From contig CAJWPI010000004.1 of assembly GCA_913045055.1 (NCBI GenBank), forward strand, positions 1-64,000: a stretch of 64,000 bases of DNA. The letters are read 5' to 3'. Below are positions 1-64,000 of the stretch, in pieces. The DNA is from an uncultured Gammaproteobacteria bacterium. Its GTDB lineage: Bacteria > Pseudomonadota > Gammaproteobacteria > Magnimaribacterales > Magnimaribacteraceae. Below the pieces are notes generated by a model that was not told the origin of the DNA, searched no databases, and saw nothing but the letters and a program-made list of their open reading frames with translations. The translations under genes and the position numbers were made by a program. How positions within the stretch are numbered: position 1 is the first letter of the stretch; each line of letters starts with the position of its first letter.

Positions 1-473
1 CCTTGCAAATAAGATAGAGGATTAAATTCCCAAATTTCTTCGCCCGTCTCTGCATTAATAGCATTAACATGATTAAATTGAGAGGTTGTATACAAAACTC
101 CATTTATCATGATAGGGGTAGATGCATTTCTATTTGCTATTAAATTAGGATCTGAATCCATTAATTCTTCACTAGGAGCAACCCATCTCCATTCAATTGT
201 TAAATCAGAAAAGTTAGATGCTGATAATTTATCAGAATCTAAGTATCTAGAAGAAAATTGGTCAGAAGAATAATGTCTCCAATTTTTTTGTTGAGTTACA
301 GCTGGTGCTCCAGAAGAACTAACTATACAAGCATTTCCACTAGACAATGAAGTATTAGAAGCAGATGAGGGGGTTGCCAAGGAGAGTTCTTCTGTATTGT
401 CTCCTCCTCCGCCACCACCGCAATTAGCCAGTGTAAAAATAAAAATAATTATTAGACTTTGTCTTCTATTCAT
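1..473 (-). CDS. PQQ-dependent dehydrogenase-like lipoprotein, 5' part only
   Basis: The first 157 codons of a minus-strand gene that runs off the left edge of the window. The start ATG follows an AAGGA ribosome-binding site. The N-terminus is a lipoprotein signal (MNRRQSLII..., lipobox LANC) followed by a glycine run, so the product is expected to be lipid-anchored and to face the periplasm. A segment beginning WRHYSSDQFSSRY resembles the N-terminal blade of quinoprotein alcohol/glucose dehydrogenases, and INAETGEEIWEF matches the repeated tryptophan-docking motif of that eight-bladed propeller. Known family members oxidise alcohols or sugars with pyrroloquinoline quinone and pass electrons to quinone or cytochrome. 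The cofactor-binding and catalytic residues lie outside the window, so activity cannot be judged. It could also be a PQQ-repeat protein without catalysis. Confidence 0.75.
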   Translation of the reverse strand, partial: MNRRQSLIIIFIFTLANCGGGGGGDNTEELSLATPSSASNTSLSSGNACIVSSSGAPAVTQQKNWRHYSSDQFSSRYLDSDKLSASNFSDLTIEWRWVAPSEELMDSDPNLIANRNASTPIMINGVLYTTSQFNHVNAINAETGEEIWEFNPLSYLQ

Positions 474-505
474 TTAATCCTTTTTTATAAGAATAAATTA
501 ATTTC

Positions 506-595
506 TGGCGGAGAGAGAGGGATTCGAACCCTCGAAGGGGGTTAACCCTTACACGCTTTCCAAGCGAGCGCATTCAACCACTCTGCCACCTCTCC
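506..595 (-). tRNA. tRNA-Ser(GGA)
   Basis: A complete class II tRNA on the minus strand. The acceptor stem GGAGAGG pairs with TCTCTCC (one G-U pair), and the discriminator G and CCA are encoded. The anticodon loop TTGGAAA gives anticodon GGA, reading UCC/UCU serine codons. The long variable arm (AAGGG/CCCTT) is diagnostic of serine/leucine/tyrosine tRNAs, and the T arm GAGGG-TTCGAAT-CCCTC is perfect. The anticodon stem has one T-T mismatch (CTCGC/GCGTG), which is unusual but does not disturb the rest of the cloverleaf. Confidence 0.96.
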
Positions 596-603
596 AAAAG
601 ATA

Positions 604-630
604 TTTATAATTTTAAAGGAAGTAAGACAA
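604..630 (-). promoter_or_regulatory. Candidate promoter of tRNA-Ser
   Basis: On the minus strand TTGTCT (-35-like, 625-630) and TATAAA (-10-like, 604-609) are separated by 15 bases. The -10 ends 8 bases before the first base of the mature tRNA. The spacer is shorter than the usual 17, so the -35 is the weaker half. This is a by-eye sigma-70 match only. Confidence 0.4.
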
Positions 631-700
631 AAAGAAGAACTGTAAATAAAGTTGTAAAAGATTAATTTAATATCGTAGGATAAGGATTAAGGAGTTTACT

Positions 701-964
701 ATGAAAAAAATAACCTTATTTCTAACTATTCTTTTTACCTCAGGCTTCTTTTTAGCAGATGACACCGTCACTACTAGACTGGTTTTTGGGGACGACCCTA
801 GAGCTGGAATAATCCATGTTCTTTGCATAGAAGATTATAAATTTGCAATTTATCAAAATAGTAGAGTTGTAAGAACAGGAGAAGACTATTTAGGAGAAAG
901 CCAATCTTCAAGCATGGTACAAATTCTTGATGATAGAGGAAGAGGAATAAAGTGCACTGATTAG
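701..964 (+). CDS. Small secreted protein of unknown function
   Basis: An 87-residue protein with a clear signal peptide (MKKITLFLTILFTSGFFLA, cleavage expected just before DD) and a mature part of about 68 residues. AAGGAG sits seven bases before the ATG, which supports real translation. The mature part has two cysteines (LCIED and the near-terminal KCTD), possibly a periplasmic disulfide. I recognise no family. It converges on the MORN-repeat gene, only six bases away, and stands apart from other plus-strand genes, so it is probably transcribed alone. Confidence 0.7.
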   Translation: MKKITLFLTILFTSGFFLADDTVTTRLVFGDDPRAGIIHVLCIEDYKFAIYQNSRVVRTGEDYLGESQSSSMVQILDDRGRGIKCTD

Positions 965-970
965 TTAGAT

Positions 971-1549
971 CTATTCAGTATCTGAAAGGTTACTTACTTC
1001 TCTGCAAGTATCCTTCTCACATTCTACTCTTACACTTGTACTGTCAAGGTAAAGGAATACTCCTTTTCCATGCATCTGGTCTTTTTGGAATGAACCATAA
1101 TAACGGACTCCGTCTGTAAACGTGTAAAGACCTACTCCTTCTTTTTTGTCGTCTATAAATTGACCTACATAAAGATCACTCTCCCATTCAGAAACTTTAT
1201 GAGCATAGGAACCTTCTCCATGTCTCTTACCATTTTCCCAATCTCCCACGTAAACATCTCCATTCTTATAGGTATAAGTACCTTTACCGTCAGGGATATC
1301 TTTTTTCCATTCCCCAATATATCTATCCCCATTCTGATAAAAAAACACTCCATTGCCGTGGTATAAATTATCCTTCCAATCACCTGAATACATTTCACCT
1401 CCGTCATAAAGATAAGAACCAAAACAATCGTCCCATACCTCAGTGTGATCTTCGGGGCATAAAGGAAGGGAACTAAGCTTAGAAAAAGAGAGAAGTAGAA
1501 AACTACTGAAAAGTATTTTACTTGCCAATGTTTTTGAAACAAAAATCAT
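971..1549 (-). CDS. Secreted MORN-repeat protein
   Basis: 192 residues. The N-terminus is a signal peptide ending near KLSSLPLC, and the mature region carries at least four tandem MORN repeats of about 23 residues (for example GDWKDNLYHGNGVFFY, GEWKKDIPDGKGTYTY, GDWENGKRHGEGSYAH, GSFQKDQMHGKGVFLY). MORN repeats form an extended beta-hairpin array. In bacteria their function is mostly unknown, with roles suggested at membranes and in scaffolding. Cysteines occur before the repeats and in the tail (VECEKDTC). It is the last gene of the minus-strand run, three bases after the preceding lipoprotein gene. Confidence 0.85.
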   Translation of the reverse strand: MIFVSKTLASKILFSSFLLLSFSKLSSLPLCPEDHTEVWDDCFGSYLYDGGEMYSGDWKDNLYHGNGVFFYQNGDRYIGEWKKDIPDGKGTYTYKNGDVYVGDWENGKRHGEGSYAHKVSEWESDLYVGQFIDDKKEGVGLYTFTDGVRYYGSFQKDQMHGKGVFLYLDSTSVRVECEKDTCREVSNLSDTE

Positions 1550-1552
1550 AAC

Positions 1553-2641
1553 TTAACCCTCTTCTTCAAGATCAATATCATAGCTTACAACTCTATCGCC
1601 GTGAAAAGAACCCATCCAGAGTTTATTTCGTAAAGGTACTGCAACAGTTGCGACTCCCATTACAGTGTCTTTAAAAGATATCTTCATTACTTCAGAGAGA
1701 TCTGACTGCCTTAATTTAAAAATAGTAAAAGGTAAAGGGCATTGGATTACTGTTTCATCACAAAACATTAGATCTAAACCAGAAAAATCTTGTGTAGCAA
1801 CCCAAATAAAATCTTCAACTATGTGTGAGTTATCTGGTGATCCTGTACTGAGATGATGTGTTTCCACTTCGAGAGTCTCTAAATTAAATTTAGAGGTCTT
1901 ATAATCAAATACATAATTTATAAAAAGATTCTTTTCATCAAGGGAAAGCTCAATTCCATTGGGAAAGGATCCTTCAGTATTAGCTAACTTAGAGAAGCCA
2001 TTTAATTGATTCCACTCATAAACAAAACCAGTTTCAGGTTTGGTGAAGGAAATGAATAGTAATGTCCAATAAGATAAATCAATATCGTACATATGAGAAG
2101 CATAAAAAGAACCGTCTCTTTTTAATGCTAAATCATTAAAATAAGCCTTTTCTGGAGCTTGAGCACATCCCTTCCATTGCAACTCCCACAAAGAATCTCT
2201 TTTAATTAACTCAAACATTTCTATAGTCTCTTCTGGTAGATGGTTAACAATTCCAAGTTGGTATCGTCCATCAATTCTATTTGTAAAATCAATGCCATGA
2301 GGGGAAAACTCTAAAGATTCTCTCTTGCAATCTGAGTCCCCCCACTCAGATTCCCCAAGTGTTATATTGAGAGATTTTTTCTCACCGGTCTCAGTATCTA
2401 ATAAAGAAAGATTACCAAAAATTGTTTTTGGACTAATGGGGGTAATTGCACCAAATTCTGAAACTAGTAGATGCTTATTATCAGGCAACACAACAATATC
2501 TTCTGGGTTTTGAAAACCACAATATACCTGTAGAACGTCATCCGATTTACAGCCAATAATATTCTTAAATTTTCCTGAGCTGCAGTTAGAAAGAATTATG
2601 CAAGAAAACAATAGAAAAGAAATCTTTAATAAGGTCTGCAT
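1553..2641 (-). CDS. Lipoprotein with SMP-30/strictosidine synthase-like beta-propeller
   Basis: The reading frame is open from 2677, but the start at 2641 is preferred because it begins a clean lipoprotein signal (MQTLLKISFLLFSCIILSNC, lipobox LSNC) and lies right beside the queF stop. The mature protein resembles arylesterase/SMP-30-type six-bladed propellers: PEDIVVLPDNKHLLVSEFG near the N-terminus, FSPHGIDF, FPNGIELSLDEKNLFINY in the middle, and MGVATVAVPLRNKLWMGSFHGDRV at the end. These proteins are calcium-dependent lactonases or esterases, but the substrate is not predictable here. Expected location is the outer membrane facing the periplasm. Translation of queF and this gene is probably coupled. 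Confidence 0.7.
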   Translation of the reverse strand: MQTLLKISFLLFSCIILSNCSSGKFKNIIGCKSDDVLQVYCGFQNPEDIVVLPDNKHLLVSEFGAITPISPKTIFGNLSLLDTETGEKKSLNITLGESEWGDSDCKRESLEFSPHGIDFTNRIDGRYQLGIVNHLPEETIEMFELIKRDSLWELQWKGCAQAPEKAYFNDLALKRDGSFYASHMYDIDLSYWTLLFISFTKPETGFVYEWNQLNGFSKLANTEGSFPNGIELSLDEKNLFINYVFDYKTSKFNLETLEVETHHLSTGSPDNSHIVEDFIWVATQDFSGLDLMFCDETVIQCPLPFTIFKLRQSDLSEVMKISFKDTVMGVATVAVPLRNKLWMGSFHGDRVVSYDIDLEEEG

Positions 2642-2642
2642 A

Positions 2643-3455
2643 TCACTGTCTTTTGTCTCTGCAAACCATTCTATCAAAATCTTTGTGGGTAGATCTTAAT
2701 GGATTTATTTCTATTCCCCCTCTTCTTAAGTAATTAGCTTGAACTGTTAATTTTGGGAAATCACATCTTTTTAATAAATCACTAAATATCCTTTCTACGC
2801 AAACTTCATGAAAAGCCTGATAAGTTCTAAAAGACATAAGATATAAAAACAAACTTTTATGATCGAGTTGATTACCTTCGTAGCTTATATGAATAGAAGC
2901 CCAATCAGGTTGCTGAGATAAAGGACATAGACTACGAAAGGTTGTACAAGTCAAACTCTCTTCAACAACTTCGTTAGATGTTTGTAGTAGAAGTGAATTG
3001 GGAGTATTAAGGTTCATTTCTCCTTTAATTTCTAGGTTATCTATAACTAAAGAGTGAAGTAAGAAATCTCTAGGTTCATGAACTACTTCGATATTTACCT
3101 CTTCAAATAAGCATTTTTTTATATCATTACTTATTAAGTGTTGTATTTCTTTCTTTTCCCCTATACGTTCATTATTTAAGGAATTCAAATAAAGCTTAAG
3201 AGATTTTGATTCAATAAAGTTCTTTGTACTACACGGATAAGAAATATAAAGGATGCCGTTTCTTGGGACACCCTGTCTATTTAACCAAGATAATTCATAA
3301 GCCGTCCAAGAGTCCATACCATAAAAAGTGAGATCGTCTATATGTAGATTTGAATTCTTCCTGGTTTCTAATCTCTCTAATCCGCATAATAAGTTTGGAT
3401 CATAGGATGAAGGGGTTAGGGAATCATTCCTAAGTGGAGGTTTGGAACCTTTCAA
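2643..3455 (-). CDS. queF: NADPH-dependent 7-cyano-7-deazaguanine reductase QueF
   Basis: Reduces preQ0 to preQ1 with NADPH in queuosine biosynthesis. At 270 residues it has the long two-domain form found in Gammaproteobacteria. The substrate-binding ESKSLKLYLNSLN lies at residues 82-94, the catalytic cysteine at about Cys177 (RSLCPLSQQPDW), and AFHEVCVERIFSDLL at 214-228 carries the conserved FHE motif. The start codon is TTG, with AGGA about ten bases upstream and the permease stop just before it. No in-frame ATG precedes the conserved region. No other queuosine gene is in the window. Confidence 0.93.
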   Translation of the reverse strand: MKGSKPPLRNDSLTPSSYDPNLLCGLERLETRKNSNLHIDDLTFYGMDSWTAYELSWLNRQGVPRNGILYISYPCSTKNFIESKSLKLYLNSLNNERIGEKKEIQHLISNDIKKCLFEEVNIEVVHEPRDFLLHSLVIDNLEIKGEMNLNTPNSLLLQTSNEVVEESLTCTTFRSLCPLSQQPDWASIHISYEGNQLDHKSLFLYLMSFRTYQAFHEVCVERIFSDLLKRCDFPKLTVQANYLRRGGIEINPLRSTHKDFDRMVCRDKRQ

Positions 3456-3457
3456 TT

Positions 3458-4246
3458 TTAAGTCCTAATACCTTTACCTTTATTCAAAAACCACAGACTA
3501 AGACTGAATAAGATAATAATAAAAAATAGAATCATAAAAAGAGCAAACTGTATTGACATGTTCATTGAAACTAAATCAGAAGTTCCTAACACCCCTTGCC
3601 TTAAAGCGTTAACCATATAGAGAATTGGGTTAGCATAAGATACTGTCCTCCAGAAGTCTGGCAACATATTTATTGAATAAAAGATACCGCCTAAGTAACT
3701 TAGAGGAGTTAAAATAAACGTAGGGACGATTGATACATCATCAAAAGATTCAGCAAACAGCGCATTAAGAAACCCTCCTGTAGAAAACAAGATAGAAGTT
3801 AAAACGATAACTAATATAGTTAAAGGCCAGTTTTGTATATGTAATTCAGCAAAAGGTAAGGAAACCAAAGCAACTAGTACTGCAACAACTAATCCTCTTG
3901 CAACACCCCCTAGTACCCAGCCAGTTAAAATTACATAACTAGGGACTGGGGTAACCAAAAGTTCTTCTACGCTTTTTTGAAATTTAATACTAAAAAAAGA
4001 AGATAAAACATTTGAATAGGTGTTGTTTATTACTGACATCATTATCATCCCAGGAACCATCCATTGTAAAAAGTGGAACCCATTCATGTCGCCTATTCTT
4101 GAGCCAATAATTACACCTATTGTTACAAAATAAAGAATGATCATAATTGCAGGAGAAACAAGTGTTTGTAACCAAATTCTTGTAAATCGATGAATCTCCT
4201 TTCGTACAATAGTCAAAAGTGCATTTATTTGCTCCGAAAAAGTCAT
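3458..4246 (-). CDS. ABC-2 type transporter permease
   Basis: 262 residues with six predicted membrane segments, typical of the YadH/NodJ-type ABC-2 permeases. Conserved features include the central motif VEELLVTPVPSYVILTGW and the late segment LSYLGGIFYSINMLP, which matches the family pattern P-L-x-[FY]-x-[SG]-G-x-[FY]-[YF]-x2-x2-L-P. It overlaps the ATP-binding gene by four bases (ATGA) and forms a heteromeric exporter with it. Substrate unknown; relatives export polysaccharides, lipids or drugs. Inner membrane. Confidence 0.9.
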   Translation of the reverse strand: MTFSEQINALLTIVRKEIHRFTRIWLQTLVSPAIMIILYFVTIGVIIGSRIGDMNGFHFLQWMVPGMIMMSVINNTYSNVLSSFFSIKFQKSVEELLVTPVPSYVILTGWVLGGVARGLVVAVLVALVSLPFAELHIQNWPLTILVIVLTSILFSTGGFLNALFAESFDDVSIVPTFILTPLSYLGGIFYSINMLPDFWRTVSYANPILYMVNALRQGVLGTSDLVSMNMSIQFALFMILFFIIILFSLSLWFLNKGKGIRT

Positions 4247-5202
4247 TTTTCTTCTAATAAAGTTTCGTTATGGTTTTCTGTCTCTTCTTGTTCTTGGTCT
4301 ACAAGATTAATAAATAACTCCTCAAGTCTTCCGGTCTCATTTCTTAAACTCAGCACACCTACTCCAAGATTAGAAAGTTCATTAAATAAGGCATTTAATT
4401 CTTGATCCTTTCTGATTGTCACAGAAAGCTGCAGGGGATTTTGTAATTTACAATTAAAGTCTTTCATAGAAGGACTTTCTTTAAGAGGTCTATCAAGATC
4501 TAAAACAAATGTTTCCTTTTCTAACCTAGCTAGCAGCTCTTGCATGCTTGTATTCTCTATAATATCTCCCTTATCTATTATCGCTATATTTCTACAAAGT
4601 CTTTCTGCTTCTTCTAGATAATGAGTAGTTAATATAATAGTCACACCCTCTTCGTTCATTTCAGATAAGAAATCCCAAAGGGACCTTCTGAGTTCTATAT
4701 CTACACCAGCTGTAGGTTCATCTAAAATTAATAGTTTTGGCTTATTAACTAGAGCCTTTGCTACCATTACCCTTCTTTTCATACCTCCAGATAAAGTTCT
4801 AGCTTTTTCATTTCTTCTGTCCCATATATCAAGTCTTCTCATAAAATATTCAGCATTCTTTTTAGAATCTTTAAAATTTAAACCATGATATCCAGCTTGA
4901 TTTCTTACTATATCTCCTACAAGTTCAAATTGATTAAAGTTAACTTCCTGACCAACTACTCCTAATTGTTTTTTTGCCAAAGAATGGTTATCGTCTATAT
5001 CTATACCTAAAACTTTGATTTGCCCTGAAGTTTTGGTAACTAATGAGCTGATTACACCAATTGTAGTTGTTTTCCCAGCACCGTTAGGACCCAGAAGAGC
5101 AAAGAAATCTCCCTGTTCTACTTCTAAATCTATCCCCTTTAAAGCCTGCAAATCTCCCGGATAAGTTTTAACCAGATTTTTGATAGACAATGCGCTCTTC
5201 AT
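4243..5202 (-). CDS. ABC transporter ATP-binding protein
   Basis: 319 residues, the ATPase partner of the adjacent ABC-2 permease. The Walker A motif GPNGAGKTT lies near residue 40, the signature is LSGGMKRR, Walker B is LLILDEPTAGVD, and the H-loop is ILTTHYLEEAE. A C-terminal extension of about 90 residues follows the ATPase fold, as in the YadG/CcmA-like subgroup of exporters. It begins two bases after the preceding metallo-hydrolase gene and so belongs to the same transcript. The transported compound cannot be inferred. Confidence 0.93.
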   Translation of the reverse strand: MKSALSIKNLVKTYPGDLQALKGIDLEVEQGDFFALLGPNGAGKTTTIGVISSLVTKTSGQIKVLGIDIDDNHSLAKKQLGVVGQEVNFNQFELVGDIVRNQAGYHGLNFKDSKKNAEYFMRRLDIWDRRNEKARTLSGGMKRRVMVAKALVNKPKLLILDEPTAGVDIELRRSLWDFLSEMNEEGVTIILTTHYLEEAERLCRNIAIIDKGDIIENTSMQELLARLEKETFVLDLDRPLKESPSMKDFNCKLQNPLQLSVTIRKDQELNALFNELSNLGVGVLSLRNETGRLEELFINLVDQEQEETENHNETLLEEK

Positions 5203-5204
5203 AA

Positions 5205-6227
5205 TTATTTATCCAAATATTGAATCATACCTGGAAATGGGATTTTAAACCTTTCAGAAAGATCTTCTTCGGTAAGAAGAAGTTTTAATTCTTTAGAAGC
5301 TTGGGTTGGTCCATCAGTTCCAAGAGGGAAAGTACCGAAGTGCATGGCTATAGCTTTTTTAGCACCTAAAGCTCTGAAGGCGTCAATTGCTTCTGATGGT
5401 CCTAGATGGCTAGGTTTCATAAATTCTCTAGGTAGATAAGCCCCTATAGGTATTAAGGCTAAATCTGGGCTACCTATTTTTTTTCTAATCATCTCGAAAT
5501 GAGGTCCTTCAGCTGTATCTCCACTAAATAAAACAGAATTATTGCTAGATTGTATAAAAAAACCACCCCAAAGTGATTCATTCATATCGAACCTTCCGCG
5601 AAAAGACCAATGTTGAGCAGGAACAAAGAATATTTTAAGACCAGAAAAAGAAATAGACTTCCACCAATCTAACTCAATTAATCTATCTTTATCTATAAAT
5701 TTGAGATATCTAGAATTGCCCAATCCTACAATAAAGATCGGTTTAAACTTCTTTTCAATTTTTTTAAGGGTAGGTAAATCCATATGGTCAAAATGATTAT
5801 GACTAATGACTACAAAATCTATATCAGGAAGATCTTCGAATTTTAATCCCGGGTTATGGACCCTTGATGGTCCTAATCTTCCAAAAGGACCAGATCTTTT
5901 AGACCATATAGGATCAGTCAATATATTGGCACCATCAATTTTTAACAGAAAAGTAGCGTGATTAATAAAAATTAATTGATTCTCAGAAGTATTGAGAGTG
6001 GTGGGAGCTATTTGTTGAATTTCTCTCCATTCCCATTTTTCTTCAGAGGAAGAATTAAATCGCCAAGGTCTTAATTTTAAGAATGAGAATAAAGATTTTC
6101 TTTTCCCAGAAGGAGCTAAATTATGAAATTTATTACCGTCAAAATTATCACTTGGAGGTCCTTTATAAGAAGCGTGCATCAAAGTTGGTACTAAAAGAAG
6201 TAACGAGAGGAATAAAAAAAACCTCAT
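5205..6227 (-). CDS. Secreted metallo-beta-lactamase-fold hydrolase (NAPE-PLD/UlaG-like)
   Basis: 340 residues starting with a signal peptide (MRFFLFLSLLLLVPTLMHA). The zinc-binding signature SHNHFDHMD lies near residue 140, with downstream SGDTAEG and AMHFGTFPLG supplying further metal ligands. The domain order matches the N-acylphosphatidylethanolamine phospholipase D/RomA-like branch: WLGHATFL-type motif (here INHATFLLKIDG), TDPIWSKRSGP, then the HxHxDH block. Family members hydrolyse phospholipid or lactone substrates. Placement beside an ABC exporter and lipoprotein genes fits an envelope role, but the substrate is unknown. Confidence 0.87.
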   Translation of the reverse strand: MRFFLFLSLLLLVPTLMHASYKGPPSDNFDGNKFHNLAPSGKRKSLFSFLKLRPWRFNSSSEEKWEWREIQQIAPTTLNTSENQLIFINHATFLLKIDGANILTDPIWSKRSGPFGRLGPSRVHNPGLKFEDLPDIDFVVISHNHFDHMDLPTLKKIEKKFKPIFIVGLGNSRYLKFIDKDRLIELDWWKSISFSGLKIFFVPAQHWSFRGRFDMNESLWGGFFIQSSNNSVLFSGDTAEGPHFEMIRKKIGSPDLALIPIGAYLPREFMKPSHLGPSEAIDAFRALGAKKAIAMHFGTFPLGTDGPTQASKELKLLLTEEDLSERFKIPFPGMIQYLDK

Positions 6228-6242
6228 TATAGGATTCCAAGA

Positions 6243-7418
6243 TTATTTTCCCAGAAAACCCATGCCTTCTTCCAAACCTCTTAAAGTTAAAGGAAACATA
6301 TTATCTTCAATTAAACTTCTGGTAAGTTCTACTGAAGCACTATATTCCCAATGGTCTTGTGGTACAGGGTTAAGCCAAATAACTTTTTGATAAACGTCCA
6401 TTAATCTTTTCATCCATATTGCCCCAGCCTCTTCATTCCAATGTTCTATACTTCCTCCTGGGTTGGTTATCTCATACGGCGCCATAGTAGCGTCCCCAAT
6501 AAAGATTATCTTGTAATCTGAAGAATACTTATGAATAAGATCTTCTGTGTAAAGTCTTTCGTTTTGTCTTCTTCTATTATCTTTCCATACGGTCTCATAA
6601 ATAAAATTATGGAAATAGAAATATTCCAAATTCTTAAATTCGGTTTTACAAGCTGAAAACAATTCTTCACATATCTTGACATGAGGATCCATGGAGCCAC
6701 CCACATCAAAAAAAGCTAAAACTTTAACTGCATTTCTTTTTTCAGGTTTATATTTAATATCTAACATCCCTGCTTTTTTTGCAGTTGAACCAATAGTTCT
6801 ATCTAAATCAAATTCCTCTTCTGCGCTATCCCTGATCATTTTTCTTAATCTTCTAAGGGCTAGCTTGATGTTCCTAGTGCCTAACTCTACATTGTCATCT
6901 AAATTTCTAAATTCTCTTGCTTCCCAGACTTTTACAGCCTTTCCTTGCTTTCCTTCTCCGCCAACTCTAATGCCCTCGGGATGTTGTCCATCGTTACCAA
7001 AAGGTGAAGTTCCTCCGGTTCCTACCCATTTATTTCCACCTTCATGACGATCTTTTTGTTCTTCAATTCTTTTTTTAAATTCTTCAAGTAATTTTTCTAA
7101 TCCTCCTAAAGACTCTATTTCAGCAAGCTCTTCTTCAGTTAAGAATTTTTGAAATTCAGATTTTAACCAATCCTCAGGGATAAGCATTTCCAAGACATCA
7201 TCTATACTCTCAATTCCTTTAAAATAAATATCAAAAGCTCTATCAAATTTATCATAGTGCTTCTCATCCTTAACTAAAATGGCTCTACTTAAATAATAAA
7301 ACCCCTGCATATCAGCAAAAACAAGGTGTTTATCCAGAGCTGCATTAAGATCTAACAGTTCTCGTAGGGTGCAAGGAACGCCAGTAGATTTTAGTGTGTG
7401 GAAAAGAGATAAGAACAT
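6243..7418 (-). CDS. VWA-domain protein of the CoxE family, partner of MoxR
   Basis: 391 residues. The N-terminal half is alpha-helical and charged. The C-terminal part holds a von Willebrand A domain with a MIDAS signature DVGGS (FFDVGGSMDP, near residue 240) and a later IIFIGDATM. CoxE-type proteins work with MoxR AAA ATPases in metal-centre insertion or complex remodelling; in carbon monoxide dehydrogenase operons CoxD/CoxE mature the active site. The gene follows the MoxR gene by six bases, the classic pairing. No carbon monoxide dehydrogenase is in the window, so the client protein is unknown. Confidence 0.88.
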   Translation of the reverse strand: MFLSLFHTLKSTGVPCTLRELLDLNAALDKHLVFADMQGFYYLSRAILVKDEKHYDKFDRAFDIYFKGIESIDDVLEMLIPEDWLKSEFQKFLTEEELAEIESLGGLEKLLEEFKKRIEEQKDRHEGGNKWVGTGGTSPFGNDGQHPEGIRVGGEGKQGKAVKVWEAREFRNLDDNVELGTRNIKLALRRLRKMIRDSAEEEFDLDRTIGSTAKKAGMLDIKYKPEKRNAVKVLAFFDVGGSMDPHVKICEELFSACKTEFKNLEYFYFHNFIYETVWKDNRRRQNERLYTEDLIHKYSSDYKIIFIGDATMAPYEITNPGGSIEHWNEEAGAIWMKRLMDVYQKVIWLNPVPQDHWEYSASVELTRSLIEDNMFPLTLRGLEEGMGFLGK

Positions 7419-7424
7419 AACTAC

Positions 7425-8273
7425 CTAAGTATTACCCTCTCTTCTTGCCATAAATGCTAACCTTTCTAAAAGTTGGACATCTTGTTCATTTTTTATCAAT
7501 GCGCCGTAAAGAGGTGGAATAGCTTTATTGGGGTCTCTGTCTTTAAGAATTTCATCAGGAATATCATCGGCCATAAGAAGTTTTAGCCAGTCTATTAATT
7601 CTGATGTAGATGGTTTCTTTTTCATTCCAGGTACTTTTCTAATATCAAAAAATATATCCAAAGCTTCTTTTACTAGATTCTTTTTAATTTTTGGATGATG
7701 AACATTAACTATTTGCTGCATAGTTTCTCTATCAGGAAAGTTAATATAATGGAAGAAGCATCTTCTTAAGAAGGCATCAGGTAATTCTTTTTCATTATTA
7801 CTAGTTATGATCACTACAGGTCTTTTAAGCGCTTTTATAGTCTCTTTTGTTTCATAAACATAAAATTCCATTCTGTCTAATTCTTGGAGAAGGTCGTTTG
7901 GAAATTCAATGTCAGCTTTATCAATTTCATCTACTAAGAGGACTACCCTATCTTTAGCTGAAAAGGCTTCCCATAACTTACCTTTTTCAATGTAATTAGA
8001 TATATCCTTTACTCTCTCATCACCCAATTGTGAATCTCTTAATCTAGTTACAGCATCGTACTCATACAATCCTTGGCGTGCTTTTGTAGTCGATTTTATA
8101 TGCCATTCAATCAAAGGCATCTTTAAAGATGAAGCAACTTCATGAGCCAACATTGTTTTTCCTGTACCAGGCTCACCTTTAATTAGGAGTGGTCTCTCTA
8201 ACGATACTGAAGCATTAACCGCCATACTTAAATCTTCTGTAGAAATATACGAATCAGTCCCTTTAAATTTCAT
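7425..8273 (-). CDS. MoxR-family AAA+ ATPase
   Basis: 282 residues. Walker A GEPGTGKT at residues 33-40, Walker B VVLLVDEIDKAD, sensor 1 VIITSNNEKELPDAFLRRC. These define the MoxR/CoxD branch of AAA+ ATPases, which act as chaperones for metalloenzyme assembly together with a VWA protein. It is the first gene of an eight-gene minus-strand run ending at 971, with gaps of at most 15 bases. The thioesterase gene upstream is separated by 68 bases that contain a stem-loop, so a promoter in that gap is plausible. Confidence 0.92.
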   Translation of the reverse strand: MKFKGTDSYISTEDLSMAVNASVSLERPLLIKGEPGTGKTMLAHEVASSLKMPLIEWHIKSTTKARQGLYEYDAVTRLRDSQLGDERVKDISNYIEKGKLWEAFSAKDRVVLLVDEIDKADIEFPNDLLQELDRMEFYVYETKETIKALKRPVVIITSNNEKELPDAFLRRCFFHYINFPDRETMQQIVNVHHPKIKKNLVKEALDIFFDIRKVPGMKKKPSTSELIDWLKLLMADDIPDEILKDRDPNKAIPPLYGALIKNEQDVQLLERLAFMARREGNT

Positions 8274-8319
8274 AATTAATCCTATAAGTTATTTTTGGAG
8301 CGAAACTTTATCATAATGA

Positions 8320-8346
8320 ATTAGATACTCACTAATTGTATCTAAT
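8320..8346 (-). terminator. Stem-loop at the end of the thioesterase gene, weak terminator
   Basis: Perfect nine-base arms ATTAGATAC/GTATCTAAT around a nine-base loop, overlapping the stop codon of the thioesterase gene. The stem is AT-rich and no T-run follows on the minus strand, so intrinsic termination would be inefficient. It may instead protect the transcript end. Confidence 0.35.
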
Positions 8347-9160
8347 CCTTTGGTAGTCTTAGCTTTGCCATTTGCCTAGCCTGACCTATTAAATTGTCTT
8401 CGGAATCCCAAATTTCATCATCTTCTTCAAGAAATCCTGAGGTCACAAAATCTGTTTTACCTCTCATCTTAAGTGGTCCAGGTGAAGGTTTCTGCATCAA
8501 ATGAAGTGTTAGTTCTATCGAAGGTACCCAACCTCTAGAGCCTAATCTATTAAAAATAGGAGGTGACATGGTGTCTAAGAAAAATATAACTGAAAATAAG
8601 TCAGCTGGTTCTCCCCCGGGCCAAGACATATAAGCATCTAAACAAGCTCTATCTCTCTCACGATCTTCTTCCCACCAATCGCTCTTAGGAGTAAACCTTC
8701 TATCGATTTGTTTTTCTAGAACTGGGGTAAATCCTTTTTTATAGGGCATCTTGATACACTCTTCTATTGGTGGAAAGTCAGGTGGTCCTCTCTCTTGAAG
8801 AGTATCTCCCTTAGATTTTGAAAAGTCAGTAAAACAAGCAGTAAATCTTATCCTCTCTTCTTCTCCTTGTATAAATCTTAGCAAAGCTGTCGATACACTT
8901 CTTCCAATGTTAAGTTTTTCTATCTCTAAGATAGCTTTTCCTGACTCAACTCTAGATAAATAGTGTCCTGTAATAGAAAGAGGGTCTTTATGATCTAAAC
9001 ATTCTGATAAAGCTCTAGCAGCTGTAGCCATTGAATAGCCTCCGTTAGCCACCCCTCCTATGTTCCAATCATCTGTTAACTCTGCTTCCCAGGTATTTTC
9101 GTCTTTTCTCTTAACAGAAGTATCCTTAAGAAACTTTGGGTAACCTATATCTTGACTCAT
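8342..9160 (-). CDS. Acyl-CoA thioesterase-like protein (double hotdog)
   Basis: 272 residues, the length of two fused hotdog domains as in TesB-like/4HBT_3 thioesterases. WNIGGVANGGYSMATAARAL near residues 33-52 matches the N-terminal hotdog substrate-binding helix of this family, and the second half contains WVPSIELTLHLMQKP and the strand pair ending DFVTSGFLEEDDEIWD. It probably hydrolyses acyl-CoA esters in the cytoplasm. It sits ten bases after a small membrane-protein gene. The family is recognised by overall pattern rather than by a unique catalytic motif. Confidence 0.75.
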   Translation of the reverse strand: MSQDIGYPKFLKDTSVKRKDENTWEAELTDDWNIGGVANGGYSMATAARALSECLDHKDPLSITGHYLSRVESGKAILEIEKLNIGRSVSTALLRFIQGEEERIRFTACFTDFSKSKGDTLQERGPPDFPPIEECIKMPYKKGFTPVLEKQIDRRFTPKSDWWEEDRERDRACLDAYMSWPGGEPADLFSVIFFLDTMSPPIFNRLGSRGWVPSIELTLHLMQKPSPGPLKMRGKTDFVTSGFLEEDDEIWDSEDNLIGQARQMAKLRLPKD

Positions 9161-9170
9161 AAAAGTTTAA

Positions 9171-9545
9171 TTAAGCTCTTTCTTTCTTCATGAGATAAAC
9201 ACAAAACACTAGAATCACTGTCATTACTATTTCACCTACAATAGCTGAAGTTAAGGGGTCTGCACCATGAACTACAACCGATAAACTTCTAAAAATAGCA
9301 GCAGAACCCAATAGGGAAATAGATGCATAAAGCCAAACATACTCAGCTCTGTATGCAGCTATACAAGAAAATAATCCAGCGGTAAAAAAGAAAGCGGAAA
9401 AGTCACCAATCTGAGTATTACGCGCCATTCCTTCTAACAAAGGCATTTCTAGGCTTATTGCTGCTGATTCTGGATCTATAACCCATCCCACGCATATCCA
9501 AAGCATAAAAAGCCCAATAATTCCTGATAATATTCTTGCAATCAT
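9171..9545 (-). CDS. Small four-helix integral membrane protein
   Basis: 124 residues with four predicted membrane helices (about 5-22, 48-66, 70-88, 100-118) and little else. I do not recognise a family with confidence; the organisation resembles DUF4345-type proteins. It lies between the PQQ sugar dehydrogenase gene (27 bases upstream) and the thioesterase gene (10 bases downstream), and is probably co-transcribed with them. Inner membrane expected. Confidence 0.65.
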   Translation of the reverse strand: MIARILSGIIGLFMLWICVGWVIDPESAAISLEMPLLEGMARNTQIGDFSAFFFTAGLFSCIAAYRAEYVWLYASISLLGSAAIFRSLSVVVHGADPLTSAIVGEIVMTVILVFCVYLMKKERA

Positions 9546-9572
9546 TTTTAACTCCTATTCTTTATAAAAAAT

Positions 9573-10718
9573 TCATTTGTTTGGTTTTACTCTAATGAGT
9601 TTTCCTCCTTGTGGGTTTAGCTGATTAGGAAATTCATCTGTTGCCAATACTAAACTGCCATCTGGTGCTGTAACAACATTTCTTATTCTTTTCCCTAAAG
9701 CTGTAAAAAGAATTTCTTCTTCTATAACTTTATTTCCATTTATAGAGATTCTTCTTACATCACCTGGTACCAATCCAGATATAAATAAATTACCTTTCCA
9801 TTTAGCAAATAGATCACCATCATAAAAAGTCATTCCTGAGGGGGCTATTGAGGGTGTCCAATAATGTATTGGTTGTTCCATTCCCGCTTTCTCCTTAAAA
9901 GGTGAAATGAGAGCTCCGCTATAATCAATACCATAAGTAATAGCAGGCCAACCATAATTCTTTCCTTTCTCAATAATATTTAATTCATCTCCACCTCTAG
10001 GGCCGTGTTCATGTTCATAAACTATGGATCCGTCTGTATTAGTAGCTAAACCTTGTTGATTTCTATGGCCGTAAGACCAAATTTCTGGTTTTGCACCTGG
10101 GGTTGATAAGAAAGGGTTGTCTTCTGGTATTGAACCATCATCATTGAGCCTAATAACTTTACCATAATGATTATCAAGTTTTTGGGCCATTTCCCTGTAA
10201 CTAAACCCATCACCTGAAGTTATTAAGAGAGTTCCATCTGCTAAAAAGACCATTTTGGCTCCATAGTGATTAGAAGTTTTTCTTGAAGGATTTGCTTTAA
10301 ATATAGTCTTAACTTCCTTCAAAGCAAGTCCTTCTAGCTTACCTCTTACTACCCGTAGAGTGTTTAGCCTTTTATTAAGAGGGTCTGTTTCTGAAAAGGC
10401 TAAATAAAGATATTTATTCTCAGTAAAATTTGGGTGCAATACTATTCCCTCTAATCCACCTTGACCCCTAAACAGGCTATCTGGAACTCCCGATACAGAC
10501 TCTTCTAGAAGATTTCCATTTTTTATTACCCTCAGTTTGCCAGTTTTTTCTGTAACTAAGATCTCATTATTTGATATAAAAGCGATTCCCCATGGAAAAC
10601 TTAGTCCTTCTGCAATAGTCTCAAACTTGTACTCTTTTTTATGATTATCTGAATAAACAAAAGAACAGGCAAAGCAAGCTATAGTTAATATACCTATTTT
10701 AAAAAGATGGTTTTTCAT
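9573..10718 (-). CDS. Soluble PQQ-dependent sugar dehydrogenase (GSDH family)
   Basis: 381 residues with an N-terminal signal peptide, so periplasmic. Six-bladed propeller hallmarks: LSFPWGIAFISNNEILVTEKTGKL at the start, GGLEGIVLHPNF, the catalytic-histidine blade (NHYGAKMVFLADGTLLITSGD), SYGHRNQQGLA, and the EHGPRGGDELNII calcium/PQQ-binding segment. The family includes Asd/YliI aldose dehydrogenases, which oxidise sugars to lactones with PQQ. No PQQ biosynthesis gene is visible here. It overlaps the upstream membrane-protein gene by four bases, so translation is coupled. Confidence 0.92.
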   Translation of the reverse strand: MKNHLFKIGILTIACFACSFVYSDNHKKEYKFETIAEGLSFPWGIAFISNNEILVTEKTGKLRVIKNGNLLEESVSGVPDSLFRGQGGLEGIVLHPNFTENKYLYLAFSETDPLNKRLNTLRVVRGKLEGLALKEVKTIFKANPSRKTSNHYGAKMVFLADGTLLITSGDGFSYREMAQKLDNHYGKVIRLNDDGSIPEDNPFLSTPGAKPEIWSYGHRNQQGLATNTDGSIVYEHEHGPRGGDELNIIEKGKNYGWPAITYGIDYSGALISPFKEKAGMEQPIHYWTPSIAPSGMTFYDGDLFAKWKGNLFISGLVPGDVRRISINGNKVIEEEILFTALGKRIRNVVTAPDGSLVLATDEFPNQLNPQGGKLIRVKPNK

Positions 10719-11188
10719 ATTTCTACCTTATTTAATCTAGATCCAAAAAAATGGCCCCCTAAATAACCACAGATAATTAATGTAACCTTACCTATAGGTG
10801 TTCTAGCTCCAGCTAAAGCATCTACTCCAAAGAATATTAGGGGCATTAAGTAAACTATAGACACAAGTGCTATAGCGCCTGCTATACCATAAGCATATTT
10901 CTTTTGAACATCCACCCATTCCAAGAGAACCCAAGTGACGCCAAAGCTAATAAAGAAACCAAAAGTTATAATTGATAGTAACAGAGGAAAAGGTGCCGGG
11001 GGAGCTGGTGTTAAAGACATAAAGACAAAGTCATGGTATATGCTAGAAAAGAAAACCCCTAAAGTTATTGGCATATCAATGCTTGTAAGCCAAATTAAAT
11101 TAGATATCGTTGTCTGAGCTCCAACTAAGAAAGAAACAAGAAGTATAGAAAGAGCTAGAAAAACAACTTTTTTTGTTTGGTTTTTCAT
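10715..11188 (-). CDS. Small integral membrane protein of unknown function
   Basis: 157 residues with four predicted membrane helices and short loops. The stop overlaps the start of the PQQ sugar dehydrogenase (ATGA), a strong sign of co-expression. No family is recognised; a membrane partner or electron-accepting role for the dehydrogenase is only a guess from position. Confidence 0.65.
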   Translation of the reverse strand: MKNQTKKVVFLALSILLVSFLVGAQTTISNLIWLTSIDMPITLGVFFSSIYHDFVFMSLTPAPPAPFPLLLSIITFGFFISFGVTWVLLEWVDVQKKYAYGIAGAIALVSIVYLMPLIFFGVDALAGARTPIGKVTLIICGYLGGHFFGSRLNKVEI

Positions 11189-11236
11189 GATTATTTATCA
11201 ATATACATGTTTTAATTTAATGAATAAATCTGAGGT

Positions 11237-12463
11237 TTAATCTCTAATTGTATTTGCTACATCAGTAAGCATCATACCCTCAATCATCTCTTTATTGGCT
11301 TTCTCTCTAGCTTCCATTCTTGTAATCTCTTTTTCGTTGATTCCTAACTCTGTAAGCACTTCCCTGTTGTGTTGTCCTAGTATAGGGGCATGAGATTTTG
11401 GAAAATCATTTTGATTTAAAAATTCAAAAGGTGGTCTAGGTAACCTCATTTTTCCAGCTACTGGGTGTTCTGTTTCAACAAGAGATTCTTGTTCTTTAAC
11501 TTGGGGATCTTCATGAATTTCATCTAGGCTGTTTACTACTGCTACTGGTATGCCTAGTTTATCTAGTTCCTTCCTTAATTCTTCAGCATCCTTATCTTGT
11601 AAAATTTTATTTACTTTATTAACTAGTTCTTCTGCATTCACTACTCTTTGCTGCATTGTCGCAAATCTTTCATCTTCATACAGATCAGTACCAACGAGTT
11701 GACAAAACTTTTCAAAATCTGGATCAGCTACAAGAATAATACATATACTTTTGTCCTTAACTTTGAAAAGAGGAAAATAATCAGCTAGCTCCCCTGCATT
11801 TACCACCCCTTCACCTAAAAATGTCCTAGACCACATAACATCAGGCCAAATGTAATATAAAGCCGAATCAAGCATCGAGATAGGAAGATATTGCCCCTTG
11901 CCGTGCTTCTCTCTATAGAATAAAGCAGAAGAAATGGCTTGTGCTGCTGTCAAACCGGTAACTTTATCAAAGACTATAGTTCTAAATAACTCTGGTCTTT
12001 CCGAATTCTGTGCAGAAGCACTTCCCGCTGTTGCTTGTACTAAAGGATCATAAACTCTTATGTTCTTATAAGGACCTGTCTGCCCATAACCTGATATCGA
12101 TACGTATATAATTCTTTTATTAATACTCTTTACTTTCTCATAATCTATTCCTAACTTCTTTACTACCCCAGGTCTATAGTTTTCTATCAGAACGTCGGCA
12201 TGCTTAATCAACTCTTTTAATGCCTTAAAATCTTCCTTATTTTTAAGATCCAAGGCTACAGAACGTTTGTTTCTATTTATAACTGAAAACATGGCACCCA
12301 TTCCTGCTCTTGTGCCTCCCATAAACCTTGCTAAATCTCCTATGCCAGGAGGCTCAACTTTTATAACATCAGCTCCTTGGTCAGCTAACATCATGCCTGC
12401 AAAAGGCCCTGATACTGTTGAAGTAAGTTCTATAACCTTCAAATCTTCTAGTGGTCCAGACAT
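11237..12463 (-). CDS. Class III CoA-transferase (CaiB/BaiF family)
   Basis: 408 residues. The N-terminal LEDLKVIELTSTVSGPFAGMMLADQGADVIKVEPPGIGD is the typical start of this family, followed by NKRSVALDLK, ENYRPGVVKKLGIDY and YVSISGYGQTGPY. MLDSAL near residue 197 sits where the family's catalytic aspartate is expected. These enzymes move CoA between carboxylic acids or racemise 2-methylacyl-CoA. The C-terminal 25 residues after ELGINEKEI are longer than usual. Divergent from tatD, with 46 bases between the start codons that must contain both promoters. Confidence 0.88.
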   Translation of the reverse strand: MSGPLEDLKVIELTSTVSGPFAGMMLADQGADVIKVEPPGIGDLARFMGGTRAGMGAMFSVINRNKRSVALDLKNKEDFKALKELIKHADVLIENYRPGVVKKLGIDYEKVKSINKRIIYVSISGYGQTGPYKNIRVYDPLVQATAGSASAQNSERPELFRTIVFDKVTGLTAAQAISSALFYREKHGKGQYLPISMLDSALYYIWPDVMWSRTFLGEGVVNAGELADYFPLFKVKDKSICIILVADPDFEKFCQLVGTDLYEDERFATMQQRVVNAEELVNKVNKILQDKDAEELRKELDKLGIPVAVVNSLDEIHEDPQVKEQESLVETEHPVAGKMRLPRPPFEFLNQNDFPKSHAPILGQHNREVLTELGINEKEITRMEAREKANKEMIEGMMLTDVANTIRD

Positions 12464-12509
12464 CTACGTATCTCCTTCAAAAATTCTCCCTTATAATAAA
12501 GCAACGTTT

Positions 12510-13307
12510 ATGTCTAAAGAACAATTTTTTGATATAGGGGTTAATTTAACCCATCCATCTTTTGATAAAGATTTACCTCAAGTCATAAGTGAAGCTTTAT
12601 CTGTGGGTGTAAAAAAGATGTGTATCACAGGTATAGATCTAGAGGATAGTATTAAAGCAGTTGAATTATCCCTCTCTTCACCAGAAACTCTCATTAGTAC
12701 TGCAGGTATTCACCCTCATAATGCAAAACTTTACTCAAGTGACTATTTTTCTGAAATTTATTCTCTCTTCGATAACAACCAGGTTGTAGCTATTGGAGAA
12801 ACCGGACTGGATTTTTATAGAAATTATTCATCACCTAAAGAACAGAAAAAAAGTTTTGAAGCTCATCTTGAAGCTTCTATTGACCTTCAGATTCCTTTAT
12901 TTCTTCACGTACGAGAAGCACATAAAACTTTTTTTGAGATGCTTAATCCAGTAAAAGACTCCTTGCCAAAAACAGTAGTTCATTGCTTTACAGGTTCTAA
13001 AAAAGAATTAATTCAATATATAGAAATGAATTTTTACATTGGGTTAACTGGTTGGATCTGCGATGAAAGAAGGGGTGGGCACTTAAAGGAACTAGTTCAC
13101 TTAATCCCTTCTAAAAAATTACTATGTGAGACTGATGCTCCTTATTTGATACCAAGAGATCTAGACTCTCCCAATAATGGCAGAAATGAACCAAAATATC
13201 TTCCTCACATCGTGAACGAGATAGCTTCCAACCTTAACGAAGATAGATCTAAAGTAGCTAATAGAATATATAAAAATAGTTGCGAGTTTTTTGATTTAGA
13301 TAGATAA
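12510..13307 (+). CDS. tatD: TatD-family metal-dependent hydrolase
   Basis: 265 residues. The frame is open back to 12267, but that extension lies antisense to the CoA-transferase gene and is not conserved; the start at 12510 gives FFDIGVNLTHPSF, matching the TatD N-terminus. Metal ligands and motifs: GETGLDFYR, FLHVREAHK, VHCFTGS and CETDAPYL. TatD proteins are 3'-5' DNA exonucleases linked to DNA repair. The last 12 bases overlap the 3' end of the convergent glutaredoxin gene. Confidence 0.93.
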   Translation: MSKEQFFDIGVNLTHPSFDKDLPQVISEALSVGVKKMCITGIDLEDSIKAVELSLSSPETLISTAGIHPHNAKLYSSDYFSEIYSLFDNNQVVAIGETGLDFYRNYSSPKEQKKSFEAHLEASIDLQIPLFLHVREAHKTFFEMLNPVKDSLPKTVVHCFTGSKKELIQYIEMNFYIGLTGWICDERRGGHLKELVHLIPSKKLLCETDAPYLIPRDLDSPNNGRNEPKYLPHIVNEIASNLNEDRSKVANRIYKNSCEFFDLDR

Positions 13308-13526
13308 GAACTGTTCTATATCATGAGCTTTGAAAGGCCAAAATAATTCCTTATCATTAGCTAATAATACCGGTATCTTGTCCCAATATTTTGTATTTAG
13401 TTCCCTTGTTTCATAAACATCTTTCTCTTTAATAATGTATGAATCTAAATCAAGATCTTCCAACATATTTAAAGTGTCTTGGCAGAGAGGACAGTCCTTT
13501 CCTGTAATTACTATAAGTTCTTTCAA
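13296..13526 (-). CDS. Glutaredoxin-family protein
   Basis: 76 residues with the redox motif CPLC (GKDCPLCQDT) at residues 12-15 and a conserved cis-proline segment KIPVLL. This is the short DUF836/YbbN-independent glutaredoxin-like group. The start is a TTG that overlaps the stop of the preceding CoA-transferase (TTGA), with GGTGGAG just upstream as ribosome-binding site. It probably handles thiol-disulfide exchange. Tail-to-tail overlap with tatD. Confidence 0.85.
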   Translation of the reverse strand: MKELIVITGKDCPLCQDTLNMLEDLDLDSYIIKEKDVYETRELNTKYWDKIPVLLANDKELFWPFKAHDIEQFLSI

Positions 13527-14653
13527 GCTACTCCACCTGAACTCTTAAGAGCTTTTATTTCCTTATCTTTTATACCTAAACTCATTAGAATCTCCTCAGT
13601 ATGTTCACCAACTAATGCAGGTGGTGAGTTGACCTCAGGAGATGTTTTTGAAAATCTAGGTGCAGGTGCAGGTTGGATTACTCCCTCCATTTCTATAAAG
13701 GTTTCCCTGGCTTTATTATGAGGATGATTAGGTGCTTCTGACATATCTAACACTGGAGAAAAACATACATCAGTTCCTTCCATTAACTTGCACCACTCAT
13801 CTCTAGATTTTTGTAAAAATGTCTTAGTGATCTGTTTTTTTAGTTCTGGCCAAGAGCTTCTAGACATTTGATCATCAAAAGCTGGGTCATCTAAAGAAGC
13901 TATCTCTCTTAAAATCTTGTAAAACTGGGGTTCTATTGATCCGATTGATATATATTTTCCATCTTTACACTCGTAAGTGTCATAGAAATGAGCCCCGCCA
14001 TCTAGTAGATTTTTACCAAGACCCTCCTGCCAGAATCCTGTGCTATACATTGAATATATCATGGTCATTAGTAAAGCTGATCCGTCTACCATTGCTGCGT
14101 CAACTACTTGACCATTTCCGGATTCTTTTGTTTCAAGTAACGCACAAACTATTCCTAAAGCCAGCAACATGCCACCTCCTCCAAAATCACCGATAAGATT
14201 CAGGGGGGGTACTGGAGGTGAGTCTGGTCTGCCTATTGCTGCTAAAGCACCAGATAAAGAGATATAATTTATATCATGTCCAGCTGCATTAGCTAAAGGA
14301 CCTTCCTGACCCCATCCTGTCATTCTTCCAAAAACTATCTTCTTATTCCTTTCTAAGCATATATCTGGTCCTAAACCCAACCTTTCCATAACGCCAGGTC
14401 TAAATCCCTCAAATATTACATCAGACTTTTCTACGAGTTTTAATACTATTTCTATACCATCTTTGTTTTTTAGGTCTATTGCTATGGACTTTTTACCTCT
14501 ATTTGAGGGCTCTTGTCTTGACCCTCCTCCAGAGGCTGAAGCTCTATCAATTCTAATGACTTCTGCTCCTAAATCAGCAAGAACCATTCCACAAAAAGGT
14601 CCAGGGCCTATACCAGCCATTTCTAATATTTTTATTCCTTTTAGTGGACCCAT
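13523..14653 (-). CDS. Alpha-methylacyl-CoA racemase-like class III CoA-transferase
   Basis: 376 residues, the length and motif order of AMACR/Mcr: MGPLKGIKILEMAGIGPGPF at the start, GRMTGWGQEGPLANAAGHDINY (the histidine acting as one acid/base), GDFGGGGM (the aspartate acting as the other), and IGSIEPQFY. The Mcr enzymes interconvert (R)- and (S)-2-methylacyl-CoA so that branched isoprenoid or sterol side chains can enter beta-oxidation. This fits the acyl-CoA catabolism encoded at the right end of the window. It is followed at once by the glutaredoxin gene. Confidence 0.88.
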   Translation of the reverse strand: MGPLKGIKILEMAGIGPGPFCGMVLADLGAEVIRIDRASASGGGSRQEPSNRGKKSIAIDLKNKDGIEIVLKLVEKSDVIFEGFRPGVMERLGLGPDICLERNKKIVFGRMTGWGQEGPLANAAGHDINYISLSGALAAIGRPDSPPVPPLNLIGDFGGGGMLLALGIVCALLETKESGNGQVVDAAMVDGSALLMTMIYSMYSTGFWQEGLGKNLLDGGAHFYDTYECKDGKYISIGSIEPQFYKILREIASLDDPAFDDQMSRSSWPELKKQITKTFLQKSRDEWCKLMEGTDVCFSPVLDMSEAPNHPHNKARETFIEMEGVIQPAPAPRFSKTSPEVNSPPALVGEHTEEILMSLGIKDKEIKALKSSGGVA

Positions 14654-14669
14654 AAAAATCTCCTTTTAC

Positions 14670-17138
14670 TTATTTTTCTTTACCTAAAGGTTTAAGAATA
14701 ATGAGTAATTGTGGTAACAAAGTTAACGCTCCCATTAATGCCATAAACATTGCTAGTGAAACAAATAATCCAAAATAAACAGTTGGGTTAAAGTTTGAAG
14801 TAACTAGAACTAAAAATCCAATGATAATTGTCGAAGAAGTATAAAACATAGCTCTTCCTATAGTGCTATGACTATTTTTCATTGAAACTTCATAATTAGA
14901 TGATTTTATAAACTCCAACTTGAACCTGTGAATATAATGAATAGTATTATCTACAGCCATTCCTACGCTAATTGCTGCTACAGTAATGGTCATAATATCT
15001 AGAGGAACCTTCATCCAACCCATTGTTCCTAAAACTACCGATGCCGCTAAAAGATTTGGAACCATTCCTATGACGGCTAAATAAATTGAACGGAATAAAA
15101 TCCCAAACATAATCATTATTACTACAAAAACCACTCCTAAAGTTCCAATTTGAGAACTAAACAGGCTTTGTAGCATGTTGTTGTAAAGTACTGCTAAGCC
15201 AGTTAATCTATATTCTCCCTCTTGAAATCCAAATTCATCTTTTAAAGTTTTTTCTATTTCAAGCAATAAATCATTTCTTTTTAAAGTTTTGCTGGTCTCT
15301 AAAACTCTAGAAGATATTCGCACTTGATTCTCGTCTGTACTTATATAAGAACTAAGTAAGGTGTCTTTTATATCTTCAGGGAGAAGGTTTTTTACTAAAG
15401 CCAAATCTAATTCAGAGATAGGTTCTCCTTCCTTTAATTCCTCAGCTACCTTTATACCGCTTGCAACAGACAAAACTTTACCTACTTCAGGTAAAGAATC
15501 TATGTAGTCATGAACTGCTTCAAGTCTTTTTATATTTATAGTATTCCACCAGTACCCATTTACTTCAGTTTCATCAAAACCAAAGTCATCTTCGAAATCT
15601 TCATCAAACCCTGATGTATCTTCAAAAAATTCTTTGGGTGCTTCTAGAATAATGTCTAAAGGTGCAGTACCACCTAACTTAAGATCTAAAAGTTCCATCC
15701 CCTGATAAATTTCAGTTGATTCTTTAAAGTAGTCTATAAATCTATTCTCTACAGTCAGCTTACTTATACCAGCCAGAGAAAATACTAATAATAAAGCGCT
15801 TAACACGACTACGACTCTTCCATTCTTAGAAGTAAACGAAGAGAAGTACAACGTAAATCCTTTAGTAAAATCCTTTTCGGAATCTGAATTTAATCTATTA
15901 ATCAAAGACATGATTGAAGGAAGTATTGTGAAAGTGAAGATAAAAGCGAAAAAAATGCCTACAACCATCATCTTTCCAAATTCAATAACAGGTTTAATCT
16001 CACTTATTGATAATGATGCAAAAGCAACCATCGTAGTCAAAGCTGTATAAAGGCAAGGCTTGAACATCTCTTGGATAGTTAAAGAAACCAATTCTTTCTG
16101 AGGTAAAGAAGCCTCTCTAGTAGCTATTTCCTGATATCTTACAATTATATGTATAGATAAAGAGATGGAAATAATTAGTAAAAGTGCAATAAAGTTTGAA
16201 GATACTACTGTAACGCGCCAGTCAACTAACCCTAAAAAACCTACAACAAATAAACCAACTACTCCACTGCATAAAAGTGGTAGCACAACCCATCTAAGCT
16301 GTTGAAAGACAATGCTTAAAGTCAGAATAAAGATTAAGAATACTCCTACCCCAAAGTAATTTAAATCACTTTTGACAAAGCTCATCATGTCAGATGCAAT
16401 CATTGCTGTTCCTCCAAGGTATAGCGAACCCAACGCAGAAGAATCTTGCAGAATCTCTCTTACTTCTCTAACAAGCTTATCTCTTGCTTCTGCTTCTTTA
16501 TTGTTTAAATTGCTTATTAAAGAATTAACTTCATCTATCTGATCCTGGATAGACAAATCTCCATCTTCAAGCAGCTTGTTTAGTTCATACCGGGTTTGTA
16601 TAGCTCTATCATATATTTCATTTTCTGGAAGATTTAATTGTAAGGCAGTCGTTTTTCCATCTTTACTTACAAGCAGTTCGGCATACAGAGGGCTATCCTG
16701 AAATTCTTGCTTAGCTAGACTTAAATCTACTCCTTCATGTTCAATAGTCTTTAAATTATTTGCTAATTCACTCATAGACATTTTTGGACTAAAGAGTAAT
16801 GGCGCGTCTAGATAACTCAGTACGTCAGTAACTCCTTCAAGTTTTTCAAATCTATTTGTAAGCTTCCTTACATTCTTAATGCTTTCTTCAGAAAATAATG
16901 GTTTTTCAGGAGTAAAAAGCACTACTAGAAAATCTCCGGTTGAGTAAGAGTTACTTATTTCTCGGTAATACTTTAGGTCTTCGTCATTCTCTAAAACTAA
17001 AGAATCAGATGAAGCTTCAAGTTTGAAATCAGATATATGTAAGGTGGATATAAAGAGTAAAAACAATCCAATAACTAATACTATTATTGATCTTTGTGAT
17101 ATCAACGAAGCGAATGAAGTTAGGGCTTTATTAAACAT
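14670..17138 (-). CDS. RND-superfamily exporter (MMPL type)
   Basis: 822 residues with the twelve-helix, two-repeat architecture of MMPL/SSD-type RND proteins: one N-terminal helix (about 17-35), a large periplasmic loop, five helices (about 255-410), then the same layout repeated. Motifs include ISISLSIHIIVRYQEI and TITVAAISVGMAVDNTIHYIHRFK, typical of this group. Relatives move lipids, hopanoids or siderophores across the envelope. An acidic insert EDFEDDFGFDETEVNG occurs in the second loop. It lies 16 bases before the racemase-like gene; no adaptor protein is encoded next to it. Confidence 0.9.
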   Translation of the reverse strand: MFNKALTSFASLISQRSIIVLVIGLFLLFISTLHISDFKLEASSDSLVLENDEDLKYYREISNSYSTGDFLVVLFTPEKPLFSEESIKNVRKLTNRFEKLEGVTDVLSYLDAPLLFSPKMSMSELANNLKTIEHEGVDLSLAKQEFQDSPLYAELLVSKDGKTTALQLNLPENEIYDRAIQTRYELNKLLEDGDLSIQDQIDEVNSLISNLNNKEAEARDKLVREVREILQDSSALGSLYLGGTAMIASDMMSFVKSDLNYFGVGVFLIFILTLSIVFQQLRWVVLPLLCSGVVGLFVVGFLGLVDWRVTVVSSNFIALLLIISISLSIHIIVRYQEIATREASLPQKELVSLTIQEMFKPCLYTALTTMVAFASLSISEIKPVIEFGKMMVVGIFFAFIFTFTILPSIMSLINRLNSDSEKDFTKGFTLYFSSFTSKNGRVVVVLSALLLVFSLAGISKLTVENRFIDYFKESTEIYQGMELLDLKLGGTAPLDIILEAPKEFFEDTSGFDEDFEDDFGFDETEVNGYWWNTINIKRLEAVHDYIDSLPEVGKVLSVASGIKVAEELKEGEPISELDLALVKNLLPEDIKDTLLSSYISTDENQVRISSRVLETSKTLKRNDLLLEIEKTLKDEFGFQEGEYRLTGLAVLYNNMLQSLFSSQIGTLGVVFVVIMIMFGILFRSIYLAVIGMVPNLLAASVVLGTMGWMKVPLDIMTITVAAISVGMAVDNTIHYIHRFKLEFIKSSNYEVSMKNSHSTIGRAMFYTSSTIIIGFLVLVTSNFNPTVYFGLFVSLAMFMALMGALTLLPQLLIILKPLGKEK

Positions 17139-17147
17139 TCTTGAAGA

Positions 17148-18065
17148 TTATTTTCTTGCTGATTGTCCTAAATGCTTAAAGCCTCGTGCTTCAGCTAATT
17201 CTATTTGTTTCTGTCTTTGAGCAAATCTTGTTTTATCTTCTTCGGAAGAAATATTATGGCAATAAGGGCAAGACACTCCCTTTACATAATGGACTGAAGA
17301 TTGATCATCCTCAGAAAGAGGCCTCCTACATCCAAAACACTGCATGTAATTCCCTTCATCAAGACATCTGTCTACCGAAACCCTTTCATCAAACACAAAA
17401 CATTCACCTTCCCACAATTGATCCTCTTTCTTTACTTTCTCTAAATAGTTAAGTACTCCTCCTTTCAACTGAAATACATCTTTAAATCCTTGATCAATTA
17501 AGAAAGATGAAGCTATCTCACAGCGAATTCCACCCGTGCAATACATTGCAATATTTTTTTCTTTAAGATCTGGGGAATTTGTTTCTACAAAATCTTTAAA
17601 CTCTGTGAAATTCGATATTAAAGGGTTAATTGATCTTCTAAAAGATCCAATGTTTGTTTCGTATTCATTTCTTACATCTATTAATAAAGTGTCTGAATCA
17701 TTAATAAGATCGTTCCATTCAATAGGTTCTACTGATCTACCACGTTCTTTTAAAGGATCAAAAGAACCCTCTAAAGGAAGAATTTGATCCTTAAAACGAA
17801 CCTTAAATCTCTTAAAGGGCGTTTTATTAGATTCCGACCAGTTAAGGCACTCAATATCTAACCCATAGTTATTTCTTAAAAGATTTACTAATTCTAAAAG
17901 ATCTTTTTTAGAGCCAGATAAAGTGGTATTTATTCCTTGAGGGGTGGATATAAAAGTGCCCAAAATCTTTAGTTTAAATCCCAGTCTTTCTATATCTCTA
18001 CCTAACTTCTTATAGTCTTTTAAAGAAGCTAGCTCATAAAAGCTTACTATAGTAGTTGATTTCAT
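17148..18065 (-). CDS. trhO: tRNA uridine(34) hydroxylase TrhO (rhodanese family)
   Basis: 305 residues, the expected length for TrhO/YceA, which forms 5-hydroxyuridine at tRNA position 34 in an oxygen-dependent way. The N-terminal acylphosphatase-like domain includes GTFISTPQGINTTLSG, the rhodanese domain includes LLIDVRNEYE and MYCTGGIRCE with the active-site Cys176, and the C-terminal cysteine-rich segment is MQCFGCRRPL...CPYCH. The gene lies nine bases after the bolA stop within the minus directon. Confidence 0.95.
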   Translation of the reverse strand: MKSTTIVSFYELASLKDYKKLGRDIERLGFKLKILGTFISTPQGINTTLSGSKKDLLELVNLLRNNYGLDIECLNWSESNKTPFKRFKVRFKDQILPLEGSFDPLKERGRSVEPIEWNDLINDSDTLLIDVRNEYETNIGSFRRSINPLISNFTEFKDFVETNSPDLKEKNIAMYCTGGIRCEIASSFLIDQGFKDVFQLKGGVLNYLEKVKKEDQLWEGECFVFDERVSVDRCLDEGNYMQCFGCRRPLSEDDQSSVHYVKGVSCPYCHNISSEEDKTRFAQRQKQIELAEARGFKHLGQSARK

Positions 18066-18074
18066 AGAAAAAGA

Positions 18075-18401
18075 TTATTGGGAGTTGTCATTCTCATTAC
18101 CCCCAAGGCACTCTGGTGAAGAGCTAGTCTCTTGTTTCCGTTCTTCCCATTCTTGAGGCGAAAAAGTATGAAGAGATATTGCATGAATAGGTCCTGATAT
18201 TTCTTCGTTTAAATGTTTATAAATGATTTGATGTCTCTTAACTAAGTTCAAGTTAGAAAAAATATCTGCAACTGCGACTATGCGTATATGGGATTCGGAG
18301 CCTGGTTCAACATTATGCATATGGCTTTCATTTATAACTTCTAAATGCAGAGGTTCGATCTCTATATTTAATTTTTTTTCTATAGTTTCACAAATTGACA
18401 T
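18075..18401 (-). CDS. bolA: BolA-family protein
   Basis: 108 residues with the BolA fold: EPLHLEVINESHMHN followed by ESHIRIVAVADIFSNLNLVKRHQIIYKHL and a tail IHAISLHTFSPQEW. BolA proteins bind monothiol glutaredoxins through a shared [2Fe-2S] cluster and affect morphology and stress responses. The invariant histidine sits in VKRHQ. The adjacent glutaredoxin-like gene further down the directon is a dithiol-type CPLC protein, not the usual monothiol BolA partner. Confidence 0.93.
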   Translation of the reverse strand: MSICETIEKKLNIEIEPLHLEVINESHMHNVEPGSESHIRIVAVADIFSNLNLVKRHQIIYKHLNEEISGPIHAISLHTFSPQEWEERKQETSSSPECLGGNENDNSQ

Positions 18402-18439
18402 ATTATTAGAAGCTCATTTTTAGGTTCTCCAGAAAGATT

Positions 18440-18898
18440 TTAATTGCTTTCTAAGTTAAGTAAAAATTTTTTACGTTCTAGTCCTCCACCAAAGCCACCT
18501 AACCCCTTTGAAGCAACTACCCTATGACAAGGTATCAATAAAGGCAAAGGGTTCTTTCCACAAGCGTTTCCTACAGCTCTGGCCGCGTTATTGTTATCTA
18601 TATTTTTTGCCACCTCTAAGTAGGATAGGGTTGAACCATAGGGAATTGATCTTAGATAAAAAAGAACTTTTGTTGTAAATCTTGTGCAGTTAATTTTAAA
18701 TTTAATATTAAATTCTTTTCTGTTACCTTCAAAATATTCTTTTATTTCCTTAGCTTCTCTATCAAATCTTGACTGATCTCGTTGTCCTCTTGTAGATAAG
18801 CCTTCTAGACCAAAAAAACTAATTTCAAGTAGATGTGATTCATCGGCTAACAATCCTATTTTTCCTATTTCAGTAATTATAGAAGTTTCAAAAAACAA
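18440..18898 (-). CDS. ogt: Methylated-DNA-protein cysteine methyltransferase
   Basis: Removes O6-methylguanine from DNA by transfer to its own cysteine. The active site IPCHRVV is present, with the upstream helix-turn-helix wing RAVGNACGKNPLPLL and the DNA-binding RSIPYGSTLSYLEVA. The frame is open from 18982, but the homologous N-terminus begins near FFETSIITEIG. I place the start at the TTG at 18898, preceded by GGAAGG and just past the MFS stop; ATG at 18949, inside the MFS gene, is the alternative. Ogt and Ada C-terminal domains are similar, and the length suits Ogt. Confidence 0.87.
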   Translation of the reverse strand: MFFETSIITEIGKIGLLADESHLLEISFFGLEGLSTRGQRDQSRFDREAKEIKEYFEGNRKEFNIKFKINCTRFTTKVLFYLRSIPYGSTLSYLEVAKNIDNNNAARAVGNACGKNPLPLLIPCHRVVASKGLGGFGGGLERKKFLLNLESN

Positions 18899-18899
18899 C

Positions 18900-20351
18900 T
18901 TACCTACCCTTCCATATTTTGGTATCAGGATTTTTAATATTCTTTTCATGTTCAGTTCTAGATAACCCATAACCTTTGACAAGAAAAAGAGCGAAACAAA
19001 AAGAGATAACTGTGATAGGGATATACCAAAGAGCTAATAAGTCTAAGGTCGCCTCTGGTACTTCTCCTGGATTAACTTGGGTAGGAAATTGAATAGCACT
19101 AAGAATAAATCCTGTAAGAGTTAGTCCAAAACCACTTATTGCCTTATCTGCAAAAGATCTTGCAGAAAACAGAACTCCTTCTTCTCTTCTTCCAGTATCT
19201 AATTGAATCTCTTCTACTAGATCCATAATCATTGATCCAAGGGTTACAAAAACTATAATTCCAGCAGCTACATTAATAACTACATGGCAACACAAAAGGG
19301 GTAAAAGAAGTGGGTCGTTATTTTCAGGAAAGATATCAAGTAGCCTTAAAACAAACGGTAGAGCTGCAAAGAATATTTGAAATAACCAAACATACATAAC
19401 GGTTTTCTTTTTTCCAAAATATTCAGAGAATCTTGGAGCTAGATAGAGTGCGATAAGTGGTGATAGATAAATACAAAGCCCACGAGTTAACATATCATCT
19501 AGGCTTAATTCCCAAAAAAAGCTATCGAAATAAATTGCCATAGCAGCTTCAATGCCTCCGGCCATCGCGGCAAATAAACCTGAAACGAAAAGAAACATAT
19601 AAGAACGATTCTTTAATAGAGTCTCCTTAAGTTCCATGAAGACATCTCTTATCTTTATCTTTTTTCTCTCTGGAGGTTCAAGAAGATTGGGAATATGTTT
19701 ATGAGTCCCGATACTAGTTACTAGTATTCCTAAAAGTATTAATAAAGAAGCAACCAATCCGTATTCTGACCAAGCATCAGGATTGTATCTACCATCTAAG
19801 AATTGATCAGTTTCATATCGTGGAGCAAACCAAAACCAAACTAAGTTATACGTTGTAAGTCCTCCAACCCATCCAAAGAGATATCTATAGGAAAGCAGTT
19901 CTGTTCTTTCTACATAATCATCAGTTAATTCTGGTCCTAAAGACGTGGAAGGGATTTCATAGAAAGTAATAAATACTCTAATAATGGTTGCACAGATAAG
20001 TAAATAAGAAAATAATTCCCAATCAGTTAAATCTCTAGGAGGAGACCATAAAAAAAAGTATGTCAAAGTAACAGGTAATGCTGCTGCGTACATAAAGGGG
20101 TGTCTTCTTCCCCATCTTGATCTGAATCTATCGGAAAAGTATCCCACCAAGGGGTCTGTTATAGCATCTGCAATTAAAACCAGATTCAGTGCCAAACCTC
20201 CCATCCATGCAGGAAGACCTAAAACCGAACTGTATACAAAAAGTACAAAATAACTAAATCCATTATTCTTTATTCCAAAAGCACTAGAACCGTACCCATA
20301 AAAAAATTTGGTTGAGAAGGTTAATTTGGTTTTTTTCTTAAACTCTTCCAT
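18900..20351 (-). CDS. MFS transporter of the GPH (sugar:cation symporter) family
   Basis: 483 residues with about twelve membrane helices. LIADAITDPLVGYFSDRFRSRWGRRHPFMY near residue 60 is the MelB/GPH cation-site and loop 2-3 signature, and EIPSTSLGPELTDDYVERTELLSYR follows. The group transports glycosides, pentosides or hexuronides with sodium or protons, but marine relatives are often uncharacterised. A close paralogue lies at 24049-25524. Substrate unknown. First gene of the minus directon that runs to 13296. Confidence 0.88.
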   Translation of the reverse strand: MEEFKKKTKLTFSTKFFYGYGSSAFGIKNNGFSYFVLFVYSSVLGLPAWMGGLALNLVLIADAITDPLVGYFSDRFRSRWGRRHPFMYAAALPVTLTYFFLWSPPRDLTDWELFSYLLICATIIRVFITFYEIPSTSLGPELTDDYVERTELLSYRYLFGWVGGLTTYNLVWFWFAPRYETDQFLDGRYNPDAWSEYGLVASLLILLGILVTSIGTHKHIPNLLEPPERKKIKIRDVFMELKETLLKNRSYMFLFVSGLFAAMAGGIEAAMAIYFDSFFWELSLDDMLTRGLCIYLSPLIALYLAPRFSEYFGKKKTVMYVWLFQIFFAALPFVLRLLDIFPENNDPLLLPLLCCHVVINVAAGIIVFVTLGSMIMDLVEEIQLDTGRREEGVLFSARSFADKAISGFGLTLTGFILSAIQFPTQVNPGEVPEATLDLLALWYIPITVISFCFALFLVKGYGLSRTEHEKNIKNPDTKIWKGR

Positions 20352-20404
20352 GATTCTTCACTTATCACTATTATGTTTAGGAAGATTACTTTAATAACTG
20401 ATAA

Positions 20405-21013
20405 ATGCCAAAAAGTAAGTACAGAAAAATTTCAAATATTAGTGGGGAAGATTTTAATTTTCAAAATCCTTACTCCTTGCCAGAAAGAATTAAGAAAAAA
20501 ATAAGAAATTTAAATGAGAATATTAGTGACGTTTTTTTTTCAGAAATAGAAAATGCTATAACAACATATAAGTTTGAGGAAGCTGTCTTTAGAAGGGCCC
20601 CAACTTATACTGATATAAGAATTCAATTAGATGAGATTTCATTACAATCAGAAATGTTGCATGAAAAACTAGGAAAGTTATATCCGGGAGCAAGATCATT
20701 TCTACTACAAAGTCACCTGTCTTCTAACAAAGATTATAGATATCTCTCCACTTTGAGGACAGCTTTAGAAACCTTAAAGATTACTTCTGAGAATGCAGTT
20801 GATAGCTTAAAAGGAAAAAAAGGAAGACCTGTAAATGCTTTTGGGTTGCTCTTGATTGCTCAATTAGCTAGAAGTTGCTTAAAAAATACAGACATCAATC
20901 CCTCTCAAAATAATCCAATTTTCATGGAGCTAGTTACTATCATAGGAGAAACTATCAATAACAAGAATCTGAAAGATATAGTGGCAGACTCTTTAGAACA
21001 GATAGGTAGATAG
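20405..21013 (+). CDS. Hypothetical protein, alpha-helical
   Basis: 202 residues that I do not recognise. The sequence is rich in charged helices (LPERIKKKIRNLNEN, IRIQLDEISLQSEMLHEKL) without signal peptide or membrane segment. A GRPVNAFGLLLIAQLARSC segment near residue 140 looks like the GRP-led helix seen in some phage- and plasmid-borne hypothetical proteins. No clear ribosome-binding site precedes the ATG. It is the only plus-strand gene between two minus-strand transcription units and ends one base before the DUF3604 stop. Coding is supported by the long open frame and normal composition. Confidence 0.65.
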   Translation: MPKSKYRKISNISGEDFNFQNPYSLPERIKKKIRNLNENISDVFFSEIENAITTYKFEEAVFRRAPTYTDIRIQLDEISLQSEMLHEKLGKLYPGARSFLLQSHLSSNKDYRYLSTLRTALETLKITSENAVDSLKGKKGRPVNAFGLLLIAQLARSCLKNTDINPSQNNPIFMELVTIIGETINNKNLKDIVADSLEQIGR

Positions 21014-21014
21014 C

Positions 21015-23246
21015 TTATTTAAAATCTACATAGATTGGGGAAGACCAAGCTCTTTCTTCAGACATACTTAAACAATCATCGTCCTTAGGAGTCCTATAGT
21101 CTCCATAGCAAATATTTACTTCTAAACAGTTGCCTTGATTATCATAATTACACCTTATGTTTTCAGCGTTGATAGTAGAAGAAGACTCCTGAATTGCCCT
21201 AACATAGTAAGTAGCATCTCTTTGCTTCATTAGGAACTCTGGATCATTAAAAGTAATCTCACAGCCTTCTTGATTAATTGGACAGTCAAAAGATTGCCAA
21301 GGGTCTTCAATCAAACTTGCTATATCTTCATCTTTACTAATTTGGGGGAATACCCTTATTACCTCTATTCGTTTAATGATTTTTCTTTCATCTGAAGGGT
21401 TGTAGCACTCATTTTTACAAATACGGGCTATATCTTCTAAACTAGTTTCTGAAACATCAAATTCAGGACATCCAGGTTTTTGTTTAAAAGCTCCAACAGC
21501 TCTAACTCTAAAATTGGGAATCGATGCCATTTCAACCTCTCCACCCATTGGAACAATTGATTCTTCTCCATCTAATAGATCAAACCAAAGAAGTATCCTA
21601 TCTCCACTAGTGCCGTAAGTTTCCTTTTTTTGCATCGCATTCCATATTGCTCCTCTTGAGCGACCTTCTGAGTGAACGGCAGCTAATCCTCCGGTGGTAA
21701 AGAATGAAGCCATTCTCTGAGCTTCAAATGCACCGAAGCCTAAAGCAGGAAGATTGTCTCTATCAAGTTCCAAGGATTGAGATTGTGACTCTGTTAAAGG
21801 ATAAATAGCCTGCCTTAAGCTTTCGTTTGGTGGTCCGTTCGCCTCTGTAGTTACAAACCTATCAATTTCCTTGTACCCCGTCCCTGGTCTAGCTCGATGA
21901 TTATCACTAGAAGCTATAAAACCAAAGCGAAATCTCTTTATTTCTTCTCCATCAAAATTACCTAGTGCCAAAGCATATTGAGCTGATCCAGCTGGTCTAT
22001 AATTAAAAGATGGAATAAAGCAATCCTTACATTGGCCGGAATCTAACCACTCTTCTATTGTAACTCCTGGCAAAGCAAGATGACCCGGAACGCCTAAAGA
22101 TACATTCACATTTCTAGCTTTTTCTGCTCTTCTAGAACACTCTGCTTCTTCCAGACCCTCAGCAGCACATCTTAAGGCTATAATCTGACCAGCTCTCCAG
22201 CAACTAGGTAAGTAGTCTGGTGTAGGTTCAGGGCAGGTTACTTCTCCTTCATCATTTATCAATGCAGCTCTCCATGGTCTATATTCTTCAGAATTCCCAT
22301 GTCCAGACATTACTTCGAATAAGATTTGTACATTCTCATTATGAAAACCTTCTTCTAATTGCTTATCTAAACTAGATCCAGGTGGAGTATAAAAACCCCA
22401 AGTATTTCCATGAGGAATAACAATAGAAGGAAAATTTAATTCATTTAATTTTCTGAAAAGATCTTCTGGTGTATTAGCAAATTCATAACAATCATCGGGT
22501 AAGAGATCTGAGCTAACTCCTTCTTTGCAAAAGGGAATACCGGGCATCTCTCTTACAAAGGATGAAAAATTAAAATATCTTTGCCGATTTGGAAAATCGA
22601 TGACAGCTAAAGGAGTTAAAAGTTCTGCAGCTTGTGCACCTATTGTAGACCTCATTCCATTTGTAGCCAGACCCCCTGCACCAATAGGCCTAAGAGGAAC
22701 CTTATCTTCTTCAATATCTTTAAATATAACGTTTTTATGACCATAATGTTCATCTGCTAAGAGCCCCACTTGAGTCCACTCAAATCCCAAAAAAGTAACC
22801 ATATCAGGGTCTTCTTGATTGGTAGGAGCGTTGCATTGCCTAACTGCCTCCTTTATTGATCTCCATTTTCTTGGACTGGAAGCTTCTGCATGGTCAGAGG
22901 TAACCCAAAAATCTATAGCAGAACAAAATCTAGCATAATCACATGCATCAGATATAGGGTGTGGTCCTTCCCCATTAAAAACTGGTAAACTCCACAAAAA
23001 TGCATCTGTGGAATAAGTTGTGTGGACATGAGTATCACCAAATAATATTTGTTTAGTGGATTTAGAAACTGCTCTTTGCCTGTCTATTTTGTTTTTCACT
23101 AGATCTTGACTTAAAGGAGTATTAATTGGGACGCCGGGTGGTTCTAACTCTCCATACCAATTGTATTGAATACCTACCCCGTAAATTACTGATACAACAA
23201 TCAACGTTATTAAGGATAATCCCAAAAATTTAAATAAAGTCTTCAT
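21015..23246 (-). CDS. DUF3604 family protein, probable periplasmic PHP-like hydrolase
   Basis: 743 residues beginning with a membrane/signal segment (about 7-25). FGDTHVHTTYSTDAFLWSLP near residue 70 is the DUF3604 metal-binding start, resembling PHP phosphoesterases, followed by WVTSDHAE, VIPHGNTWG, and GFIASSDNHRARPGTG later on. Many cysteines occur (for example YARFCSAIDF, DCFIPSFNY, GNCLEVNICYGD), fitting an oxidising compartment. The family is widespread in marine bacteria with no assigned reaction. Last gene of a four-gene operon with rhomboid, MFS and SDR. Confidence 0.85.
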   Translation of the reverse strand: MKTLFKFLGLSLITLIVVSVIYGVGIQYNWYGELEPPGVPINTPLSQDLVKNKIDRQRAVSKSTKQILFGDTHVHTTYSTDAFLWSLPVFNGEGPHPISDACDYARFCSAIDFWVTSDHAEASSPRKWRSIKEAVRQCNAPTNQEDPDMVTFLGFEWTQVGLLADEHYGHKNVIFKDIEEDKVPLRPIGAGGLATNGMRSTIGAQAAELLTPLAVIDFPNRQRYFNFSSFVREMPGIPFCKEGVSSDLLPDDCYEFANTPEDLFRKLNELNFPSIVIPHGNTWGFYTPPGSSLDKQLEEGFHNENVQILFEVMSGHGNSEEYRPWRAALINDEGEVTCPEPTPDYLPSCWRAGQIIALRCAAEGLEEAECSRRAEKARNVNVSLGVPGHLALPGVTIEEWLDSGQCKDCFIPSFNYRPAGSAQYALALGNFDGEEIKRFRFGFIASSDNHRARPGTGYKEIDRFVTTEANGPPNESLRQAIYPLTESQSQSLELDRDNLPALGFGAFEAQRMASFFTTGGLAAVHSEGRSRGAIWNAMQKKETYGTSGDRILLWFDLLDGEESIVPMGGEVEMASIPNFRVRAVGAFKQKPGCPEFDVSETSLEDIARICKNECYNPSDERKIIKRIEVIRVFPQISKDEDIASLIEDPWQSFDCPINQEGCEITFNDPEFLMKQRDATYYVRAIQESSSTINAENIRCNYDNQGNCLEVNICYGDYRTPKDDDCLSMSEERAWSSPIYVDFK

Positions 23247-23260
23247 ATTATTTTCTTATA

Positions 23261-24049
23261 TTAATGCGGTTTTCTTTTATTAGAGTCTTTTATGAACTCA
23301 TCCATAAATCCTTTGACTTTATTATCAGATGATAAGTCAGACAAATTAAAAGGTTTTGATTCAAAAGGTTTAGAGCGTGGATTATCTAGAATAGGTATAG
23401 ATGATTTCTTAAAAAAAGGAATCAAAATCATTCCTGCTAAGAATCCTCCAATATGTGCAAAATAAGCCACTCCTCCTTCTCCTCCACCAGTTACACTAAA
23501 GAACTGCCCTACTATCCATACTCCCAGGACAATAAAAGCTGGAACACGAATAGTAGTAATGAAGATTATAATCCAAAAAAGGACATTCACATTAGCCTTA
23601 GGATGTAATAGTAGATAAGCTCCTAAAATACCAGCTACAGCTCCACTTGCACCTATCATAGGTATTTCTGAAGTTGGATCTATCATTGCTTGTGTAAAAG
23701 CAGCTACAAATCCGCATGTAAGATAAAACAGTATAAATCTGCCTCGTCCCATTGAATCTTCAATGTTATCTCCAAAAATCCATAAATAAACCATATTGCT
23801 TATTAAGTGCATCCAACTTCCATGCATAAACATAGAAGTTATAACGGTTAATAAAGGAGGAATTGAACTAGCGTTGTTTCCTAATAAAGAAGCTGGAACA
23901 ACTCCAAATGAATAGACTGCTGATTCATATAAATGCTTTGGGAGGGTAAATTGCCATAAAAAAATAAATGCACAAACTGCAATTAATATGTAACAGATAA
24001 CAGGGGTTCTGGTTGTAGGATTATCGTCTGAAAAAGGAAAAAAAAACAT
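23261..24049 (-). CDS. Rhomboid-family intramembrane serine protease
   Basis: 262 residues with six to seven membrane helices. The catalytic serine lies in GASGAVAGILGAYLLLHP and the catalytic histidine in YFAHIGGFLAGM, in the expected transmembrane order; the L1-loop motif FMHGSWMHLISNMVYLWIFGDNIED is typical. It probably cleaves membrane substrates near their luminal ends. Its ATG overlaps the last base of the MFS stop (TAATG), so translation is coupled. The C-terminal tail of about 45 residues is hydrophilic and cytoplasmic. Confidence 0.93.
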   Translation of the reverse strand: MFFFPFSDDNPTTRTPVICYILIAVCAFIFLWQFTLPKHLYESAVYSFGVVPASLLGNNASSIPPLLTVITSMFMHGSWMHLISNMVYLWIFGDNIEDSMGRGRFILFYLTCGFVAAFTQAMIDPTSEIPMIGASGAVAGILGAYLLLHPKANVNVLFWIIIFITTIRVPAFIVLGVWIVGQFFSVTGGGEGGVAYFAHIGGFLAGMILIPFFKKSSIPILDNPRSKPFESKPFNLSDLSSDNKVKGFMDEFIKDSNKRKPH

Positions 24050-25524
24050 TATTCCTCTACATAACCTAAATCTTCTACATTGCCTAAATGGTCCTTTCTA
24101 TCTATTTTATAGAGCAAAACCAAAGCAGTTGAAATCAAAGGAAGAGTTGCTGCAAAAATAACATGAATGGTAGCAAATTGATTAATAATAGGACCCGTCA
24201 ACTCTTCTATTGTAGCGCCGGAAGATATATCAAATCCAACTGAAGAAATTATGATCCCAGAAATGAAGACTCCTCCTGCACCTATCAATTTATGAATGAA
24301 GGAGCTTACCGTACCTAAAAGCCCTTCTTCCCTACGCCCAGTTGTTCTTTCTACATCTTCTACAATTTCCATTACCATCGAACCTATAAAAATAAAACCT
24401 AAAGATCCTAGGCATGTTTCAAAAACATAGTGAGAAAGCAGAATCCACCATAAGAAATCAGTGCCATTTGCTGGAAGAAGAGTAACTTCAAAATAAGGGT
24501 CTAATAACCTTAGAACAACAGGTAAGGGTCCAACAATAATAGTTGTTAGAAATATTCCTACAGCAATATTCTTCTTTTCTCTGCCTTTAGCTAAAGGTCC
24601 GGCTAAGGCTGCACTAATGATGACACTAATTGCTGCAACAGTTGGAAAGATTTGAATATCAGAAGGAGTCCATTGCCAAAAATAAAGATTATGGTACATA
24701 CCGGCATTGGTACCTAGACCTACTAAAAGAGCATATATACAACCAGAGAAAAAAAGTACTATCCACGATCTATTAGAAATCGTCTCTATTCCCTCTCTTA
24801 GAAATTTCTTTATTTCTAAAGGTCTTTCCTCAGGAACATGTAGATTGGGAATTTCTTTATGGGTGCCTAAACTAGATACAATCCCAGCAACAAAAACAGC
24901 TAAACCTCCCCAGAAAGCAAGTTGTTGAAATGCTTCCGGCCTGAGAAAAGCTTGAGCTCCTTGAAAGTCTGGAGTTTCCACAAAGAAAAATGCATAAGCA
25001 ATAGAAGCAATTCCAGCTCCTCCTATCCAACCAAACGCCATATTTATGCCTGAGATTTGGTTTCTTTGATCATAATCTTTTGTTAATTCAGGGGCTAAAG
25101 CTCCCCTTGGTACCTCATAAAAAGTCATTGATAATCTCATGATGATCATCAAAAAAAGGAGTCGGTTAAAAAGCTCTCCTTCAGTAATAGTTCCTTCCGC
25201 AATGGAACCTGGGTACTGCAAAATAGAATAATATGACAGTGCAAAAGGGATTATTGCTAAATAAATAAATGGGTGTCTTCTACCCCATCTTGATCTAACT
25301 CTATCTGACCATATTCCCACTAAAGGATCAGAAATAGCATCCACCACCAAAGCTATACCCATGGCGCTGGCTGCTAAATAAGCAGGCAGTCCTAAAACTT
25401 GATTGAAGTACACCAATAGAAAAGTGCCTAGGAGAGTATTCTTTACACCTACAGCTATGCTCCCTGAACCAAATATATACATAATGCTTTGAGAAGCTCT
25501 TTGAGCTTGAATAGGTGAATTCAT
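24049..25524 (-). CDS. MFS transporter of the GPH family
   Basis: 491 residues, about twelve helices. The signature LVVDAISDPLVGIWSDRVRSRWGRRHPFIY is nearly the same as in the paralogue at 18900-20351, and EVPRGALAPELTKDYDQRNQISG and RREEGLLGTVSSFIHKLIGAGG also match it. The operon (SDR, this carrier, rhomboid, DUF3604) suggests uptake and oxidation of one compound, which is unidentified. Inner membrane. Confidence 0.88.
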   Translation of the reverse strand: MNSPIQAQRASQSIMYIFGSGSIAVGVKNTLLGTFLLVYFNQVLGLPAYLAASAMGIALVVDAISDPLVGIWSDRVRSRWGRRHPFIYLAIIPFALSYYSILQYPGSIAEGTITEGELFNRLLFLMIIMRLSMTFYEVPRGALAPELTKDYDQRNQISGINMAFGWIGGAGIASIAYAFFFVETPDFQGAQAFLRPEAFQQLAFWGGLAVFVAGIVSSLGTHKEIPNLHVPEERPLEIKKFLREGIETISNRSWIVLFFSGCIYALLVGLGTNAGMYHNLYFWQWTPSDIQIFPTVAAISVIISAALAGPLAKGREKKNIAVGIFLTTIIVGPLPVVLRLLDPYFEVTLLPANGTDFLWWILLSHYVFETCLGSLGFIFIGSMVMEIVEDVERTTGRREEGLLGTVSSFIHKLIGAGGVFISGIIISSVGFDISSGATIEELTGPIINQFATIHVIFAATLPLISTALVLLYKIDRKDHLGNVEDLGYVEE

Positions 25525-25526
25525 GG

Positions 25527-26315
25527 TTATTTTGCTGTATAGCCACCATCTATTACTAATTCAGTTCCAGTAACGAAAGATGAATTATCCGATGCTAGAA
25601 AATATACTGCATCTGCTATCTCTTCTGGTTTACCTAACCTATTTCCTAAAGGTTGCATTTGTTCTACTGCTTCATAAGCTTCTTCTGTGGTCTTAAAAAT
25701 GCTATCTCCCTTTCTTATTGTCTCCTCAAAGCTATCTCTTACCAGCGGGGTGTCAATGAAGCCAGGATGAACAGAATTCACTCTTATATCATAACCAGAG
25801 TCTGCACACTCCAATGCAGCCACCTTAGTTAGCATTCTTACTGCTGCCTTAGAGGAGTTATATGGGCCTGCTCCTGGCCAACCTACTATCCCCATTATTG
25901 AGCTGATATTAACTATATTGCCACCTTTTTCTTTCATACTTTGTATCCCATACTTAGTACCAAGAAAAACTGCATCTAAATTAACAGAATGGATCTTTTT
26001 CCACATTTCAAGGCTGCAATCTTCCAATCTTGAACCGTCTGCTGCTATACCTGCATTATTTATAAGAACTTTTAGATCCCCATATTCTTTTTTAATTGTT
26101 TTGATGAGCTCTTTCCATCTCTTTTCTTCACTAACATCTTGTTCCATAAATACAGCATTTGATCCTAACTCTTGCTGAGCCCTCTTACCTTTTGAAGAAT
26201 CAACATCAGTTAAAATGACAAGTGCTTTATTTTCTAAAAATTTTTTACATATGGAAAAACCTATTCCACTAGCTCCTCCAGTTACTAAAACAACTTTTTC
26301 TCTAATATTTCCCAT
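25527..26315 (-). CDS. Short-chain dehydrogenase/reductase
   Basis: 262 residues, classical SDR. NAD(P)-binding TGGASGIGFSICK near residue 12, NNAG at about 90, catalytic serine in VNISSIMGIVG, Tyr-x3-Lys in YNSSKAAV, and the ending ELVIDGGYTAK. The aspartate in VILTDVDSS after beta-2 suggests NAD preference. Very similar in motif layout to the SDR at 27290-28087 (both end DGGYTA), so they are probably recent paralogues. First gene of the operon with the GPH carrier. Confidence 0.9.
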   Translation of the reverse strand: MGNIREKVVLVTGGASGIGFSICKKFLENKALVILTDVDSSKGKRAQQELGSNAVFMEQDVSEEKRWKELIKTIKKEYGDLKVLINNAGIAADGSRLEDCSLEMWKKIHSVNLDAVFLGTKYGIQSMKEKGGNIVNISSIMGIVGWPGAGPYNSSKAAVRMLTKVAALECADSGYDIRVNSVHPGFIDTPLVRDSFEETIRKGDSIFKTTEEAYEAVEQMQPLGNRLGKPEEIADAVYFLASDNSSFVTGTELVIDGGYTAK

Positions 26316-26378
26316 ATTTTCTTCCTAACAGTAGTTAGAATGCACTAAACTGAGAATAATTTCACTAAAGGATTAATT

Positions 26379-27287
26379 ATGGGTAGATTAAATGGAAAAA
26401 TTGCAATAGTTACTGGTGCTGGCAGAGGAATAGGTAAAGAGATTTCCCTTAAATTTGCAGAAGAAGGTGCAAAAGTAGTGGTGAATGATTTAGGTGGAGA
26501 TAGAGATGGAAGTGGAGAGGGAAAAATAGCTGATGAGGTTGTAAATGAGATAAAAGCCATTGGGGGGGAAGCAGTAGCTAATTACGATACAGTTGCAACT
26601 GTTAGAGGAGGAGAAAATATTTTTAAAACAGCTATTAATTCCTTTAACAGTGTAGATATTCTTGTAAATAATGCAGGAATATTAAGAGATAAAACTCTCT
26701 ACAATATGGAAGAAGACGAATGGGATGCAATTATGGCTGTACACCTAAAAGGCCACTACAACTGCACAAGACCGTTTGTTAAATACATAAAGGATAATAA
26801 TAAAACAAATTGCAGAATCTTAAACATGTCTTCAGTTTCAGGTTTATTTGGAAACTTTGGTCAAACTAATTACGGCGCTGCAAAAGCAGGCATTGCTGGC
26901 TTTACAAGATCGTTAGCTTTGGAAGTTACTAAATTTAAATGTACTGTAAATACTATCTCTCCAGGAGCAGCAACTCGCTTAACTCTTGATCTCATGCAAG
27001 CTGCTGGTAGAGAATATGATGCAAATGATTGGTCACAGGGACCTGAACAAATAGCTCCCATAGTAGCTTGGCTTTGTACAGATGAAGCTAAAGATATTAC
27101 GTCTCAAATTATTCACTCTCAGGGAGGAATTGTTGGAATAATGCAACAGCCAGCAGTTATTAAATCTTTTACAACTGATAACCTTTGGACCCTAGATCAA
27201 CTAGATAAACTTATCCCAGAATTAGTGGAAGCGAAGAAGCATCACGATAAACAGGTTGAAGAAAATGGATCTCCAAAAAAAGTTTAA
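26379..27287 (+). CDS. SDR related to peroxisomal multifunctional enzyme 2 dehydrogenase domain
   Basis: 302 residues. TGAGRGIGKEISLKFAEEGAKVVVNDLGGDRDGSG at the N-terminus with the extra glycine/aspartate loop is the hallmark of 17-beta-hydroxysteroid dehydrogenase 4/MFE-2-type (3R)-hydroxyacyl-CoA dehydrogenases. Catalytic residues: MSSVSG serine and NYGAAKAG Tyr/Lys. The C-terminal extension (about residues 255-302) is also typical. A relative with the same FGNFGQTNY motif lies at 55207-56109. It shares a transcript with the next SDR, two bases away. Confidence 0.87.
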   Translation: MGRLNGKIAIVTGAGRGIGKEISLKFAEEGAKVVVNDLGGDRDGSGEGKIADEVVNEIKAIGGEAVANYDTVATVRGGENIFKTAINSFNSVDILVNNAGILRDKTLYNMEEDEWDAIMAVHLKGHYNCTRPFVKYIKDNNKTNCRILNMSSVSGLFGNFGQTNYGAAKAGIAGFTRSLALEVTKFKCTVNTISPGAATRLTLDLMQAAGREYDANDWSQGPEQIAPIVAWLCTDEAKDITSQIIHSQGGIVGIMQQPAVIKSFTTDNLWTLDQLDKLIPELVEAKKHHDKQVEENGSPKKV

Positions 27288-27289
27288 TA

Positions 27290-28087
27290 ATGGATCTAAG
27301 TGGAAGAATAGTATTAGTTACAGGAGGGGCTAGAGGTATAGGTGCAAAGGTATCAGAGGCTGTATGTAAATCAGGTGCTAAACTAGTATTATCAGATATC
27401 CTAAAAGAAGAGGGTCTAGAGAAAGTTAGAGAGCTCTCTGAGAAAGGTTACCAAGCTAGCTTTATAAAGCATGATGTAACAAGCGAAACAAGCTGGGGTC
27501 AGGTCATAGAATTCTGCTCAAAAACCTACAATGGATTAGATGTTTTGGTAAATAATGCTGGAATCTATTTCTCAAAACCCTTAGTTGAAATCTCATTAGA
27601 AGATTGGAAAACAATGTTCTCTGTCAATGTAGAAGGGGTTTTCTTAGGAACTAAATTAGCATCAGAAGAAATAAAAAAACGTTCAATGAAAAGTGAAATA
27701 AGCGGTTCGATAATCAATTTGTCTTCAGTTGCTGGTCTAGTAGGAGCGCCATTTATTGGTCCTTACAACGCTTCCAAAGGAGCTGTAAGAATTTTTTCAA
27801 AAGGTTGTGCTATGGAGTTTGCTTCTCTTGGATATAACATAAGAGTTAATAGTGTGCATCCAGGAGTAATAGATACAAATATGGGTGATGAAGTAAAGCA
27901 GCATTTGATAAATCAGACTGAGTTAAACAGTAATGAAGCAACCTCACAGTTAGCTGACCTACATCCCATAGGAAGGCTTGGTCTTCCAGAGGAAGTTGCT
28001 AATGTAATTGTCTTCCTTGCTTCTAATAAAAGTTCTTTTATAACTGGAGCTGAATTAGTTGTAGATGGAGGATATACAGCCCGCTAA
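27290..28087 (+). CDS. Short-chain dehydrogenase/reductase
   Basis: 265 residues, classical SDR. TGGARGIGAKVSEAV, DVLVNNAG, catalytic serine in NLSSVAGLVG, YNASKGAV for Tyr-x3-Lys, and C-terminal DGGYTAR. LVLSDILKEEG places an aspartate after beta-2, favouring NAD. The PFIGPYNASKGAVRIF segment resembles bacterial hydroxysteroid dehydrogenases. It starts two bases after the preceding SDR and converges on the GH3 gene, three bases away. Confidence 0.9.
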   Translation: MDLSGRIVLVTGGARGIGAKVSEAVCKSGAKLVLSDILKEEGLEKVRELSEKGYQASFIKHDVTSETSWGQVIEFCSKTYNGLDVLVNNAGIYFSKPLVEISLEDWKTMFSVNVEGVFLGTKLASEEIKKRSMKSEISGSIINLSSVAGLVGAPFIGPYNASKGAVRIFSKGCAMEFASLGYNIRVNSVHPGVIDTNMGDEVKQHLINQTELNSNEATSQLADLHPIGRLGLPEEVANVIVFLASNKSSFITGAELVVDGGYTAR

Positions 28088-28089
28088 GA

Positions 28090-30537
28090 TTAGCCGAGCC
28101 AAACAGATCCTTTTAATTTAATATCATTTGAAGAAGAGCCTACTAAAATTTTATACTCAGCCGGCTCTATTAACCAATTACTAGAATTCTCATCCCAGTA
28201 AGCTAAATCGCGCTCTGTCAAATAAAATTCTAAATCTTTAGACTCTCCTGGTTCAAGTCCCACCTTTTGGAAAAGTTTTAATTCTTTATTTGGTCGATCT
28301 ACCTTTGAATTCACTACACTTACATAGCACTGAACAACCTCTTTCCCATATATCTTTCCTACATTCTTTAATGACATTTTAAAAGAAATAGCAGAGTCTT
28401 TCTCGGGAGGGGTAATCTTAAAACTACTATACTCGAATTTCGTATATGAAAGACCATGTCCAAAGTGAAAAAGGGGTTCTATCTTCTTCTTTTCATACCA
28501 CCTGTAGCCTATATACAAACCTTCTTCATAATTCATTTGTAAATCACTTCCAGGATAATGTTGAAAGGCTGGTGTGTCTTCTATTAACTTTGGAAAGGTC
28601 GTGGGTAACTTTCCAGATGGGTTAATTTCTCCAAATAAGATATCTGTAAGTGCCCTACCGTATTCCTGACCAGGAAACCAGGATAAAAGTACTGCTCTAG
28701 CTTTGTCTAACCAGGGCATGCTGCAAGGTGATCCGGTATTTATGATCACTACAGTATTTGGATTTGCTGCACAGATTTTGTGTATTAATTCATCTTGCTT
28801 GGATGGAAGTGATATTTCCGATCTATCATTTCCTTCTGTCTCCCAATCAGAACTAGTCCCCGCTATTAAAATGACGGCATCAGCATTTTTGGATAAGGAT
28901 AAGGCTTGATCTAGTAAGTTTTCTTTATCAGGAGGTAACAAGCCAATCTGAATAGCAGGAAATCTTCCTAACCATTTATAATCTACTTCTATAAAGTACT
29001 CTTCATCTTTATTTAAATTGATAGCAGATCTATTTGGAGCGCTTCCATAACCAAAGAAAGCTTCTCCTTTTTCTTGAGAGGTCCAATTATCTATTATTTC
29101 TTTGCCATTAATTCTTAATCTAGCAGATCCTATACTTATTATTTCGAAAACGTGTTCCCCTGTAATATCGGGTTTAAATTTTGCGGTAAACCTTGCTGAT
29201 AAAGAGGGAGGATCAAGTTTAGTGGCCACCTTTACCCCAAAACCATTTAAAGCCCAAAATTTACTTCCAGACATGACTTCAGAAGCCAGTACCTTTCCTC
29301 CTAAATCATCTCCTTCAAAAAACTCTACTAAATAGCCTTTCTTGTTATTTTTAGATTCAGTTAAATGCTCCTTATTGATTGGTGGAAGATACTTATAGGT
29401 ATGACAACCTTTTCCAGAAACAACCTTAACCTCTTCCCCTAAATATTCTTTTAAAGCTTTAGGAGGGTGAATAACATAATGAGGTTTAACTGAAGCACTA
29501 CCTCCGCCAATAAACTGTCCTTGTTCAGCGTTGGGACCAATTAAAGCCAAGGTTTTGATCTTAGATTTATTAAGAGGAAGCAAATTCTCATTTTTTAAAA
29601 GCACCATAGAATCTGCAGCAGTTTTCCTAATAAGTAATCTATCGGCTTCTAAATCTTGAGAAGTTTCTTCTTTCTCCTCAGGATTGTCTAATCTTCCAGT
29701 AAAATCTGCTACCCGAAGTAATCGTCTTGCTTTATCGAAGACCTCTTCTTCTGTTATTTTCTTTTCTTTTAGGACTTTGAGTAAATTTTCTCCCCATACT
29801 GTTGAAGGTCCTGGCATGATAAGATCTAAACCGCCTTTAGCATTTCCTTCTGTATCAAGCGCTGCTCCCCAATCACTAACTACAAATCCTGGAAATACCC
29901 ATTCTTCTTTTAGAATATCTTTTAAGAGCTCCTCATGAGAAGAACAAAATTTATTATTTAGTTGATTATAAGCTGACATTACTGACATTGCTCCACCCTT
30001 TTTTATACCTAATTCAAAGGGGAGAAGATACATTTCTCTAAGCGTTCTTGGATCTATATTAGAACTAATATTATGTCTTTCGAACTCTGTATCATTGCCA
30101 ACAAAATGCTTTAAGCAAGCTGCAACTTTTTGGGATTGAACTCCTTGTACGAAAGAGACAGCTAATTTTCCTGTCAAAATTGGATCCTCAGAATAACATT
30201 CGAAATGTCTACCTCCTAGAGGATGCCTGTGGAGATTAATTGTAGGTCCTAATAAAACATCGGCATCTTTGCTCTTTGCTTCCCTGGCAATTGCTCTTCC
30301 TATTTCTTTTAATAGATCAATATCCCAGGTAGAACCCAAAGCTATTCCACAAGGGAAACAAGCAGAGGTTTTACCGGAAACTCCGTCACCTCTAGCTCCA
30401 TTTGGACCATCTGTAAGCTTGAGTCTTGGTATAGAAAGTCTTTCTACTCCAGTTGAATGCCAAGCATCAGAACCTGAAATTATCGAGATAGCTTCTTCTA
30501 TTGATAGTTCGCTGAGAAGATATTCGACCTTATCCAT
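28090..30537 (-). CDS. GH3 beta-glucosidase with inserted PA14 domain
   Basis: 815 residues. The N-terminal GH3 barrel contains RLKLTDGPNGARG, KHFVGNDTEFERH and the nucleophile aspartate in FVVSDWGA. The second GH3 domain contains GTSSDWETEGNDRSE with the predicted acid/base glutamate. A PA14 domain is inserted at about 395-530 (ITGEHVFEIISIGSARLRING), as in beta-glucosidases where it shapes the +1 site, and a fibronectin-like C-terminal domain follows. No signal peptide is seen, so the enzyme is likely cytoplasmic and would need transported oligosaccharides or glycosides; the GPH carriers nearby are candidates. Confidence 0.93.
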   Translation of the reverse strand: MDKVEYLLSELSIEEAISIISGSDAWHSTGVERLSIPRLKLTDGPNGARGDGVSGKTSACFPCGIALGSTWDIDLLKEIGRAIAREAKSKDADVLLGPTINLHRHPLGGRHFECYSEDPILTGKLAVSFVQGVQSQKVAACLKHFVGNDTEFERHNISSNIDPRTLREMYLLPFELGIKKGGAMSVMSAYNQLNNKFCSSHEELLKDILKEEWVFPGFVVSDWGAALDTEGNAKGGLDLIMPGPSTVWGENLLKVLKEKKITEEEVFDKARRLLRVADFTGRLDNPEEKEETSQDLEADRLLIRKTAADSMVLLKNENLLPLNKSKIKTLALIGPNAEQGQFIGGGSASVKPHYVIHPPKALKEYLGEEVKVVSGKGCHTYKYLPPINKEHLTESKNNKKGYLVEFFEGDDLGGKVLASEVMSGSKFWALNGFGVKVATKLDPPSLSARFTAKFKPDITGEHVFEIISIGSARLRINGKEIIDNWTSQEKGEAFFGYGSAPNRSAINLNKDEEYFIEVDYKWLGRFPAIQIGLLPPDKENLLDQALSLSKNADAVILIAGTSSDWETEGNDRSEISLPSKQDELIHKICAANPNTVVIINTGSPCSMPWLDKARAVLLSWFPGQEYGRALTDILFGEINPSGKLPTTFPKLIEDTPAFQHYPGSDLQMNYEEGLYIGYRWYEKKKIEPLFHFGHGLSYTKFEYSSFKITPPEKDSAISFKMSLKNVGKIYGKEVVQCYVSVVNSKVDRPNKELKLFQKVGLEPGESKDLEFYLTERDLAYWDENSSNWLIEPAEYKILVGSSSNDIKLKGSVWLG

Positions 30538-30549
30538 ATGAATGGATAA

Positions 30550-31125
30550 TTAATAGTCTCTTCGAAGATAAATCGATTGTTTTGGTTTAGAAAAAACATT
30601 CCTTACCATAGGTTCAAATTCCTCTATGGTCATGTTTTCATATTTAGGATCAAAGGAATTTTGGTCATACTTAGCACAAAATTCAAGACAATCATTCCAG
30701 TGCTCATGGCCTTTGAACTGATCACGTAAATTTTTATCTAAACCTACATATTCAAAGAAATAATAACCTTGAAAAATTCCATGATGTTTAACTATCCAAT
30801 AATTCTTTTCAGAAACAAAAGGTTCAAGCATAGTTGCAGCTAGATCAGCATGATTAGCACAAGCTATTGTATCTCCTATATCATGTAAAAGAGCACATAC
30901 GACATATTCTTCATCCTTTCCGTCTCTGTGAGCTCTAGTTGCGGTTTGAACACTATGAGTAAATCGATCAACCGCAAAACCACCTGTATCTCCTTTTAAA
31001 ACTGATAAGTGATCTAAAATACGACCAGGTAATTCTTTAGCAAACTGGGCTGAATGTTCGGCAATAATTGCATAATCATCTGCTGTACCGTTGACCATCT
31101 CAGAAAATGAAGCTTGTTTAGACAT
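30550..31125 (-). CDS. HD-domain protein resembling TmpB/PhnZ diiron oxygenases
   Basis: 191 residues. The HD motif lies in CALLHDIGD; preceding HSVQTATRAHRDG and following CANHADLAATML, WIVKHHGIFQGYYFF and CAKYD supply histidine and aspartate ligands. This pattern is close to the TmpB-type mixed-valence diiron oxygenases, which cleave hydroxyalkylphosphonates, more than to ordinary HD phosphohydrolases. The substrate here is unknown and no TmpA-like hydroxylase or phosphonate transporter is adjacent. A GGGGGG tract before the ATG acts as ribosome-binding site. Located just upstream of the GH3 gene and divergent from a SnoaL-like gene. Confidence 0.78.
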   Translation of the reverse strand: MSKQASFSEMVNGTADDYAIIAEHSAQFAKELPGRILDHLSVLKGDTGGFAVDRFTHSVQTATRAHRDGKDEEYVVCALLHDIGDTIACANHADLAATMLEPFVSEKNYWIVKHHGIFQGYYFFEYVGLDKNLRDQFKGHEHWNDCLEFCAKYDQNSFDPKYENMTIEEFEPMVRNVFSKPKQSIYLRRDY

Positions 31126-31194
31126 TGTAGATCCCCCCTAAAATTACGTTAATTATGCCAGAACTGGTAAGATTTTTCCTAAAATAGCCTAAAT

Positions 31195-31602
31195 ATGAAG
31201 GATTTAATAACCAATAGTATGTCTAAAGTACAACAAATTTCTTTTCGATCTGCACAGGCAGCAGAAAAAGGTTTAAAAGATGAATGGTTATCTCTCTTTG
31301 ACGAAGATGCAATCATTCAAGATCCTGTGGGTAAATCTCCTTTAGACCCTTCAGGAGAAGGACATAGAGGTATTAAAGCTATAGAAACCTTCTGGGACAG
31401 TACAATTGGTCCTGGAAATATTAAATTTACTGTAAGAGAATCCTATCCATGTGGGAATGAATGCGCAAATGTTGCTACTGTGATAAATAGATTTGAAGAC
31501 GGAGGAAAACTTGATACAGACCTCGTGATTGTTTATAAAATTAATAATAAAAATAAACTCATATCTATAAAAGCTTATTGGGAGTATCAAGCAGATAACT
31601 AA
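31195..31602 (+). CDS. SnoaL/NTF2-like protein
   Basis: 135 residues with the cone-shaped alpha+beta fold pattern of ketosteroid isomerase/SnoaL proteins: WLSLFDEDAIIQDPVG near residue 32, GHRGIKAIETFWDSTIGP, and closing strands ending IKAYWEY. The group includes cyclases, isomerases and hydrolases, and also non-catalytic members. No strong ribosome-binding site is seen before the first ATG; ATG at 31219 is an alternative. One of three such proteins in the window. Confidence 0.78.
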   Translation: MKDLITNSMSKVQQISFRSAQAAEKGLKDEWLSLFDEDAIIQDPVGKSPLDPSGEGHRGIKAIETFWDSTIGPGNIKFTVRESYPCGNECANVATVINRFEDGGKLDTDLVIVYKINNKNKLISIKAYWEYQADN

Positions 31603-31617
31603 GAGCTTTCTATAAGT

Positions 31618-31647
31618 TTTACTTTAATCACTTACCTGTATTATACT
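31618..31647 (+). promoter_or_regulatory. Candidate promoter of the small lipoprotein gene
   Basis: TTTACT (31618-31623) and TATACT (31642-31647) are 18 bases apart, and an overlapping TATTAT begins at 31639. The predicted start of transcription would leave a leader of about 25 bases carrying AAGGGAAG before the ATG at 31678. By-eye sigma-70 match. Confidence 0.4.
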
Positions 31648-31677
31648 CGCAAGCAAAAGTATTTTAAGGGAAGATAT

Positions 31678-32085
31678 ATGGAGAAGTTTTCGGTGAAATT
31701 AAAAAATTTAATGGTTTTAACTTTAATGTTAGTTGCAGGTTGTGCTGCACCTGTTCTTTTTTATGAAGAAGTACCAGGATCTGCTGATCATTGGGATATG
31801 GATCCCATGGCCTTGAACTGTAAACAACTAAATGAAGCCAGAATTCTGACTTCTTCTACTATAGATCAACTGGCTGAGAGAATAATTGAAAATTCAAATA
31901 GAAGTACCGCAGCAAGTAGCCTAGGTCTTACTGTAGGTAATCCTGAAAGAGGGGAAAACTTTGTAGGTCTTAGATCTTCGGGAGTCGGTCCTGAAGTTAA
32001 TGAATTTAGGAGGCTTAAGGTTCTTAAAGAACAAATTGAAGAACTGCAGCTTCAAAAATGTATAAGGCAAAGCTTAGAAAACTGA
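31678..32085 (+). CDS. Small lipoprotein of unknown function
   Basis: 135 residues with a lipoprotein signal (lipobox VAGC, cysteine near residue 22). The mature part contains LNCKQLNEARILTSSTIDQLAERI and a C-terminal helix RLKVLKEQIEELQLQKC, likely coiled-coil. AAGGGAAG precedes the ATG. The second helix with a conserved-looking cysteine at each end suggests a disulfide-stabilised hairpin. No family recognised. Probably outer-membrane associated. Confidence 0.7.
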   Translation: MEKFSVKLKNLMVLTLMLVAGCAAPVLFYEEVPGSADHWDMDPMALNCKQLNEARILTSSTIDQLAERIIENSNRSTAASSLGLTVGNPERGENFVGLRSSGVGPEVNEFRRLKVLKEQIEELQLQKCIRQSLEN

Positions 32086-32090
32086 TAAGT

Positions 32091-33719
32091 TTAAGACATC
32101 CAGTTTTTTATATCTTTATTCTCCGGATCAAATAAAACTCCTGGATTAAGTATACTTTGAGGATCTACCGCTTTTTTGGCAGCACTCAACATATTCTTAA
32201 ATCCTTCTGGTCTTTGCAGGTCGTAACCTCTCACACGGTGATCTCTGCCAACTGCATGATGGTGAGTAACTGTTCCTCCTTCAGCTATACATATCTCATT
32301 AGTAACTAACTTAATCTCTTTCCATACGTCGATCATAGTAGAAGGAGTAGCAAAAGCAGTATAAGAAAAGTAAGGAGCTAAGCCGTCTGGATAAGTATGG
32401 GTTAAACGACAAGTTACTGTAGTTTCTTTACCTGTAATTTCTTGAATGGCTTTAGAAACATTTTCTTTTAAACATTCAATAAACTTATAACCCTTATCCC
32501 AAGTTATAGAAGTTTCAAAAGTATCTTGGATAATTCCTCTTCTAACAGAGGCTTCTCTGTAATAAGGAGCCCTTATAAAACTATTTCTCCAAGTTCCAGA
32601 AGCCCCAGATTTATGAGCATCTTGTTTTTCTTCTCTAGGTACTTCATATTGTCCACCAACATCAGAAACTATCTCTAAAGCTCTGTTTAACCAAGTATCC
32701 AACTCATGATCTGCAGACTCAAAAGATAGTATCAAAAGATGCTTTGAACCATCCCCCGCCCCGTTAAAAAGAGCTTCCTTAGCATCTAAAAGTCTACAGT
32801 TAGATGGAAATAATGCTGATTGGCTTATTAATCGAGTGGCTTTTAAAGCCTTTTCATAATCATCAAATAAAACTGGACAAGAAGCTCTGAATTGTGGTCT
32901 CTCTTGTAATCTCATCCACGCTTCCGTTATTATTCCCAATACCCCTTCAGAACCAATAACAATACGATCAGGGCTAGGGCCCGCACCTGACCCAGGAAGT
33001 CTTCTTGACTCTATAACACCCTTAGGAGTAACCATAGTGGTGGACTCCACAAAGTCATCTATATGAGTGTACAAAGTAGCAAAATGACCACCTGACCTAG
33101 TAGCAATCCAACCCCCTAATGTTGAATGTTCAAAACTCTGTGGGAAATGTCTTAAAGTTAGATTAGATTTCTTAAGTTCTTCTTCTAAAGCTGGCCCGAG
33201 AATTCCTGCCTGGATTCTTGCAGCTCTACTTTCTTTGTCTATTTCTAATACTTGGTTTAAATTTCTTAAATCAAGGGAAATAACTCCAGAATATGTATCA
33301 CCCACATCTGTTTCTACTCCGCCACAAACACTAGATCCTCCTCCATAAGGAATTACAGCAATATTGTTTTGGTCTGCCCAATCAAGGATACTAACAATAT
33401 CGTCTTGATTGTTAGGAAAAGCAATAAGATCAGGTGGATTAGGGAATAAGCCCAACATAGCCCTAGCAAGATCAGGAAAGGACTTTCCATAGCTATGATT
33501 TAAACGTTCTAAATGATCCGAAGATAATAAATTTTGTAAACTGCTTGGCGGAGAAATTTTAGACTTATGAAGTTCAATATCTTTTGCCTTTGGAATGGGT
33601 ATAGTTTCAACTTCACTTAAAGAAAAGTTATTAAGTATCCTCTGCTCAATATTTTTATCCTCTTCATCAGTTAAGAGTTCATCAGAATAACCCCAACCCC
33701 AAAATTTTCTCTCTCTCAT
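32091..33719 (-). CDS. FAD-dependent oxidase similar to alkyldihydroxyacetonephosphate synthase
   Basis: 542 residues. The N-terminal RERKFWGWGYSDE is the recognisable start of bacterial AGPS-like proteins. The FAD-binding (VAO/PCMH) domain shows IPYGGGSSVCGGVE and PQSFEHSTLGGWIATRSGGHFATLYTHIDD, and the C-terminal cap has THHHAVGRDHR, matching the histidine cluster that AGPS uses in the acyl-to-alkyl exchange. AGPS makes ether glycerolipids; several bacterial relatives are uncharacterised oxidases, so an ether-lipid role is possible but not proven. No dihydroxyacetonephosphate acyltransferase is adjacent. Confidence 0.83.
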   Translation of the reverse strand: MRERKFWGWGYSDELLTDEEDKNIEQRILNNFSLSEVETIPIPKAKDIELHKSKISPPSSLQNLLSSDHLERLNHSYGKSFPDLARAMLGLFPNPPDLIAFPNNQDDIVSILDWADQNNIAVIPYGGGSSVCGGVETDVGDTYSGVISLDLRNLNQVLEIDKESRAARIQAGILGPALEEELKKSNLTLRHFPQSFEHSTLGGWIATRSGGHFATLYTHIDDFVESTTMVTPKGVIESRRLPGSGAGPSPDRIVIGSEGVLGIITEAWMRLQERPQFRASCPVLFDDYEKALKATRLISQSALFPSNCRLLDAKEALFNGAGDGSKHLLILSFESADHELDTWLNRALEIVSDVGGQYEVPREEKQDAHKSGASGTWRNSFIRAPYYREASVRRGIIQDTFETSITWDKGYKFIECLKENVSKAIQEITGKETTVTCRLTHTYPDGLAPYFSYTAFATPSTMIDVWKEIKLVTNEICIAEGGTVTHHHAVGRDHRVRGYDLQRPEGFKNMLSAAKKAVDPQSILNPGVLFDPENKDIKNWMS

Positions 33720-33810
33720 CCTTGCAGTGTATATTAAAAAATTGAAAATTTTAGTTCAAGCTAAGAGTTTTTTGTTATTATTTTTTTAATTACTTAAATT
33801 GAGGAGCTAG

Positions 33811-34833
33811 ATGAGAAATAACAACAGGCAATGGATATTAAAGAAAAGACCCGTCGGAGATATATCTAAAGATGATTTAGAATTAATTGAAAGTAACATT
33901 CCAGAACCTAAGGACGGGGAAGCTCTTTTACAAAATGTCTACTTATCACTTGATCCTACGAATAGAATTTGGATGTCAGATATGGATCAGTACATGCCTC
34001 CAGTCGAATTAAATGAGGTAATGCGTGGAGGGGTTGTAGGAAAAATAATTAAGAGTAACCATTCTTCGCTTCCTGAAGGAAGTTTTGTGTCATCTTTTAC
34101 ATGCGGGTGGCAAGATTATTGTTTAGTAAAACCAGAAGAAGTTAATATTTTACCTAGGGACTTACCTTTGCCTCTTACAGCTTATATGAGTGCAGCCGGT
34201 TTAACAGGATTTACTGCTTATTTTGGCTTCCTTTCTATAACTAAACCTAAAGAGGGAGAAACTGTTGTTGTATCGACAGCTGCTGGGGCTGTAGGATCTA
34301 TAGTTGGGCAATTAGCTAAAATGAAGGGTTGCAAAGTCATTGGCTTAACGGGTAGTGATGAAAAGTGTAAGTGGTTGCGTGAAGAGTTGTGTTTTGACGG
34401 CGCTATCAATTATAAAACTGGTGATGTTTTAGAAGAACTGAAAACTGCCTGCCCTGAAGGGATAGATATCTATTTTGATAACACAGGAGGCATAATACTT
34501 GATGCAGTTCTGAAACTTATTAAACTAAATGCACGAATCTCTGTTTGTGGTCTTATCTCAACCTACAACAGTAAGGAACCTGCTCCAGGTCCTTATAATT
34601 ATGGAAATATCTTAATGAAAAGAGCAAAAGTTGAGGGCTTTATAGTGTCTGATTTTGCAGAAGAGTTTCCAAATGCTTTAAATGATCTTAGTAATTGGAT
34701 TCTAGAAGGGAAAATAAAATATAACGTTGATATCCAGAAGGGTCTGGAAAATGCATTAGTTGCCTTGGATAGACTTTTTACTGGAGACAATACTGGAAAA
34801 CTGATACTAGAAGTTTCTAAAGAAGAAGGATAA
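33811..34833 (+). CDS. NADPH-dependent MDR reductase (CurA/leukotriene B4 dehydrogenase type)
   Basis: 340 residues. RQWILKKRPVGDI at the N-terminus, SLDPTNRIWMSD, MSAAGLTGFTAYFGF and nucleotide-binding VVVSTAAGAVGSIVGQLAKMKGCKVIGLTGSDEKC identify the zinc-independent medium-chain reductases that saturate alpha,beta-unsaturated ketones and aldehydes. GAGGAG precedes the ATG. It is flanked by an AGPS-like gene (divergent) and the DUF839 gene (convergent, ten bases away). Confidence 0.9.
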   Translation: MRNNNRQWILKKRPVGDISKDDLELIESNIPEPKDGEALLQNVYLSLDPTNRIWMSDMDQYMPPVELNEVMRGGVVGKIIKSNHSSLPEGSFVSSFTCGWQDYCLVKPEEVNILPRDLPLPLTAYMSAAGLTGFTAYFGFLSITKPKEGETVVVSTAAGAVGSIVGQLAKMKGCKVIGLTGSDEKCKWLREELCFDGAINYKTGDVLEELKTACPEGIDIYFDNTGGIILDAVLKLIKLNARISVCGLISTYNSKEPAPGPYNYGNILMKRAKVEGFIVSDFAEEFPNALNDLSNWILEGKIKYNVDIQKGLENALVALDRLFTGDNTGKLILEVSKEEG

Positions 34834-34843
34834 GTAAACTGCT

Positions 34844-36283
34844 CTATTTGCGTAACATTTTCCAATCTCCCCTTATAGCAAAAGTTCTTCCTGGATCTAT
34901 CTGTAAATTTACAAACAAAATACTGTTATCAGGAGAAAAACAAGCACCTGCAAACTCTGAACTTGACCCAGGGTTATTAGCTAACTTATAGACGGTTCCA
35001 TCAGGTCTTATTCCTAAAATTCTATTAGAACTAGATACAGAATAATTATCTTCACAAACGATTAAATCTCCCCAAGGAGATACTGTTAAATTATCTCCCA
35101 TAAAAAACTCTTCTTTACTTCTTGATTCATAAAAGAGCTCAATGTACCCAGGAGTAGATTGCTCATTTTTCTTTCCTTCAAGCTGGCTGGGAGAATATTT
35201 CCATATTTGACCCAACCTGTTATAACCACCTTCTGTACATATAAAATAAATTCCATCTGTTGCTACTGTAATGCCCTCACCTCTTACAAATTGAGTAGCT
35301 CCTAGTTCATTAAACCCATGTTCCCGTAGTTTGTAGTTTTTAGCTTCGTAATCTTCAATGTTTACCCATTCAACTTCATATCTAATCCCTTCTCTGATTT
35401 CTGATGAAGAATTTTGGGTATTAAACTTCTCCTTATTTTTAATCTTTAAGGCTTGAAGTTTTCCTGAAAACTTAGAATTTTGGGGAATAAATCTGTAAAA
35501 AAGCCCCAGTCGATCATCTTCTGTTTGGTAGATGATATTGTTTCTAGGATCTACAGCAATTGCTTCTCTTTTAAATCTTCCTAGGTTTCTTAAAGGCTCA
35601 GGTGAACTCAAACCATCATTTAAAGGATCGACTTCAAAGGCATATCCATGATCTTTTTCTACTCTTAGATCAAATTTATTAGCCTGCTCTTCAGAAAGCA
35701 TTCCCCACTCTACATATCTTGTTAGATCTATCTTGTCAAAAGCTCTATTTTCATTCTCTTCACAGCTTATCCAAGTATTCCATGGGGTTGAGCCACCTGC
35801 ACAATTCCACTGCGTACCAAGAAGGCTGTAAAATTCTCTCTTCTTTTCAAGGCTTTTAGCATCAAGAATAATTGTTGATGTACCTCCTGCTAGCCTTAAA
35901 TCAGAGTCTACAAAGCCATCATATGCTTGCTCTCTAGGAACATCTTTTAGTTTAGCTGAGTTAGGAATGAAAGGAGTCATCTCTGCTAAAATTTCATGAT
36001 TCCTAATTAAAGCAATATCACCATTCGGTATGCTAAAAGCGGCCATTCCATCTGGTCTTTCGGGAACTTTGAATCCTCCTTCCATATCCTGACCAGTTTC
36101 AGAAATCATAGAATATGTAAATCCCGGGGGAAGATCTAATATCCCCTTGGGGTCAGGTATTAAATCATTTGAAACTTTTTTTCTAGAAGATGAACAACCT
36201 AATGAGCTTGTAAGTCCAGCAAAAGCAATGCTTGTCATTCCCATCTGAAAAAGGAACCTTCTTCTGGTAATTAAATTATTCAT
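34844..36283 (-). CDS. Tat-exported DUF839 (PhoX-like) protein
   Basis: 479 residues. TRRRFLFQMGMTSIAFAGL is a twin-arginine signal, followed by LGCSSS, so the product may be a Tat-exported lipoprotein. The DUF839 propeller motifs are present: GTQWNCAGGSTPWNTWISCEEN, FKREAIAVDPRNNIIYQTEDD, GEGITVATDGIYFICTEGG and GDNLTVSPWGDLIVCED. PhoX proteins are calcium/iron alkaline phosphatases important in marine phosphate scavenging, but the family also holds non-PhoX members, and I cannot confirm the full metal site. Confidence 0.85.
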   Translation of the reverse strand: MNNLITRRRFLFQMGMTSIAFAGLTSSLGCSSSRKKVSNDLIPDPKGILDLPPGFTYSMISETGQDMEGGFKVPERPDGMAAFSIPNGDIALIRNHEILAEMTPFIPNSAKLKDVPREQAYDGFVDSDLRLAGGTSTIILDAKSLEKKREFYSLLGTQWNCAGGSTPWNTWISCEENENRAFDKIDLTRYVEWGMLSEEQANKFDLRVEKDHGYAFEVDPLNDGLSSPEPLRNLGRFKREAIAVDPRNNIIYQTEDDRLGLFYRFIPQNSKFSGKLQALKIKNKEKFNTQNSSSEIREGIRYEVEWVNIEDYEAKNYKLREHGFNELGATQFVRGEGITVATDGIYFICTEGGYNRLGQIWKYSPSQLEGKKNEQSTPGYIELFYESRSKEEFFMGDNLTVSPWGDLIVCEDNYSVSSSNRILGIRPDGTVYKLANNPGSSSEFAGACFSPDNSILFVNLQIDPGRTFAIRGDWKMLRK

Positions 36284-36360
36284 TGGGTATCAATAAAACT
36301 AAGTACATTTTAATTCTTTACTGATCAAGAAGTTAACTCTTTTTGATTTTCTCTTTAGAA

Positions 36361-36390
36361 AAAACAAAAAAGCCCTGCTTTCACAGGGCT
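36361..36390 (-). terminator. Intrinsic terminator closing the intergenic RNA unit
   Basis: On the minus strand AGCCCTG-TGAAAG-CAGGGCT forms a perfect seven-base GC-rich stem with a six-base loop, followed directly by TTTTTGTTTT. It lies 78 bases before the DUF839 start codon, so it would stop minus-strand transcription before that gene. Confidence 0.85.
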
Positions 36391-36405
36391 CTTTTGAGAA
36401 GAGTA

Positions 36406-36427
36406 TCTCAACTACTTCTCAACTACT
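36406..36427. repeat. Tandem direct repeat of 11 bases
   Basis: TCTCAACTACT occurs twice in immediate tandem inside the candidate RNA unit, just upstream (minus sense) of its terminator. Only two copies are present. Confidence 0.8.
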
Positions 36428-36636
36428 GAATATAATCTTGATCAGCAGTCGGAATCGGGTTTACCCCGTGTCAGAAGGTAACTCCTGTCATTCCTGCTAA
36501 TAAATAAATACTAATTTGGATCACCTCCTTTCAAGGGTAAAGGCCAACCCAACTATTGATCCCCCTCTTTTAAATCAACGTGGGACATGAGCCATCAGAA
36601 TATCAACTTTTGTGGAACACCCCAAGTAATATTTAT

Positions 36637-36673
36637 AAAAAAAAGAGCAGGGAATCACCAAGATTTCCTACTC
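36637..36673 (-). terminator. Intrinsic terminator of the TonB receptor gene
   Basis: Stem of twelve positions (36645-36656 with 36662-36673, one C-A mismatch and one G-U pair) with a five-base loop, followed on the minus strand by eight consecutive T. It lies 19 bases after the receptor stop codon. Confidence 0.85.
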
Positions 36674-36691
36674 TCTTTTAAAAAGAATTAT

Positions 36692-38917
36692 CTACTGAAA
36701 ATAATAGTTAATGCTAGCAGTAACTAATCTAGGCTGCCCTAAGGTTCCTATAATTATGTTATCACCGGCATCATCTAATAGATAAAGATTAGAAAGATAT
36801 TGCACATCGACGTAGTAATCTTCATCTGTGATATTTTCAACATTAACCATAAACTCCCAGTTATCTCTAGATAAGCCCATTTGTAGGCCGGCTATAGTAA
36901 AGCTAGGATTCGTTACGCCATCCCAAGCCTGAAGCCCTTCAAACTTCCCGTTATGACTTATCTGAAAATCAAAGATAAAATTGGATCCATTTGCTAAAGG
37001 ACGTAAATAGCTAGTAGAAAATGTTGCACCATTGTCAGGCACTACAGGTGGAGTTTTTCCACTTAAGTCAACACCAGCTAAAGTAGTTCCACCATCCCAT
37101 TCTGCTTCTATAAACCCTGCTGAGGCTGAGACAGTTAAGTAGTCTGAAGTTTTAACAGATATTTCAAACTCCATACCATACTGTTCGGAATCACCAGCAT
37201 TTAAAATACCTTCAATTATTCCAGCTCCTCCAGGATCAGGTGCTTGGAATTCAATTTGACGTTCATCATAGTCAATCATAAAGGCCGCAAAAGAAGCGCT
37301 AGCTCTTCCATCCATAAGTCTGCCTTTCCAACCAAACTCATACTGAACAGCTTCTTCCCCTTCGAAACCCCATAGTGAAGATGTACCAGCAAAATTAGCT
37401 AAGTTATAGCCCCCTGGTTCATATCCCATAGAGCCAGTGAAATAGATTATAGAACCATCTGGACGATTTTTAGTTAAGGAGATTCTTGGTAAAAACTCAG
37501 TATCACCTTGAGATCCTGATAATCCTGAATCAAGGTTGTCGGTATTATTTTCCCACTTATCAATCCTACCTCCTAAACCTAACTCCCAGTCATTATCCAT
37601 ATCGTAGGTAATGTTAACAAAAGCAGCTTGATGGGTTTTTTCTCTATTTCTCATCTCAAAAGGTAGTCTAAGAGTGTCTTGTTCCTCTGCTAATGTTGGA
37701 ACTAGACCAGCCCAAACACCTCCACAAGCTGGACTTCCAATAGCACAACCCAAGGGTCCGCTAATGTTACCTGCTGCGTCTACTCTGGCATCCCACCATA
37801 TTTGTTCTGATCTCATCTCTTCATCAAAAGTTGAGAAGTACAATCCGGCTATCCATTGAAGTCTGTCGTCATCAGTTGAAGTAAAGGTAATTTCTGAAGT
37901 AGTTACCTCCATACTTTCTGGACGGATTAAATCCAAGATAAATTCGGGCATCAAATCTACGTCAGTGTATCTAGCACTAAAAGTATCAGTATATGAAGTT
38001 CTAGCAGTGACGTCGTATCCATCATTTTCCCATACCAATTCTAAAGTATAAGAATCCGTTTCTCTATCATGCCAAGAGTTTATACCTCCTTGAAATATCG
38101 CTGGATATTTTAGAGGTTTCCTTTTTTCTCTAGTCCACTGATTTACAGGACCAAAATACTCATTAAATCTGTAAGCAAAATAAACTTGAGCATTACCCAC
38201 AGGTCCAGCTAAAGATAAACGATGTCCACTCTGGTCATACGCTATGGCATTAGGATCTTGATCTCCTGTACCTCCATTAAGTCTTGGGGTATTAGGATTA
38301 GTCATATAACCGTCATCCTGGCGGTCAAAACCAAAAATACGCATAGCCCATCCATTTTCTCCCATAGGAAGGTTAGCGCTTATCTCTGTATCAGTTATCC
38401 CTTGTTCACCTGCTAAGAACTTTATTCTGCCCGTGGATTCATCAGGGCTAGGCCTAACGCTAACATACTTAACAGCTCCACCTATGTTACTACCTCCGTA
38501 AAGAACACCCTGAGGTCCTTTAAGTACCTCTATCCTTTGGAGATCTCCAAAGCGAGCTGATGCATCACCAAAAATTTGGACATCATCTAAGTAAAAACCC
38601 ACACCTTGTGTATTTCCAAAGGAACCTAAACCTCTTACTGATACATTAGGAAAACCATCAGCCCTCATAGAAAGGTTAAGGTTTGGTATAAGGAATCCTA
38701 CATCTTCTAAACCTTTGATATTCTGTCTATCAATATCCGTTGAAGAAATAGCAGTTATAGACTCAGGAATATCTAAAAGACTTTCTTCCCTTTTACGAGC
38801 AGTAACCAGAATTTCTTCTACAGTTGCTGACTGTCCCTCGTCAGCTGAAAAAATAAAAGGACTTGTTAAAGCAGCAATAAGAAAAGAAGCAAAAAAGTAA
38901 TTAACTTTAAATCTCAT
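36692..38917 (-). CDS. TonB-dependent outer-membrane receptor
   Basis: 741 residues. A signal peptide (ends near FIFSADEG) is followed by the TonB box VEEILVTARKREESL, the plug domain (IPESITAISSTDIDRQNIKGLEDVGFLIPNL, VSVRGLGS, RIEVLKGPQGVLYGGSNIGGAVKYVS), a 22-strand barrel, and a terminal strand ending in the aromatic YYFQ typical of BamA recognition. Plug sequences of this class are common in marine and sphingomonad receptors for sugars, terpenoids or aromatic compounds rather than siderophores. Its position next to the catabolic island suggests uptake of that island's substrate. Confidence 0.95.
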   Translation of the reverse strand: MRFKVNYFFASFLIAALTSPFIFSADEGQSATVEEILVTARKREESLLDIPESITAISSTDIDRQNIKGLEDVGFLIPNLNLSMRADGFPNVSVRGLGSFGNTQGVGFYLDDVQIFGDASARFGDLQRIEVLKGPQGVLYGGSNIGGAVKYVSVRPSPDESTGRIKFLAGEQGITDTEISANLPMGENGWAMRIFGFDRQDDGYMTNPNTPRLNGGTGDQDPNAIAYDQSGHRLSLAGPVGNAQVYFAYRFNEYFGPVNQWTREKRKPLKYPAIFQGGINSWHDRETDSYTLELVWENDGYDVTARTSYTDTFSARYTDVDLMPEFILDLIRPESMEVTTSEITFTSTDDDRLQWIAGLYFSTFDEEMRSEQIWWDARVDAAGNISGPLGCAIGSPACGGVWAGLVPTLAEEQDTLRLPFEMRNREKTHQAAFVNITYDMDNDWELGLGGRIDKWENNTDNLDSGLSGSQGDTEFLPRISLTKNRPDGSIIYFTGSMGYEPGGYNLANFAGTSSLWGFEGEEAVQYEFGWKGRLMDGRASASFAAFMIDYDERQIEFQAPDPGGAGIIEGILNAGDSEQYGMEFEISVKTSDYLTVSASAGFIEAEWDGGTTLAGVDLSGKTPPVVPDNGATFSTSYLRPLANGSNFIFDFQISHNGKFEGLQAWDGVTNPSFTIAGLQMGLSRDNWEFMVNVENITDEDYYVDVQYLSNLYLLDDAGDNIIIGTLGQPRLVTASINYYFQ

Positions 38918-38940
38918 ATCAATCTCCCCTAAATTTTATT

Positions 38941-38968
38941 AATTTTCAGCACACTTTACCTGAAAATT
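38941..38968. promoter_or_regulatory. Inverted repeat upstream of the TonB receptor gene
   Basis: Perfect nine-base arms AATTTTCAG/CTGAAAATT separated by ten bases, 23 bases before the receptor start codon and within the 139-base divergent gap with the glyoxalase gene. It could be an operator for an unidentified regulator, or a stem-loop in the receptor leader. Confidence 0.45.
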
Positions 38969-39056
38969 TAACCTTATACTACTTCAAAAGCTCACTTTTA
39001 ATAGTTGCTATTATGTACTAAAGTAAAGGGTAAGTTTAAAAAAAAGGGATTAAAAG

Positions 39057-39575
39057 ATGACGATAAAAGAGCTTGATAAACCGAATTCCGAAGGGACAGA
39101 AGAATTTATTATGAATCAAACTATGCTGAGGATAAAAGATCCAGCTATTTCATTAGATTTTTATGTCAATGTGCTGGGAATGACGCTAATTAAAAAATTA
39201 GATTTTCCAAGCATGGACTTCACTCTTTATTTTTTAGGGTATTTACGAGAAAAAGATGATCCTGTACCTGATGAACCAGAAAAGAGAGCAGAATATGCAT
39301 TCTCTCAAAAAGCTATGATTGAACTGACCCATAATTGGGGGACGGAAAAGGATGATTCATTTAGCTACCATGATGGAAACTCAGATCCAAGAGGTTTTGG
39401 TCACATAGGTATAACAGTCCCTGATGTTTATGTTGCAAGTAAGAGATTTGAAGACTTGGGTGTAGAATTTGTGAAAAAGCCCGATGATGGCAACATGAAA
39501 GGTCTAGCTTTTATAAAGGATCCAGATGGATATTGGATAGAAATCCTATCAGCATCCACTTCTTCACAATTTTAG
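39057..39575 (+). CDS. gloA: Lactoylglutathione lyase (glyoxalase I)
   Basis: 172 residues, of the longer zinc-type glyoxalase I found in yeast, human and pseudomonads. Metal ligands are visible in order: Gln in MNQTMLRI, Glu in [11 protein letters not shown], His in RGFGHIGI and Glu in GYWIEIL. Substrate-site features [13 protein letters not shown] are also present. It converts the glutathione hemithioacetal of methylglyoxal to lactoylglutathione. First gene of a plus-strand set leading into the Rieske oxygenase, so a role with a related 2-oxoaldehyde or as housekeeping detoxification are both possible. Confidence 0.93.
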
Positions 39576-39587
39576 ATCTAATATTTC

Positions 39588-40145
39588 ATGGATATTGAAA
39601 ACTTGGTACTAAGATTGGAGCGCTTGGAATCTAAAGAAGCCATAAGAGGCTTAGTCTCTGAATATGCTGAGGCTTGCGACCAACAAGATTTAAAATATTT
39701 AGAAGAACTTTTTACTGAAGATGCAGCATTTGATTCACCTAATGGGATGTTAAAAACTACTGGAAGGCAGAATATTATAGATATGTATACAGAAGTATTT
39801 CAGTCTAGAGGTCCTTCCTTTCATTGGACTCATGACATTAGAGTAAAGCTAAATAATGAAGATACAAGTAAGGCTACTGGAACAGTTTATAGTCATGCAG
39901 AGACTACCAGAGATGGTGTTCCTAGTTTAGCAGCTATGAGATATGATGATGAGTACTCTAATAAAGAAGGAAAGTGGAAGTTTTCTAAAAGGGTAATAAA
40001 TTTCTTTTATTATGTTCGGACTGCCGAATATGTAGAAGACTTAACTGAAACTTTAAGAGTTAATGCTGCAGAAGGTAAAGTCCCAGCTGATATACCAGAA
40101 TCAATTCCTGCATGGATAGAATTTCAAAAAAAATTCAAGAAGTGA
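39588..40145 (+). CDS. SnoaL-like (NTF2 fold) protein
   Basis: 185 residues. Motifs LVLRLERLESKEAIRGLVSEYAEACDQQDLKYLEELFTEDAAFDSP and SFHWTHDIRVKLN are typical of the SnoaL_4 group, which resembles ring-hydroxylating dioxygenase beta subunits and scytalone dehydratase. Being immediately upstream of the Rieske alpha-subunit gene, it might act as its small subunit, although it lacks motifs specific to beta subunits. A C-terminal extension of about 35 residues follows the fold. Confidence 0.82.
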   Translation: MDIENLVLRLERLESKEAIRGLVSEYAEACDQQDLKYLEELFTEDAAFDSPNGMLKTTGRQNIIDMYTEVFQSRGPSFHWTHDIRVKLNNEDTSKATGTVYSHAETTRDGVPSLAAMRYDDEYSNKEGKWKFSKRVINFFYYVRTAEYVEDLTETLRVNAAEGKVPADIPESIPAWIEFQKKFKK

Positions 40146-40171
40146 AAAAAAATAGTAATAATTCTGAAGAG

Positions 40172-41314
40172 ATGATGGCTTTAGTGCATAGGGCTTTACT
40201 ACATTATAAAAATAAGACAACAGATCAAGCCAAAAGCATTATGACCATGCCTATAGAAGCATACATAAACGAAGAAAGATATCTAAAGGAGAAAGATAGG
40301 ATCTATAAAAAATTACCTTTAGCTTTGTGCTTAAGTAAAGAAGTACCAGAGAATCAAACCTATCGTGCTATGAATGTTATCGATACACCTGTCTTAATAA
40401 CTAGAGGACAGGATTCTAAAGTCAGAGCATTTCTAAATGTATGTAGACATAGAGGTTCAAAAATTTGTGAAGAAGGAAGTGGAAAAACAAGAGTATTTTC
40501 ATGTCCATATCATGCCTGGGTATATAACCACAAAGGAGAGCTAACCGGTCTATACGGAGAAGAAACTTTTGGAAAGATTGACCGGGAAAAATTTGGTCTT
40601 ATCGAGTTAGAGTGTGAAGAAAATGCTGGCTTCATATGGGTAATATTAACCCCAGGCAAAGAATTAAATATTACTTCATGGTTGGGTGATTTTGGTCCAG
40701 AACTAGAATCGTTGAATTTAAAAGATTGGTATATATTTGATCAAAGAGAGTTACAAGGACCTGGGTGGAAAGTAGCGCTTGATGGTTATTTAGAGGCTTA
40801 TCACCACAATCAATTGCATGGTAAAACTGTTGGTAAACATACTGTAGGGAACTTACTGGTATTGGACACATATGGTCCCCATCAAAGGCTTACTTTTGGA
40901 AGAAAATCATTAGGAAGTCTTGAAGAAACTCCTGAATCAGAATGGCAACCCCTTGAAAATATTCGTTTAATTCACTCAGGTTTCCCTAATCTTTCTGTCT
41001 CTGGAGTACTTGGAGATCATTGCTTAGTAAGTCAAATATTTCCTGGAAACACACCTTATACAACAACTACGAGGCAAACTATACTTTCAGCTAAAAAACC
41101 AAAAACAAAGGAAGAAATTGCTTATAGTAAGAATTTCAGCGACATGGTTTTGCAGGCAGTGAAAGATGAGGATTACAAAATAGGAATGGAAATCCAATCT
41201 AATATAAAGAAACTTGGTGATAATAATTTTGTCTACGGGAAAAATGAACCAGCTGTACAAAATTATCATAACTGGATCAAAAGGTTTATGAAAAGCCAAG
41301 GAACAGCCTGGTAG
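40172..41314 (+). CDS. Rieske non-heme iron oxygenase, alpha subunit
   Basis: The frame opens at 40112, inside the previous gene. I prefer ATG at 40172, 26 bases after the preceding stop and next to GAAGAG, which still leaves the full family N-terminus; this choice is uncertain. The Rieske cluster ligands are in CRHRG and CPYHAW, and the mononuclear iron site lies in DGYLEAYHHNQLHG with a further acidic ligand expected near the C-terminus. These proteins hydroxylate aromatic or cyclic compounds using NADH through a reductase. No reductase or ferredoxin gene is in the window, so electrons must come from elsewhere. Confidence 0.9.
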   Translation: MMALVHRALLHYKNKTTDQAKSIMTMPIEAYINEERYLKEKDRIYKKLPLALCLSKEVPENQTYRAMNVIDTPVLITRGQDSKVRAFLNVCRHRGSKICEEGSGKTRVFSCPYHAWVYNHKGELTGLYGEETFGKIDREKFGLIELECEENAGFIWVILTPGKELNITSWLGDFGPELESLNLKDWYIFDQRELQGPGWKVALDGYLEAYHHNQLHGKTVGKHTVGNLLVLDTYGPHQRLTFGRKSLGSLEETPESEWQPLENIRLIHSGFPNLSVSGVLGDHCLVSQIFPGNTPYTTTTRQTILSAKKPKTKEEIAYSKNFSDMVLQAVKDEDYKIGMEIQSNIKKLGDNNFVYGKNEPAVQNYHNWIKRFMKSQGTAW

Positions 41315-41332
41315 TTAAGAAAGGTAGCAAGA

Positions 41333-42307
41333 ATGAATGTAATTGATGTGCATGCTCACATAGTTATTGAAGAAACATTAAACACAATTCAAGGTTTTGG
41401 ACCAGAAATAGGAGGGAATCTTGAAAAGCCCTGGTTCAGAGTTGGAAACTACAAACTTGAAGGCGTGAGGTATAAAAATACTCCCTTTATGGATGTTCAA
41501 TTAAGATTAGAAGCTATGGAAAAAATGGGAATAGATTTTCAAGTTTTATCACCTAACCCACTTACCTATTTCCATTTTATTGATTCTAGATTAGCCCTAG
41601 ACTACTGCAGATTGCACAATGATAACCTGGCAAAAATTCTATTAAATAATAATAAAAAATTAGGTGGTTTTGCTAGCCTTCCCATACAAGATCCCCATTT
41701 GGCTTCAAAAGAATTAGAAAGAGCTGTTAAACAACTCGGCTTAATGGGTGCCTATGTTGGGACAGATTTCCCTTCGGGATTTGACGACTCAAGTATGGAT
41801 GAACTTTATCAGACTTGCATAGAGCTAGATGTTCCTCTATTTATACATCCTGCACCTCAAGGAATTGAAAGCCAAAAAAGAGATGAAAGACTGGAAAAAT
41901 TTAGTTTAGATCTAACTGTAGGATTCTCCAATGAAGAATCAATTGCAATAGGCTCTATAATCTTTGGAGGGGTCTTACATAAATTTCCAAAACTAGATAT
42001 ATGTATTAGTCATGGTGGAGGAAGTATTGCATTTCTCTTTGGAAGAATGGAACTGGCTGCAAAACAAAGAAATAGCTCTCCCGAATGGTTAAGACGAGAA
42101 GGTGAATTTAAAAAACAAATTAAAATGTTGTGGTTTGATAATCATGTACATCAAAAAAATTCTTTAAAATTACTGGAAGGTATAGTGGGGAAAAAAAGGC
42201 AGGTGTTAGGAACAAACTTTTCTGGCTGGGATCAGCCAAAAGAACCTCTAATGAACACTCCTTCTTATTTAGCAAAAAACGCAAAAAAACTCTTGAGAAT
42301 CAACTGA
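41333..42307 (+). CDS. ACMSD-family amidohydrolase/decarboxylase
   Basis: 324 residues of the amidohydrolase-2 superfamily, the group of ACMSD, 5-carboxyvanillate and gamma-resorcylate decarboxylases. Metal-site features: VIDVHAHI at the start, VPLFIHPAP, and ICISHGGG. The usual GTDYP aspartate position reads LGTNFSGWD, so the conserved aspartate appears to be asparagine. It follows the Rieske gene by 18 bases and probably acts on an oxygenation or ring-cleavage product. The stop abuts the convergent SDR gene. Confidence 0.85.
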   Translation: MNVIDVHAHIVIEETLNTIQGFGPEIGGNLEKPWFRVGNYKLEGVRYKNTPFMDVQLRLEAMEKMGIDFQVLSPNPLTYFHFIDSRLALDYCRLHNDNLAKILLNNNKKLGGFASLPIQDPHLASKELERAVKQLGLMGAYVGTDFPSGFDDSSMDELYQTCIELDVPLFIHPAPQGIESQKRDERLEKFSLDLTVGFSNEESIAIGSIIFGGVLHKFPKLDICISHGGGSIAFLFGRMELAAKQRNSSPEWLRREGEFKKQIKMLWFDNHVHQKNSLKLLEGIVGKKRQVLGTNFSGWDQPKEPLMNTPSYLAKNAKKLLRIN

Positions 42308-43069
42308 TTAGTCTTTTATTGCACCTAACCCCAGACCACCATCAACATCTAAAATAGCTCCAGTAGTCCATTGAGCTGTAATTAAATATTCTATGGCCTC
42401 GCCTATTTCTTGACTTTTTCCTATCCTGCCAAGGCGATGTTCAGAGATTAGGTCATTTAATCGCTTCTTTGTTTCTTTTTCATTAAATAAACCTGCTCTT
42501 TGATTTATCTCACTAGGAACCGCACCTGGGACAACACAATTCACTCTTACTCCGCTAGGACCTAACTCTGATGCAAGAACTCTTGTTAACGTTTCAATTG
42601 CTCCTTTTGAAGCAGCATAAGGAGATGCTCCACTAAAAGATCTTCTTGTATGAACTGAACTTAAAAAAACTATTGCTCCTTTTGACTTTTGTAAGTGAGG
42701 TAAACAAAGACTTGATAGCATCATGCTAGAGATAACATTGCTTTGAAAAATTTCAATTAATTTCTCTTCTTCAAGTTTATCTAGTGGAGCCCTGTACATA
42801 TTTGCAGCATTATTTACTAAAGCATCTAGGCCATTTCCATGTTTAACAGCAAAAGATACAGCGCGTTTACGATCCTTTTGTTTAGTTATATCAGCTTGAA
42901 TATAACTGCAAGCTGATCCTATTTCCTTCTTAACTTTTTTAAGCTTCTCTTCTCTTCTTCCGCAAATGACAATCTTAGCGCCCTTTTCTGCGAGGTGAAT
43001 TGCCGTGCCCTTTCCTATACCAGACCCTCCACCTGTAATAAGAATAGAGGTATTTTTCAAATGAATCAT
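42308..43069 (-). CDS. Short-chain dehydrogenase/reductase
   Basis: 253 residues. TGGGSGIGKGTAIHLAEKGAKIVICGRREEKL has arginines after beta-2, favouring NADP. NNAA replaces the usual NNAG, the catalytic serine is in LSSVHTRRSFSG, and Tyr-x3-Lys is YAASKGA. Last gene of the long minus directon that begins with tetR. Its reaction on the island's intermediates is unknown. Confidence 0.88.
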   Translation of the reverse strand: MIHLKNTSILITGGGSGIGKGTAIHLAEKGAKIVICGRREEKLKKVKKEIGSACSYIQADITKQKDRKRAVSFAVKHGNGLDALVNNAANMYRAPLDKLEEEKLIEIFQSNVISSMMLSSLCLPHLQKSKGAIVFLSSVHTRRSFSGASPYAASKGAIETLTRVLASELGPSGVRVNCVVPGAVPSEINQRAGLFNEKETKKRLNDLISEHRLGRIGKSQEIGEAIEYLITAQWTTGAILDVDGGLGLGAIKD

Positions 43070-43097
43070 TATTAATTCATGACCTGATTTAAATAAT

Positions 43098-43841
43098 TTA
43101 ATTCCTGCTTATGTTGGATAGAACGGTATTCATTACTCCACCATCTACCAATATGTTTTCTCCATGTATATAAGAAGAGTCTTCAGATAATAGAAAAAGT
43201 GCAACCTTAGCTATATCTTCAGCCTTTCCTAGTCTTCCTATTGGTACCATGCTTTCTCGTTTCTTTCTTTCTTGGTTATCCTTATAGTGGGGAGCTGACA
43301 TTCCTGTATTTATAAAACCAGGAGAAATTGCATTAACTCTGATACCATCTTTTCCCCACTCAAGGGACATTTGTTCAGAAAGCATAACAATTCCGGCTTT
43401 AGTTGCAGCATAAGCTCCTGTTCCAATAGCTGGATGTTTACCACCACTTATGGAACTTACATTTACTATTGTTCCAGAATTGTTTTTGACCATTAACTTT
43501 ACTACCGCACAACTTACAATGAAGCATCCAAGTAAATTAACTTCAAAAACTTTTGTAAAATCCTCTGGGTTCTGTTCAAGAAGACTTCCATAACGCACTA
43601 TACCTGCACAATTAACAAGTGCATCAGGAATTTCAGAGAAGTTATTCAGTGCTGTTTTTATAGACTCTTCACTTGTTACATCAGCTAGTAAAGGTACGGA
43701 ATTATTAATCTGCTTAGAAAGAGAAGTCAACTTTTCTTCATCTGTATCAATTAGCCCCACTTTGTAGTCATTAGCGCTTGCTAAACGGGCTATTTCGGAT
43801 CCTATGCCTCCTGTAGCACCTGTAACTATTAATTTTTTCAC
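43098..43841 (-). CDS. Short-chain dehydrogenase/reductase
   Basis: The frame extends to 43937 inside the upstream amidohydrolase gene, but the SDR fold begins VKKLIVTGATGGIG. I therefore place the start at GTG 43841, one base after the upstream stop (TAA-A-GTG), giving 247 residues and likely translational coupling. Motifs: LIDTDEEKL (aspartate, favouring NAD), NCAG, VSSISGGKHP serine, YAATKAG Tyr/Lys and ILVDGGVM near the end. Confidence 0.87.
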   Translation of the reverse strand: MKKLIVTGATGGIGSEIARLASANDYKVGLIDTDEEKLTSLSKQINNSVPLLADVTSEESIKTALNNFSEIPDALVNCAGIVRYGSLLEQNPEDFTKVFEVNLLGCFIVSCAVVKLMVKNNSGTIVNVSSISGGKHPAIGTGAYAATKAGIVMLSEQMSLEWGKDGIRVNAISPGFINTGMSAPHYKDNQERKKRESMVPIGRLGKAEDIAKVALFLLSEDSSYIHGENILVDGGVMNTVLSNISRN

Positions 43842-43842
43842 T

Positions 43843-45180
43843 TTAGTTAGTTTTTTTCTTATTGATTCTTTCTGAATAAGAGGAAACTCTCCAGCCATCA
43901 GGGTCTCTTTTTCGAGAAGGACGGGGCGTAAGATCAACTAATTCTCCATCTAAAATAATATTTTGAATTAAATCCTTTCTACCTAAGACACTCACATCTT
44001 TTGAGGGGTCACCATCTATAATTACTAGGTCTGCTAAGTAATCTTCTGCAATTAGACCTAATTCCTTGTCTTTACGCATAGAAACAGCTGCGTCTTTCGT
44101 AGCGCTTTTTATTGCTTGTAAAGGGCTCAGACCAAGTTTTTTTACAAAAACCTCTAATTCCTTGTAATGCCAATCGCCATACGGTGTTACAGAAAAACCT
44201 GATTCACTACCACATAACAAGGGAACTCCTTCTTTATAGGCCTTCTGTAATATATCAATATTGTCATCTATTTCTTTTTGAAAAATCTCTTTATAATCTT
44301 TTGAAGCACCCATTTCATCTGCATATTCAATTAAATTAGCTTGAAAAGTAAAAGTAGGGACAATAGGAATTTTCTTATCTACTAAGATTTCTAACCCTTC
44401 TTCATCCATATAGGTTGCATGCAGAATCATATCCATGCCAGCTAAAAGAGAGTCTTTCACGCTATCTGCACTTCTACAATGCCCTACAACAGGTATGCCT
44501 AACTCATGAGCTGTATCGCAAGCTATCTTCAATTCTTCGAGGCTCCAGGCTTTTAATTCGCCTTCAGCTTTTTGTCTTGGTACTAAGCCTGAAACATGAA
44601 TCTTTATCCAGTCGACTCCTAGTTTTATTTGCCTTCGAATTTCAAGAATTATTTCATCTTGATTTCTAACAACAGCTCCATACCCTCTTTTTCCTTCGTC
44701 TGGTATTAACCTTCCAGCGGTTCCACCTACTGAGGTAAGTAAGGCATTACCTCCAACGGCCATTCTTGGACCAGGTATGACACCGGCCTCAATAGCATCT
44801 CTTAAATCTACTCCAACATCATAAATACTATCTGCATCTAAAAAACTAGTAACGCCAGATTGAAGGACTTTAAGGGCATTGGTTCCTGCTACTATTGCTG
44901 CAAGACTTTCCCTTCTATGAAAAAAAAGCTCATCATTGGATGAAGGCTCATCAAAACTTATATGACAATGGGCATCAATGAGACCTGGCAAAACAGTTTT
45001 CTGTTTAGCATCAATGGTTTTATTTACTTTAATCTCTTTACTTAAAGATTTAGTATCTTTAAGAACTGACGCAATCTTATTACCTTTTATTAGGATAGAC
45101 CCTAAAAATGGCTCAGAACCACTTCCATCAATTATTTTTGCATTATTAATGAGAAGCGTTTTCTCGTCCCTTTTGTCCAT
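43843..45180 (-). CDS. Imidazolonepropionase-like amidohydrolase
   Basis: 445 residues of the metal-dependent amidohydrolase family that includes prolidase-like and imidazolonepropionase-like enzymes. GLIDAHCHISFDE gives the HxH pair, KIHVSG the bridging-lysine region, VGHCRSAD and ILHATYMDEEG the later histidines. The catalytic-aspartate motif, usually GTDSG, reads CGSESGFSVTPYGD here, so aspartate is replaced by glutamate. LVIIDGDP near the C-terminus is typical of the family. No signal peptide, so cytoplasmic. Hydrolysis of a cyclic amide or ester is possible. Confidence 0.85.
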   Translation of the reverse strand: MDKRDEKTLLINNAKIIDGSGSEPFLGSILIKGNKIASVLKDTKSLSKEIKVNKTIDAKQKTVLPGLIDAHCHISFDEPSSNDELFFHRRESLAAIVAGTNALKVLQSGVTSFLDADSIYDVGVDLRDAIEAGVIPGPRMAVGGNALLTSVGGTAGRLIPDEGKRGYGAVVRNQDEIILEIRRQIKLGVDWIKIHVSGLVPRQKAEGELKAWSLEELKIACDTAHELGIPVVGHCRSADSVKDSLLAGMDMILHATYMDEEGLEILVDKKIPIVPTFTFQANLIEYADEMGASKDYKEIFQKEIDDNIDILQKAYKEGVPLLCGSESGFSVTPYGDWHYKELEVFVKKLGLSPLQAIKSATKDAAVSMRKDKELGLIAEDYLADLVIIDGDPSKDVSVLGRKDLIQNIILDGELVDLTPRPSRKRDPDGWRVSSYSERINKKKTN

Positions 45181-45218
45181 CCTAAATAGATAACTTTAAG
45201 TAGTAAAAGCTTGGAGTT

Positions 45219-45674
45219 TTATGAAGCCTCCCATGCCCCTTGAGCATCTTCCCAAGTTACTAATGCTAAAGTATTTCCTTCTTCATCAATGAAGTTTAAA
45301 GGACCCAAGAAAGTCATATAAAACTCACTATCTACAGGAAAATAAGTTTTGTCATGTCTAGCATTACAAGGTTCATATCCATACCCTGGTGCAATAGCGG
45401 TTGACCCTCCTTCGTCGGTTCCTCCTCTCACTTCCATTTTGCCTTTAGTTAAGAAGTATTCGCCGGGACCAATGTGTATATGTCTATTAAAGGAAGTGCC
45501 TTTAGGACAATCAAAGTAAGCTGTCCAAGCACCCATTTCAGGTGAAACATTAAGTAACTTCCATCTTATAGGACCTTCACACAAAGGTGCTGGAAAATCA
45601 ACATAATCCGTGGTATCCATTTGGATATATCTTCCGTCTAAAGCATCTAAATGTTCAGTTGGTTTATTAGCCAT
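45219..45674 (-). CDS. Cupin-domain protein (Dke1-like)
   Basis: 151 residues. A conserved cupin motif 1 is present: GTSFNRHIHIGPGEYFLTKGKMEVRGG, giving HxH...E metal ligands, with a later histidine in ARHDKTYFP. This arrangement resembles acetylacetone dioxygenase and related 2,4'-dihydroxyacetophenone dioxygenases, which cleave C-C bonds with iron. A non-enzymatic role cannot be excluded. The 95-base gap upstream probably holds its own promoter. Confidence 0.82.
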   Translation of the reverse strand: MANKPTEHLDALDGRYIQMDTTDYVDFPAPLCEGPIRWKLLNVSPEMGAWTAYFDCPKGTSFNRHIHIGPGEYFLTKGKMEVRGGTDEGGSTAIAPGYGYEPCNARHDKTYFPVDSEFYMTFLGPLNFIDEEGNTLALVTWEDAQGAWEAS

Positions 45675-45769
45675 AATCTTCTCTCCCTCAAAAAAATTTA
45701 AGTTTTTGTATGCTTATATTACTTTACTATTTAACTAAGTGCATTTAATTAATAAAAGAAGAATATTGA

Positions 45770-46915
45770 TTAATTTTGCGTTCTAAGTGAAGAATAGACA
45801 AGATTAATAAATCTATTATTATTAAAATCAAGAGGTTCGCTAGTCGAATGATAATTAGAATCCTTTCTTATTATGCTTCCATCTCCCATTCTTGTGTAAT
45901 TACTAAATCTCAAAACAACTAAATCTTGTTTTGGGAATATTGCTAGTATTTGTCCATGTATACCTAGGGCTGTAAGTCCTTCGTTGCCAGCAGGCCACCA
46001 ATAAAAACCATAATTTCCTGATATAGCTGATGAGGTGCTATTTTCTACCCAATCAGAAGATAAAACTTCCAATCCATCCCACTGACCTTTCCTAGAGAAC
46101 AACAATCCAAACCTCGCAAAATCCCTTGGGGTGCTATCTAAACAACAATATGTCAAAACATGATCTTTTGGATCTTTCCACCACTCTGAGTCTGCACGAA
46201 TTAAACTTTCAATCTTATCACTTAAATATTGATCTGCATTTTTTCCTGTTGCTTGTCTTATCACTTCTCCTGCTATCATTACATCAGCATTAGAATAATC
46301 ATAAAGCTTATTGCCTGGTGTTCCTATTAACTCCCGTTGTAAAGCTATTTCTAATTGATCGTCAGCATTATACAAATCTGAACCATCAAGTAGATTTAGT
46401 GCTGTCCTAACAGTTAAAAGCTGCCTAAGAGTAATGTCTTCTTTGGTTGTGCCTTTCCAAGAGGTTATAAAATCTGAAACCCGCTGATCTATGCTAGTTA
46501 TTAAACCTTCGTCTAAAGCTGCTCCGATTAGAGCACTAGTAAAACTCTTTGCAACAGACCAACTCGTTACTAAGTCAAGAAACATTTTGTCTGAAGCATA
46601 CTTCTCTGCAACTATAAAACCATTTTTAATTATTAATACTGCACCAGTACTATTCCCTTCCTGAAAAGCATAGTCAATTGCTTGATTTATTTCATCTGGA
46701 CACAGGCCCAGAGATTCTGGATTAGCTATTTCCCAATTTAAACCTGGCCAGGCAATTAACTGAGAACTTTCTTCTACCAAGACCGAACAGTCACTAACTG
46801 TAGTAGAGGTAGAAGAGCTATTTTCTTGAGGAGCAGGCGACATCGAAGATCCCCCCCCTCCTCCACCGCAGGCATAAAGGAAAACAACCATTACTATGCT
46901 TAAAGTTCTTTGCAT
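45770..46915 (-). CDS. Serine beta-lactamase-like hydrolase lipoprotein
   Basis: The frame opens at 46975 within the aldo/keto reductase gene, but the start at 46915 gives a proper lipoprotein signal (MQRTLSIVMVVFLYAC followed by a glycine run) two bases after the upstream stop. 381 residues. Class C/esterase motifs: SWSVAKSFTSALIG (S-x-x-K), YDYSNAD (Y-x-N) and IHGQILAIFP at the third-motif position. These enzymes are usually esterases or peptidases rather than antibiotic resistance enzymes. Periplasmic, lipid-anchored. Confidence 0.87.
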   Translation of the reverse strand: MQRTLSIVMVVFLYACGGGGGGSSMSPAPQENSSSTSTTVSDCSVLVEESSQLIAWPGLNWEIANPESLGLCPDEINQAIDYAFQEGNSTGAVLIIKNGFIVAEKYASDKMFLDLVTSWSVAKSFTSALIGAALDEGLITSIDQRVSDFITSWKGTTKEDITLRQLLTVRTALNLLDGSDLYNADDQLEIALQRELIGTPGNKLYDYSNADVMIAGEVIRQATGKNADQYLSDKIESLIRADSEWWKDPKDHVLTYCCLDSTPRDFARFGLLFSRKGQWDGLEVLSSDWVENSTSSAISGNYGFYWWPAGNEGLTALGIHGQILAIFPKQDLVVLRFSNYTRMGDGSIIRKDSNYHSTSEPLDFNNNRFINLVYSSLRTQN

Positions 46916-46917
46916 TT

Positions 46918-47853
46918 TTAGTCTTTTGCTAAGTCTAACCAGAGCAGTTCTTTTTTTGTCAGTTTTATGTTGCATGCATTAATAGAACTCTCGGTTTCTA
47001 GTATTCTTCTAGATCCAATTAAAGGAAAACAAGGAAAATCTTGATTTAGAACAAAAGCTAGAGCAATTTGTATAGGTTCAACTCCCTTAGTTTTAGCTAA
47101 AGTAAGGCATCGAGCTTTTCTTTTATTGTTTTCAGAACTTTCCCACACTCTTTCTCTTTCTTCCCTTGTGGGGTCAGATATATGTATAGGTTGGTTAAAG
47201 TCCTTTGAATCTAAGAAGAATCCTCTTGCTTGACTAGACCATGGAAAAACAGCTACCTGATTATTTAAAATATATTCCTTAAAAAGTACGTCGGAGCAGC
47301 TATGACATCCTGGCCAAACAGGCTGATTCATTCTTGCAAGACTAAAGTTATTACTTAAGACCCCAAACCCCTCTTGTCCTTTACTAATAGAATATTCTTG
47401 TGCTCTTACAAATCTTTCATAACTCCAATTGGAAGCTCCTTTAACTCGAAATAAATCTTGATCTTTCAACTCATCAAGAATATCTACAAACTCCTGTTCT
47501 GGTATATCTGGGTTATCTCTATGTAAACAATAAATATCTAAATAATCTGTTTGTAATCTTTCTAAAGAAACCTCTAATTGCTTTCTAATAGACTGAGGAT
47601 TACAGTGAGGAGTATGGGCACCCTTACCTAGAATAACCACTTGATCTCTGATCCCTCTATCTTTTATCCAAGAACCTAGGTATTCGTCGCTTTTGCCTTT
47701 GTTGTATATAAAAGCAGTGTCAAAGACATTCCCTCCACAAGAAAAAAAGTGGTCAAACATTTCAAACGCATGATCAACATTAGATTGGTTATCACACCCC
47801 AAAACTAGACGCGAAAGATCTTTATTTAGACCTTTAAGTTTCGCTCTTAGCAT
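46918..47853 (-). CDS. Aldo/keto reductase
   Basis: 311 residues. The catalytic tetrad is visible: Asp in NVFDTAFIYNKGKSDEYLG, Tyr in the same segment, Lys in VILGKGAH and His in YCLHRDN. The later FPLIGSRR belongs to the NADPH site. It reduces carbonyls to alcohols with NADPH in the cytoplasm. It follows the alpha/beta hydrolase gene by 15 bases in the ring-cleavage part of the directon. Confidence 0.88.
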   Translation of the reverse strand: MLRAKLKGLNKDLSRLVLGCDNQSNVDHAFEMFDHFFSCGGNVFDTAFIYNKGKSDEYLGSWIKDRGIRDQVVILGKGAHTPHCNPQSIRKQLEVSLERLQTDYLDIYCLHRDNPDIPEQEFVDILDELKDQDLFRVKGASNWSYERFVRAQEYSISKGQEGFGVLSNNFSLARMNQPVWPGCHSCSDVLFKEYILNNQVAVFPWSSQARGFFLDSKDFNQPIHISDPTREERERVWESSENNKRKARCLTLAKTKGVEPIQIALAFVLNQDFPCFPLIGSRRILETESSINACNIKLTKKELLWLDLAKD

Positions 47854-47868
47854 TAATTCTTAAAAGAA

Positions 47869-48714
47869 TTAACGTCTTAGAAAGGCTAGGACTGATGATT
47901 CAAAAGCTTCTTTTTGTTCAATCATGGACCAATGTCCACATTTGGGTAAAATAAGTACTTCACAATTTGGTATTAGTCTCATAGGAATAAGCATCTGATC
48001 TAAAGGAGTAACCCTGTCATCTCTACCCCAAGTCAATAATGTGGGTGCTTGAATAGATGATAGGTGGGCTATTCGATTAGTCGCATCTGGACCTCTAAAA
48101 TTTTCTGCCATAGCTTCTAAACTAGTCTTTGCATAAAACTTTTTACTTGTTTCCATTTGAACAGGGTCAATGGCTTGTTCATATCTTGATTCAATCATTT
48201 GTTCATCTATAAGACTCTTGTCAAAAACCATTGAATCTAACCATTGCTTCAATCTGTCTTTGCTTGGGTCCTCAACAAAAGCTGAAAGTAATGTAATTCC
48301 TTCTCCAGGAAATGCTGAAAAAATATTTGTACCCAAGCCGCCAATCGAAATAAATCTATCAACCCTTGTGGGGTGGTAAGCTGCAATAAGCCCTCCTAAA
48401 ACAGCTCCAAAAGAATTTCCAATAATATGACTCTTTTTTATATCCGCTTTATCTAAGAATTCAATTATAGATTCAACAGAAGCCCCAATGGGATCTCCGT
48501 CTACAGGGTCGCTTTGCCCATACCCGGGAAGATCCAATACAATACAGTGAAAATTAGTAGAAAAGGTTTGAATAGACTCTGAGAAATTTGCCATTCCAGT
48601 AACTCCCGGTCCAGAACCATGAAGGAATAAAAGAAAATCACCTGAACCCTTCTCGTGATAGTGAATTTTCCCCTTCTCTAAATCGATGAATTTACTTGTT
48701 AATTTACTATCCAT
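47869..48714 (-). CDS. Alpha/beta hydrolase of the meta-cleavage product hydrolase type
   Basis: 281 residues. LFLHGSGPGVTGMANFSESI is the oxyanion-loop signature of BphD/HsaD/MhpC enzymes, the nucleophile serine lies in IGNSFGAVLGG, the acid in WGRDDRVTP and the histidine in CGHWSMIEQ. These hydrolases cleave the C-C bond of the ring-opened product made by extradiol dioxygenases. An extradiol dioxygenase is encoded at 52687-53655 in the same directon, which strengthens this assignment. Confidence 0.9.
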   Translation of the reverse strand: MDSKLTSKFIDLEKGKIHYHEKGSGDFLLFLHGSGPGVTGMANFSESIQTFSTNFHCIVLDLPGYGQSDPVDGDPIGASVESIIEFLDKADIKKSHIIGNSFGAVLGGLIAAYHPTRVDRFISIGGLGTNIFSAFPGEGITLLSAFVEDPSKDRLKQWLDSMVFDKSLIDEQMIESRYEQAIDPVQMETSKKFYAKTSLEAMAENFRGPDATNRIAHLSSIQAPTLLTWGRDDRVTPLDQMLIPMRLIPNCEVLILPKCGHWSMIEQKEAFESSVLAFLRR

Positions 48715-48746
48715 AAAAATCTCCTTAATTAATAGATTTTACTAAT

Positions 48747-51700
48747 TTAATTCGAGGCTATTTTCTTTGTTTCTATCTCTTCAGCTGGAACAAAATCTGA
48801 ATTGTATAGATTAAATAATTCTTCTTGTCTCAGTAGAGCTGTCTCAAGATTCTGTTCTTTAACTACATCGAAACCTCTTATAAACTCAGGGATAGAAGCT
48901 ATATCTACAGCTATATGGTACTTATCACGGGATAAGCTTTTTAATACTTTTCCTATGGTTTCTTCATAATCATCAATAAGCTTCCGTTCTAGTTTTCTAT
49001 GAGCACTCCATCCAAAAAAGTTTAGCGGACTTCCTCGTAAAAATTTTAAATGTTTAAGTACATTAAAGAAGAAAAAGAAAATGGAGGGTAATTGCCTTTT
49101 CGGATACCTTCCTGTCTTTGAGTCCCTACCCCCAAAAACTGGAGGTGCTAGACTATACTCTAGTTTGTAATCTCCTTCTATTTGTTGATCTAGAATTCCT
49201 TTAAATTCTTTACTAGTTAATAATCTTGCTACTTCAAATTCATCTTTATAAGCTAAAAGTTTGAAATAATATTTAGCTACTGCTTGAGACAGAAAGTCTT
49301 CTTTAACTATTTTTTTCTCTTCTCTTTGTACATTTCTGACAAATTCTTCGTATTTATCTGCATATTTTTTATTCTGATATCCCTCTAGGAATGTCTTGCG
49401 TTGCTTAATAATTTCATCTAGTCCTATTTCTTTTGAAGGTTCAATCTCTTTTTTAGGCAAGGCCTTTTCCCTTACAAGATTAATATTTACTGCAGCAAGT
49501 CTTCCCCAAGACAAACTTTGCTTATTCATCTCTACCGCGACTTCATTTAACTCAATAGCCCTTTCAACTGCGTCTACTGACATTGGTAGCAGTCCTTTCT
49601 GCATGGCATAACCTACAATAAATAAATTAGCTGCTATGGAATTTCCCATTAAAGCTGTTGCTAGTTTTGTTGCTTCTATGAAATCTAAATGACCTTCTGA
49701 AGTTGAATCTTTTAAAGATTTCTTCATTCTAGCAGAGGATAAATCCAAGTTAGGATTAGATGCAAAAGCACTAGTTGGAGCTACATGGCTATTTACAATA
49801 ACATTTGTTAATCCTGGTTTAATCTTAGACATAGCCTCTAATCCAGTAGTAACTACAATATCGCATCCTAAAATTAGGTCTGCTGCACCAGAAGCTATTC
49901 TTGTAGCATGAAGATCTTCCGGATTATCAGCTACTCTTAAGTGACTAGTTACAGGACCATTTCTTTGTGCTAAACCAGCTACATCTAAAGTAGAAGACCC
50001 TTTGCCTTCTAGGTGTGCAGCTGTTCCAAGCAGCGCTCCAAGAGTTATAACTCCTGACCCTCCTATACCAGTAATTAAAATATTATAAGGTTTGGAAGAT
50101 TGTACTGTAGCTGGCTTGGGTATGTCTTTCAGATATCCTGCTAACTCCCCTTTATCACTATTTTCTGGTTGACTATCAGCTTTCTTTCTTAAAGAACCGC
50201 CTTTAACTTTTACAAAACTAGGGCAATAACCTTTTACGCAAGAAAAATCTTTATTACAAGAAGATTGATTGATCTGCCTCTTTCGACCGAAATCCGTTTC
50301 TAGAGGTTCTATGGCTATGCAATTGGACTGAAAACTACAATCACCACAACCTTCACAAACAAGAGGATTAATGAAGATTCTTTCTTGTGGTTCGTCTGCT
50401 AAACCTCTTTTCCTTCTTCGTCTAAGTTCAGTAGCGCAGTATTGATCATAAATAATTACTGATACTCCCTTACACTCTCTAAATTCAGTTTGAATTTTAT
50501 CCATTTCATCTCGATGATGGACAGTAACTCCTGGAGCAAATTTACTTGATGAAGGATATTTTTCAGGATAATCCGATACAACTGCTATCTTCTTTGCTCC
50601 TTCAGAATAAACCTGCCAACTAAGGTCATCAACTTTTACTTTACCGGTTATCTCTTGTCCTCCAGTCATAGCAATAGCATCATTAACTAAAATTTTGTAA
50701 GTAATATTAGCTCCAGAAGCTATAGAAGATCTTAAAGCTAGAATTCCAGAATGATAGTAAGTGCCGTCTCCCAAATTCTGAAATAAGTGATTGGTCTCAG
50801 TAAAAGGAGCAATACCAGTCCACATTACCCCTTCTCCTCCCATCTGGCATAGGGTTAAAGTTTTCCTTTCTGGTAAAAAAGTAGCCATTCCATGACATCC
50901 TATCCCTCCAAAGGCAACGCTTCCTTCTGGAACTTTTGTTGAAGTATTATGGGGGCAACCAGCACAAAAACTAGGTAATCGCATCAAATCAGATCCACTT
51001 GAAGAATTTAACCCCTCTATAAAACTCTTAATACTAGAAATTTTTTCTTCTAAGTCATTGTCTTGTGTTAGCCTAGTAAGCCTATTCCCAATAACTAGGG
51101 CCACTAAGCTTGGAGACAGTTCTCCATCAGAGGGAAGTAAGTCTTTGCCCTCTTCATCACTTTTTCCTACTAATCTCGGTCTTGAAGATTTATTAAAAAG
51201 AATTTTAGCCAATTGATCTTCAATAATAGGTCTTTTTTCTTCAACAACTAATACCTCTTCATGACCTTCAAGAAATTTACTTATCTTAGAGGGCTCTAAT
51301 GGCCATGTCATACCTACTTTAAATAACGAAATTCCTTTTTCCTTAGCCTTTTTTTCGTCTAGTCCTAATTCTTCTAAAGCTTGTCTTACATCCAAATAAG
51401 CTTTTCCAGCTGTTACGATCGCGAGTCCCTTTGTGCTCGGAAATATTTCTTTATCTATATCATTATTTCTGACAAAAGCTTCAAGAGCAGGTAAGCGAAT
51501 TTGAAATAATCTTTCCTCAGATGCAGCAGGAGCAAAACCCCATTGAATATGGTAGTTCTCTTCAGGTAAAGAAAAGTCTTCTGGGATTTTTATGTTTAAT
51601 CTATTTTGGTTAATATCTACAGATGCACCACTTTCAACAGTATCTGTAACGCACTTCATACCTATCCACAAACTTGAATATCTAGACATTGCCCAACCGT

Positions 51701-52259
51701 ACATACCAAAGTCTAGATAGTCTTGCACTGTTGCGGGATTTAAGGTGGGAATCCCATAATGGATGAAAGCATGATCACTCTGATGGGAAGTTGTTGAAGA
51801 TTTCGCTCCATGATCATCTCCTGCTAATACTAAAACTCCTCCATGTTCTGACGTACCTGCATAATTACCATGCTTCAGAGCATCTCCAGATCTATCAACA
51901 CCAGGCCCCTTTCCATACCACACACCAAATACACCGTCATACTTCGGGTTATCAATTAAATTAGATTGTTGGGAACCATGGACAGCCGTTGCTGCCATAT
52001 CTTCATTTATACCTGGTTGAAATACTATATGATTCTCTTTAAGTAAATCTGAAGCTTGATTTAATGCATGATCGTAACCTCCTAAAGGGGAACCAGTGTA
52101 GCCAGAGATATAACCTGCTGTATTTAAACCTTCAGATAGATCTTTTTGACGTTGCATAAGAGGTAATCTAACTAAAGCTTGAGTTCCAGTTAAAAAAACT
52201 CTGCCAGATTCAAGTAGATACTTGTCTTGCAGTTGGTACTCTTTATTAACTTTACTCAC
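48747..52259 (-). CDS. Indolepyruvate ferredoxin oxidoreductase, fused three-domain form
   Basis: 1170 residues, the single-chain form seen in Proteobacteria. The N-terminal pyruvate-ferredoxin-type domain shows AGYISGYTGSPLGGYDHAL, the TPP-binding half has SFCAGCPHN and IGCHGMATFLP with GDGTYYHSG, an iron-sulfur region has CEGCGDCSFQSNC and the following cysteines, and the gamma domain has ITGIGGSGVITLGALLG. A DUF6537-like C-terminal region completes it. It oxidatively decarboxylates aryl- or branched 2-oxoacids to acyl-CoA. The start is GTG, overlapping the VOC stop (GTGA). No ferredoxin gene is in the window. Confidence 0.92.
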   Translation of the reverse strand: MSKVNKEYQLQDKYLLESGRVFLTGTQALVRLPLMQRQKDLSEGLNTAGYISGYTGSPLGGYDHALNQASDLLKENHIVFQPGINEDMAATAVHGSQQSNLIDNPKYDGVFGVWYGKGPGVDRSGDALKHGNYAGTSEHGGVLVLAGDDHGAKSSTTSHQSDHAFIHYGIPTLNPATVQDYLDFGMYGWAMSRYSSLWIGMKCVTDTVESGASVDINQNRLNIKIPEDFSLPEENYHIQWGFAPAASEERLFQIRLPALEAFVRNNDIDKEIFPSTKGLAIVTAGKAYLDVRQALEELGLDEKKAKEKGISLFKVGMTWPLEPSKISKFLEGHEEVLVVEEKRPIIEDQLAKILFNKSSRPRLVGKSDEEGKDLLPSDGELSPSLVALVIGNRLTRLTQDNDLEEKISSIKSFIEGLNSSSGSDLMRLPSFCAGCPHNTSTKVPEGSVAFGGIGCHGMATFLPERKTLTLCQMGGEGVMWTGIAPFTETNHLFQNLGDGTYYHSGILALRSSIASGANITYKILVNDAIAMTGGQEITGKVKVDDLSWQVYSEGAKKIAVVSDYPEKYPSSSKFAPGVTVHHRDEMDKIQTEFRECKGVSVIIYDQYCATELRRRRKRGLADEPQERIFINPLVCEGCGDCSFQSNCIAIEPLETDFGRKRQINQSSCNKDFSCVKGYCPSFVKVKGGSLRKKADSQPENSDKGELAGYLKDIPKPATVQSSKPYNILITGIGGSGVITLGALLGTAAHLEGKGSSTLDVAGLAQRNGPVTSHLRVADNPEDLHATRIASGAADLILGCDIVVTTGLEAMSKIKPGLTNVIVNSHVAPTSAFASNPNLDLSSARMKKSLKDSTSEGHLDFIEATKLATALMGNSIAANLFIVGYAMQKGLLPMSVDAVERAIELNEVAVEMNKQSLSWGRLAAVNINLVREKALPKKEIEPSKEIGLDEIIKQRKTFLEGYQNKKYADKYEEFVRNVQREEKKIVKEDFLSQAVAKYYFKLLAYKDEFEVARLLTSKEFKGILDQQIEGDYKLEYSLAPPVFGGRDSKTGRYPKRQLPSIFFFFFNVLKHLKFLRGSPLNFFGWSAHRKLERKLIDDYEETIGKVLKSLSRDKYHIAVDIASIPEFIRGFDVVKEQNLETALLRQEELFNLYNSDFVPAEEIETKKIASN

Positions 52260-52672
52260 TCTGCACTACCATCTTGCATTAGTTCAATAAGGTTTCCATC
52301 AGGGTCTTTTATTATTGCTACCCAAACTTTGGGTCTTATTTCCATGGGATCATTCACAACCTGAACATCTGCAGAAACGCATGAATCAACCACTTCCTTT
52401 AAGTTGTTTAAATTAAGAGAGCAATAACGAAACCCGGAAGATGTAGTAAAGTCTCCTGTTACATTTTCATGTTTAGGAGGTTCCTCTAAAGCTAGGATTT
52501 TTATCTGACTTTTTCCACAATCAAGTTTATTTACCACTCCTAGGCCAGGAAACGGTACCTCACCGATTTTTTTAAAACCTAAAGTGTCTGAGTAGAAGGC
52601 TATCATTTTGTCTATATTGTGAGTAACAATACCCAAATCTATAGCACCACTATTTAATTTAACTTCTGACAT
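52256..52672 (-). CDS. VOC-family protein (glyoxalase/dioxygenase fold)
   Basis: 138 residues. A single VOC domain: LGIVTHNIDKMIAFYSDTLGFKKIGE at the start and IKDPDGNLIELMQDG at the end, where the glutamate is the usual metal ligand. The N-terminal Asp-Leu-Gly-Ile-Val-Thr-His provides a candidate histidine ligand. Located between the extradiol dioxygenase and the oxidoreductase genes, overlapping the latter by four bases. Reaction unknown; VOC isomerases, epimerases and dioxygenases are all possible. Confidence 0.85.
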   Translation of the reverse strand: MSEVKLNSGAIDLGIVTHNIDKMIAFYSDTLGFKKIGEVPFPGLGVVNKLDCGKSQIKILALEEPPKHENVTGDFTTSSGFRYCSLNLNNLKEVVDSCVSADVQVVNDPMEIRPKVWVAIIKDPDGNLIELMQDGSAE

Positions 52673-52686
52673 AAAACCTCAATAAA

Positions 52687-53655
52687 TTATTTTTTTTGGT
52701 CTAAACTGACTTCCTCTACCGATTCCATGATTCCATGGTGACCCCAAGTATCTCCCTCTACAAACTGATTGGGAGTCCAGAGATCATCATCATAAATCTT
52801 TATCACTTCCGCTCCAACTTCTATATCCCATCCATCTGGACCTTTCATGTAGAAACTAAAAGCTCCATCATTAACATGCCTTCCAACGGAAGCTGATATT
52901 TTTATTCCAGCTGATTTAGCTCTATCATATGCTTTTCCAACATCATCAATTGTATTTAATTCAAACATAATATGATGCACTCCGTTAACATCCCCATACT
53001 TAGCTAAAGCAATGCTGTGGTGTCTAGGATTACACCTAACAAACCAAGCTCCATCACCTCCTAAATAACTTATATAGTCACTTAGCTTAAAACCAAGTGT
53101 TTTAGTATAAAAGTCATAGGTTTTTACCAAATCAGAGGCGTACACCATGAGATGTCCTAAACCTAACCTGTCGGCTACAAATTCTTGATCGGGTATAGGT
53201 GAAGAAAATTTGTAATCTATAGTGGGTTCATAAAAGAGCTCTACTTGGTTTCCTGCTGGGTCTTCTAATCTAGCTAGTCCAGTAACAGCTCTAGAATTGG
53301 CGTCTTCTTCAGAACCTTTTGTAACTTTAATTCCTTGAGACTCAAGTGATTCTATTGCTTCTAAAAGCTTAGTCTCACTCTCTACTTCGAAACCTACATA
53401 AGCTATGCCCTCTTCTTTAGAAGGATGAACTCCAACACGCCATTGATGCTTATCTAATTTGAGATATACAGAGCCATCATCTGCTATGCCTGTTCCTTTG
53501 CTAGCTATCTTGAAATTTGGATCCGCTGGCATACCCCAACTCTCTCCAGGAACAGCTCTTGCAGGCATCATCCCTAAAATCTCTGTTGAGAACTTTAACC
53601 AAGACAAAGGATCCTTGGAATTTATACCTAAATAACCTAGTGATTTAATCTCCAT
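52687..53655 (-). CDS. Extradiol ring-cleavage dioxygenase (BphC/HsaC type)
   Basis: 322 residues from ATG 53655, which gives MEIKSLGYLGINSKDPLSW, aligned with the usual BphC start; ATG 53667 would add four residues. Two VOC domains. The C-terminal catalytic domain carries iron ligands in RLGLGHLMVY (His), GVHHIMFEL (His) and WDIEVGAE (Glu), plus RHVNDGAFSFYMKGPDGW. The enzyme opens catechol-type rings next to the diol using Fe(II) and oxygen. With the alpha/beta hydrolase at 47869 it forms a meta-cleavage pair. Confidence 0.92.
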   Translation of the reverse strand: MEIKSLGYLGINSKDPLSWLKFSTEILGMMPARAVPGESWGMPADPNFKIASKGTGIADDGSVYLKLDKHQWRVGVHPSKEEGIAYVGFEVESETKLLEAIESLESQGIKVTKGSEEDANSRAVTGLARLEDPAGNQVELFYEPTIDYKFSSPIPDQEFVADRLGLGHLMVYASDLVKTYDFYTKTLGFKLSDYISYLGGDGAWFVRCNPRHHSIALAKYGDVNGVHHIMFELNTIDDVGKAYDRAKSAGIKISASVGRHVNDGAFSFYMKGPDGWDIEVGAEVIKIYDDDLWTPNQFVEGDTWGHHGIMESVEEVSLDQKK

Positions 53656-53669
53656 ACTCGCCCCCATTG

Positions 53670-54392
53670 TTATTTTATCGCTTCTTTACTAAATTCTCTC
53701 TCTCTTTGGACAGCTAAATCTAAATCTGTACTTAATTCTTTATTAAACAGCCCTTTGGCTAAGGAATTTATTTTCTGATTACTGTTAATTATTTCTTGAG
53801 AAATTCTATCTAAAGACTCTTCAAGTTCATTATGACTAACAACTTTATTTATTAGGCCTATTCTACAAGCTTCATGTGCATCAATAGAGCTTCCAGTTAA
53901 TATAAGCTCTTTTGCTTTAGATGCCCCTACTAATGCAGGAAGAAAATAACTACTTCCTAAGCCAGGCAAAATACCTAGCTTAGTAAATGGAAAACTGAAT
54001 GAAGCATTTTCACTAGCTATTCTGATATCGAAAGGGAGAATCATTGTTACCCCTATTCCTACTGCTATTCCATTAATACAAGATATTAAAGGTTTTGGGC
54101 AATCAGATATCTCTTTAACAAATGAAGTAATAAATTCGTCTTCCCCTAGTTTTATGCCTTGCTTGCTTAATTTCTTATTTTCAAGAAATTCTCTGTCAGC
54201 TCCAGAACAAAAGCCTTTTCCTGAAGCTCTCAGAATAATTATTTCAACTTTCTTGTCTTCAGAGCTTTCTCTAAAGGCAGTGATAATCTCATCACCCATA
54301 TCAGGAGTATATGCATTAAGTTTAGAAGGTCTATTGAGTGTAATCGTAGACTTCCTATTTTTAATGTCGTGTATTATTTCTGAATAAGACAT
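53670..54392 (-). CDS. Enoyl-CoA hydratase/isomerase (crotonase fold)
   Basis: 240 residues. The oxyanion motifs ASGKGFCSGADREF and INGIAVGIGVTM are present, followed by FPFTKLGILPGLGSS. Compared by eye with rat hydratase, the position of Glu144 is not acidic, while a glutamate sits at the Glu164 position (AKELILTG). This pattern is more like isomerase (PaaG/ECI-type) members than a true hydratase. Co-oriented with a second crotonase gene 13 bases upstream. Confidence 0.87.
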   Translation of the reverse strand: MSYSEIIHDIKNRKSTITLNRPSKLNAYTPDMGDEIITAFRESSEDKKVEIIILRASGKGFCSGADREFLENKKLSKQGIKLGEDEFITSFVKEISDCPKPLISCINGIAVGIGVTMILPFDIRIASENASFSFPFTKLGILPGLGSSYFLPALVGASKAKELILTGSSIDAHEACRIGLINKVVSHNELEESLDRISQEIINSNQKINSLAKGLFNKELSTDLDLAVQREREFSKEAIK

Positions 54393-54405
54393 TTATATAT
54401 GCATA

Positions 54406-55194
54406 CTAAAAATCTAAAGGCTTCCATTTTGGAGGTCTTTTTTCTATAAAAGCTTTTCCACCCTCTTCAAAATCAGGATGAACATTTTGTTCTGAGATCA
54501 ATTTCCAAGCATACTCTAAAGACTCATTGAGTCCCTTCTCTTTTGAGTGCCATATTGCTTTCTTGGTTCTTGCAAGAGCTGATGGGGAATGAACTTTGAT
54601 CATATCTGCTACTTCTCTAGCTCTTTCCATCAACTTATCTTTAGCAACAATTTCTCCAATCAATCCTATTTCTAAAGCTCTTTGTGCTGACATTCTTTCT
54701 CCTCCTCCTACTAAAGACATACGGAGTACAGCTTCTAAAGGTATTTTTCTACTAAGACCAACAGGCTCAAGTCCAGCAACTAAACCCACTTTTACATGAG
54801 TATCAAAGAAAGTTGCATTATCAGATGCAATGATAATATCACTATCAGCTACGAAATGTAGTCCTCCTCCGCATGTTATTCCATTCACAGCACAGATTAC
54901 GGGTTTCCAAACATTATTCTGTAAAGACGTCCATCTAATGGACTCTAAAGAAGCCTTACCTGGCTCATCATTCATGTCAGGAAGATCAGCTAAATCTGCG
55001 CCACTACAAAAGGCCTTAGCACCAGACCCTGTAATGATACCTACTGTTGCTGAAGAGTCTTCTCTAAATTTTTCCCATGCTAAAGGAAGCTCTTGTGACA
55101 TTACACTATTGACTGCATTGTATTGATCTGGTCTGTTTAGAGTGATAATCGCTACCTTGTCAGATACTTCATAATTTATTGTATTAAATCTCAT
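54406..55194 (-). CDS. Enoyl-CoA hydratase/isomerase family protein
   Basis: 262 residues. Oxyanion motifs GSGAKAFCSGADLAD and VNGITCGGGLHFV, then FDTHVKVGLVAGLEPVGLSRKIP. By eye both catalytic glutamates of standard enoyl-CoA hydratases are replaced (His and Arg), so a different crotonase reaction, such as ring hydrolysis or C-C cleavage, should be considered. Lies 12 bases after the SDR gene in the same directon. Confidence 0.86.
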   Translation of the reverse strand: MRFNTINYEVSDKVAIITLNRPDQYNAVNSVMSQELPLAWEKFREDSSATVGIITGSGAKAFCSGADLADLPDMNDEPGKASLESIRWTSLQNNVWKPVICAVNGITCGGGLHFVADSDIIIASDNATFFDTHVKVGLVAGLEPVGLSRKIPLEAVLRMSLVGGGERMSAQRALEIGLIGEIVAKDKLMERAREVADMIKVHSPSALARTKKAIWHSKEKGLNESLEYAWKLISEQNVHPDFEEGGKAFIEKRPPKWKPLDF

Positions 55195-55206
55195 ATTTTT
55201 CTTTCC

Positions 55207-56109
55207 TTAAGCTTTTTTATTATCAGGACTTTTAACTCCTTTTGAGAAAGGATAGGGAATTGATAACATTCCTATAGGACCAAACTCAGGTACTAAATCT
55301 TCCAATAAGTGTTTTTCTATTTCTTCTATAGTCCAGCCCCCTTCTTTAGTAAGAGTTTTACCATAATGTGGATGAATCATAAGAGCTAAACGGTCTCCTC
55401 CACATCCAAATATTTGTCCACTAATTGATGAAGATTTCTCACTAGATAGAAAAACAACAAGAGGACCGTTCAAAGTTGGGTCTATAAAGTCAACTTCTGT
55501 ACCGTTAGCATTAGCGCTATCATTAAAGGTTTCAGACATTCTAGTAGTTCCTGTCGGTCCTATAGCATTAACCCTAATGCCATATCTTGCTAATTCAATT
55601 GCTAAAGTGTAGGTCATGGAAGCAATAGCTCCTTTAGCAGCTGAGTAATTTGTTTGACCAAAGTTACCAAAATGAGCTCCAGAAGTAGTGTTAATTATTG
55701 ATCCTCCAGTATTTCTTTCTTTCATAATCTTACAAGCAGCTTGAGCGCACCAAAAGGTTCCTTTTACATGAACTCTCCAAACATCATCAAACTCTTCATC
55801 TGTCATTTTCAAAAAAGTCCTGTCTCTGAGAATTCCAGCATTATTGACAAGAATATCTACAGATCCATGCTCATCTGCACACCCTATTATAAGATTTTCT
55901 GAACCCTCTCTAGAAGATATATCACAACTATAAGGGCTTGCCTTTCCCCCCTGGGATCGGATTTCTTCAACTACGCTTTCGCTTTTTTCTTTATCAATAT
56001 CATTAACTATTACTGTAGCCCCAGATTTGGCTAAGTGAAGACAATGCCCTCTTCCTATACCTCTTCCTCCTCCAGTCACTATAGCTATTTTTCGTGAAAG
56101 AATTTTCAT
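55207..56109 (-). CDS. SDR similar to (3R)-hydroxyacyl-CoA dehydrogenase domain of MFE-2
   Basis: 300 residues. TGGGRGIGRGHCLHLAKSGATVIVNDID, NNAGILRDRTFLKM, FGNFGQTNYSAAKGA and a C-terminal extension (about 255-300) relate it to the protein at 26379-27287 and to 17-beta-hydroxysteroid dehydrogenase 4. Here the catalytic serine is in NTTSGAHFG. Its position beside an acyl-CoA dehydrogenase and crotonases fits the dehydrogenation step of beta-oxidation. It overlaps the acyl-CoA dehydrogenase stop by one base. Confidence 0.87.
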   Translation of the reverse strand: MKILSRKIAIVTGGGRGIGRGHCLHLAKSGATVIVNDIDKEKSESVVEEIRSQGGKASPYSCDISSREGSENLIIGCADEHGSVDILVNNAGILRDRTFLKMTDEEFDDVWRVHVKGTFWCAQAACKIMKERNTGGSIINTTSGAHFGNFGQTNYSAAKGAIASMTYTLAIELARYGIRVNAIGPTGTTRMSETFNDSANANGTEVDFIDPTLNGPLVVFLSSEKSSSISGQIFGCGGDRLALMIHPHYGKTLTKEGGWTIEEIEKHLLEDLVPEFGPIGMLSIPYPFSKGVKSPDNKKA

Positions 56110-57227
56110 TATCCTAAAACCTCCTTGGATAACTGATTTCCTAAATAACTATTATCCCAAAGACTATTTTGGAGATGTTTAGCTCTTCTGAAGAAAAGCT
56201 GAGGATCAGCCTCTACAGTAAAGCCCAACCCTCCGTATATTTGAATTGTAGTAGAAGCAACTTCTCGAAAAGTTTTACAGCTTTGCATCTTAGCCATTGG
56301 AGCAAGGCGTTTTATGTCTAATCCATTTTTCTTTGCCCAAGCCGCTTCGTAACAAAGCAATTTACTGGCCTCAACCTCTACTAATGCATCTGCTAAGTAA
56401 TGTGCTATTGATTGAAATCCTCCTATAGGTTGTCCAAATGCTTCTCGTTCTTTTGAATATTCAACCCCCAAAGATAACACCTTCTCAGCTCCACCTGAAG
56501 CCTGTGCAGCAATAAGAATTAGACCTTCATCGACAATCTTCTTCCATTCTGACCAGAAGTCTAAACCGTTCCCTAATTTCATTTCTTCTTCTAACTTTAC
56601 ATTTTCAAATGTAACTTCAAATAAACTCTCCCCAGCGTGATTAGGTTGATATCGTGAACTAATTCCTTCGGTTGCAGAGTCTAGTAAGTAAGCTTCTATC
56701 GATCCCTTTTCACTTTTGCAGAACACAATTAATTTATTAGATTCAGAAAAATAAGGAACCATATGTTTAGATCCACTAAGAATATTAGATTCCTTTTCTT
56801 TTTTAGGGGAAATGCCTATGCCTGTTTGGTGAAAACTTGACCCTGGCTCTAACCAAGCTATTGTCAAAATTATTTCGCCACTAATAATCGAAGGTAAGAT
56901 TGTCTTCTTCTGGTCACTTGATCCGATTTTATTAATAATGTTTGCCCCTAGGAAACAACTAACAAAATGGGGAGAAAAAGCTAGATTTTTTCCAAACTCC
57001 TCGTAAATAATGCACAAATCTAATAGATTCATCCCAAGTCCATCATATTCTTCTGAAATAGCAGTGCCTGTTATTCCCAGCTCAATAAGTTGATTCCAAA
57101 AATCCATAGAAAAACCTGGTTCCTTACCTTCTATCTCCCTTAAAGTATTGAGACTGGAAAACTGAGAGCACATACCACCTACAGAATTTCTTAATAATTC
57201 TTGATCTTGACTAAAGTCTAGGTCCAT
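56109..57227 (-). CDS. Acyl-CoA dehydrogenase, FadE28-like subunit type
   Basis: 372 residues. DFSQDQELLRNSVGGM at the start, LTIAWLEPGSSFHQTG in place of the usual FAD/substrate block, ASGGAEKVLSLGVEYSKEREAFGQPIGGFQSI, and IYGGLGFTVEADPQLFFRRAKHLQ at the end. The standard YEGTSEIQ catalytic segment is missing, as in the small subunit of heteromeric acyl-CoA dehydrogenases from sterol pathways. It may pair with the enzyme at 58440-59627, encoded across the tetR gene. Confidence 0.88.
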   Translation of the reverse strand: MDLDFSQDQELLRNSVGGMCSQFSSLNTLREIEGKEPGFSMDFWNQLIELGITGTAISEEYDGLGMNLLDLCIIYEEFGKNLAFSPHFVSCFLGANIINKIGSSDQKKTILPSIISGEIILTIAWLEPGSSFHQTGIGISPKKEKESNILSGSKHMVPYFSESNKLIVFCKSEKGSIEAYLLDSATEGISSRYQPNHAGESLFEVTFENVKLEEEMKLGNGLDFWSEWKKIVDEGLILIAAQASGGAEKVLSLGVEYSKEREAFGQPIGGFQSIAHYLADALVEVEASKLLCYEAAWAKKNGLDIKRLAPMAKMQSCKTFREVASTTIQIYGGLGFTVEADPQLFFRRAKHLQNSLWDNSYLGNQLSKEVLG

Positions 57228-57235
57228 TTAAGTAT

Positions 57236-57856
57236 TTATTCTGGTTCTTCGGATTTGTAGTTCAGTGCCTTAAGAATAAAATTAAATAAATTAGTTAGGA
57301 CCTCTTCGTCTATGTTAGTTTTCGAATAAGAAACCATAGTTAACAAAGGGCCAACTACTATTGATTGGGCAGTTTCAAGATCTATATCTTCTGGTAATTC
57401 CTTTTTTTCTATCGCCCTTTCTATAATGGCTCTGCCAGGATAATAACGCTCTTCTAACCAAGGTAATAGCTCCTCTTGAAGCACTTCATCATGAGACATC
57501 TCTCCGGTAAGTATCTGAAGTACAGGAAGTACATAGGTGCTTGTAAAAAGAAAATGCAGTTGATCTAATAAATCTTTAAGATCTCCTTCTAAGTTTCCGG
57601 TATTAGGAACCTCCAATCTAGGAAGTGTCTTAAATGCATCAATAATTAAAAACCTTTTAGAAGGCCACCTTCTGTATATAGTAGCTTTACTAACACCTGC
57701 ATCCTTTGCAATTTCTGTAGTGCTTAAAGCTTCATAACCATACAAGGTTAAATGTCTTAAAGTTGTTTCTATAATAACTAGATCTCTTGAGGTATCTCTA
57801 GGTCTGCCTAGTTTATTAGTGCTTTGAATAACTTTAAGTTTACGTTCTTGGTTCAT
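57236..57856 (-). CDS. TetR-family transcriptional regulator
   Basis: 206 residues. The helix-turn-helix is YEALSTTEIAKDAGVSKATIYRRWPSKRFLIIDAF near residues 38-73, and the C-terminal ligand domain follows (QILTGEMSHDEVLQEELLPWLEERY resembles the TetR_C_11/16 group). It heads the minus directon of catabolic genes and is divergent from the SnoaL/acyl-CoA dehydrogenase operon, with an operator-like palindrome in between. It probably represses both sides and responds to an acyl-CoA or aromatic intermediate. Confidence 0.9.
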   Translation of the reverse strand: MNQERKLKVIQSTNKLGRPRDTSRDLVIIETTLRHLTLYGYEALSTTEIAKDAGVSKATIYRRWPSKRFLIIDAFKTLPRLEVPNTGNLEGDLKDLLDQLHFLFTSTYVLPVLQILTGEMSHDEVLQEELLPWLEERYYPGRAIIERAIEKKELPEDIDLETAQSIVVGPLLTMVSYSKTNIDEEVLTNLFNFILKALNYKSEEPE

Positions 57857-57893
57857 TTGTAATTAATTCTTTTATAACTTCTATTTATATTCT

Positions 57894-57916
57894 TTACGAA
57901 ACTTATAGTATCGCAA
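57894..57916. promoter_or_regulatory. Operator-like palindrome between tetR and the divergent operon
   Basis: TTACGAAAC-TTATA-GTATCGCAA is an imperfect 9-5-9 inverted repeat (seven of nine arm positions match) in the 109-base divergent gap. Size and place fit a TetR operator. A TATTAT (57932-57937) on the plus strand lies just downstream, so binding here could block both promoters. Confidence 0.5.
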
Positions 57917-57965
57917 TAAATTAATAATGTGTATTATTTAGTTTAAAAGGATAATCACAAACTCA

Positions 57966-58430
57966 ATGAACTTAGATAACAGCCATCAAATAATTCTTGA
58001 TAGGATTGAAATACAAGAAAAACTAGTGTCGTATGCTATTGCATTAGATCAAAGGGACTGGAAAGAACTGGATAAGATCTTCGTTAACGATGCGAAGGCT
58101 GTTTACGGAGACAAAGAAATAGGTGCAGAATACAAGTGCAATTCTAGAGAAGAAATAAGGCAGATGTGTAAAGATAACTTGAATGGATGTGGACCCACAC
58201 AACATTTATTTGGAAATTTTAGAATTAAAATTAATGGGAATAAGGCTAAAAGCAAATGCTCAGCACAAGTTGGTCATGTAGGAAAAAGTCCCAATAAGAA
58301 TGAAACTTATGAGATGTGGGGAGAATATCAAGATAAATGGAAGAAAAAAACTGACGGATGGAAAATTATTGAAAGGAGACTGATAGTGTTAAATGAGTTT
58401 GGAAATAGAGACAAAGTTCTTGGTCCATAG
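57966..58430 (+). CDS. SnoaL-like (NTF2 fold) protein
   Basis: 154 residues. IQEKLVSYAIALDQRDWKELDKIFVNDAKAVYG and the later GCGPTQHLFGNFRIKING match the SnoaL_4 group; GWKIIERRLIVL closes the sheet. The histidine in PTQHLFG could be catalytic, as in related dehydratases and isomerases. It leads a plus-strand operon with an acyl-CoA dehydrogenase and two MaoC-fold proteins, ten bases before the next gene, and is the third such protein in the window. Confidence 0.82.
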   Translation: MNLDNSHQIILDRIEIQEKLVSYAIALDQRDWKELDKIFVNDAKAVYGDKEIGAEYKCNSREEIRQMCKDNLNGCGPTQHLFGNFRIKINGNKAKSKCSAQVGHVGKSPNKNETYEMWGEYQDKWKKKTDGWKIIERRLIVLNEFGNRDKVLGP

Positions 58431-58439
58431 TTTAGTGTT

Positions 58440-59627
58440 ATGAATTTCGATTTTAGTCAGGAAGAAGAAGATTTCATTAAAGAAGTGAGGAACTTCATTA
58501 AAGAAGAAAAATTAAAAGATAATGCAGAAATAGTATTTGCTCCTAATAGAGAGGCGGATGCCACTACCAAGGTAGATAGTGCTCCTAGAAGAGCTTTTAT
58601 GAAGGAACTAGCAAAAAAAGGTTACTTAGGCATGTCTTGGCCTAAAAAATATGGGGGTCAAGAAAAAGATGGTATCTACGATTACCTGTTAAATGAGGAA
58701 CTAGCGACCGTTGGGGCACCTGCACCCGGAAAAGGAGTGGGTTCAATAGGACAAACCATAATAAGACATTGTTCAGAGAAACTTAAGAAAGAGTTTCTTC
58801 CACAAATACTTAATGCTGATATCGAATTTGCCCTTGGTTATAGTGAACCTGGAGCGGGTTCTGATTTAGCTTCTTTAAAGTTAAAAGCAGAAAAAAAAGA
58901 AGGAGGCTGGCTTATAAATGGGCAAAAAACTTGGACTTCATCTGCTCACTTTGCAGAATGGTATTGGTTAGCAGCCCGTACAGGGCCTGACCAACCTAAA
59001 CATAAAGGGATTAGTGTTTTTCTGGTTCCTATGGATGATCCGGGTATTGAAGTTCACCCTATTGAAACCATGGGAGAACATCACACCAATGGAGTATTCC
59101 TAACAGATGTATTTGTGCCCGATGAATATGTTGTTGGAGAGGTTAATAAAGGTTGGATTTATATTTGTGAAGCTCTAAATTATGAGAGATTTACTTTTTA
59201 TACAATTGGGCCTCTAGAAAATAAATTTGAAAATCTTTTGGAATTAGTTAATAACCTCAAAAGAGATGGAAAAACCTTAAAAGAATTTCCCGAAGTTAAA
59301 AATAAAATCATAGAATTAGCAATAGATGTAGAAAAAGCAAAGGTTCTTCAAAGAAAGGTATTGTCTGTAGCAATAAAAGATGAGGTTCCCTCTGTAGAAG
59401 CTGCAATATTTAAATTGTTTAGCACCCAATTGAGCCAAAAGATGGCCAATACCGCAATGGATATTTTGGGAAGAGAGGGTTTATTCCATAAGGATGGTAA
59501 AGACGCTATTGCTGAAGGTAAGTGGGAGTGGTCTTATAGAGGAACGGTTGTTGATACCATTGGCGCCGGTACCTCCGAAATTCAGAAGAATACAATAGCC
59601 AAGAAGGCCTTAGAACTTCCTTTGTAA
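58440..59627 (+). CDS. Acyl-CoA dehydrogenase, FadE29-like subunit type
   Basis: 395 residues. FDFSQEEEDFIKEVRNFIKEE at the start, FALGYSEPGAGSDLASLKLKAEKK and INGQKTWTSSAHFAEWYWLAART for the FAD domain, and TIGAGTSEIQKNTIAKK at the end. The position of the medium-chain catalytic glutamate reads alanine (TIGAGTSE), which is common in this actinobacterial/proteobacterial FadE group, where the base lies on an earlier helix. With the 56109-57227 protein it may form an alpha2beta2 enzyme acting on bulky cyclic acyl-CoA. Confidence 0.9.
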   Translation: MNFDFSQEEEDFIKEVRNFIKEEKLKDNAEIVFAPNREADATTKVDSAPRRAFMKELAKKGYLGMSWPKKYGGQEKDGIYDYLLNEELATVGAPAPGKGVGSIGQTIIRHCSEKLKKEFLPQILNADIEFALGYSEPGAGSDLASLKLKAEKKEGGWLINGQKTWTSSAHFAEWYWLAARTGPDQPKHKGISVFLVPMDDPGIEVHPIETMGEHHTNGVFLTDVFVPDEYVVGEVNKGWIYICEALNYERFTFYTIGPLENKFENLLELVNNLKRDGKTLKEFPEVKNKIIELAIDVEKAKVLQRKVLSVAIKDEVPSVEAAIFKLFSTQLSQKMANTAMDILGREGLFHKDGKDAIAEGKWEWSYRGTVVDTIGAGTSEIQKNTIAKKALELPL

Positions 59628-59631
59628 GTTA

Positions 59632-60141
59632 ATGAACGATCTACCACAAAAGGTTAAAAGTTGGATAGGTAAAACTGTTATCAAAGAAAATAATGCAGTA
59701 AAAGTTCAAAGAGGCCTTTGGCAAAATTTTTGTGCAGCTGTAGAGGATGGTAATCCCCTATATTGGGATGATGAAAAAAGCAAAGTCTATACCGATGAAT
59801 TGATTGCCCCTCCAGCAATGCTACCTTCTTGGGTAGTTCATAATGAATGGCATCCAAATAAAGTAAAAAAGAATAGACCAATGGAACTACATTTCTTGCT
59901 TAAAGAGGAGCTTGAACTTCCTTTAGGAATAGTAACCAACATAGAAATGAAGTTTTATGAACCAGTCAAAGAAGGAGATAGTATATCTTCAGAACAAAAG
60001 TTAGTAGAAGTTAGTGGAAAAATAGAGACTAAACTAGGACCAGGTAGAAAGTGGAATATAGAGGTCACATATAAAAATCAAAGAAATGTTATAGTTGGCC
60101 TACAAAACATGCATTTCTTAGGTTACAAAAAAGATGAGTAA
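59632..60141 (+). CDS. MaoC-fold protein, FAS1-type dehydratase N-terminal domain
   Basis: 169 residues. WQNFCAAVEDGNPLYWDDEKS resembles the hydratase-2 motif, but a tyrosine stands where the catalytic histidine would be (NPLYWD versus NP-x-H-x-D). PPAMLPSWVV and the RPMELHFLLKEEL region are typical of MaoC_dehydrat_N proteins. Such domains pair with a second, catalytic hotdog subunit; the next gene overlaps it by eight bases and carries the histidine. Probably one subunit of a heteromeric enoyl-CoA hydratase. Confidence 0.85.
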   Translation: MNDLPQKVKSWIGKTVIKENNAVKVQRGLWQNFCAAVEDGNPLYWDDEKSKVYTDELIAPPAMLPSWVVHNEWHPNKVKKNRPMELHFLLKEELELPLGIVTNIEMKFYEPVKEGDSISSEQKLVEVSGKIETKLGPGRKWNIEVTYKNQRNVIVGLQNMHFLGYKKDE

Positions 60142-60604
60142 GATTAATCTAGAGAAAGGTAGTTTTCTACCTGAGTTGAAATCTGTCACTTCAGTTAAAT
60201 CTGTTCAGATGGGAGCTATCTTCAGTAGAGATTGGTCTCCATTACATTCAGATCAAAAGTGGGCAAAGGAGAAAGGCAACCTTCCAGATATTATATTGAA
60301 CAATTACACAATCAATGGATGGATAAGCAAATATCTTACTGACCTATTAGGTCCAGATAGTCGTCTAGGAAGTATCCAATTCAATATGAAAAAACCTATT
60401 TGTCCTAATCAGACTATGGTATTCAAAGGAAAAATTACAAAGAAAGAACCTATAGACAGCTATAGAAGTTGGCTATACATAGAGGTAAATATTAACGTTT
60501 CAGATGAGATTGCTACTTCCTCAGCTGTAAAAATTGCTATCAATGAAAGTGATGAAGAGAGATATTCACCTTGGCGTTTGTCTTCTGAGAAATGGTGTCC
60601 CTAG
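60134..60604 (+). CDS. MaoC-like hydratase, catalytic-type subunit
   Basis: 156 residues. FSRDWSPLHSDQKWAKEKG contains the Asp-x4-His of the (R)-specific enoyl-CoA hydratase motif, and ILNNYTINGWISKYLTDLLG and RLGSIQFNMKKPICPNQTMVFKG follow the hotdog pattern. Overlap of eight bases with the preceding subunit gene supports a heteromeric complex, as in ChsH1-ChsH2 of cholesterol side-chain catabolism. It converges on the P450 gene two bases away. Confidence 0.86.
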   Translation: MSKINLEKGSFLPELKSVTSVKSVQMGAIFSRDWSPLHSDQKWAKEKGNLPDIILNNYTINGWISKYLTDLLGPDSRLGSIQFNMKKPICPNQTMVFKGKITKKEPIDSYRSWLYIEVNINVSDEIATSSAVKIAINESDEERYSPWRLSSEKWCP

Positions 60605-60606
60605 TA

Positions 60607-61809
60607 TTAAGAGGGATCAAACTCAATAGGCATCTTTATATAACCCTGCAAAAATTCTCCAAACATTCTTTTGGCCTCATTTTCTATTAATACGAAATCA
60701 GGAATGGCATTAAGAATTTCTTCAATTATTATTCTTCCTTCCATCTTTGCTAGATGATGACCTAAACACTTATGCGGACCATGTCCAAAATTTAGATTTC
60801 TAGGTGGAGTAGGCCTAGTAATATCAAATAGATCTGGACTCTCAAACTCTCTTTCATCTCTACCTGCAGATTGGTAAAGATAAATAACTGAATCTCCTTT
60901 TTTCATCTTTTTTCCATGGAGATCCATATCTTTAGCTAACTTTCTACCTAATATATTTGTTGGATGATCAAAACGAACACATTCCTCAAACGCTTTTGGA
61001 ATAAAAGAAAAGTCCTCTCTAATAATTTTAAGTTGATCTGGGTGTTGATTTAAATAAAAGAATAAGTTTGCGATGTTATTGGGAACCGTGTCTGAACCAG
61101 TAATAATTAACATACCTGTATTACCCACTATCTGTTCATCGGTCATCCAAGTATCATCTCTTACCTGCTTATTTATCCAAGCTTCGATATGTGAAGGTGA
61201 AGGAGGAACGTTTTTCCTCCATTTTTCAGCCATCTGTATTAATAACCCCATAACTTGACCAAATGCCTCCTCTCCTCTAGGAGTTACTCCCACCACATCT
61301 GGATCTCTTTCATAAAAAATATCTATAAAATGCCTTGCCTTCAAAGCAACTTCTCTATCAATCCCGATCATATCAGCGACGGTAAAAAGGGCGACTCTTC
61401 TAGCTACCTCATGGATATCCAGTTTTCCTATTTTTAATGCTGGCTTTATTAAATCCCTAGTTAATTGACGAATATTTTTTTCCATCTTAGAAACTGAAGG
61501 CTGGGTATATCTATTGGCTATAGTATTCCTGTAATCACGATGATCTTGCCCATCCATTGTTGGTATAGAGACATGTCCGGGGCCAGAATCCTCACCCAAT
61601 AAAAGAGGAGGTGGAGAAGTGCCAAATATAGAAGTGTAATCTTTGTAGGAATTCAGATGGGCATCCCAAATATCTTCAAATCTACTCAGAGCCCATGCAC
61701 CACCGAAATCTTCCATACAATGTACTGGGTCATCATCTCTAAGTTGCTTGTAGATAGTCCATCGATCTTTCCAAAATTTTGGGCTGTAAGGATTGTAATC
61801 AATAGTCAT
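60607..61809 (-). CDS. Cytochrome P450
   Basis: 400 residues, soluble bacterial type. The heme-binding motif FGHGPHKCLG puts the cysteine ligand at residue 348; the I-helix ITGSDTVPNNI has the acid-alcohol pair at Asp240-Thr241, and E-x-x-R is EECVR at 276-279. No membrane anchor. Its position at the end of the thiolase/DUF35 operon suggests that it hydroxylates the substrate or its acyl chain before beta-oxidation. No redox partner gene is in the window. The CYP family number cannot be assigned by eye. Confidence 0.95.
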   Translation of the reverse strand: MTIDYNPYSPKFWKDRWTIYKQLRDDDPVHCMEDFGGAWALSRFEDIWDAHLNSYKDYTSIFGTSPPPLLLGEDSGPGHVSIPTMDGQDHRDYRNTIANRYTQPSVSKMEKNIRQLTRDLIKPALKIGKLDIHEVARRVALFTVADMIGIDREVALKARHFIDIFYERDPDVVGVTPRGEEAFGQVMGLLIQMAEKWRKNVPPSPSHIEAWINKQVRDDTWMTDEQIVGNTGMLIITGSDTVPNNIANLFFYLNQHPDQLKIIREDFSFIPKAFEECVRFDHPTNILGRKLAKDMDLHGKKMKKGDSVIYLYQSAGRDEREFESPDLFDITRPTPPRNLNFGHGPHKCLGHHLAKMEGRIIIEEILNAIPDFVLIENEAKRMFGEFLQGYIKMPIEFDPS

Positions 61810-61827
61810 AATAACCTTCTGTCTAAA

Positions 61828-62256
61828 TCACCCCATAACCCAATAAGGTAAACATATTTCTTCAGATATTTTTTGAAAAGATACTTGCACTTCTGAACCG
61901 ATTATAATTTCTTCAAAATTATCTTCGTTTTGTTCATTATTAAATTTAAGTCGACCTATCATTCTTATTAGAGGATACTCCTTGATAGATACTAACCCAA
62001 CTGCATAAGGGCTGATTTCTTCAAAAACTGGTAAGAGAGGTGGTCTCGGTACTACAAATGACCAAATTTCCCCCTCTCCGGATACCTGATTCCATGTATA
62101 CTCTAAACAGTGGCATTGAGGACACATTGGTCTTGGAGGAAATCTTGGTTGATCACAATCATGACAATGTTGAACAACAAGTTTAGATTCTAGTGCTGCT
62201 TCCCAAAACCCTTTTTCGTATTCTTCTATACCTGGAACTGGAATATTTTTTATCAC
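61828..62256 (-). CDS. DUF35 OB-fold protein with zinc ribbon
   Basis: 142 residues. The N-terminal rubredoxin-like zinc ribbon CHDCDQPRFPPRPMCPQCHC is followed by an OB fold (GEGEIWSFVVPRPPLLPVF...). These proteins bind acyl-CoA and pair with thiolase-like partners; in steroid degradation the DUF35 domain of ChsH2 is needed by the Ltp2 aldolase. The start is GTG directly after the thiolase stop, so the two are translated together. Confidence 0.92.
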   Translation of the reverse strand: MIKNIPVPGIEEYEKGFWEAALESKLVVQHCHDCDQPRFPPRPMCPQCHCLEYTWNQVSGEGEIWSFVVPRPPLLPVFEEISPYAVGLVSIKEYPLIRMIGRLKFNNEQNEDNFEEIIIGSEVQVSFQKISEEICLPYWVMG

Positions 62257-63405
62257 CTATTCACCTTTGAATAAAATTGCTCCATTAGGAGTAGCGTCAC
62301 ATGTTGTTACCAGAGAAACTTTAGCATTTGCAATTTGAGAAGTAGACACACCTCTAATTTGTCTTACACCTTCGACAACTAAGTTCATTCCGTGCAAGTA
62401 AACTTCAGATAAACTGCCTCCAGAGGTATTTACTGGTATCTCACCATTCTCAGCTATTCCCCCCTCAGATATAAATTCTAGGGCTTTTCCCTCTCCACAA
62501 AATCCATAAGCTTCTAATGAAAAAGGGATCATAGGAGAAAAGGCATCATAAATTTGTGCAACATCAACATCTTGTGGAGAATAATCTGATAGTTTCCATA
62601 AATTTTCTGCTGTGACATACGAAGAACTTTTAAGGGGGTCTTTCCCATGATAATCGGTCATAAGTTGGTGTTCAGAAGACATTCCTTGAGAAAATGAATG
62701 AATCAAAGCTGGTTTATTGTCTAATTTCTCTGCTCTCTTAGAACTAACTAATACGACTGCGATAGCACCATCACTTTCGAGACAATTATCATAAAGACAA
62801 AGAGGGTCTGAAATCATTCTTGCATTCATATAATCTTCTTGAGTTAGTTCTTTTTCGCACATATAGGCAACACTATTCTTGTTTGCATACTTTCTTAAAG
62901 TTGTAGCAACAAACGATAAGTCTTCTCTTGTATATCCATATTGATGCATATACCTTCTCATCAACATAGAACTTTCGTCGGCTGGTCTAACTAATCCTGA
63001 AGGTCTGGACCATTTCCAGTGATCATCAACCTTATCTTCAGTATGTGACCACATTCTACTTTTCGGATCACCTCTCTTTCTAGCCCTCCAAACTACACCT
63101 ACTTCAGAAATACCACTAGCTATCGATAATGCAACTTGCCCTATTGCACAACAACTTGCTCCACCTCCATAAGGTGCTTGACTCCAAAAATGGAGTTCAC
63201 CAAAACCCAAGTTTCTTGCAACTTCAAACTCATCATTTTCTTCAAAAGTAAAACTGCCCAAAGCATCTACTTCTTTAGCTTCTATTCCTGCATCTTCCAG
63301 AGCATTATTTATTGCCCTACAGGCAAGCTCTAATTCAGATTCTTCCAGTCTTTTTGCAAATTCCGTTTGCCCTATTCCTACAATTGCCGTACTGTCTTTT
63401 AGCAT
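62257..63405 (-). CDS. SCP2-type thiolase-like protein (possible Ltp2-like aldolase)
   Basis: 382 residues. STAIVGIGQTEFAKRLEESELELACRAI is the typical N-terminus of lipid-transfer/SCPx thiolases, and NTSGGSLSEVYLHGMNLVVEG near the C-terminus is characteristic. GGGASCCAIGQ is at the expected active-site cysteine position, while YDAFSPM and SEVYLHGMN offer tyrosines like those used by retro-aldolases such as Ltp2. Either a thiolytic cleavage of 3-oxoacyl-CoA or an aldol cleavage is possible. The direct DUF35 partner favours a complex. Confidence 0.88.
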   Translation of the reverse strand: MLKDSTAIVGIGQTEFAKRLEESELELACRAINNALEDAGIEAKEVDALGSFTFEENDEFEVARNLGFGELHFWSQAPYGGGASCCAIGQVALSIASGISEVGVVWRARKRGDPKSRMWSHTEDKVDDHWKWSRPSGLVRPADESSMLMRRYMHQYGYTREDLSFVATTLRKYANKNSVAYMCEKELTQEDYMNARMISDPLCLYDNCLESDGAIAVVLVSSKRAEKLDNKPALIHSFSQGMSSEHQLMTDYHGKDPLKSSSYVTAENLWKLSDYSPQDVDVAQIYDAFSPMIPFSLEAYGFCGEGKALEFISEGGIAENGEIPVNTSGGSLSEVYLHGMNLVVEGVRQIRGVSTSQIANAKVSLVTTCDATPNGAILFKGE

Positions 63406-63409
63406 TTCC

Positions 63410-64000
63410 CTACTTTGGCAATTGCAATCTATTGGCTATATTATTTTTTTGGATAGCCGAAGAACCACCTAATATTGGCATTGCTAACATGTCTCTAACA
63501 TACCTTTCCATATCAAAATCTCTTACATATCCATAAGCACCTAAAATCTTCTGACAATCAAGTACTATTTCTAAAGCTGTTTCTGTAACAAACAGCTTAG
63601 CCATGGACATTTGCACTGTTCCTTCTATTTTCTGATCTGCTAACCAAGCACCTTGATAAGTCATTAATCTACAAGCTTCTAATTTTGTTTTTACTTCAGA
63701 AAGCATGTGTCGCACAGATTGGTTGTGACAGATAGGCTTCCCAAATTGGACCCTTTCTTGAGAATATTGCCAAGCATCCTCAACTGCTGCCCTTGCTATA
63801 CCTAGCGCCAAAGCCGCAACTTCTATTTTTTCGACATCAAGCCCCGTACTAATTATCTTACTCCAGCCACTATTCCAGCCTTCCTCACCTCCAACGATAT
63901 TTTTTAAAGGAACTCTTACTTGATCAAAAGTTACATCACATGTTCCACCAACACCCTTTTGACCTAAAGTACCCTGCGGTTCTATCGTTATACCTTCAAG
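63410..64000 (-). CDS. Acyl-CoA dehydrogenase, C-terminal part (truncated by window edge)
   Basis: The last 196 codons of a gene that continues beyond the right edge; the frame is open to position 64000. Visible features are KGVGGTCDVTFDQVRVPLKNIVGGEEGWNSGW, ARAAVEDAWQYSQERVQFGKPICHNQSV (FAD/substrate binding) and ILGAYGYVRDFDMERYVRDM. At the usual YEGTSEIQ catalytic segment it reads ILGGSSAIQKN, so the medium-chain glutamate position is glycine and the base must lie elsewhere, as in isovaleryl-type enzymes, or be absent. It precedes the thiolase-like gene by four bases. Confidence 0.9.
   Translation of the reverse strand, partial: LEGITIEPQGTLGQKGVGGTCDVTFDQVRVPLKNIVGGEEGWNSGWSKIISTGLDVEKIEVAALALGIARAAVEDAWQYSQERVQFGKPICHNQSVRHMLSEVKTKLEACRLMTYQGAWLADQKIEGTVQMSMAKLFVTETALEIVLDCQKILGAYGYVRDFDMERYVRDMLAMPILGGSSAIQKNNIANRLQLPK

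Follow-up and report, generated by a model that had tools for sequence, protein, structure and literature searches.

A structured RNA conserved in SAR86 bacteria that carries a selected 14-codon reading frame, a candidate ribosome-recruiting regulatory RNA

Background

Initiation at the AUU codon of infC is limited by IF3. SgrS and RNAIII are dual-function regulatory RNAs, and the preQ1-II and SAM-II riboswitches have an H-type pseudoknot near the Shine-Dalgarno sequence (SD). In leader-peptide attenuators, translation of a short open reading frame (ORF) and the fold of the RNA exclude each other. Extended SDs of Staphylococcus aureus sustain AUU and AUA starts (PMC13009471).

The RNA described here was found in a stretch of 64,000 nucleotides from an uncultured gammaproteobacterium of the SAR86 order (the window) and shares traits with each of these systems. 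Its AUU start and the proposed control by IF3 recall infC in the way of working, but the frame of 14 codons lies in a stand-alone RNA and follows a far stronger SD. Like SgrS and RNAIII it is a stand-alone RNA with a short ORF, here read from the sequence, whereas this ORF has just 14 codons, starts in SAR86 with a codon other than AUG and overlaps core helices. A pseudoknot adjoins the ribosome-binding site as in preQ1-II and SAM-II, yet the SAR86 RNA is not the leader of a gene. With the attenuators it has in common that short-ORF translation and fold would be mutually exclusive, but a regulated downstream gene is missing in most genomes. In the S. aureus genes, too, a weak start codon stands behind an extended SD; these are, however, ordinary mRNAs of another phylum.

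Results and discussion

An earlier note on this DNA had drawn attention to an intergenic gap of 408 bases (36284-36691) as the longest in the window, and had placed in it two minus-strand intrinsic terminators with a separate transcript between them. Measurement agreed, the next longest gap having 227 bases, and both terminators are present by sequence and fold (Table 1). The stretch between them folds far better than its shuffles (z -4.6, 0 of 200 shuffles as good). In all SAR86 families a -10-like box closely precedes the conserved 5' end and a terminator stands at the 3' end. Together with the occurrence once per genome across the order and the covarying structure presented below, the conserved promoter-like box and the own terminator argue for a separate RNA unit. 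The letters of the promoter proposed in the note, TTGGTG-17-TTATAA, exist (36656-36661 and 36633-36638), but their role as promoter is probably wrong, since the relatives keep TTGGGG-17-TATTCT instead; transcription would probably start near 36590 and not near 36625.

Table 1 Features of the RNA locus in the window and positions of the relatives outside SAR86
Feature	Position	Strand	Remarks
TonB receptor gene	36692-38917	minus	upstream flank of the gap
Upstream terminator	36637-36679	minus	closes the TonB-receptor transcript; -16.6 kcal/mol with an interrupted stem, then 8 U
-35-like box TTGGGG	36620-36625	minus	17 nt 5' of the -10 box; nearest relatives with similar TTGG
-10-like box TATTCT	36597-36602	minus	-10-like sequence at the same place in all families
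RNA, ~230 nt	36360-36590	minus	conserved core and terminator; both ends inferred
P1, 5' strand UGUC	36584-36587	minus	pairs with GACA 36469-36472; covaries across families, moderate support
Hairpin H1	36548-36584	minus	36574-36584 with 36548-36560; 8-bp core, 6 pairs changed on both sides
Pseudoknot, 5' strand GAGGG	36563-36567	minus	in the H1 loop; pairs with 36533-36537
Pseudoknot, 3' strand CCCUU	36533-36537	minus	directly before the SD
SD AAAGGAGGUGAUCC	36518-36531	minus	complementary to the 16S rRNA 3' end; just behind the pseudoknot
14-codon ORF AUU...UGA	36471-36515	minus	ISIYLLAGMTGVTF (residue 1 Met if AUU initiates); no stops, constant length in relatives
P3, 5' strand GGAAU (codons 8-9)	36490-36494	minus	pairs with 36451-36455; one pair changed on both sides, rest invariant
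Hairpin H4 CAGGAG/CUUCUG	36472-36487	minus	inside the ORF; fully paired, invariant in f1
P1, 3' strand GACA	36469-36472	minus	overlaps the stop codon
Hairpin H5	36456-36468	minus	just 3' of the stop codon; RNAalifold and pair count; pairs well, hardly varies
P3, 3' strand AUUCC	36451-36455	minus	pair count
Hairpin H6 (f1, f3)	36421-36450	minus	4 pairs changed on both sides in f1
Hairpin H7 (f1, f3)	36396-36420	minus	conserved loop AGUUGAGAUAC; 6 pairs changed on both sides in f1
Own terminator of the RNA	36359-36396	minus	14-bp stem, -21.5 kcal/mol, U-run; also detected by the terminator scan
Gene labelled DUF839 in the earlier note	34844-36283	minus	downstream flank of the gap
Relatives outside SAR86	L105:1557, L288:1541, L298:1549, L324:1547; L289, L323	minus for L289, L323	AUG-initiated

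The genes next to the RNA differ among the SAR86 families f1 to f4. At every f3 locus and most f1 loci examined, the gene that follows lies on the opposite strand, which argues against a mere leader; the window, f2 and f4 have a co-directional gene there. In the latter two families (L041, L048 and relatives) a permease-like gene of ~290 amino acids, EamA-like by eye, lies co-directionally 3' of the RNA, and may there be controlled by read-through.

In most members of the same family a DNA search with the gap revealed one strong homologue per genome, the kind of conservation in close relatives whose absence would have refuted the note; many genomes of the order gave weaker ones, and the conserved core spans ~36387-36587. 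A covariance search of related genomes, as proposed in the note, was run with a model of this core and detected the RNA in 140 of the 203 SAR86-order genomes and in 21 of 22 genera, essentially as a single copy, with no convincing additional copies within the same genome. Among high-quality genomes it was present in 35 of 40, and the model did not detect it in five. A DNA-pattern scan of ~85,000 species genomes yielded at least 118 matching stretches; among the matches listed (80), all titles were SAR86 or Gammaproteobacteria. Those Gammaproteobacteria-titled matches that were re-scanned with the covariance model carried the RNA except L192 (isolate EAC86), which had no covariance-model hit and was dismissed as a chance match of the pattern.

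Within the SAR86 set GGAGGUGRUC was invariant. The SD pairs over ~11-14 bp with the 3' end of the SAR86 16S rRNA (GGCUGGAUCACCUCCUUA), the R position keeping the pairing as A-U or G-U, and the duplex of -26.6 kcal/mol is the best 16S complementarity in the window. At 12-14 nt from the first G of the SD stands AUU, in some lineages AUC, and never AUG in SAR86. Read by eye, the infC gene of SAR86 itself appears to begin with AUA, AUU or AUG, differing between lineages (L278-L284). The note had seen no convincing protein gene in the gap and missed the 14-codon ORF, which is under selection to stay open; conserved behind a near-perfect SD, it indicates that the RNA is not purely non-coding. All 77 distinct sequences, a set that includes the chance match L192 and derives partly from a fixed-length pattern, were open, with UGA after exactly 14 codons or, in one case of in-frame loss, after 13; loci derived from the covariance model gave the same picture. 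The ORF ends with UGAC. Column shuffling of the 77 ORFs predicted ~30 in-frame stops and none was seen, among 21 diverged representatives 9.7 were predicted and again none was seen, and in the two other frames the stop counts were as expected. Single-base differences in the spacer between SD and AUU leave the ORF length unchanged, which places the beginning of the selected frame at the AUU or 3' of it. Within SAR86 only the residues I1, S/N2, I3, G8 and G11 are conserved, with A/T13 and F14 to a lesser degree.

The structure was derived from RNAalifold predictions for each family and from counting pairs in family f1. In A1, 53 cells were changed on both sides compared to 12.9 after shuffling, and 19 pairs covaried compared to 8.6; the signal was lost when partners were slid. 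The predicted hairpins H1, H6 and H7 are supported by this covariation. For P1 the observed mean across families exceeded all 500 shuffles, with the variants GUGUC/GACAC, UUGUC/GACAA, UAGUC/GACUA and CGUC/GACG; the invariant GUC/GAC core limits the support to moderate. The loop of H1 and the strand just 5' of the SD form an H-type pseudoknot. Its AGGG/CCCU core is nearly invariant, so a shuffle of the free helix is barely informative and the A1 column test was used: the first pair occurred six times as AU, six times as GC and three times as GU. Across families the variants CAGGG/CCCUG, GAGGG/CCCUC, AAGGG/CCCUU and CAGAGA/UCUCUG were observed. P3 and H4 are barely tested by covariation, since they are nearly invariant. 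In the minimum-energy fold the SD is paired to the last part of the ORF, an arrangement that inspection by eye did not find maintained in f4 and that hence was counted as an alternative conformer only.

Outside SAR86, L105, another gammaproteobacterium, gave a weak covariance-model hit with the same layout as the SAR86 RNA. A search with L105 led to L288 and L289, then to L298, and then to L323 and L324. All six members have CAGGG/CCCUG, GGAGGUGRU and an AUG 12 nt from the first G, and terminator-like hairpins with U-runs lie downstream; in L105, which has the stop codon UAA, the equivalent of P1 is GGCGUU/AACGCC. Five members encode exactly 14 residues of the kind MSNxCIxGASGGTC (MSNDSMCAASGATC, MSNECINGASGGTC, MSNRCIIGAPGGTC, MSNRCMYRTSGGTC and MSNGCINGASEGAC), and L298 encodes MSNGCIEVLTG (11 residues). 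These members share with the SAR86 RNA the length of 14 codons, G8 and the SGG end, a pseudoknot and a helix at the stop codon, so that common ancestry is likely; layout joins them more than sequence score. The AUG of these homologues makes AUU/AUC look derived in SAR86. Comparison of the outside members to plasmids, phages, E. coli and IMG/VR gave no match. Of the other weak covariance-model hits beyond the order, most (L106-L116, L285 and L286) were rejected because they either had no SD/ORF layout or were antisense to 16S.

Known families did not account for the RNA. Searching the window and the relatives against Rfam 15 at the gathering threshold returned tRNAs only, in the window solely a tRNA-Ser (GGA) at 506-595 on the minus strand, and at a relaxed threshold no Rfam match of L105, L288, L289 or L298 attained gathering. 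The best sub-threshold match was to CC2171 (RF01867), an sRNA of Caulobacter, with 21.1 bits for the window and 25.6 bits for L298 compared to a gathering score of 75. CC2171 has in common with it GAAAGGAGGUGAUCCA, a similarly spaced start-like GUG UCU and a terminator, but the match does not reach the pseudoknot; the resemblance may reflect kinship or convergence. In the RF01867 consensus a near-perfect SD is followed at start-codon distance by GUG UCU CAU UGU, and CC2171 may itself encode a short peptide. A diverged 6S RNA was rejected, as the RF00013 match lies elsewhere (G000:C1:4921-5102), and a tmRNA likewise, ARAGORN finding only the tRNA-Ser in the window. Neither RNA nor peptide appeared in any report found by a literature search that covered few of the subscription journals.

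The sequence comparisons leave hardly any doubt that the RNA is conserved and structured and that its ORF is under selection. The best overall explanation, to which we assign a probability of roughly 0.55, is a stand-alone regulatory RNA of ~230 nt that recruits ribosomes and represents an undescribed family with patchy occurrence in other Gammaproteobacteria. The RNA would be transcribed, and its SD would strongly recruit 30S subunits. Initiation at AUU or AUC would be inefficient and IF3-sensitive, as in infC. The ORF ends within the helices P1, P3 and H4, and a ribosome translating the 14 codons would open them and remodel the 3' half; thereby the RNA would be switched by initiation capacity. 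The output could be base-pairing by the 3' half or the loading of 30S subunits. Such a switching mechanism is put forward tentatively. More speculative is an extension to a new ribosome-sensing class of stand-alone RNAs with a pseudoknot, in which the anti-16S stretch captures the 30S subunit and the 14-codon frame, with AUU/AUC in SAR86, acts as the switch that unlocks the stop-codon helix; this class would be old in Gammaproteobacteria and elsewhere would use AUG and a conserved peptide. We consider it rather unlikely in this full form.

The main rival is a micro-mRNA, with the 14-residue peptide as product and a fold that merely regulates or stabilises. The conservation of the peptide outside SAR86 (MSNxCIxGASGGTC) speaks for it, as do the nearly fixed I3, G8 and G11 in SAR86 and a codon 11 that varies mainly at the third base. 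In SAR86, however, most residues drift, variation is spread almost evenly over the three codon positions (mean entropies of 0.76, 0.90 and 0.76), most lineages have lost both cysteines, and AUU/AUC takes the place of AUG; we judge a micro-mRNA to be a serious though rather unlikely alternative. Near-perfect complementarity to 16S rRNA, the best in the window, would equally suit a decoy or hibernation RNA that holds 30S subunits by its anti-16S stretch and carries the ORF incidentally, but this improbable reading leaves the strong selection against stop codons unexplained. The order of pseudoknot, ribosome-binding site and terminator, with a co-directional gene beyond it in some families, resembles a riboswitch or attenuator acting on the gene that follows. 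Opposite-strand genes at most f1 and all f3 loci examined and the change of neighbours among families refute this as a general role, and we regard it as very improbable. Least credible is a CsrA sponge similar to CsrB or RsmZ, suggested by GGA motifs in the SD, in CAGGAA and in CAGGAG: most GGAs lie within the SD or predicted stems, and CsrA, which turned up in nearly every f1 genome and each f3 genome searched, was not found in any searched genome of f2 or f4, several of which carry the RNA, which refutes the sponge as a general role.

Conclusions

SAR86 is among the most abundant uncultured clades of the surface ocean and has small genomes; a structured RNA that is present in most of these genomes, yet not in Rfam, is a clear gap. 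The combination of a near-maximal ribosome-binding site, a start codon disfavoured by IF3 and a selected frame within a folded RNA makes the proposed translation-gated switching directly testable in a laboratory host. The relatives that start with AUG provide a natural comparison for the weakening of a start codon.

Follow-up and report, generated by a model that had tools for sequence, protein, structure and literature searches.

In Escherichia coli, the start codons AUU and AUC are discriminated against by IF3, and UGA-C represents a weak stop context. Dual-function small RNAs of the SgrS type encode a peptide. The translational riboswitches preQ1-I and SAM-II carry an H-type pseudoknot at the Shine-Dalgarno (SD) sequence. 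In Staphylococcus aureus, AUU and AUA starts are combined with conserved extended SDs and reach approximately 10% (up to 30%) of the expression obtained with AUG; these non-AUG starts are used and regulated (PMC13009471). Repression of a non-canonical start by IF3 is reported for Streptomyces (PMC5472188). The locus described here combines an extended SD with a non-AUG start in a small, folded RNA. It is located between a TonB-receptor gene and a PhoX-like gene in the window, i.e. the whole stretch of 64 kb that was analysed.

Complementarity to the 16S rRNA tail

The motif AAGGAGGTGATCCAA was read directly on the minus strand (36530-36516) and is the sole exact copy in the window. The first-pass annotation had described it as a 15-base perfect complement of the 16S rRNA 3' tail. 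The motif is real at this position, and 14 of its 15 bases pair with the tail found in relatives. The organism's own 16S gene, proposed for this comparison, was searched for and is absent from the 1.49-Mb genome assembly. Relatives within this family and order have the tail CTGGATCACCTCCTT, i.e. ...GGCTGGATCACCTCCTT, and in family f3 it ends with ...CCTCCTAA. The antisense sequences of these ends are AAGGAGGTGATCCAGCC and, in the f3 version, TAGGAGGTGATCCAGCC. A universal 16S 3' primer-site pattern was unmatched in the near-complete f4 genomes G033, G030 and G027, one mismatch being allowed; in these genomes, the end of the 16S gene may have diverged or be lacking.

36517..36530, minus strand: extreme Shine-Dalgarno site AAGGAGGTGATCCA, a 14-nt complement of the relatives' 16S 3' tail

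Both the rarity and the strength of the site had been judged correctly at first sight. The 14-mer is expected by chance approximately 0.0003 times per window and 0.006 times per genome. The longest match to the SD consensus is 3-6 nt in 61 of the 62 window ORFs of at least 100 aa and 8 nt in the remaining one. The 13-mer core AAGGAGGTGATCC has no second copy in the 1.49-Mb assembly. In genome G005, AAGGAGGTGATCC recurs at a place other than the 16S gene (L095; G005:C1:443964-443975, minus), where the conserved RNA context is apparently missing. Free variation of the motif among close relatives, raised in the first-pass annotation as an argument against a function, was checked in 76 copies, all of them covariance-model finds except the NORP90 copy (L177) from a pattern scan. 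The 10-mer GGAGGTGRTC is invariant (76/76), its sole variable base being R (A or G); the variant GGAGGTGATC occurs in 39/76 and GGAGGTGGTC in 37/76. Both A and G pair with the U of the 16S tail, and each of the 76 copies retains at least 11 contiguous pairs with it (G-U allowed). Such A/G-only variation with retained pairing is predicted by selection for 16S pairing.

An origin as a fragment of a 16S rRNA gene or as a chance match has a vanishingly small probability. The motif is near-identical to the 16S end read in antisense, yet the likeness stops after 14 bases with AAT in place of GCC (the window reads AAGGAGGTGATCCAAAT against the relatives' AAGGAGGTGATCCAGCC). In addition, it occupies one conserved place per genome with covarying flanks. 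The 14-base limit, the conservation and the chance figure of ~3e-4 per window refute this origin.

Distribution among SAR86 genomes

The genomes compared are mostly draft assemblies. The intergenic block was matched once per genome in 30 of 41 related genomes. A covariance model built from 26 copies detected the RNA, once per genome, in 108 of 151 SAR86-order genomes, among them 35 of the 40 with a completeness of at least 90%. A laxer search of four of the five near-complete genomes without a match gave weak scores only, in two of them. On the class sample outside SAR86, the model yielded one weak match only (G391), which is protein-coding-like by sequence. A strict pattern (SD, ATT/ATC, 14 codons, TGA) had no match in ~365 other gammaproteobacterial genomes. 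When 84,980 species were scanned with a pattern, 113 stretches were returned; the matches listed are titled SAR86 or unclassified gammaproteobacteria, except for one Bacteroidia record without the frame. G391 and the pattern matches L206, L280 and G228 were rejected as unrelated or protein-coding.

NORP90, a record titled SAR86, carries a divergent copy on the minus strand (L177:1950-2260), with 47% GC around the locus. This copy possesses the SD, an ATT start, 14 codons encoding the peptide INIYSIKGASSYFI, a TGA and a pseudoknot-like match of CAGGG with CCCTG. From this copy, the RNA family may be older than SAR86. Comparison of the window region with Rfam 15 at permissive E-values gave sub-threshold, chance-level matches only, and seven relatives at gathering thresholds showed only tRNAs elsewhere in the loci. 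Phage records had no match except one short chance stretch. A description of the SAR86 RNA was sought in the literature and none was found. It may be among the putative small RNAs of an ocean survey published in 2009 (Shi et al., Nature 459:266; cited in PMC13414033). The anatomy of the RNA is near certain from comparative sequence analysis, and it is predicted to be an undescribed stand-alone gene, present once per genome in most SAR86 bacteria.

Predicted transcription unit and neighbouring genes

36640..36680, minus strand: terminator-like hairpin and T8 after the upstream TonB-receptor gene, read directly; separates the TonB gene from the RNA gene
36597..36625, minus strand: promoter-like boxes TTGGGG (36625-36620) and TATTCT (36602-36597) with a 17-nt spacer; position conserved in relatives
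36365..36590, minus strand: predicted stand-alone small RNA gene of ~225 nt; conserved block with promoter-like box and terminator, single copy across the order
36396..36420, minus strand: extra hairpin with the loop GUUGAGAUAC at 36412-36403; seen in the alignment, families f1 and f3 only
36365..36396, minus strand: intrinsic terminator, CAAAAGAGCCCTGTGAAAGCAGGGCTTTTTTG and T run; from the terminator scan

The conserved box and the terminator predict an RNA of ~225 nt (36590-36365), which would start at approximately 36590. In family f2, a perfect TATAAT occupies the place of the second promoter-like box. A generic promoter scan did not pick the boxes in the window, and a generic terminator scan on the minus strand did not list the hairpin behind the TonB-receptor gene. 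Terminator-like hairpins are located at most 175 nt past the stop in 120/120 distinct copies. The GUUGAGAUAC hairpin shares its distribution, f1 and f3 but not f2 or f4, with CsrA.

The neighbouring genes differ in relatives; consequently, the association with TonB receptors suggested in the first-pass annotation was abandoned. The gene that starts 100-164 nt downstream in f2 and f4 encodes an EamA-like transporter, identified as such by visual reading of the sequence. A terminator-like hairpin in every distinct copy, a conserved -10 box and variable neighbours are the features of an autonomous unit, as which the gene is predicted to function.

Conserved fold

36548..36584, minus strand: hairpin P1, CCCA (36584-36581) with TGGG (36551-36548) and TTGAT (36578-36574) with ATCAA (36560-36556); covariation
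36533..36567, minus strand: pseudoknot, P1 loop GAGGG (36567-36563) with CCCTT (36537-36533); ends 2 nt before AAGGAGG
36451..36494, minus strand: three-way junction P3/P4/P5; covariation
36494-36490 with 36455-36451, minus strand: P3, GGAAT/ATTCC; 96.2% of cells paired, two-sided changes
36487-36482 with 36477-36472, minus strand: P4, CAGGAG/CTTCTG; 81.5% of cells paired
36468-36465 with 36459-36456, minus strand: P5, CGGG/CCCG; 62.6% of cells paired, weaker

Among 75 distinct sequences, two-sided changes were found at all 12 pairs of P1, whose two segments are paired in 84.5% and 89.5% of the cells. The pseudoknot is paired in 86.1% of the cells, its outer pair alternating between GC, AU, CG and GU. 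An alignment-free search recovered many variants of the pseudoknot, e.g. CAGGG/CCCTG, GAGGG/CCCTC and CAGAGAG/TTCTCTG. P4 is replaced in f4.

In the 75 distinct aligned copies, P1, the pseudoknot, P3, P4 and P5 together are paired in 83.8% of the cells versus 68.5% after shuffling. Double-change cells amount to 410 versus 166 (sd 11), and the covariation score to 0.450 versus 0.203; for both measures, 0/500 shuffles were as high. When the pairing partner is shifted by a single column, the covariation score falls to 0.115-0.137. The alignment underlying these values was fitted to the model and is thus biased toward its structure; an earlier MAFFT alignment based on sequence only gave the same fold. 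The arms CCTTT/AAAGG and TTGG/CCAA, thought initially to hide the motif in a hairpin, are not part of the conserved fold, in which an upstream hairpin with its pseudoknot and a downstream three-way junction covary. A closing helix P0 (GUC with CGRC) was plausible in 25 sequences and was rejected, as it fails in diverse f2 copies carrying CGCC or CGTC.

Start codon, reading frame and stop

36471..36515, minus strand: 14-codon ORF ISIYLLAGMTGVTF, ATT start at 36515-36513 and TGA stop at 36473-36471; comparative evidence

The first codon is ATT in 71/76 and ATC in 5/76 copies; ATG occurs in none. It is located 7-9 nt past GGAGG, 8 nt in the window. The first-pass annotation had rightly noted that a standard start codon is missing. 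An ATT does sit at the normal distance; the ATT proposed at 36511-36509 was misplaced, as the codon directly abuts the motif. Both suggestions made at that stage, an RNA element that binds ribosomes and translation initiated at a rare ATT, are consistent with the comparative evidence. Long SD, proper spacing and conserved ATT/ATC start are those of an mRNA with an extended SD and a non-AUG start, to which type the RNA would belong. SAR86 probably makes use of non-AUG initiation, since the apparent start of infC (IF3) is ATA in f1 (L163, L165) and ATT/ATA in f2 (L166); in f3 (L162, L164) it is ATG. The N-terminal domain of IF3 (PF05198) was unmatched in two single-contig SAR86 genomes, G046 and G033, which may reflect divergence or loss.

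In a set of 121 distinct copies, partly derived from a pattern requiring ATT, the frame comprises 14 codons in 120 copies and 13 in one (in-frame loss). The stop is TGA in 121/121, followed by C in 120. Early stops are absent from all 62 distinct ORFs, while in column shuffles 23.7 ORFs on average have one (lowest of 2000: 13). Of the 62, 47 are closed in frame +1 and 61 in frame +2. As column shuffling ignores relatedness, the stop count was repeated on a tree. There, a stop would arise from ~5.7% of the single changes to observed letters; the 223 inferred changes should thus have included ~12.6 of this kind, and 0 were seen. These changes distribute as 76/71/76 over the codon positions, with no overall excess at the third. 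Third-base freedom is found mainly at codons 1, 3, 9 and 11. The residues I1, I3 and G11 change chiefly at the third base, positions 5, 6, 7, 9, 10 and 12 vary freely, and a C-terminal F is present in 54/72. As the three codon positions evolve at equal rates, selection seems to act on translation as such more than on the peptide. Frame, start and stop seem to be protected more than the peptide, which appears weakly constrained; given the pattern at I1, I3 and G11, it could nevertheless matter.

UGA-C overlaps with helix P4, and its conservation may therefore be structural. A second SD-like motif, GGRG, is present inside the frame (36471-36486, minus strand, in the window) and precedes UGA-C by 5-11 nt in most copies. 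This arrangement is reminiscent of the prfB site, but a conserved slippery codon is absent in the SAR86 RNA. A prfB-like +1 frameshift (internal GGAGG followed by UGAC) was considered and appears unlikely from the sequences as read, since neither the slippery codon nor a downstream frame is conserved. Readthrough of UGA or selenocysteine insertion was discarded as well, the in-frame residues past the stop failing to align by eye.

Proposed function and alternatives

The favoured reading, with a probability of roughly 0.5, is a ribosome-capturing, stand-alone, pseudoknotted RNA, which would bind the 30S subunit tightly, start and stop slowly in a factor-sensitive manner, and serve as a trap or a sensor. 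The conservation of the gene and of its fold, SD, reading frame, start and stop, as read from the aligned sequences, is near certain. Transcription and ribosome loading are presumed, with the residence time of the ribosome, not the peptide, as the proposed output. The near-complete complement of the 16S tail, offered just after the pseudoknot, would bind the 30S subunit very tightly. Initiation would then take place at AUU or AUC, which IF3 normally rejects. One ribosome, for which there is room, would read 14 codons through the three-way junction and terminate at UGA-C, a slow stop context served by RF2 only. Refolding of the RNA, its decay or the holding of 30S subunits are the outcomes considered. 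With a tight SD, a rejected start and a slow stop, the outcome would depend on the availability of ribosomes and factors, which suggests a ribosome trap or sensor. A new class of RNA, i.e. an order-wide trap or sensor that measures free 30S, IF3 or RF2 or parks ribosomes, is proposed tentatively and is itself somewhat doubtful.

A micropeptide gene, in which the 14-residue product fM/I-S-I-x-x-x-S-G-x-x-G-x-A-F is active and the fold and AUU merely meter its synthesis, is unlikely. Frame and length are kept, I1, I3 and G11 are conserved with third-base freedom, and the terminal F is frequent; against it stand the even distribution of changes over the codon positions, the six freely varying residues and the finding that the strongest constraint lies on RNA pairs and SD. 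The opposite extreme, a purely non-coding RNA whose anti-SD duplex sequesters 30S subunits without any translation, would account for the extreme and invariant 16S-tail complement with its A/G wobble, the non-AUG start and the strong fold. Since it leaves the open frame, the lengths in multiples of three, the start restricted to ATT/ATC and the stop restricted to UGA to be explained, it is considered quite improbable. The pseudoknot beside the SD, the short ORF and the terminator are leader-like and, with the EamA-like transporter downstream in f2 and f4, would fit a cis-acting riboswitch or attenuator governing the next gene via the terminator. In 9/19 contexts, though, and likewise beside the distant NORP90 copy, the next gene is convergent; it is PhoX-like in the window and unrelated in others, no downstream gene being common to all. 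Synteny thus rules out attenuation of TonB, PhoX or EamA genes as a general function, and a cis-leader of any kind is very unlikely.

Several GGA motifs in the RNA recall CsrB/RsmZ-like sponges of CsrA, and, among the genomes tested, those of f1 and f3 encode CsrA, the source genome included. CsrA (PF02599) was not found in G028 and G046 (f2) or in G033 and G030 (f4), yet three of these four (G028, G046, G033) possess the RNA. The conservation reaches well past GGA to the 10-mer GGAGGTGRTC, and a CsrA sponge is accordingly given hardly any weight. CsrA or other proteins may be partners of the RNA in f1 and f3.

Significance and comparison with described systems

SAR86 bacteria are among the most abundant bacteria of the surface ocean and have streamlined genomes. 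To our knowledge, no laboratory genetics exist for this group. Being structured, single-copy and retained by nearly all near-complete genomes of such streamlined bacteria, the RNA is probably important to SAR86. If confirmed, it would represent a case in which natural selection favours a start codon rejected by ribosomes, paired with an almost maximal SD, and a natural system for the trade-off between SD strength and start-codon checking. The existence of the RNA is a prediction that can be addressed in existing ocean metatranscriptomes.

The last strand of the SAR86 pseudoknot abuts the SD as in preQ1-I and SAM-II riboswitches, but the RNA lacks a common downstream target gene and its 14-nt SD stays outside the pseudoknot. 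With tmRNA (RF00023) it shares a pseudoknot just ahead of a short frame and a predicted association with the ribosome; tRNA-like ends were not seen in the SAR86 RNA. A substitute for tmRNA was rejected, as the tmRNA model matches a separate locus in each near-complete SAR86 genome tested. Like dual-function RNAs of the SgrS type, it is sRNA-sized and stand-alone, with a promoter-like box, a terminator and a short ORF; it differs in its weakly constrained peptide, extreme SD and AUU start. In the mode of initiation it resembles infC (IF3) and the S. aureus genes cvfC1 (AUU) and ccpN (AUA), which likewise combine a strong extended SD with a conserved non-canonical start and control of the IF3 type (PMC13009471). 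These are full protein genes, whereas in SAR86 a fixed frame of 14 codons is embedded in a pseudoknotted RNA that covaries and ends in a terminator of its own.
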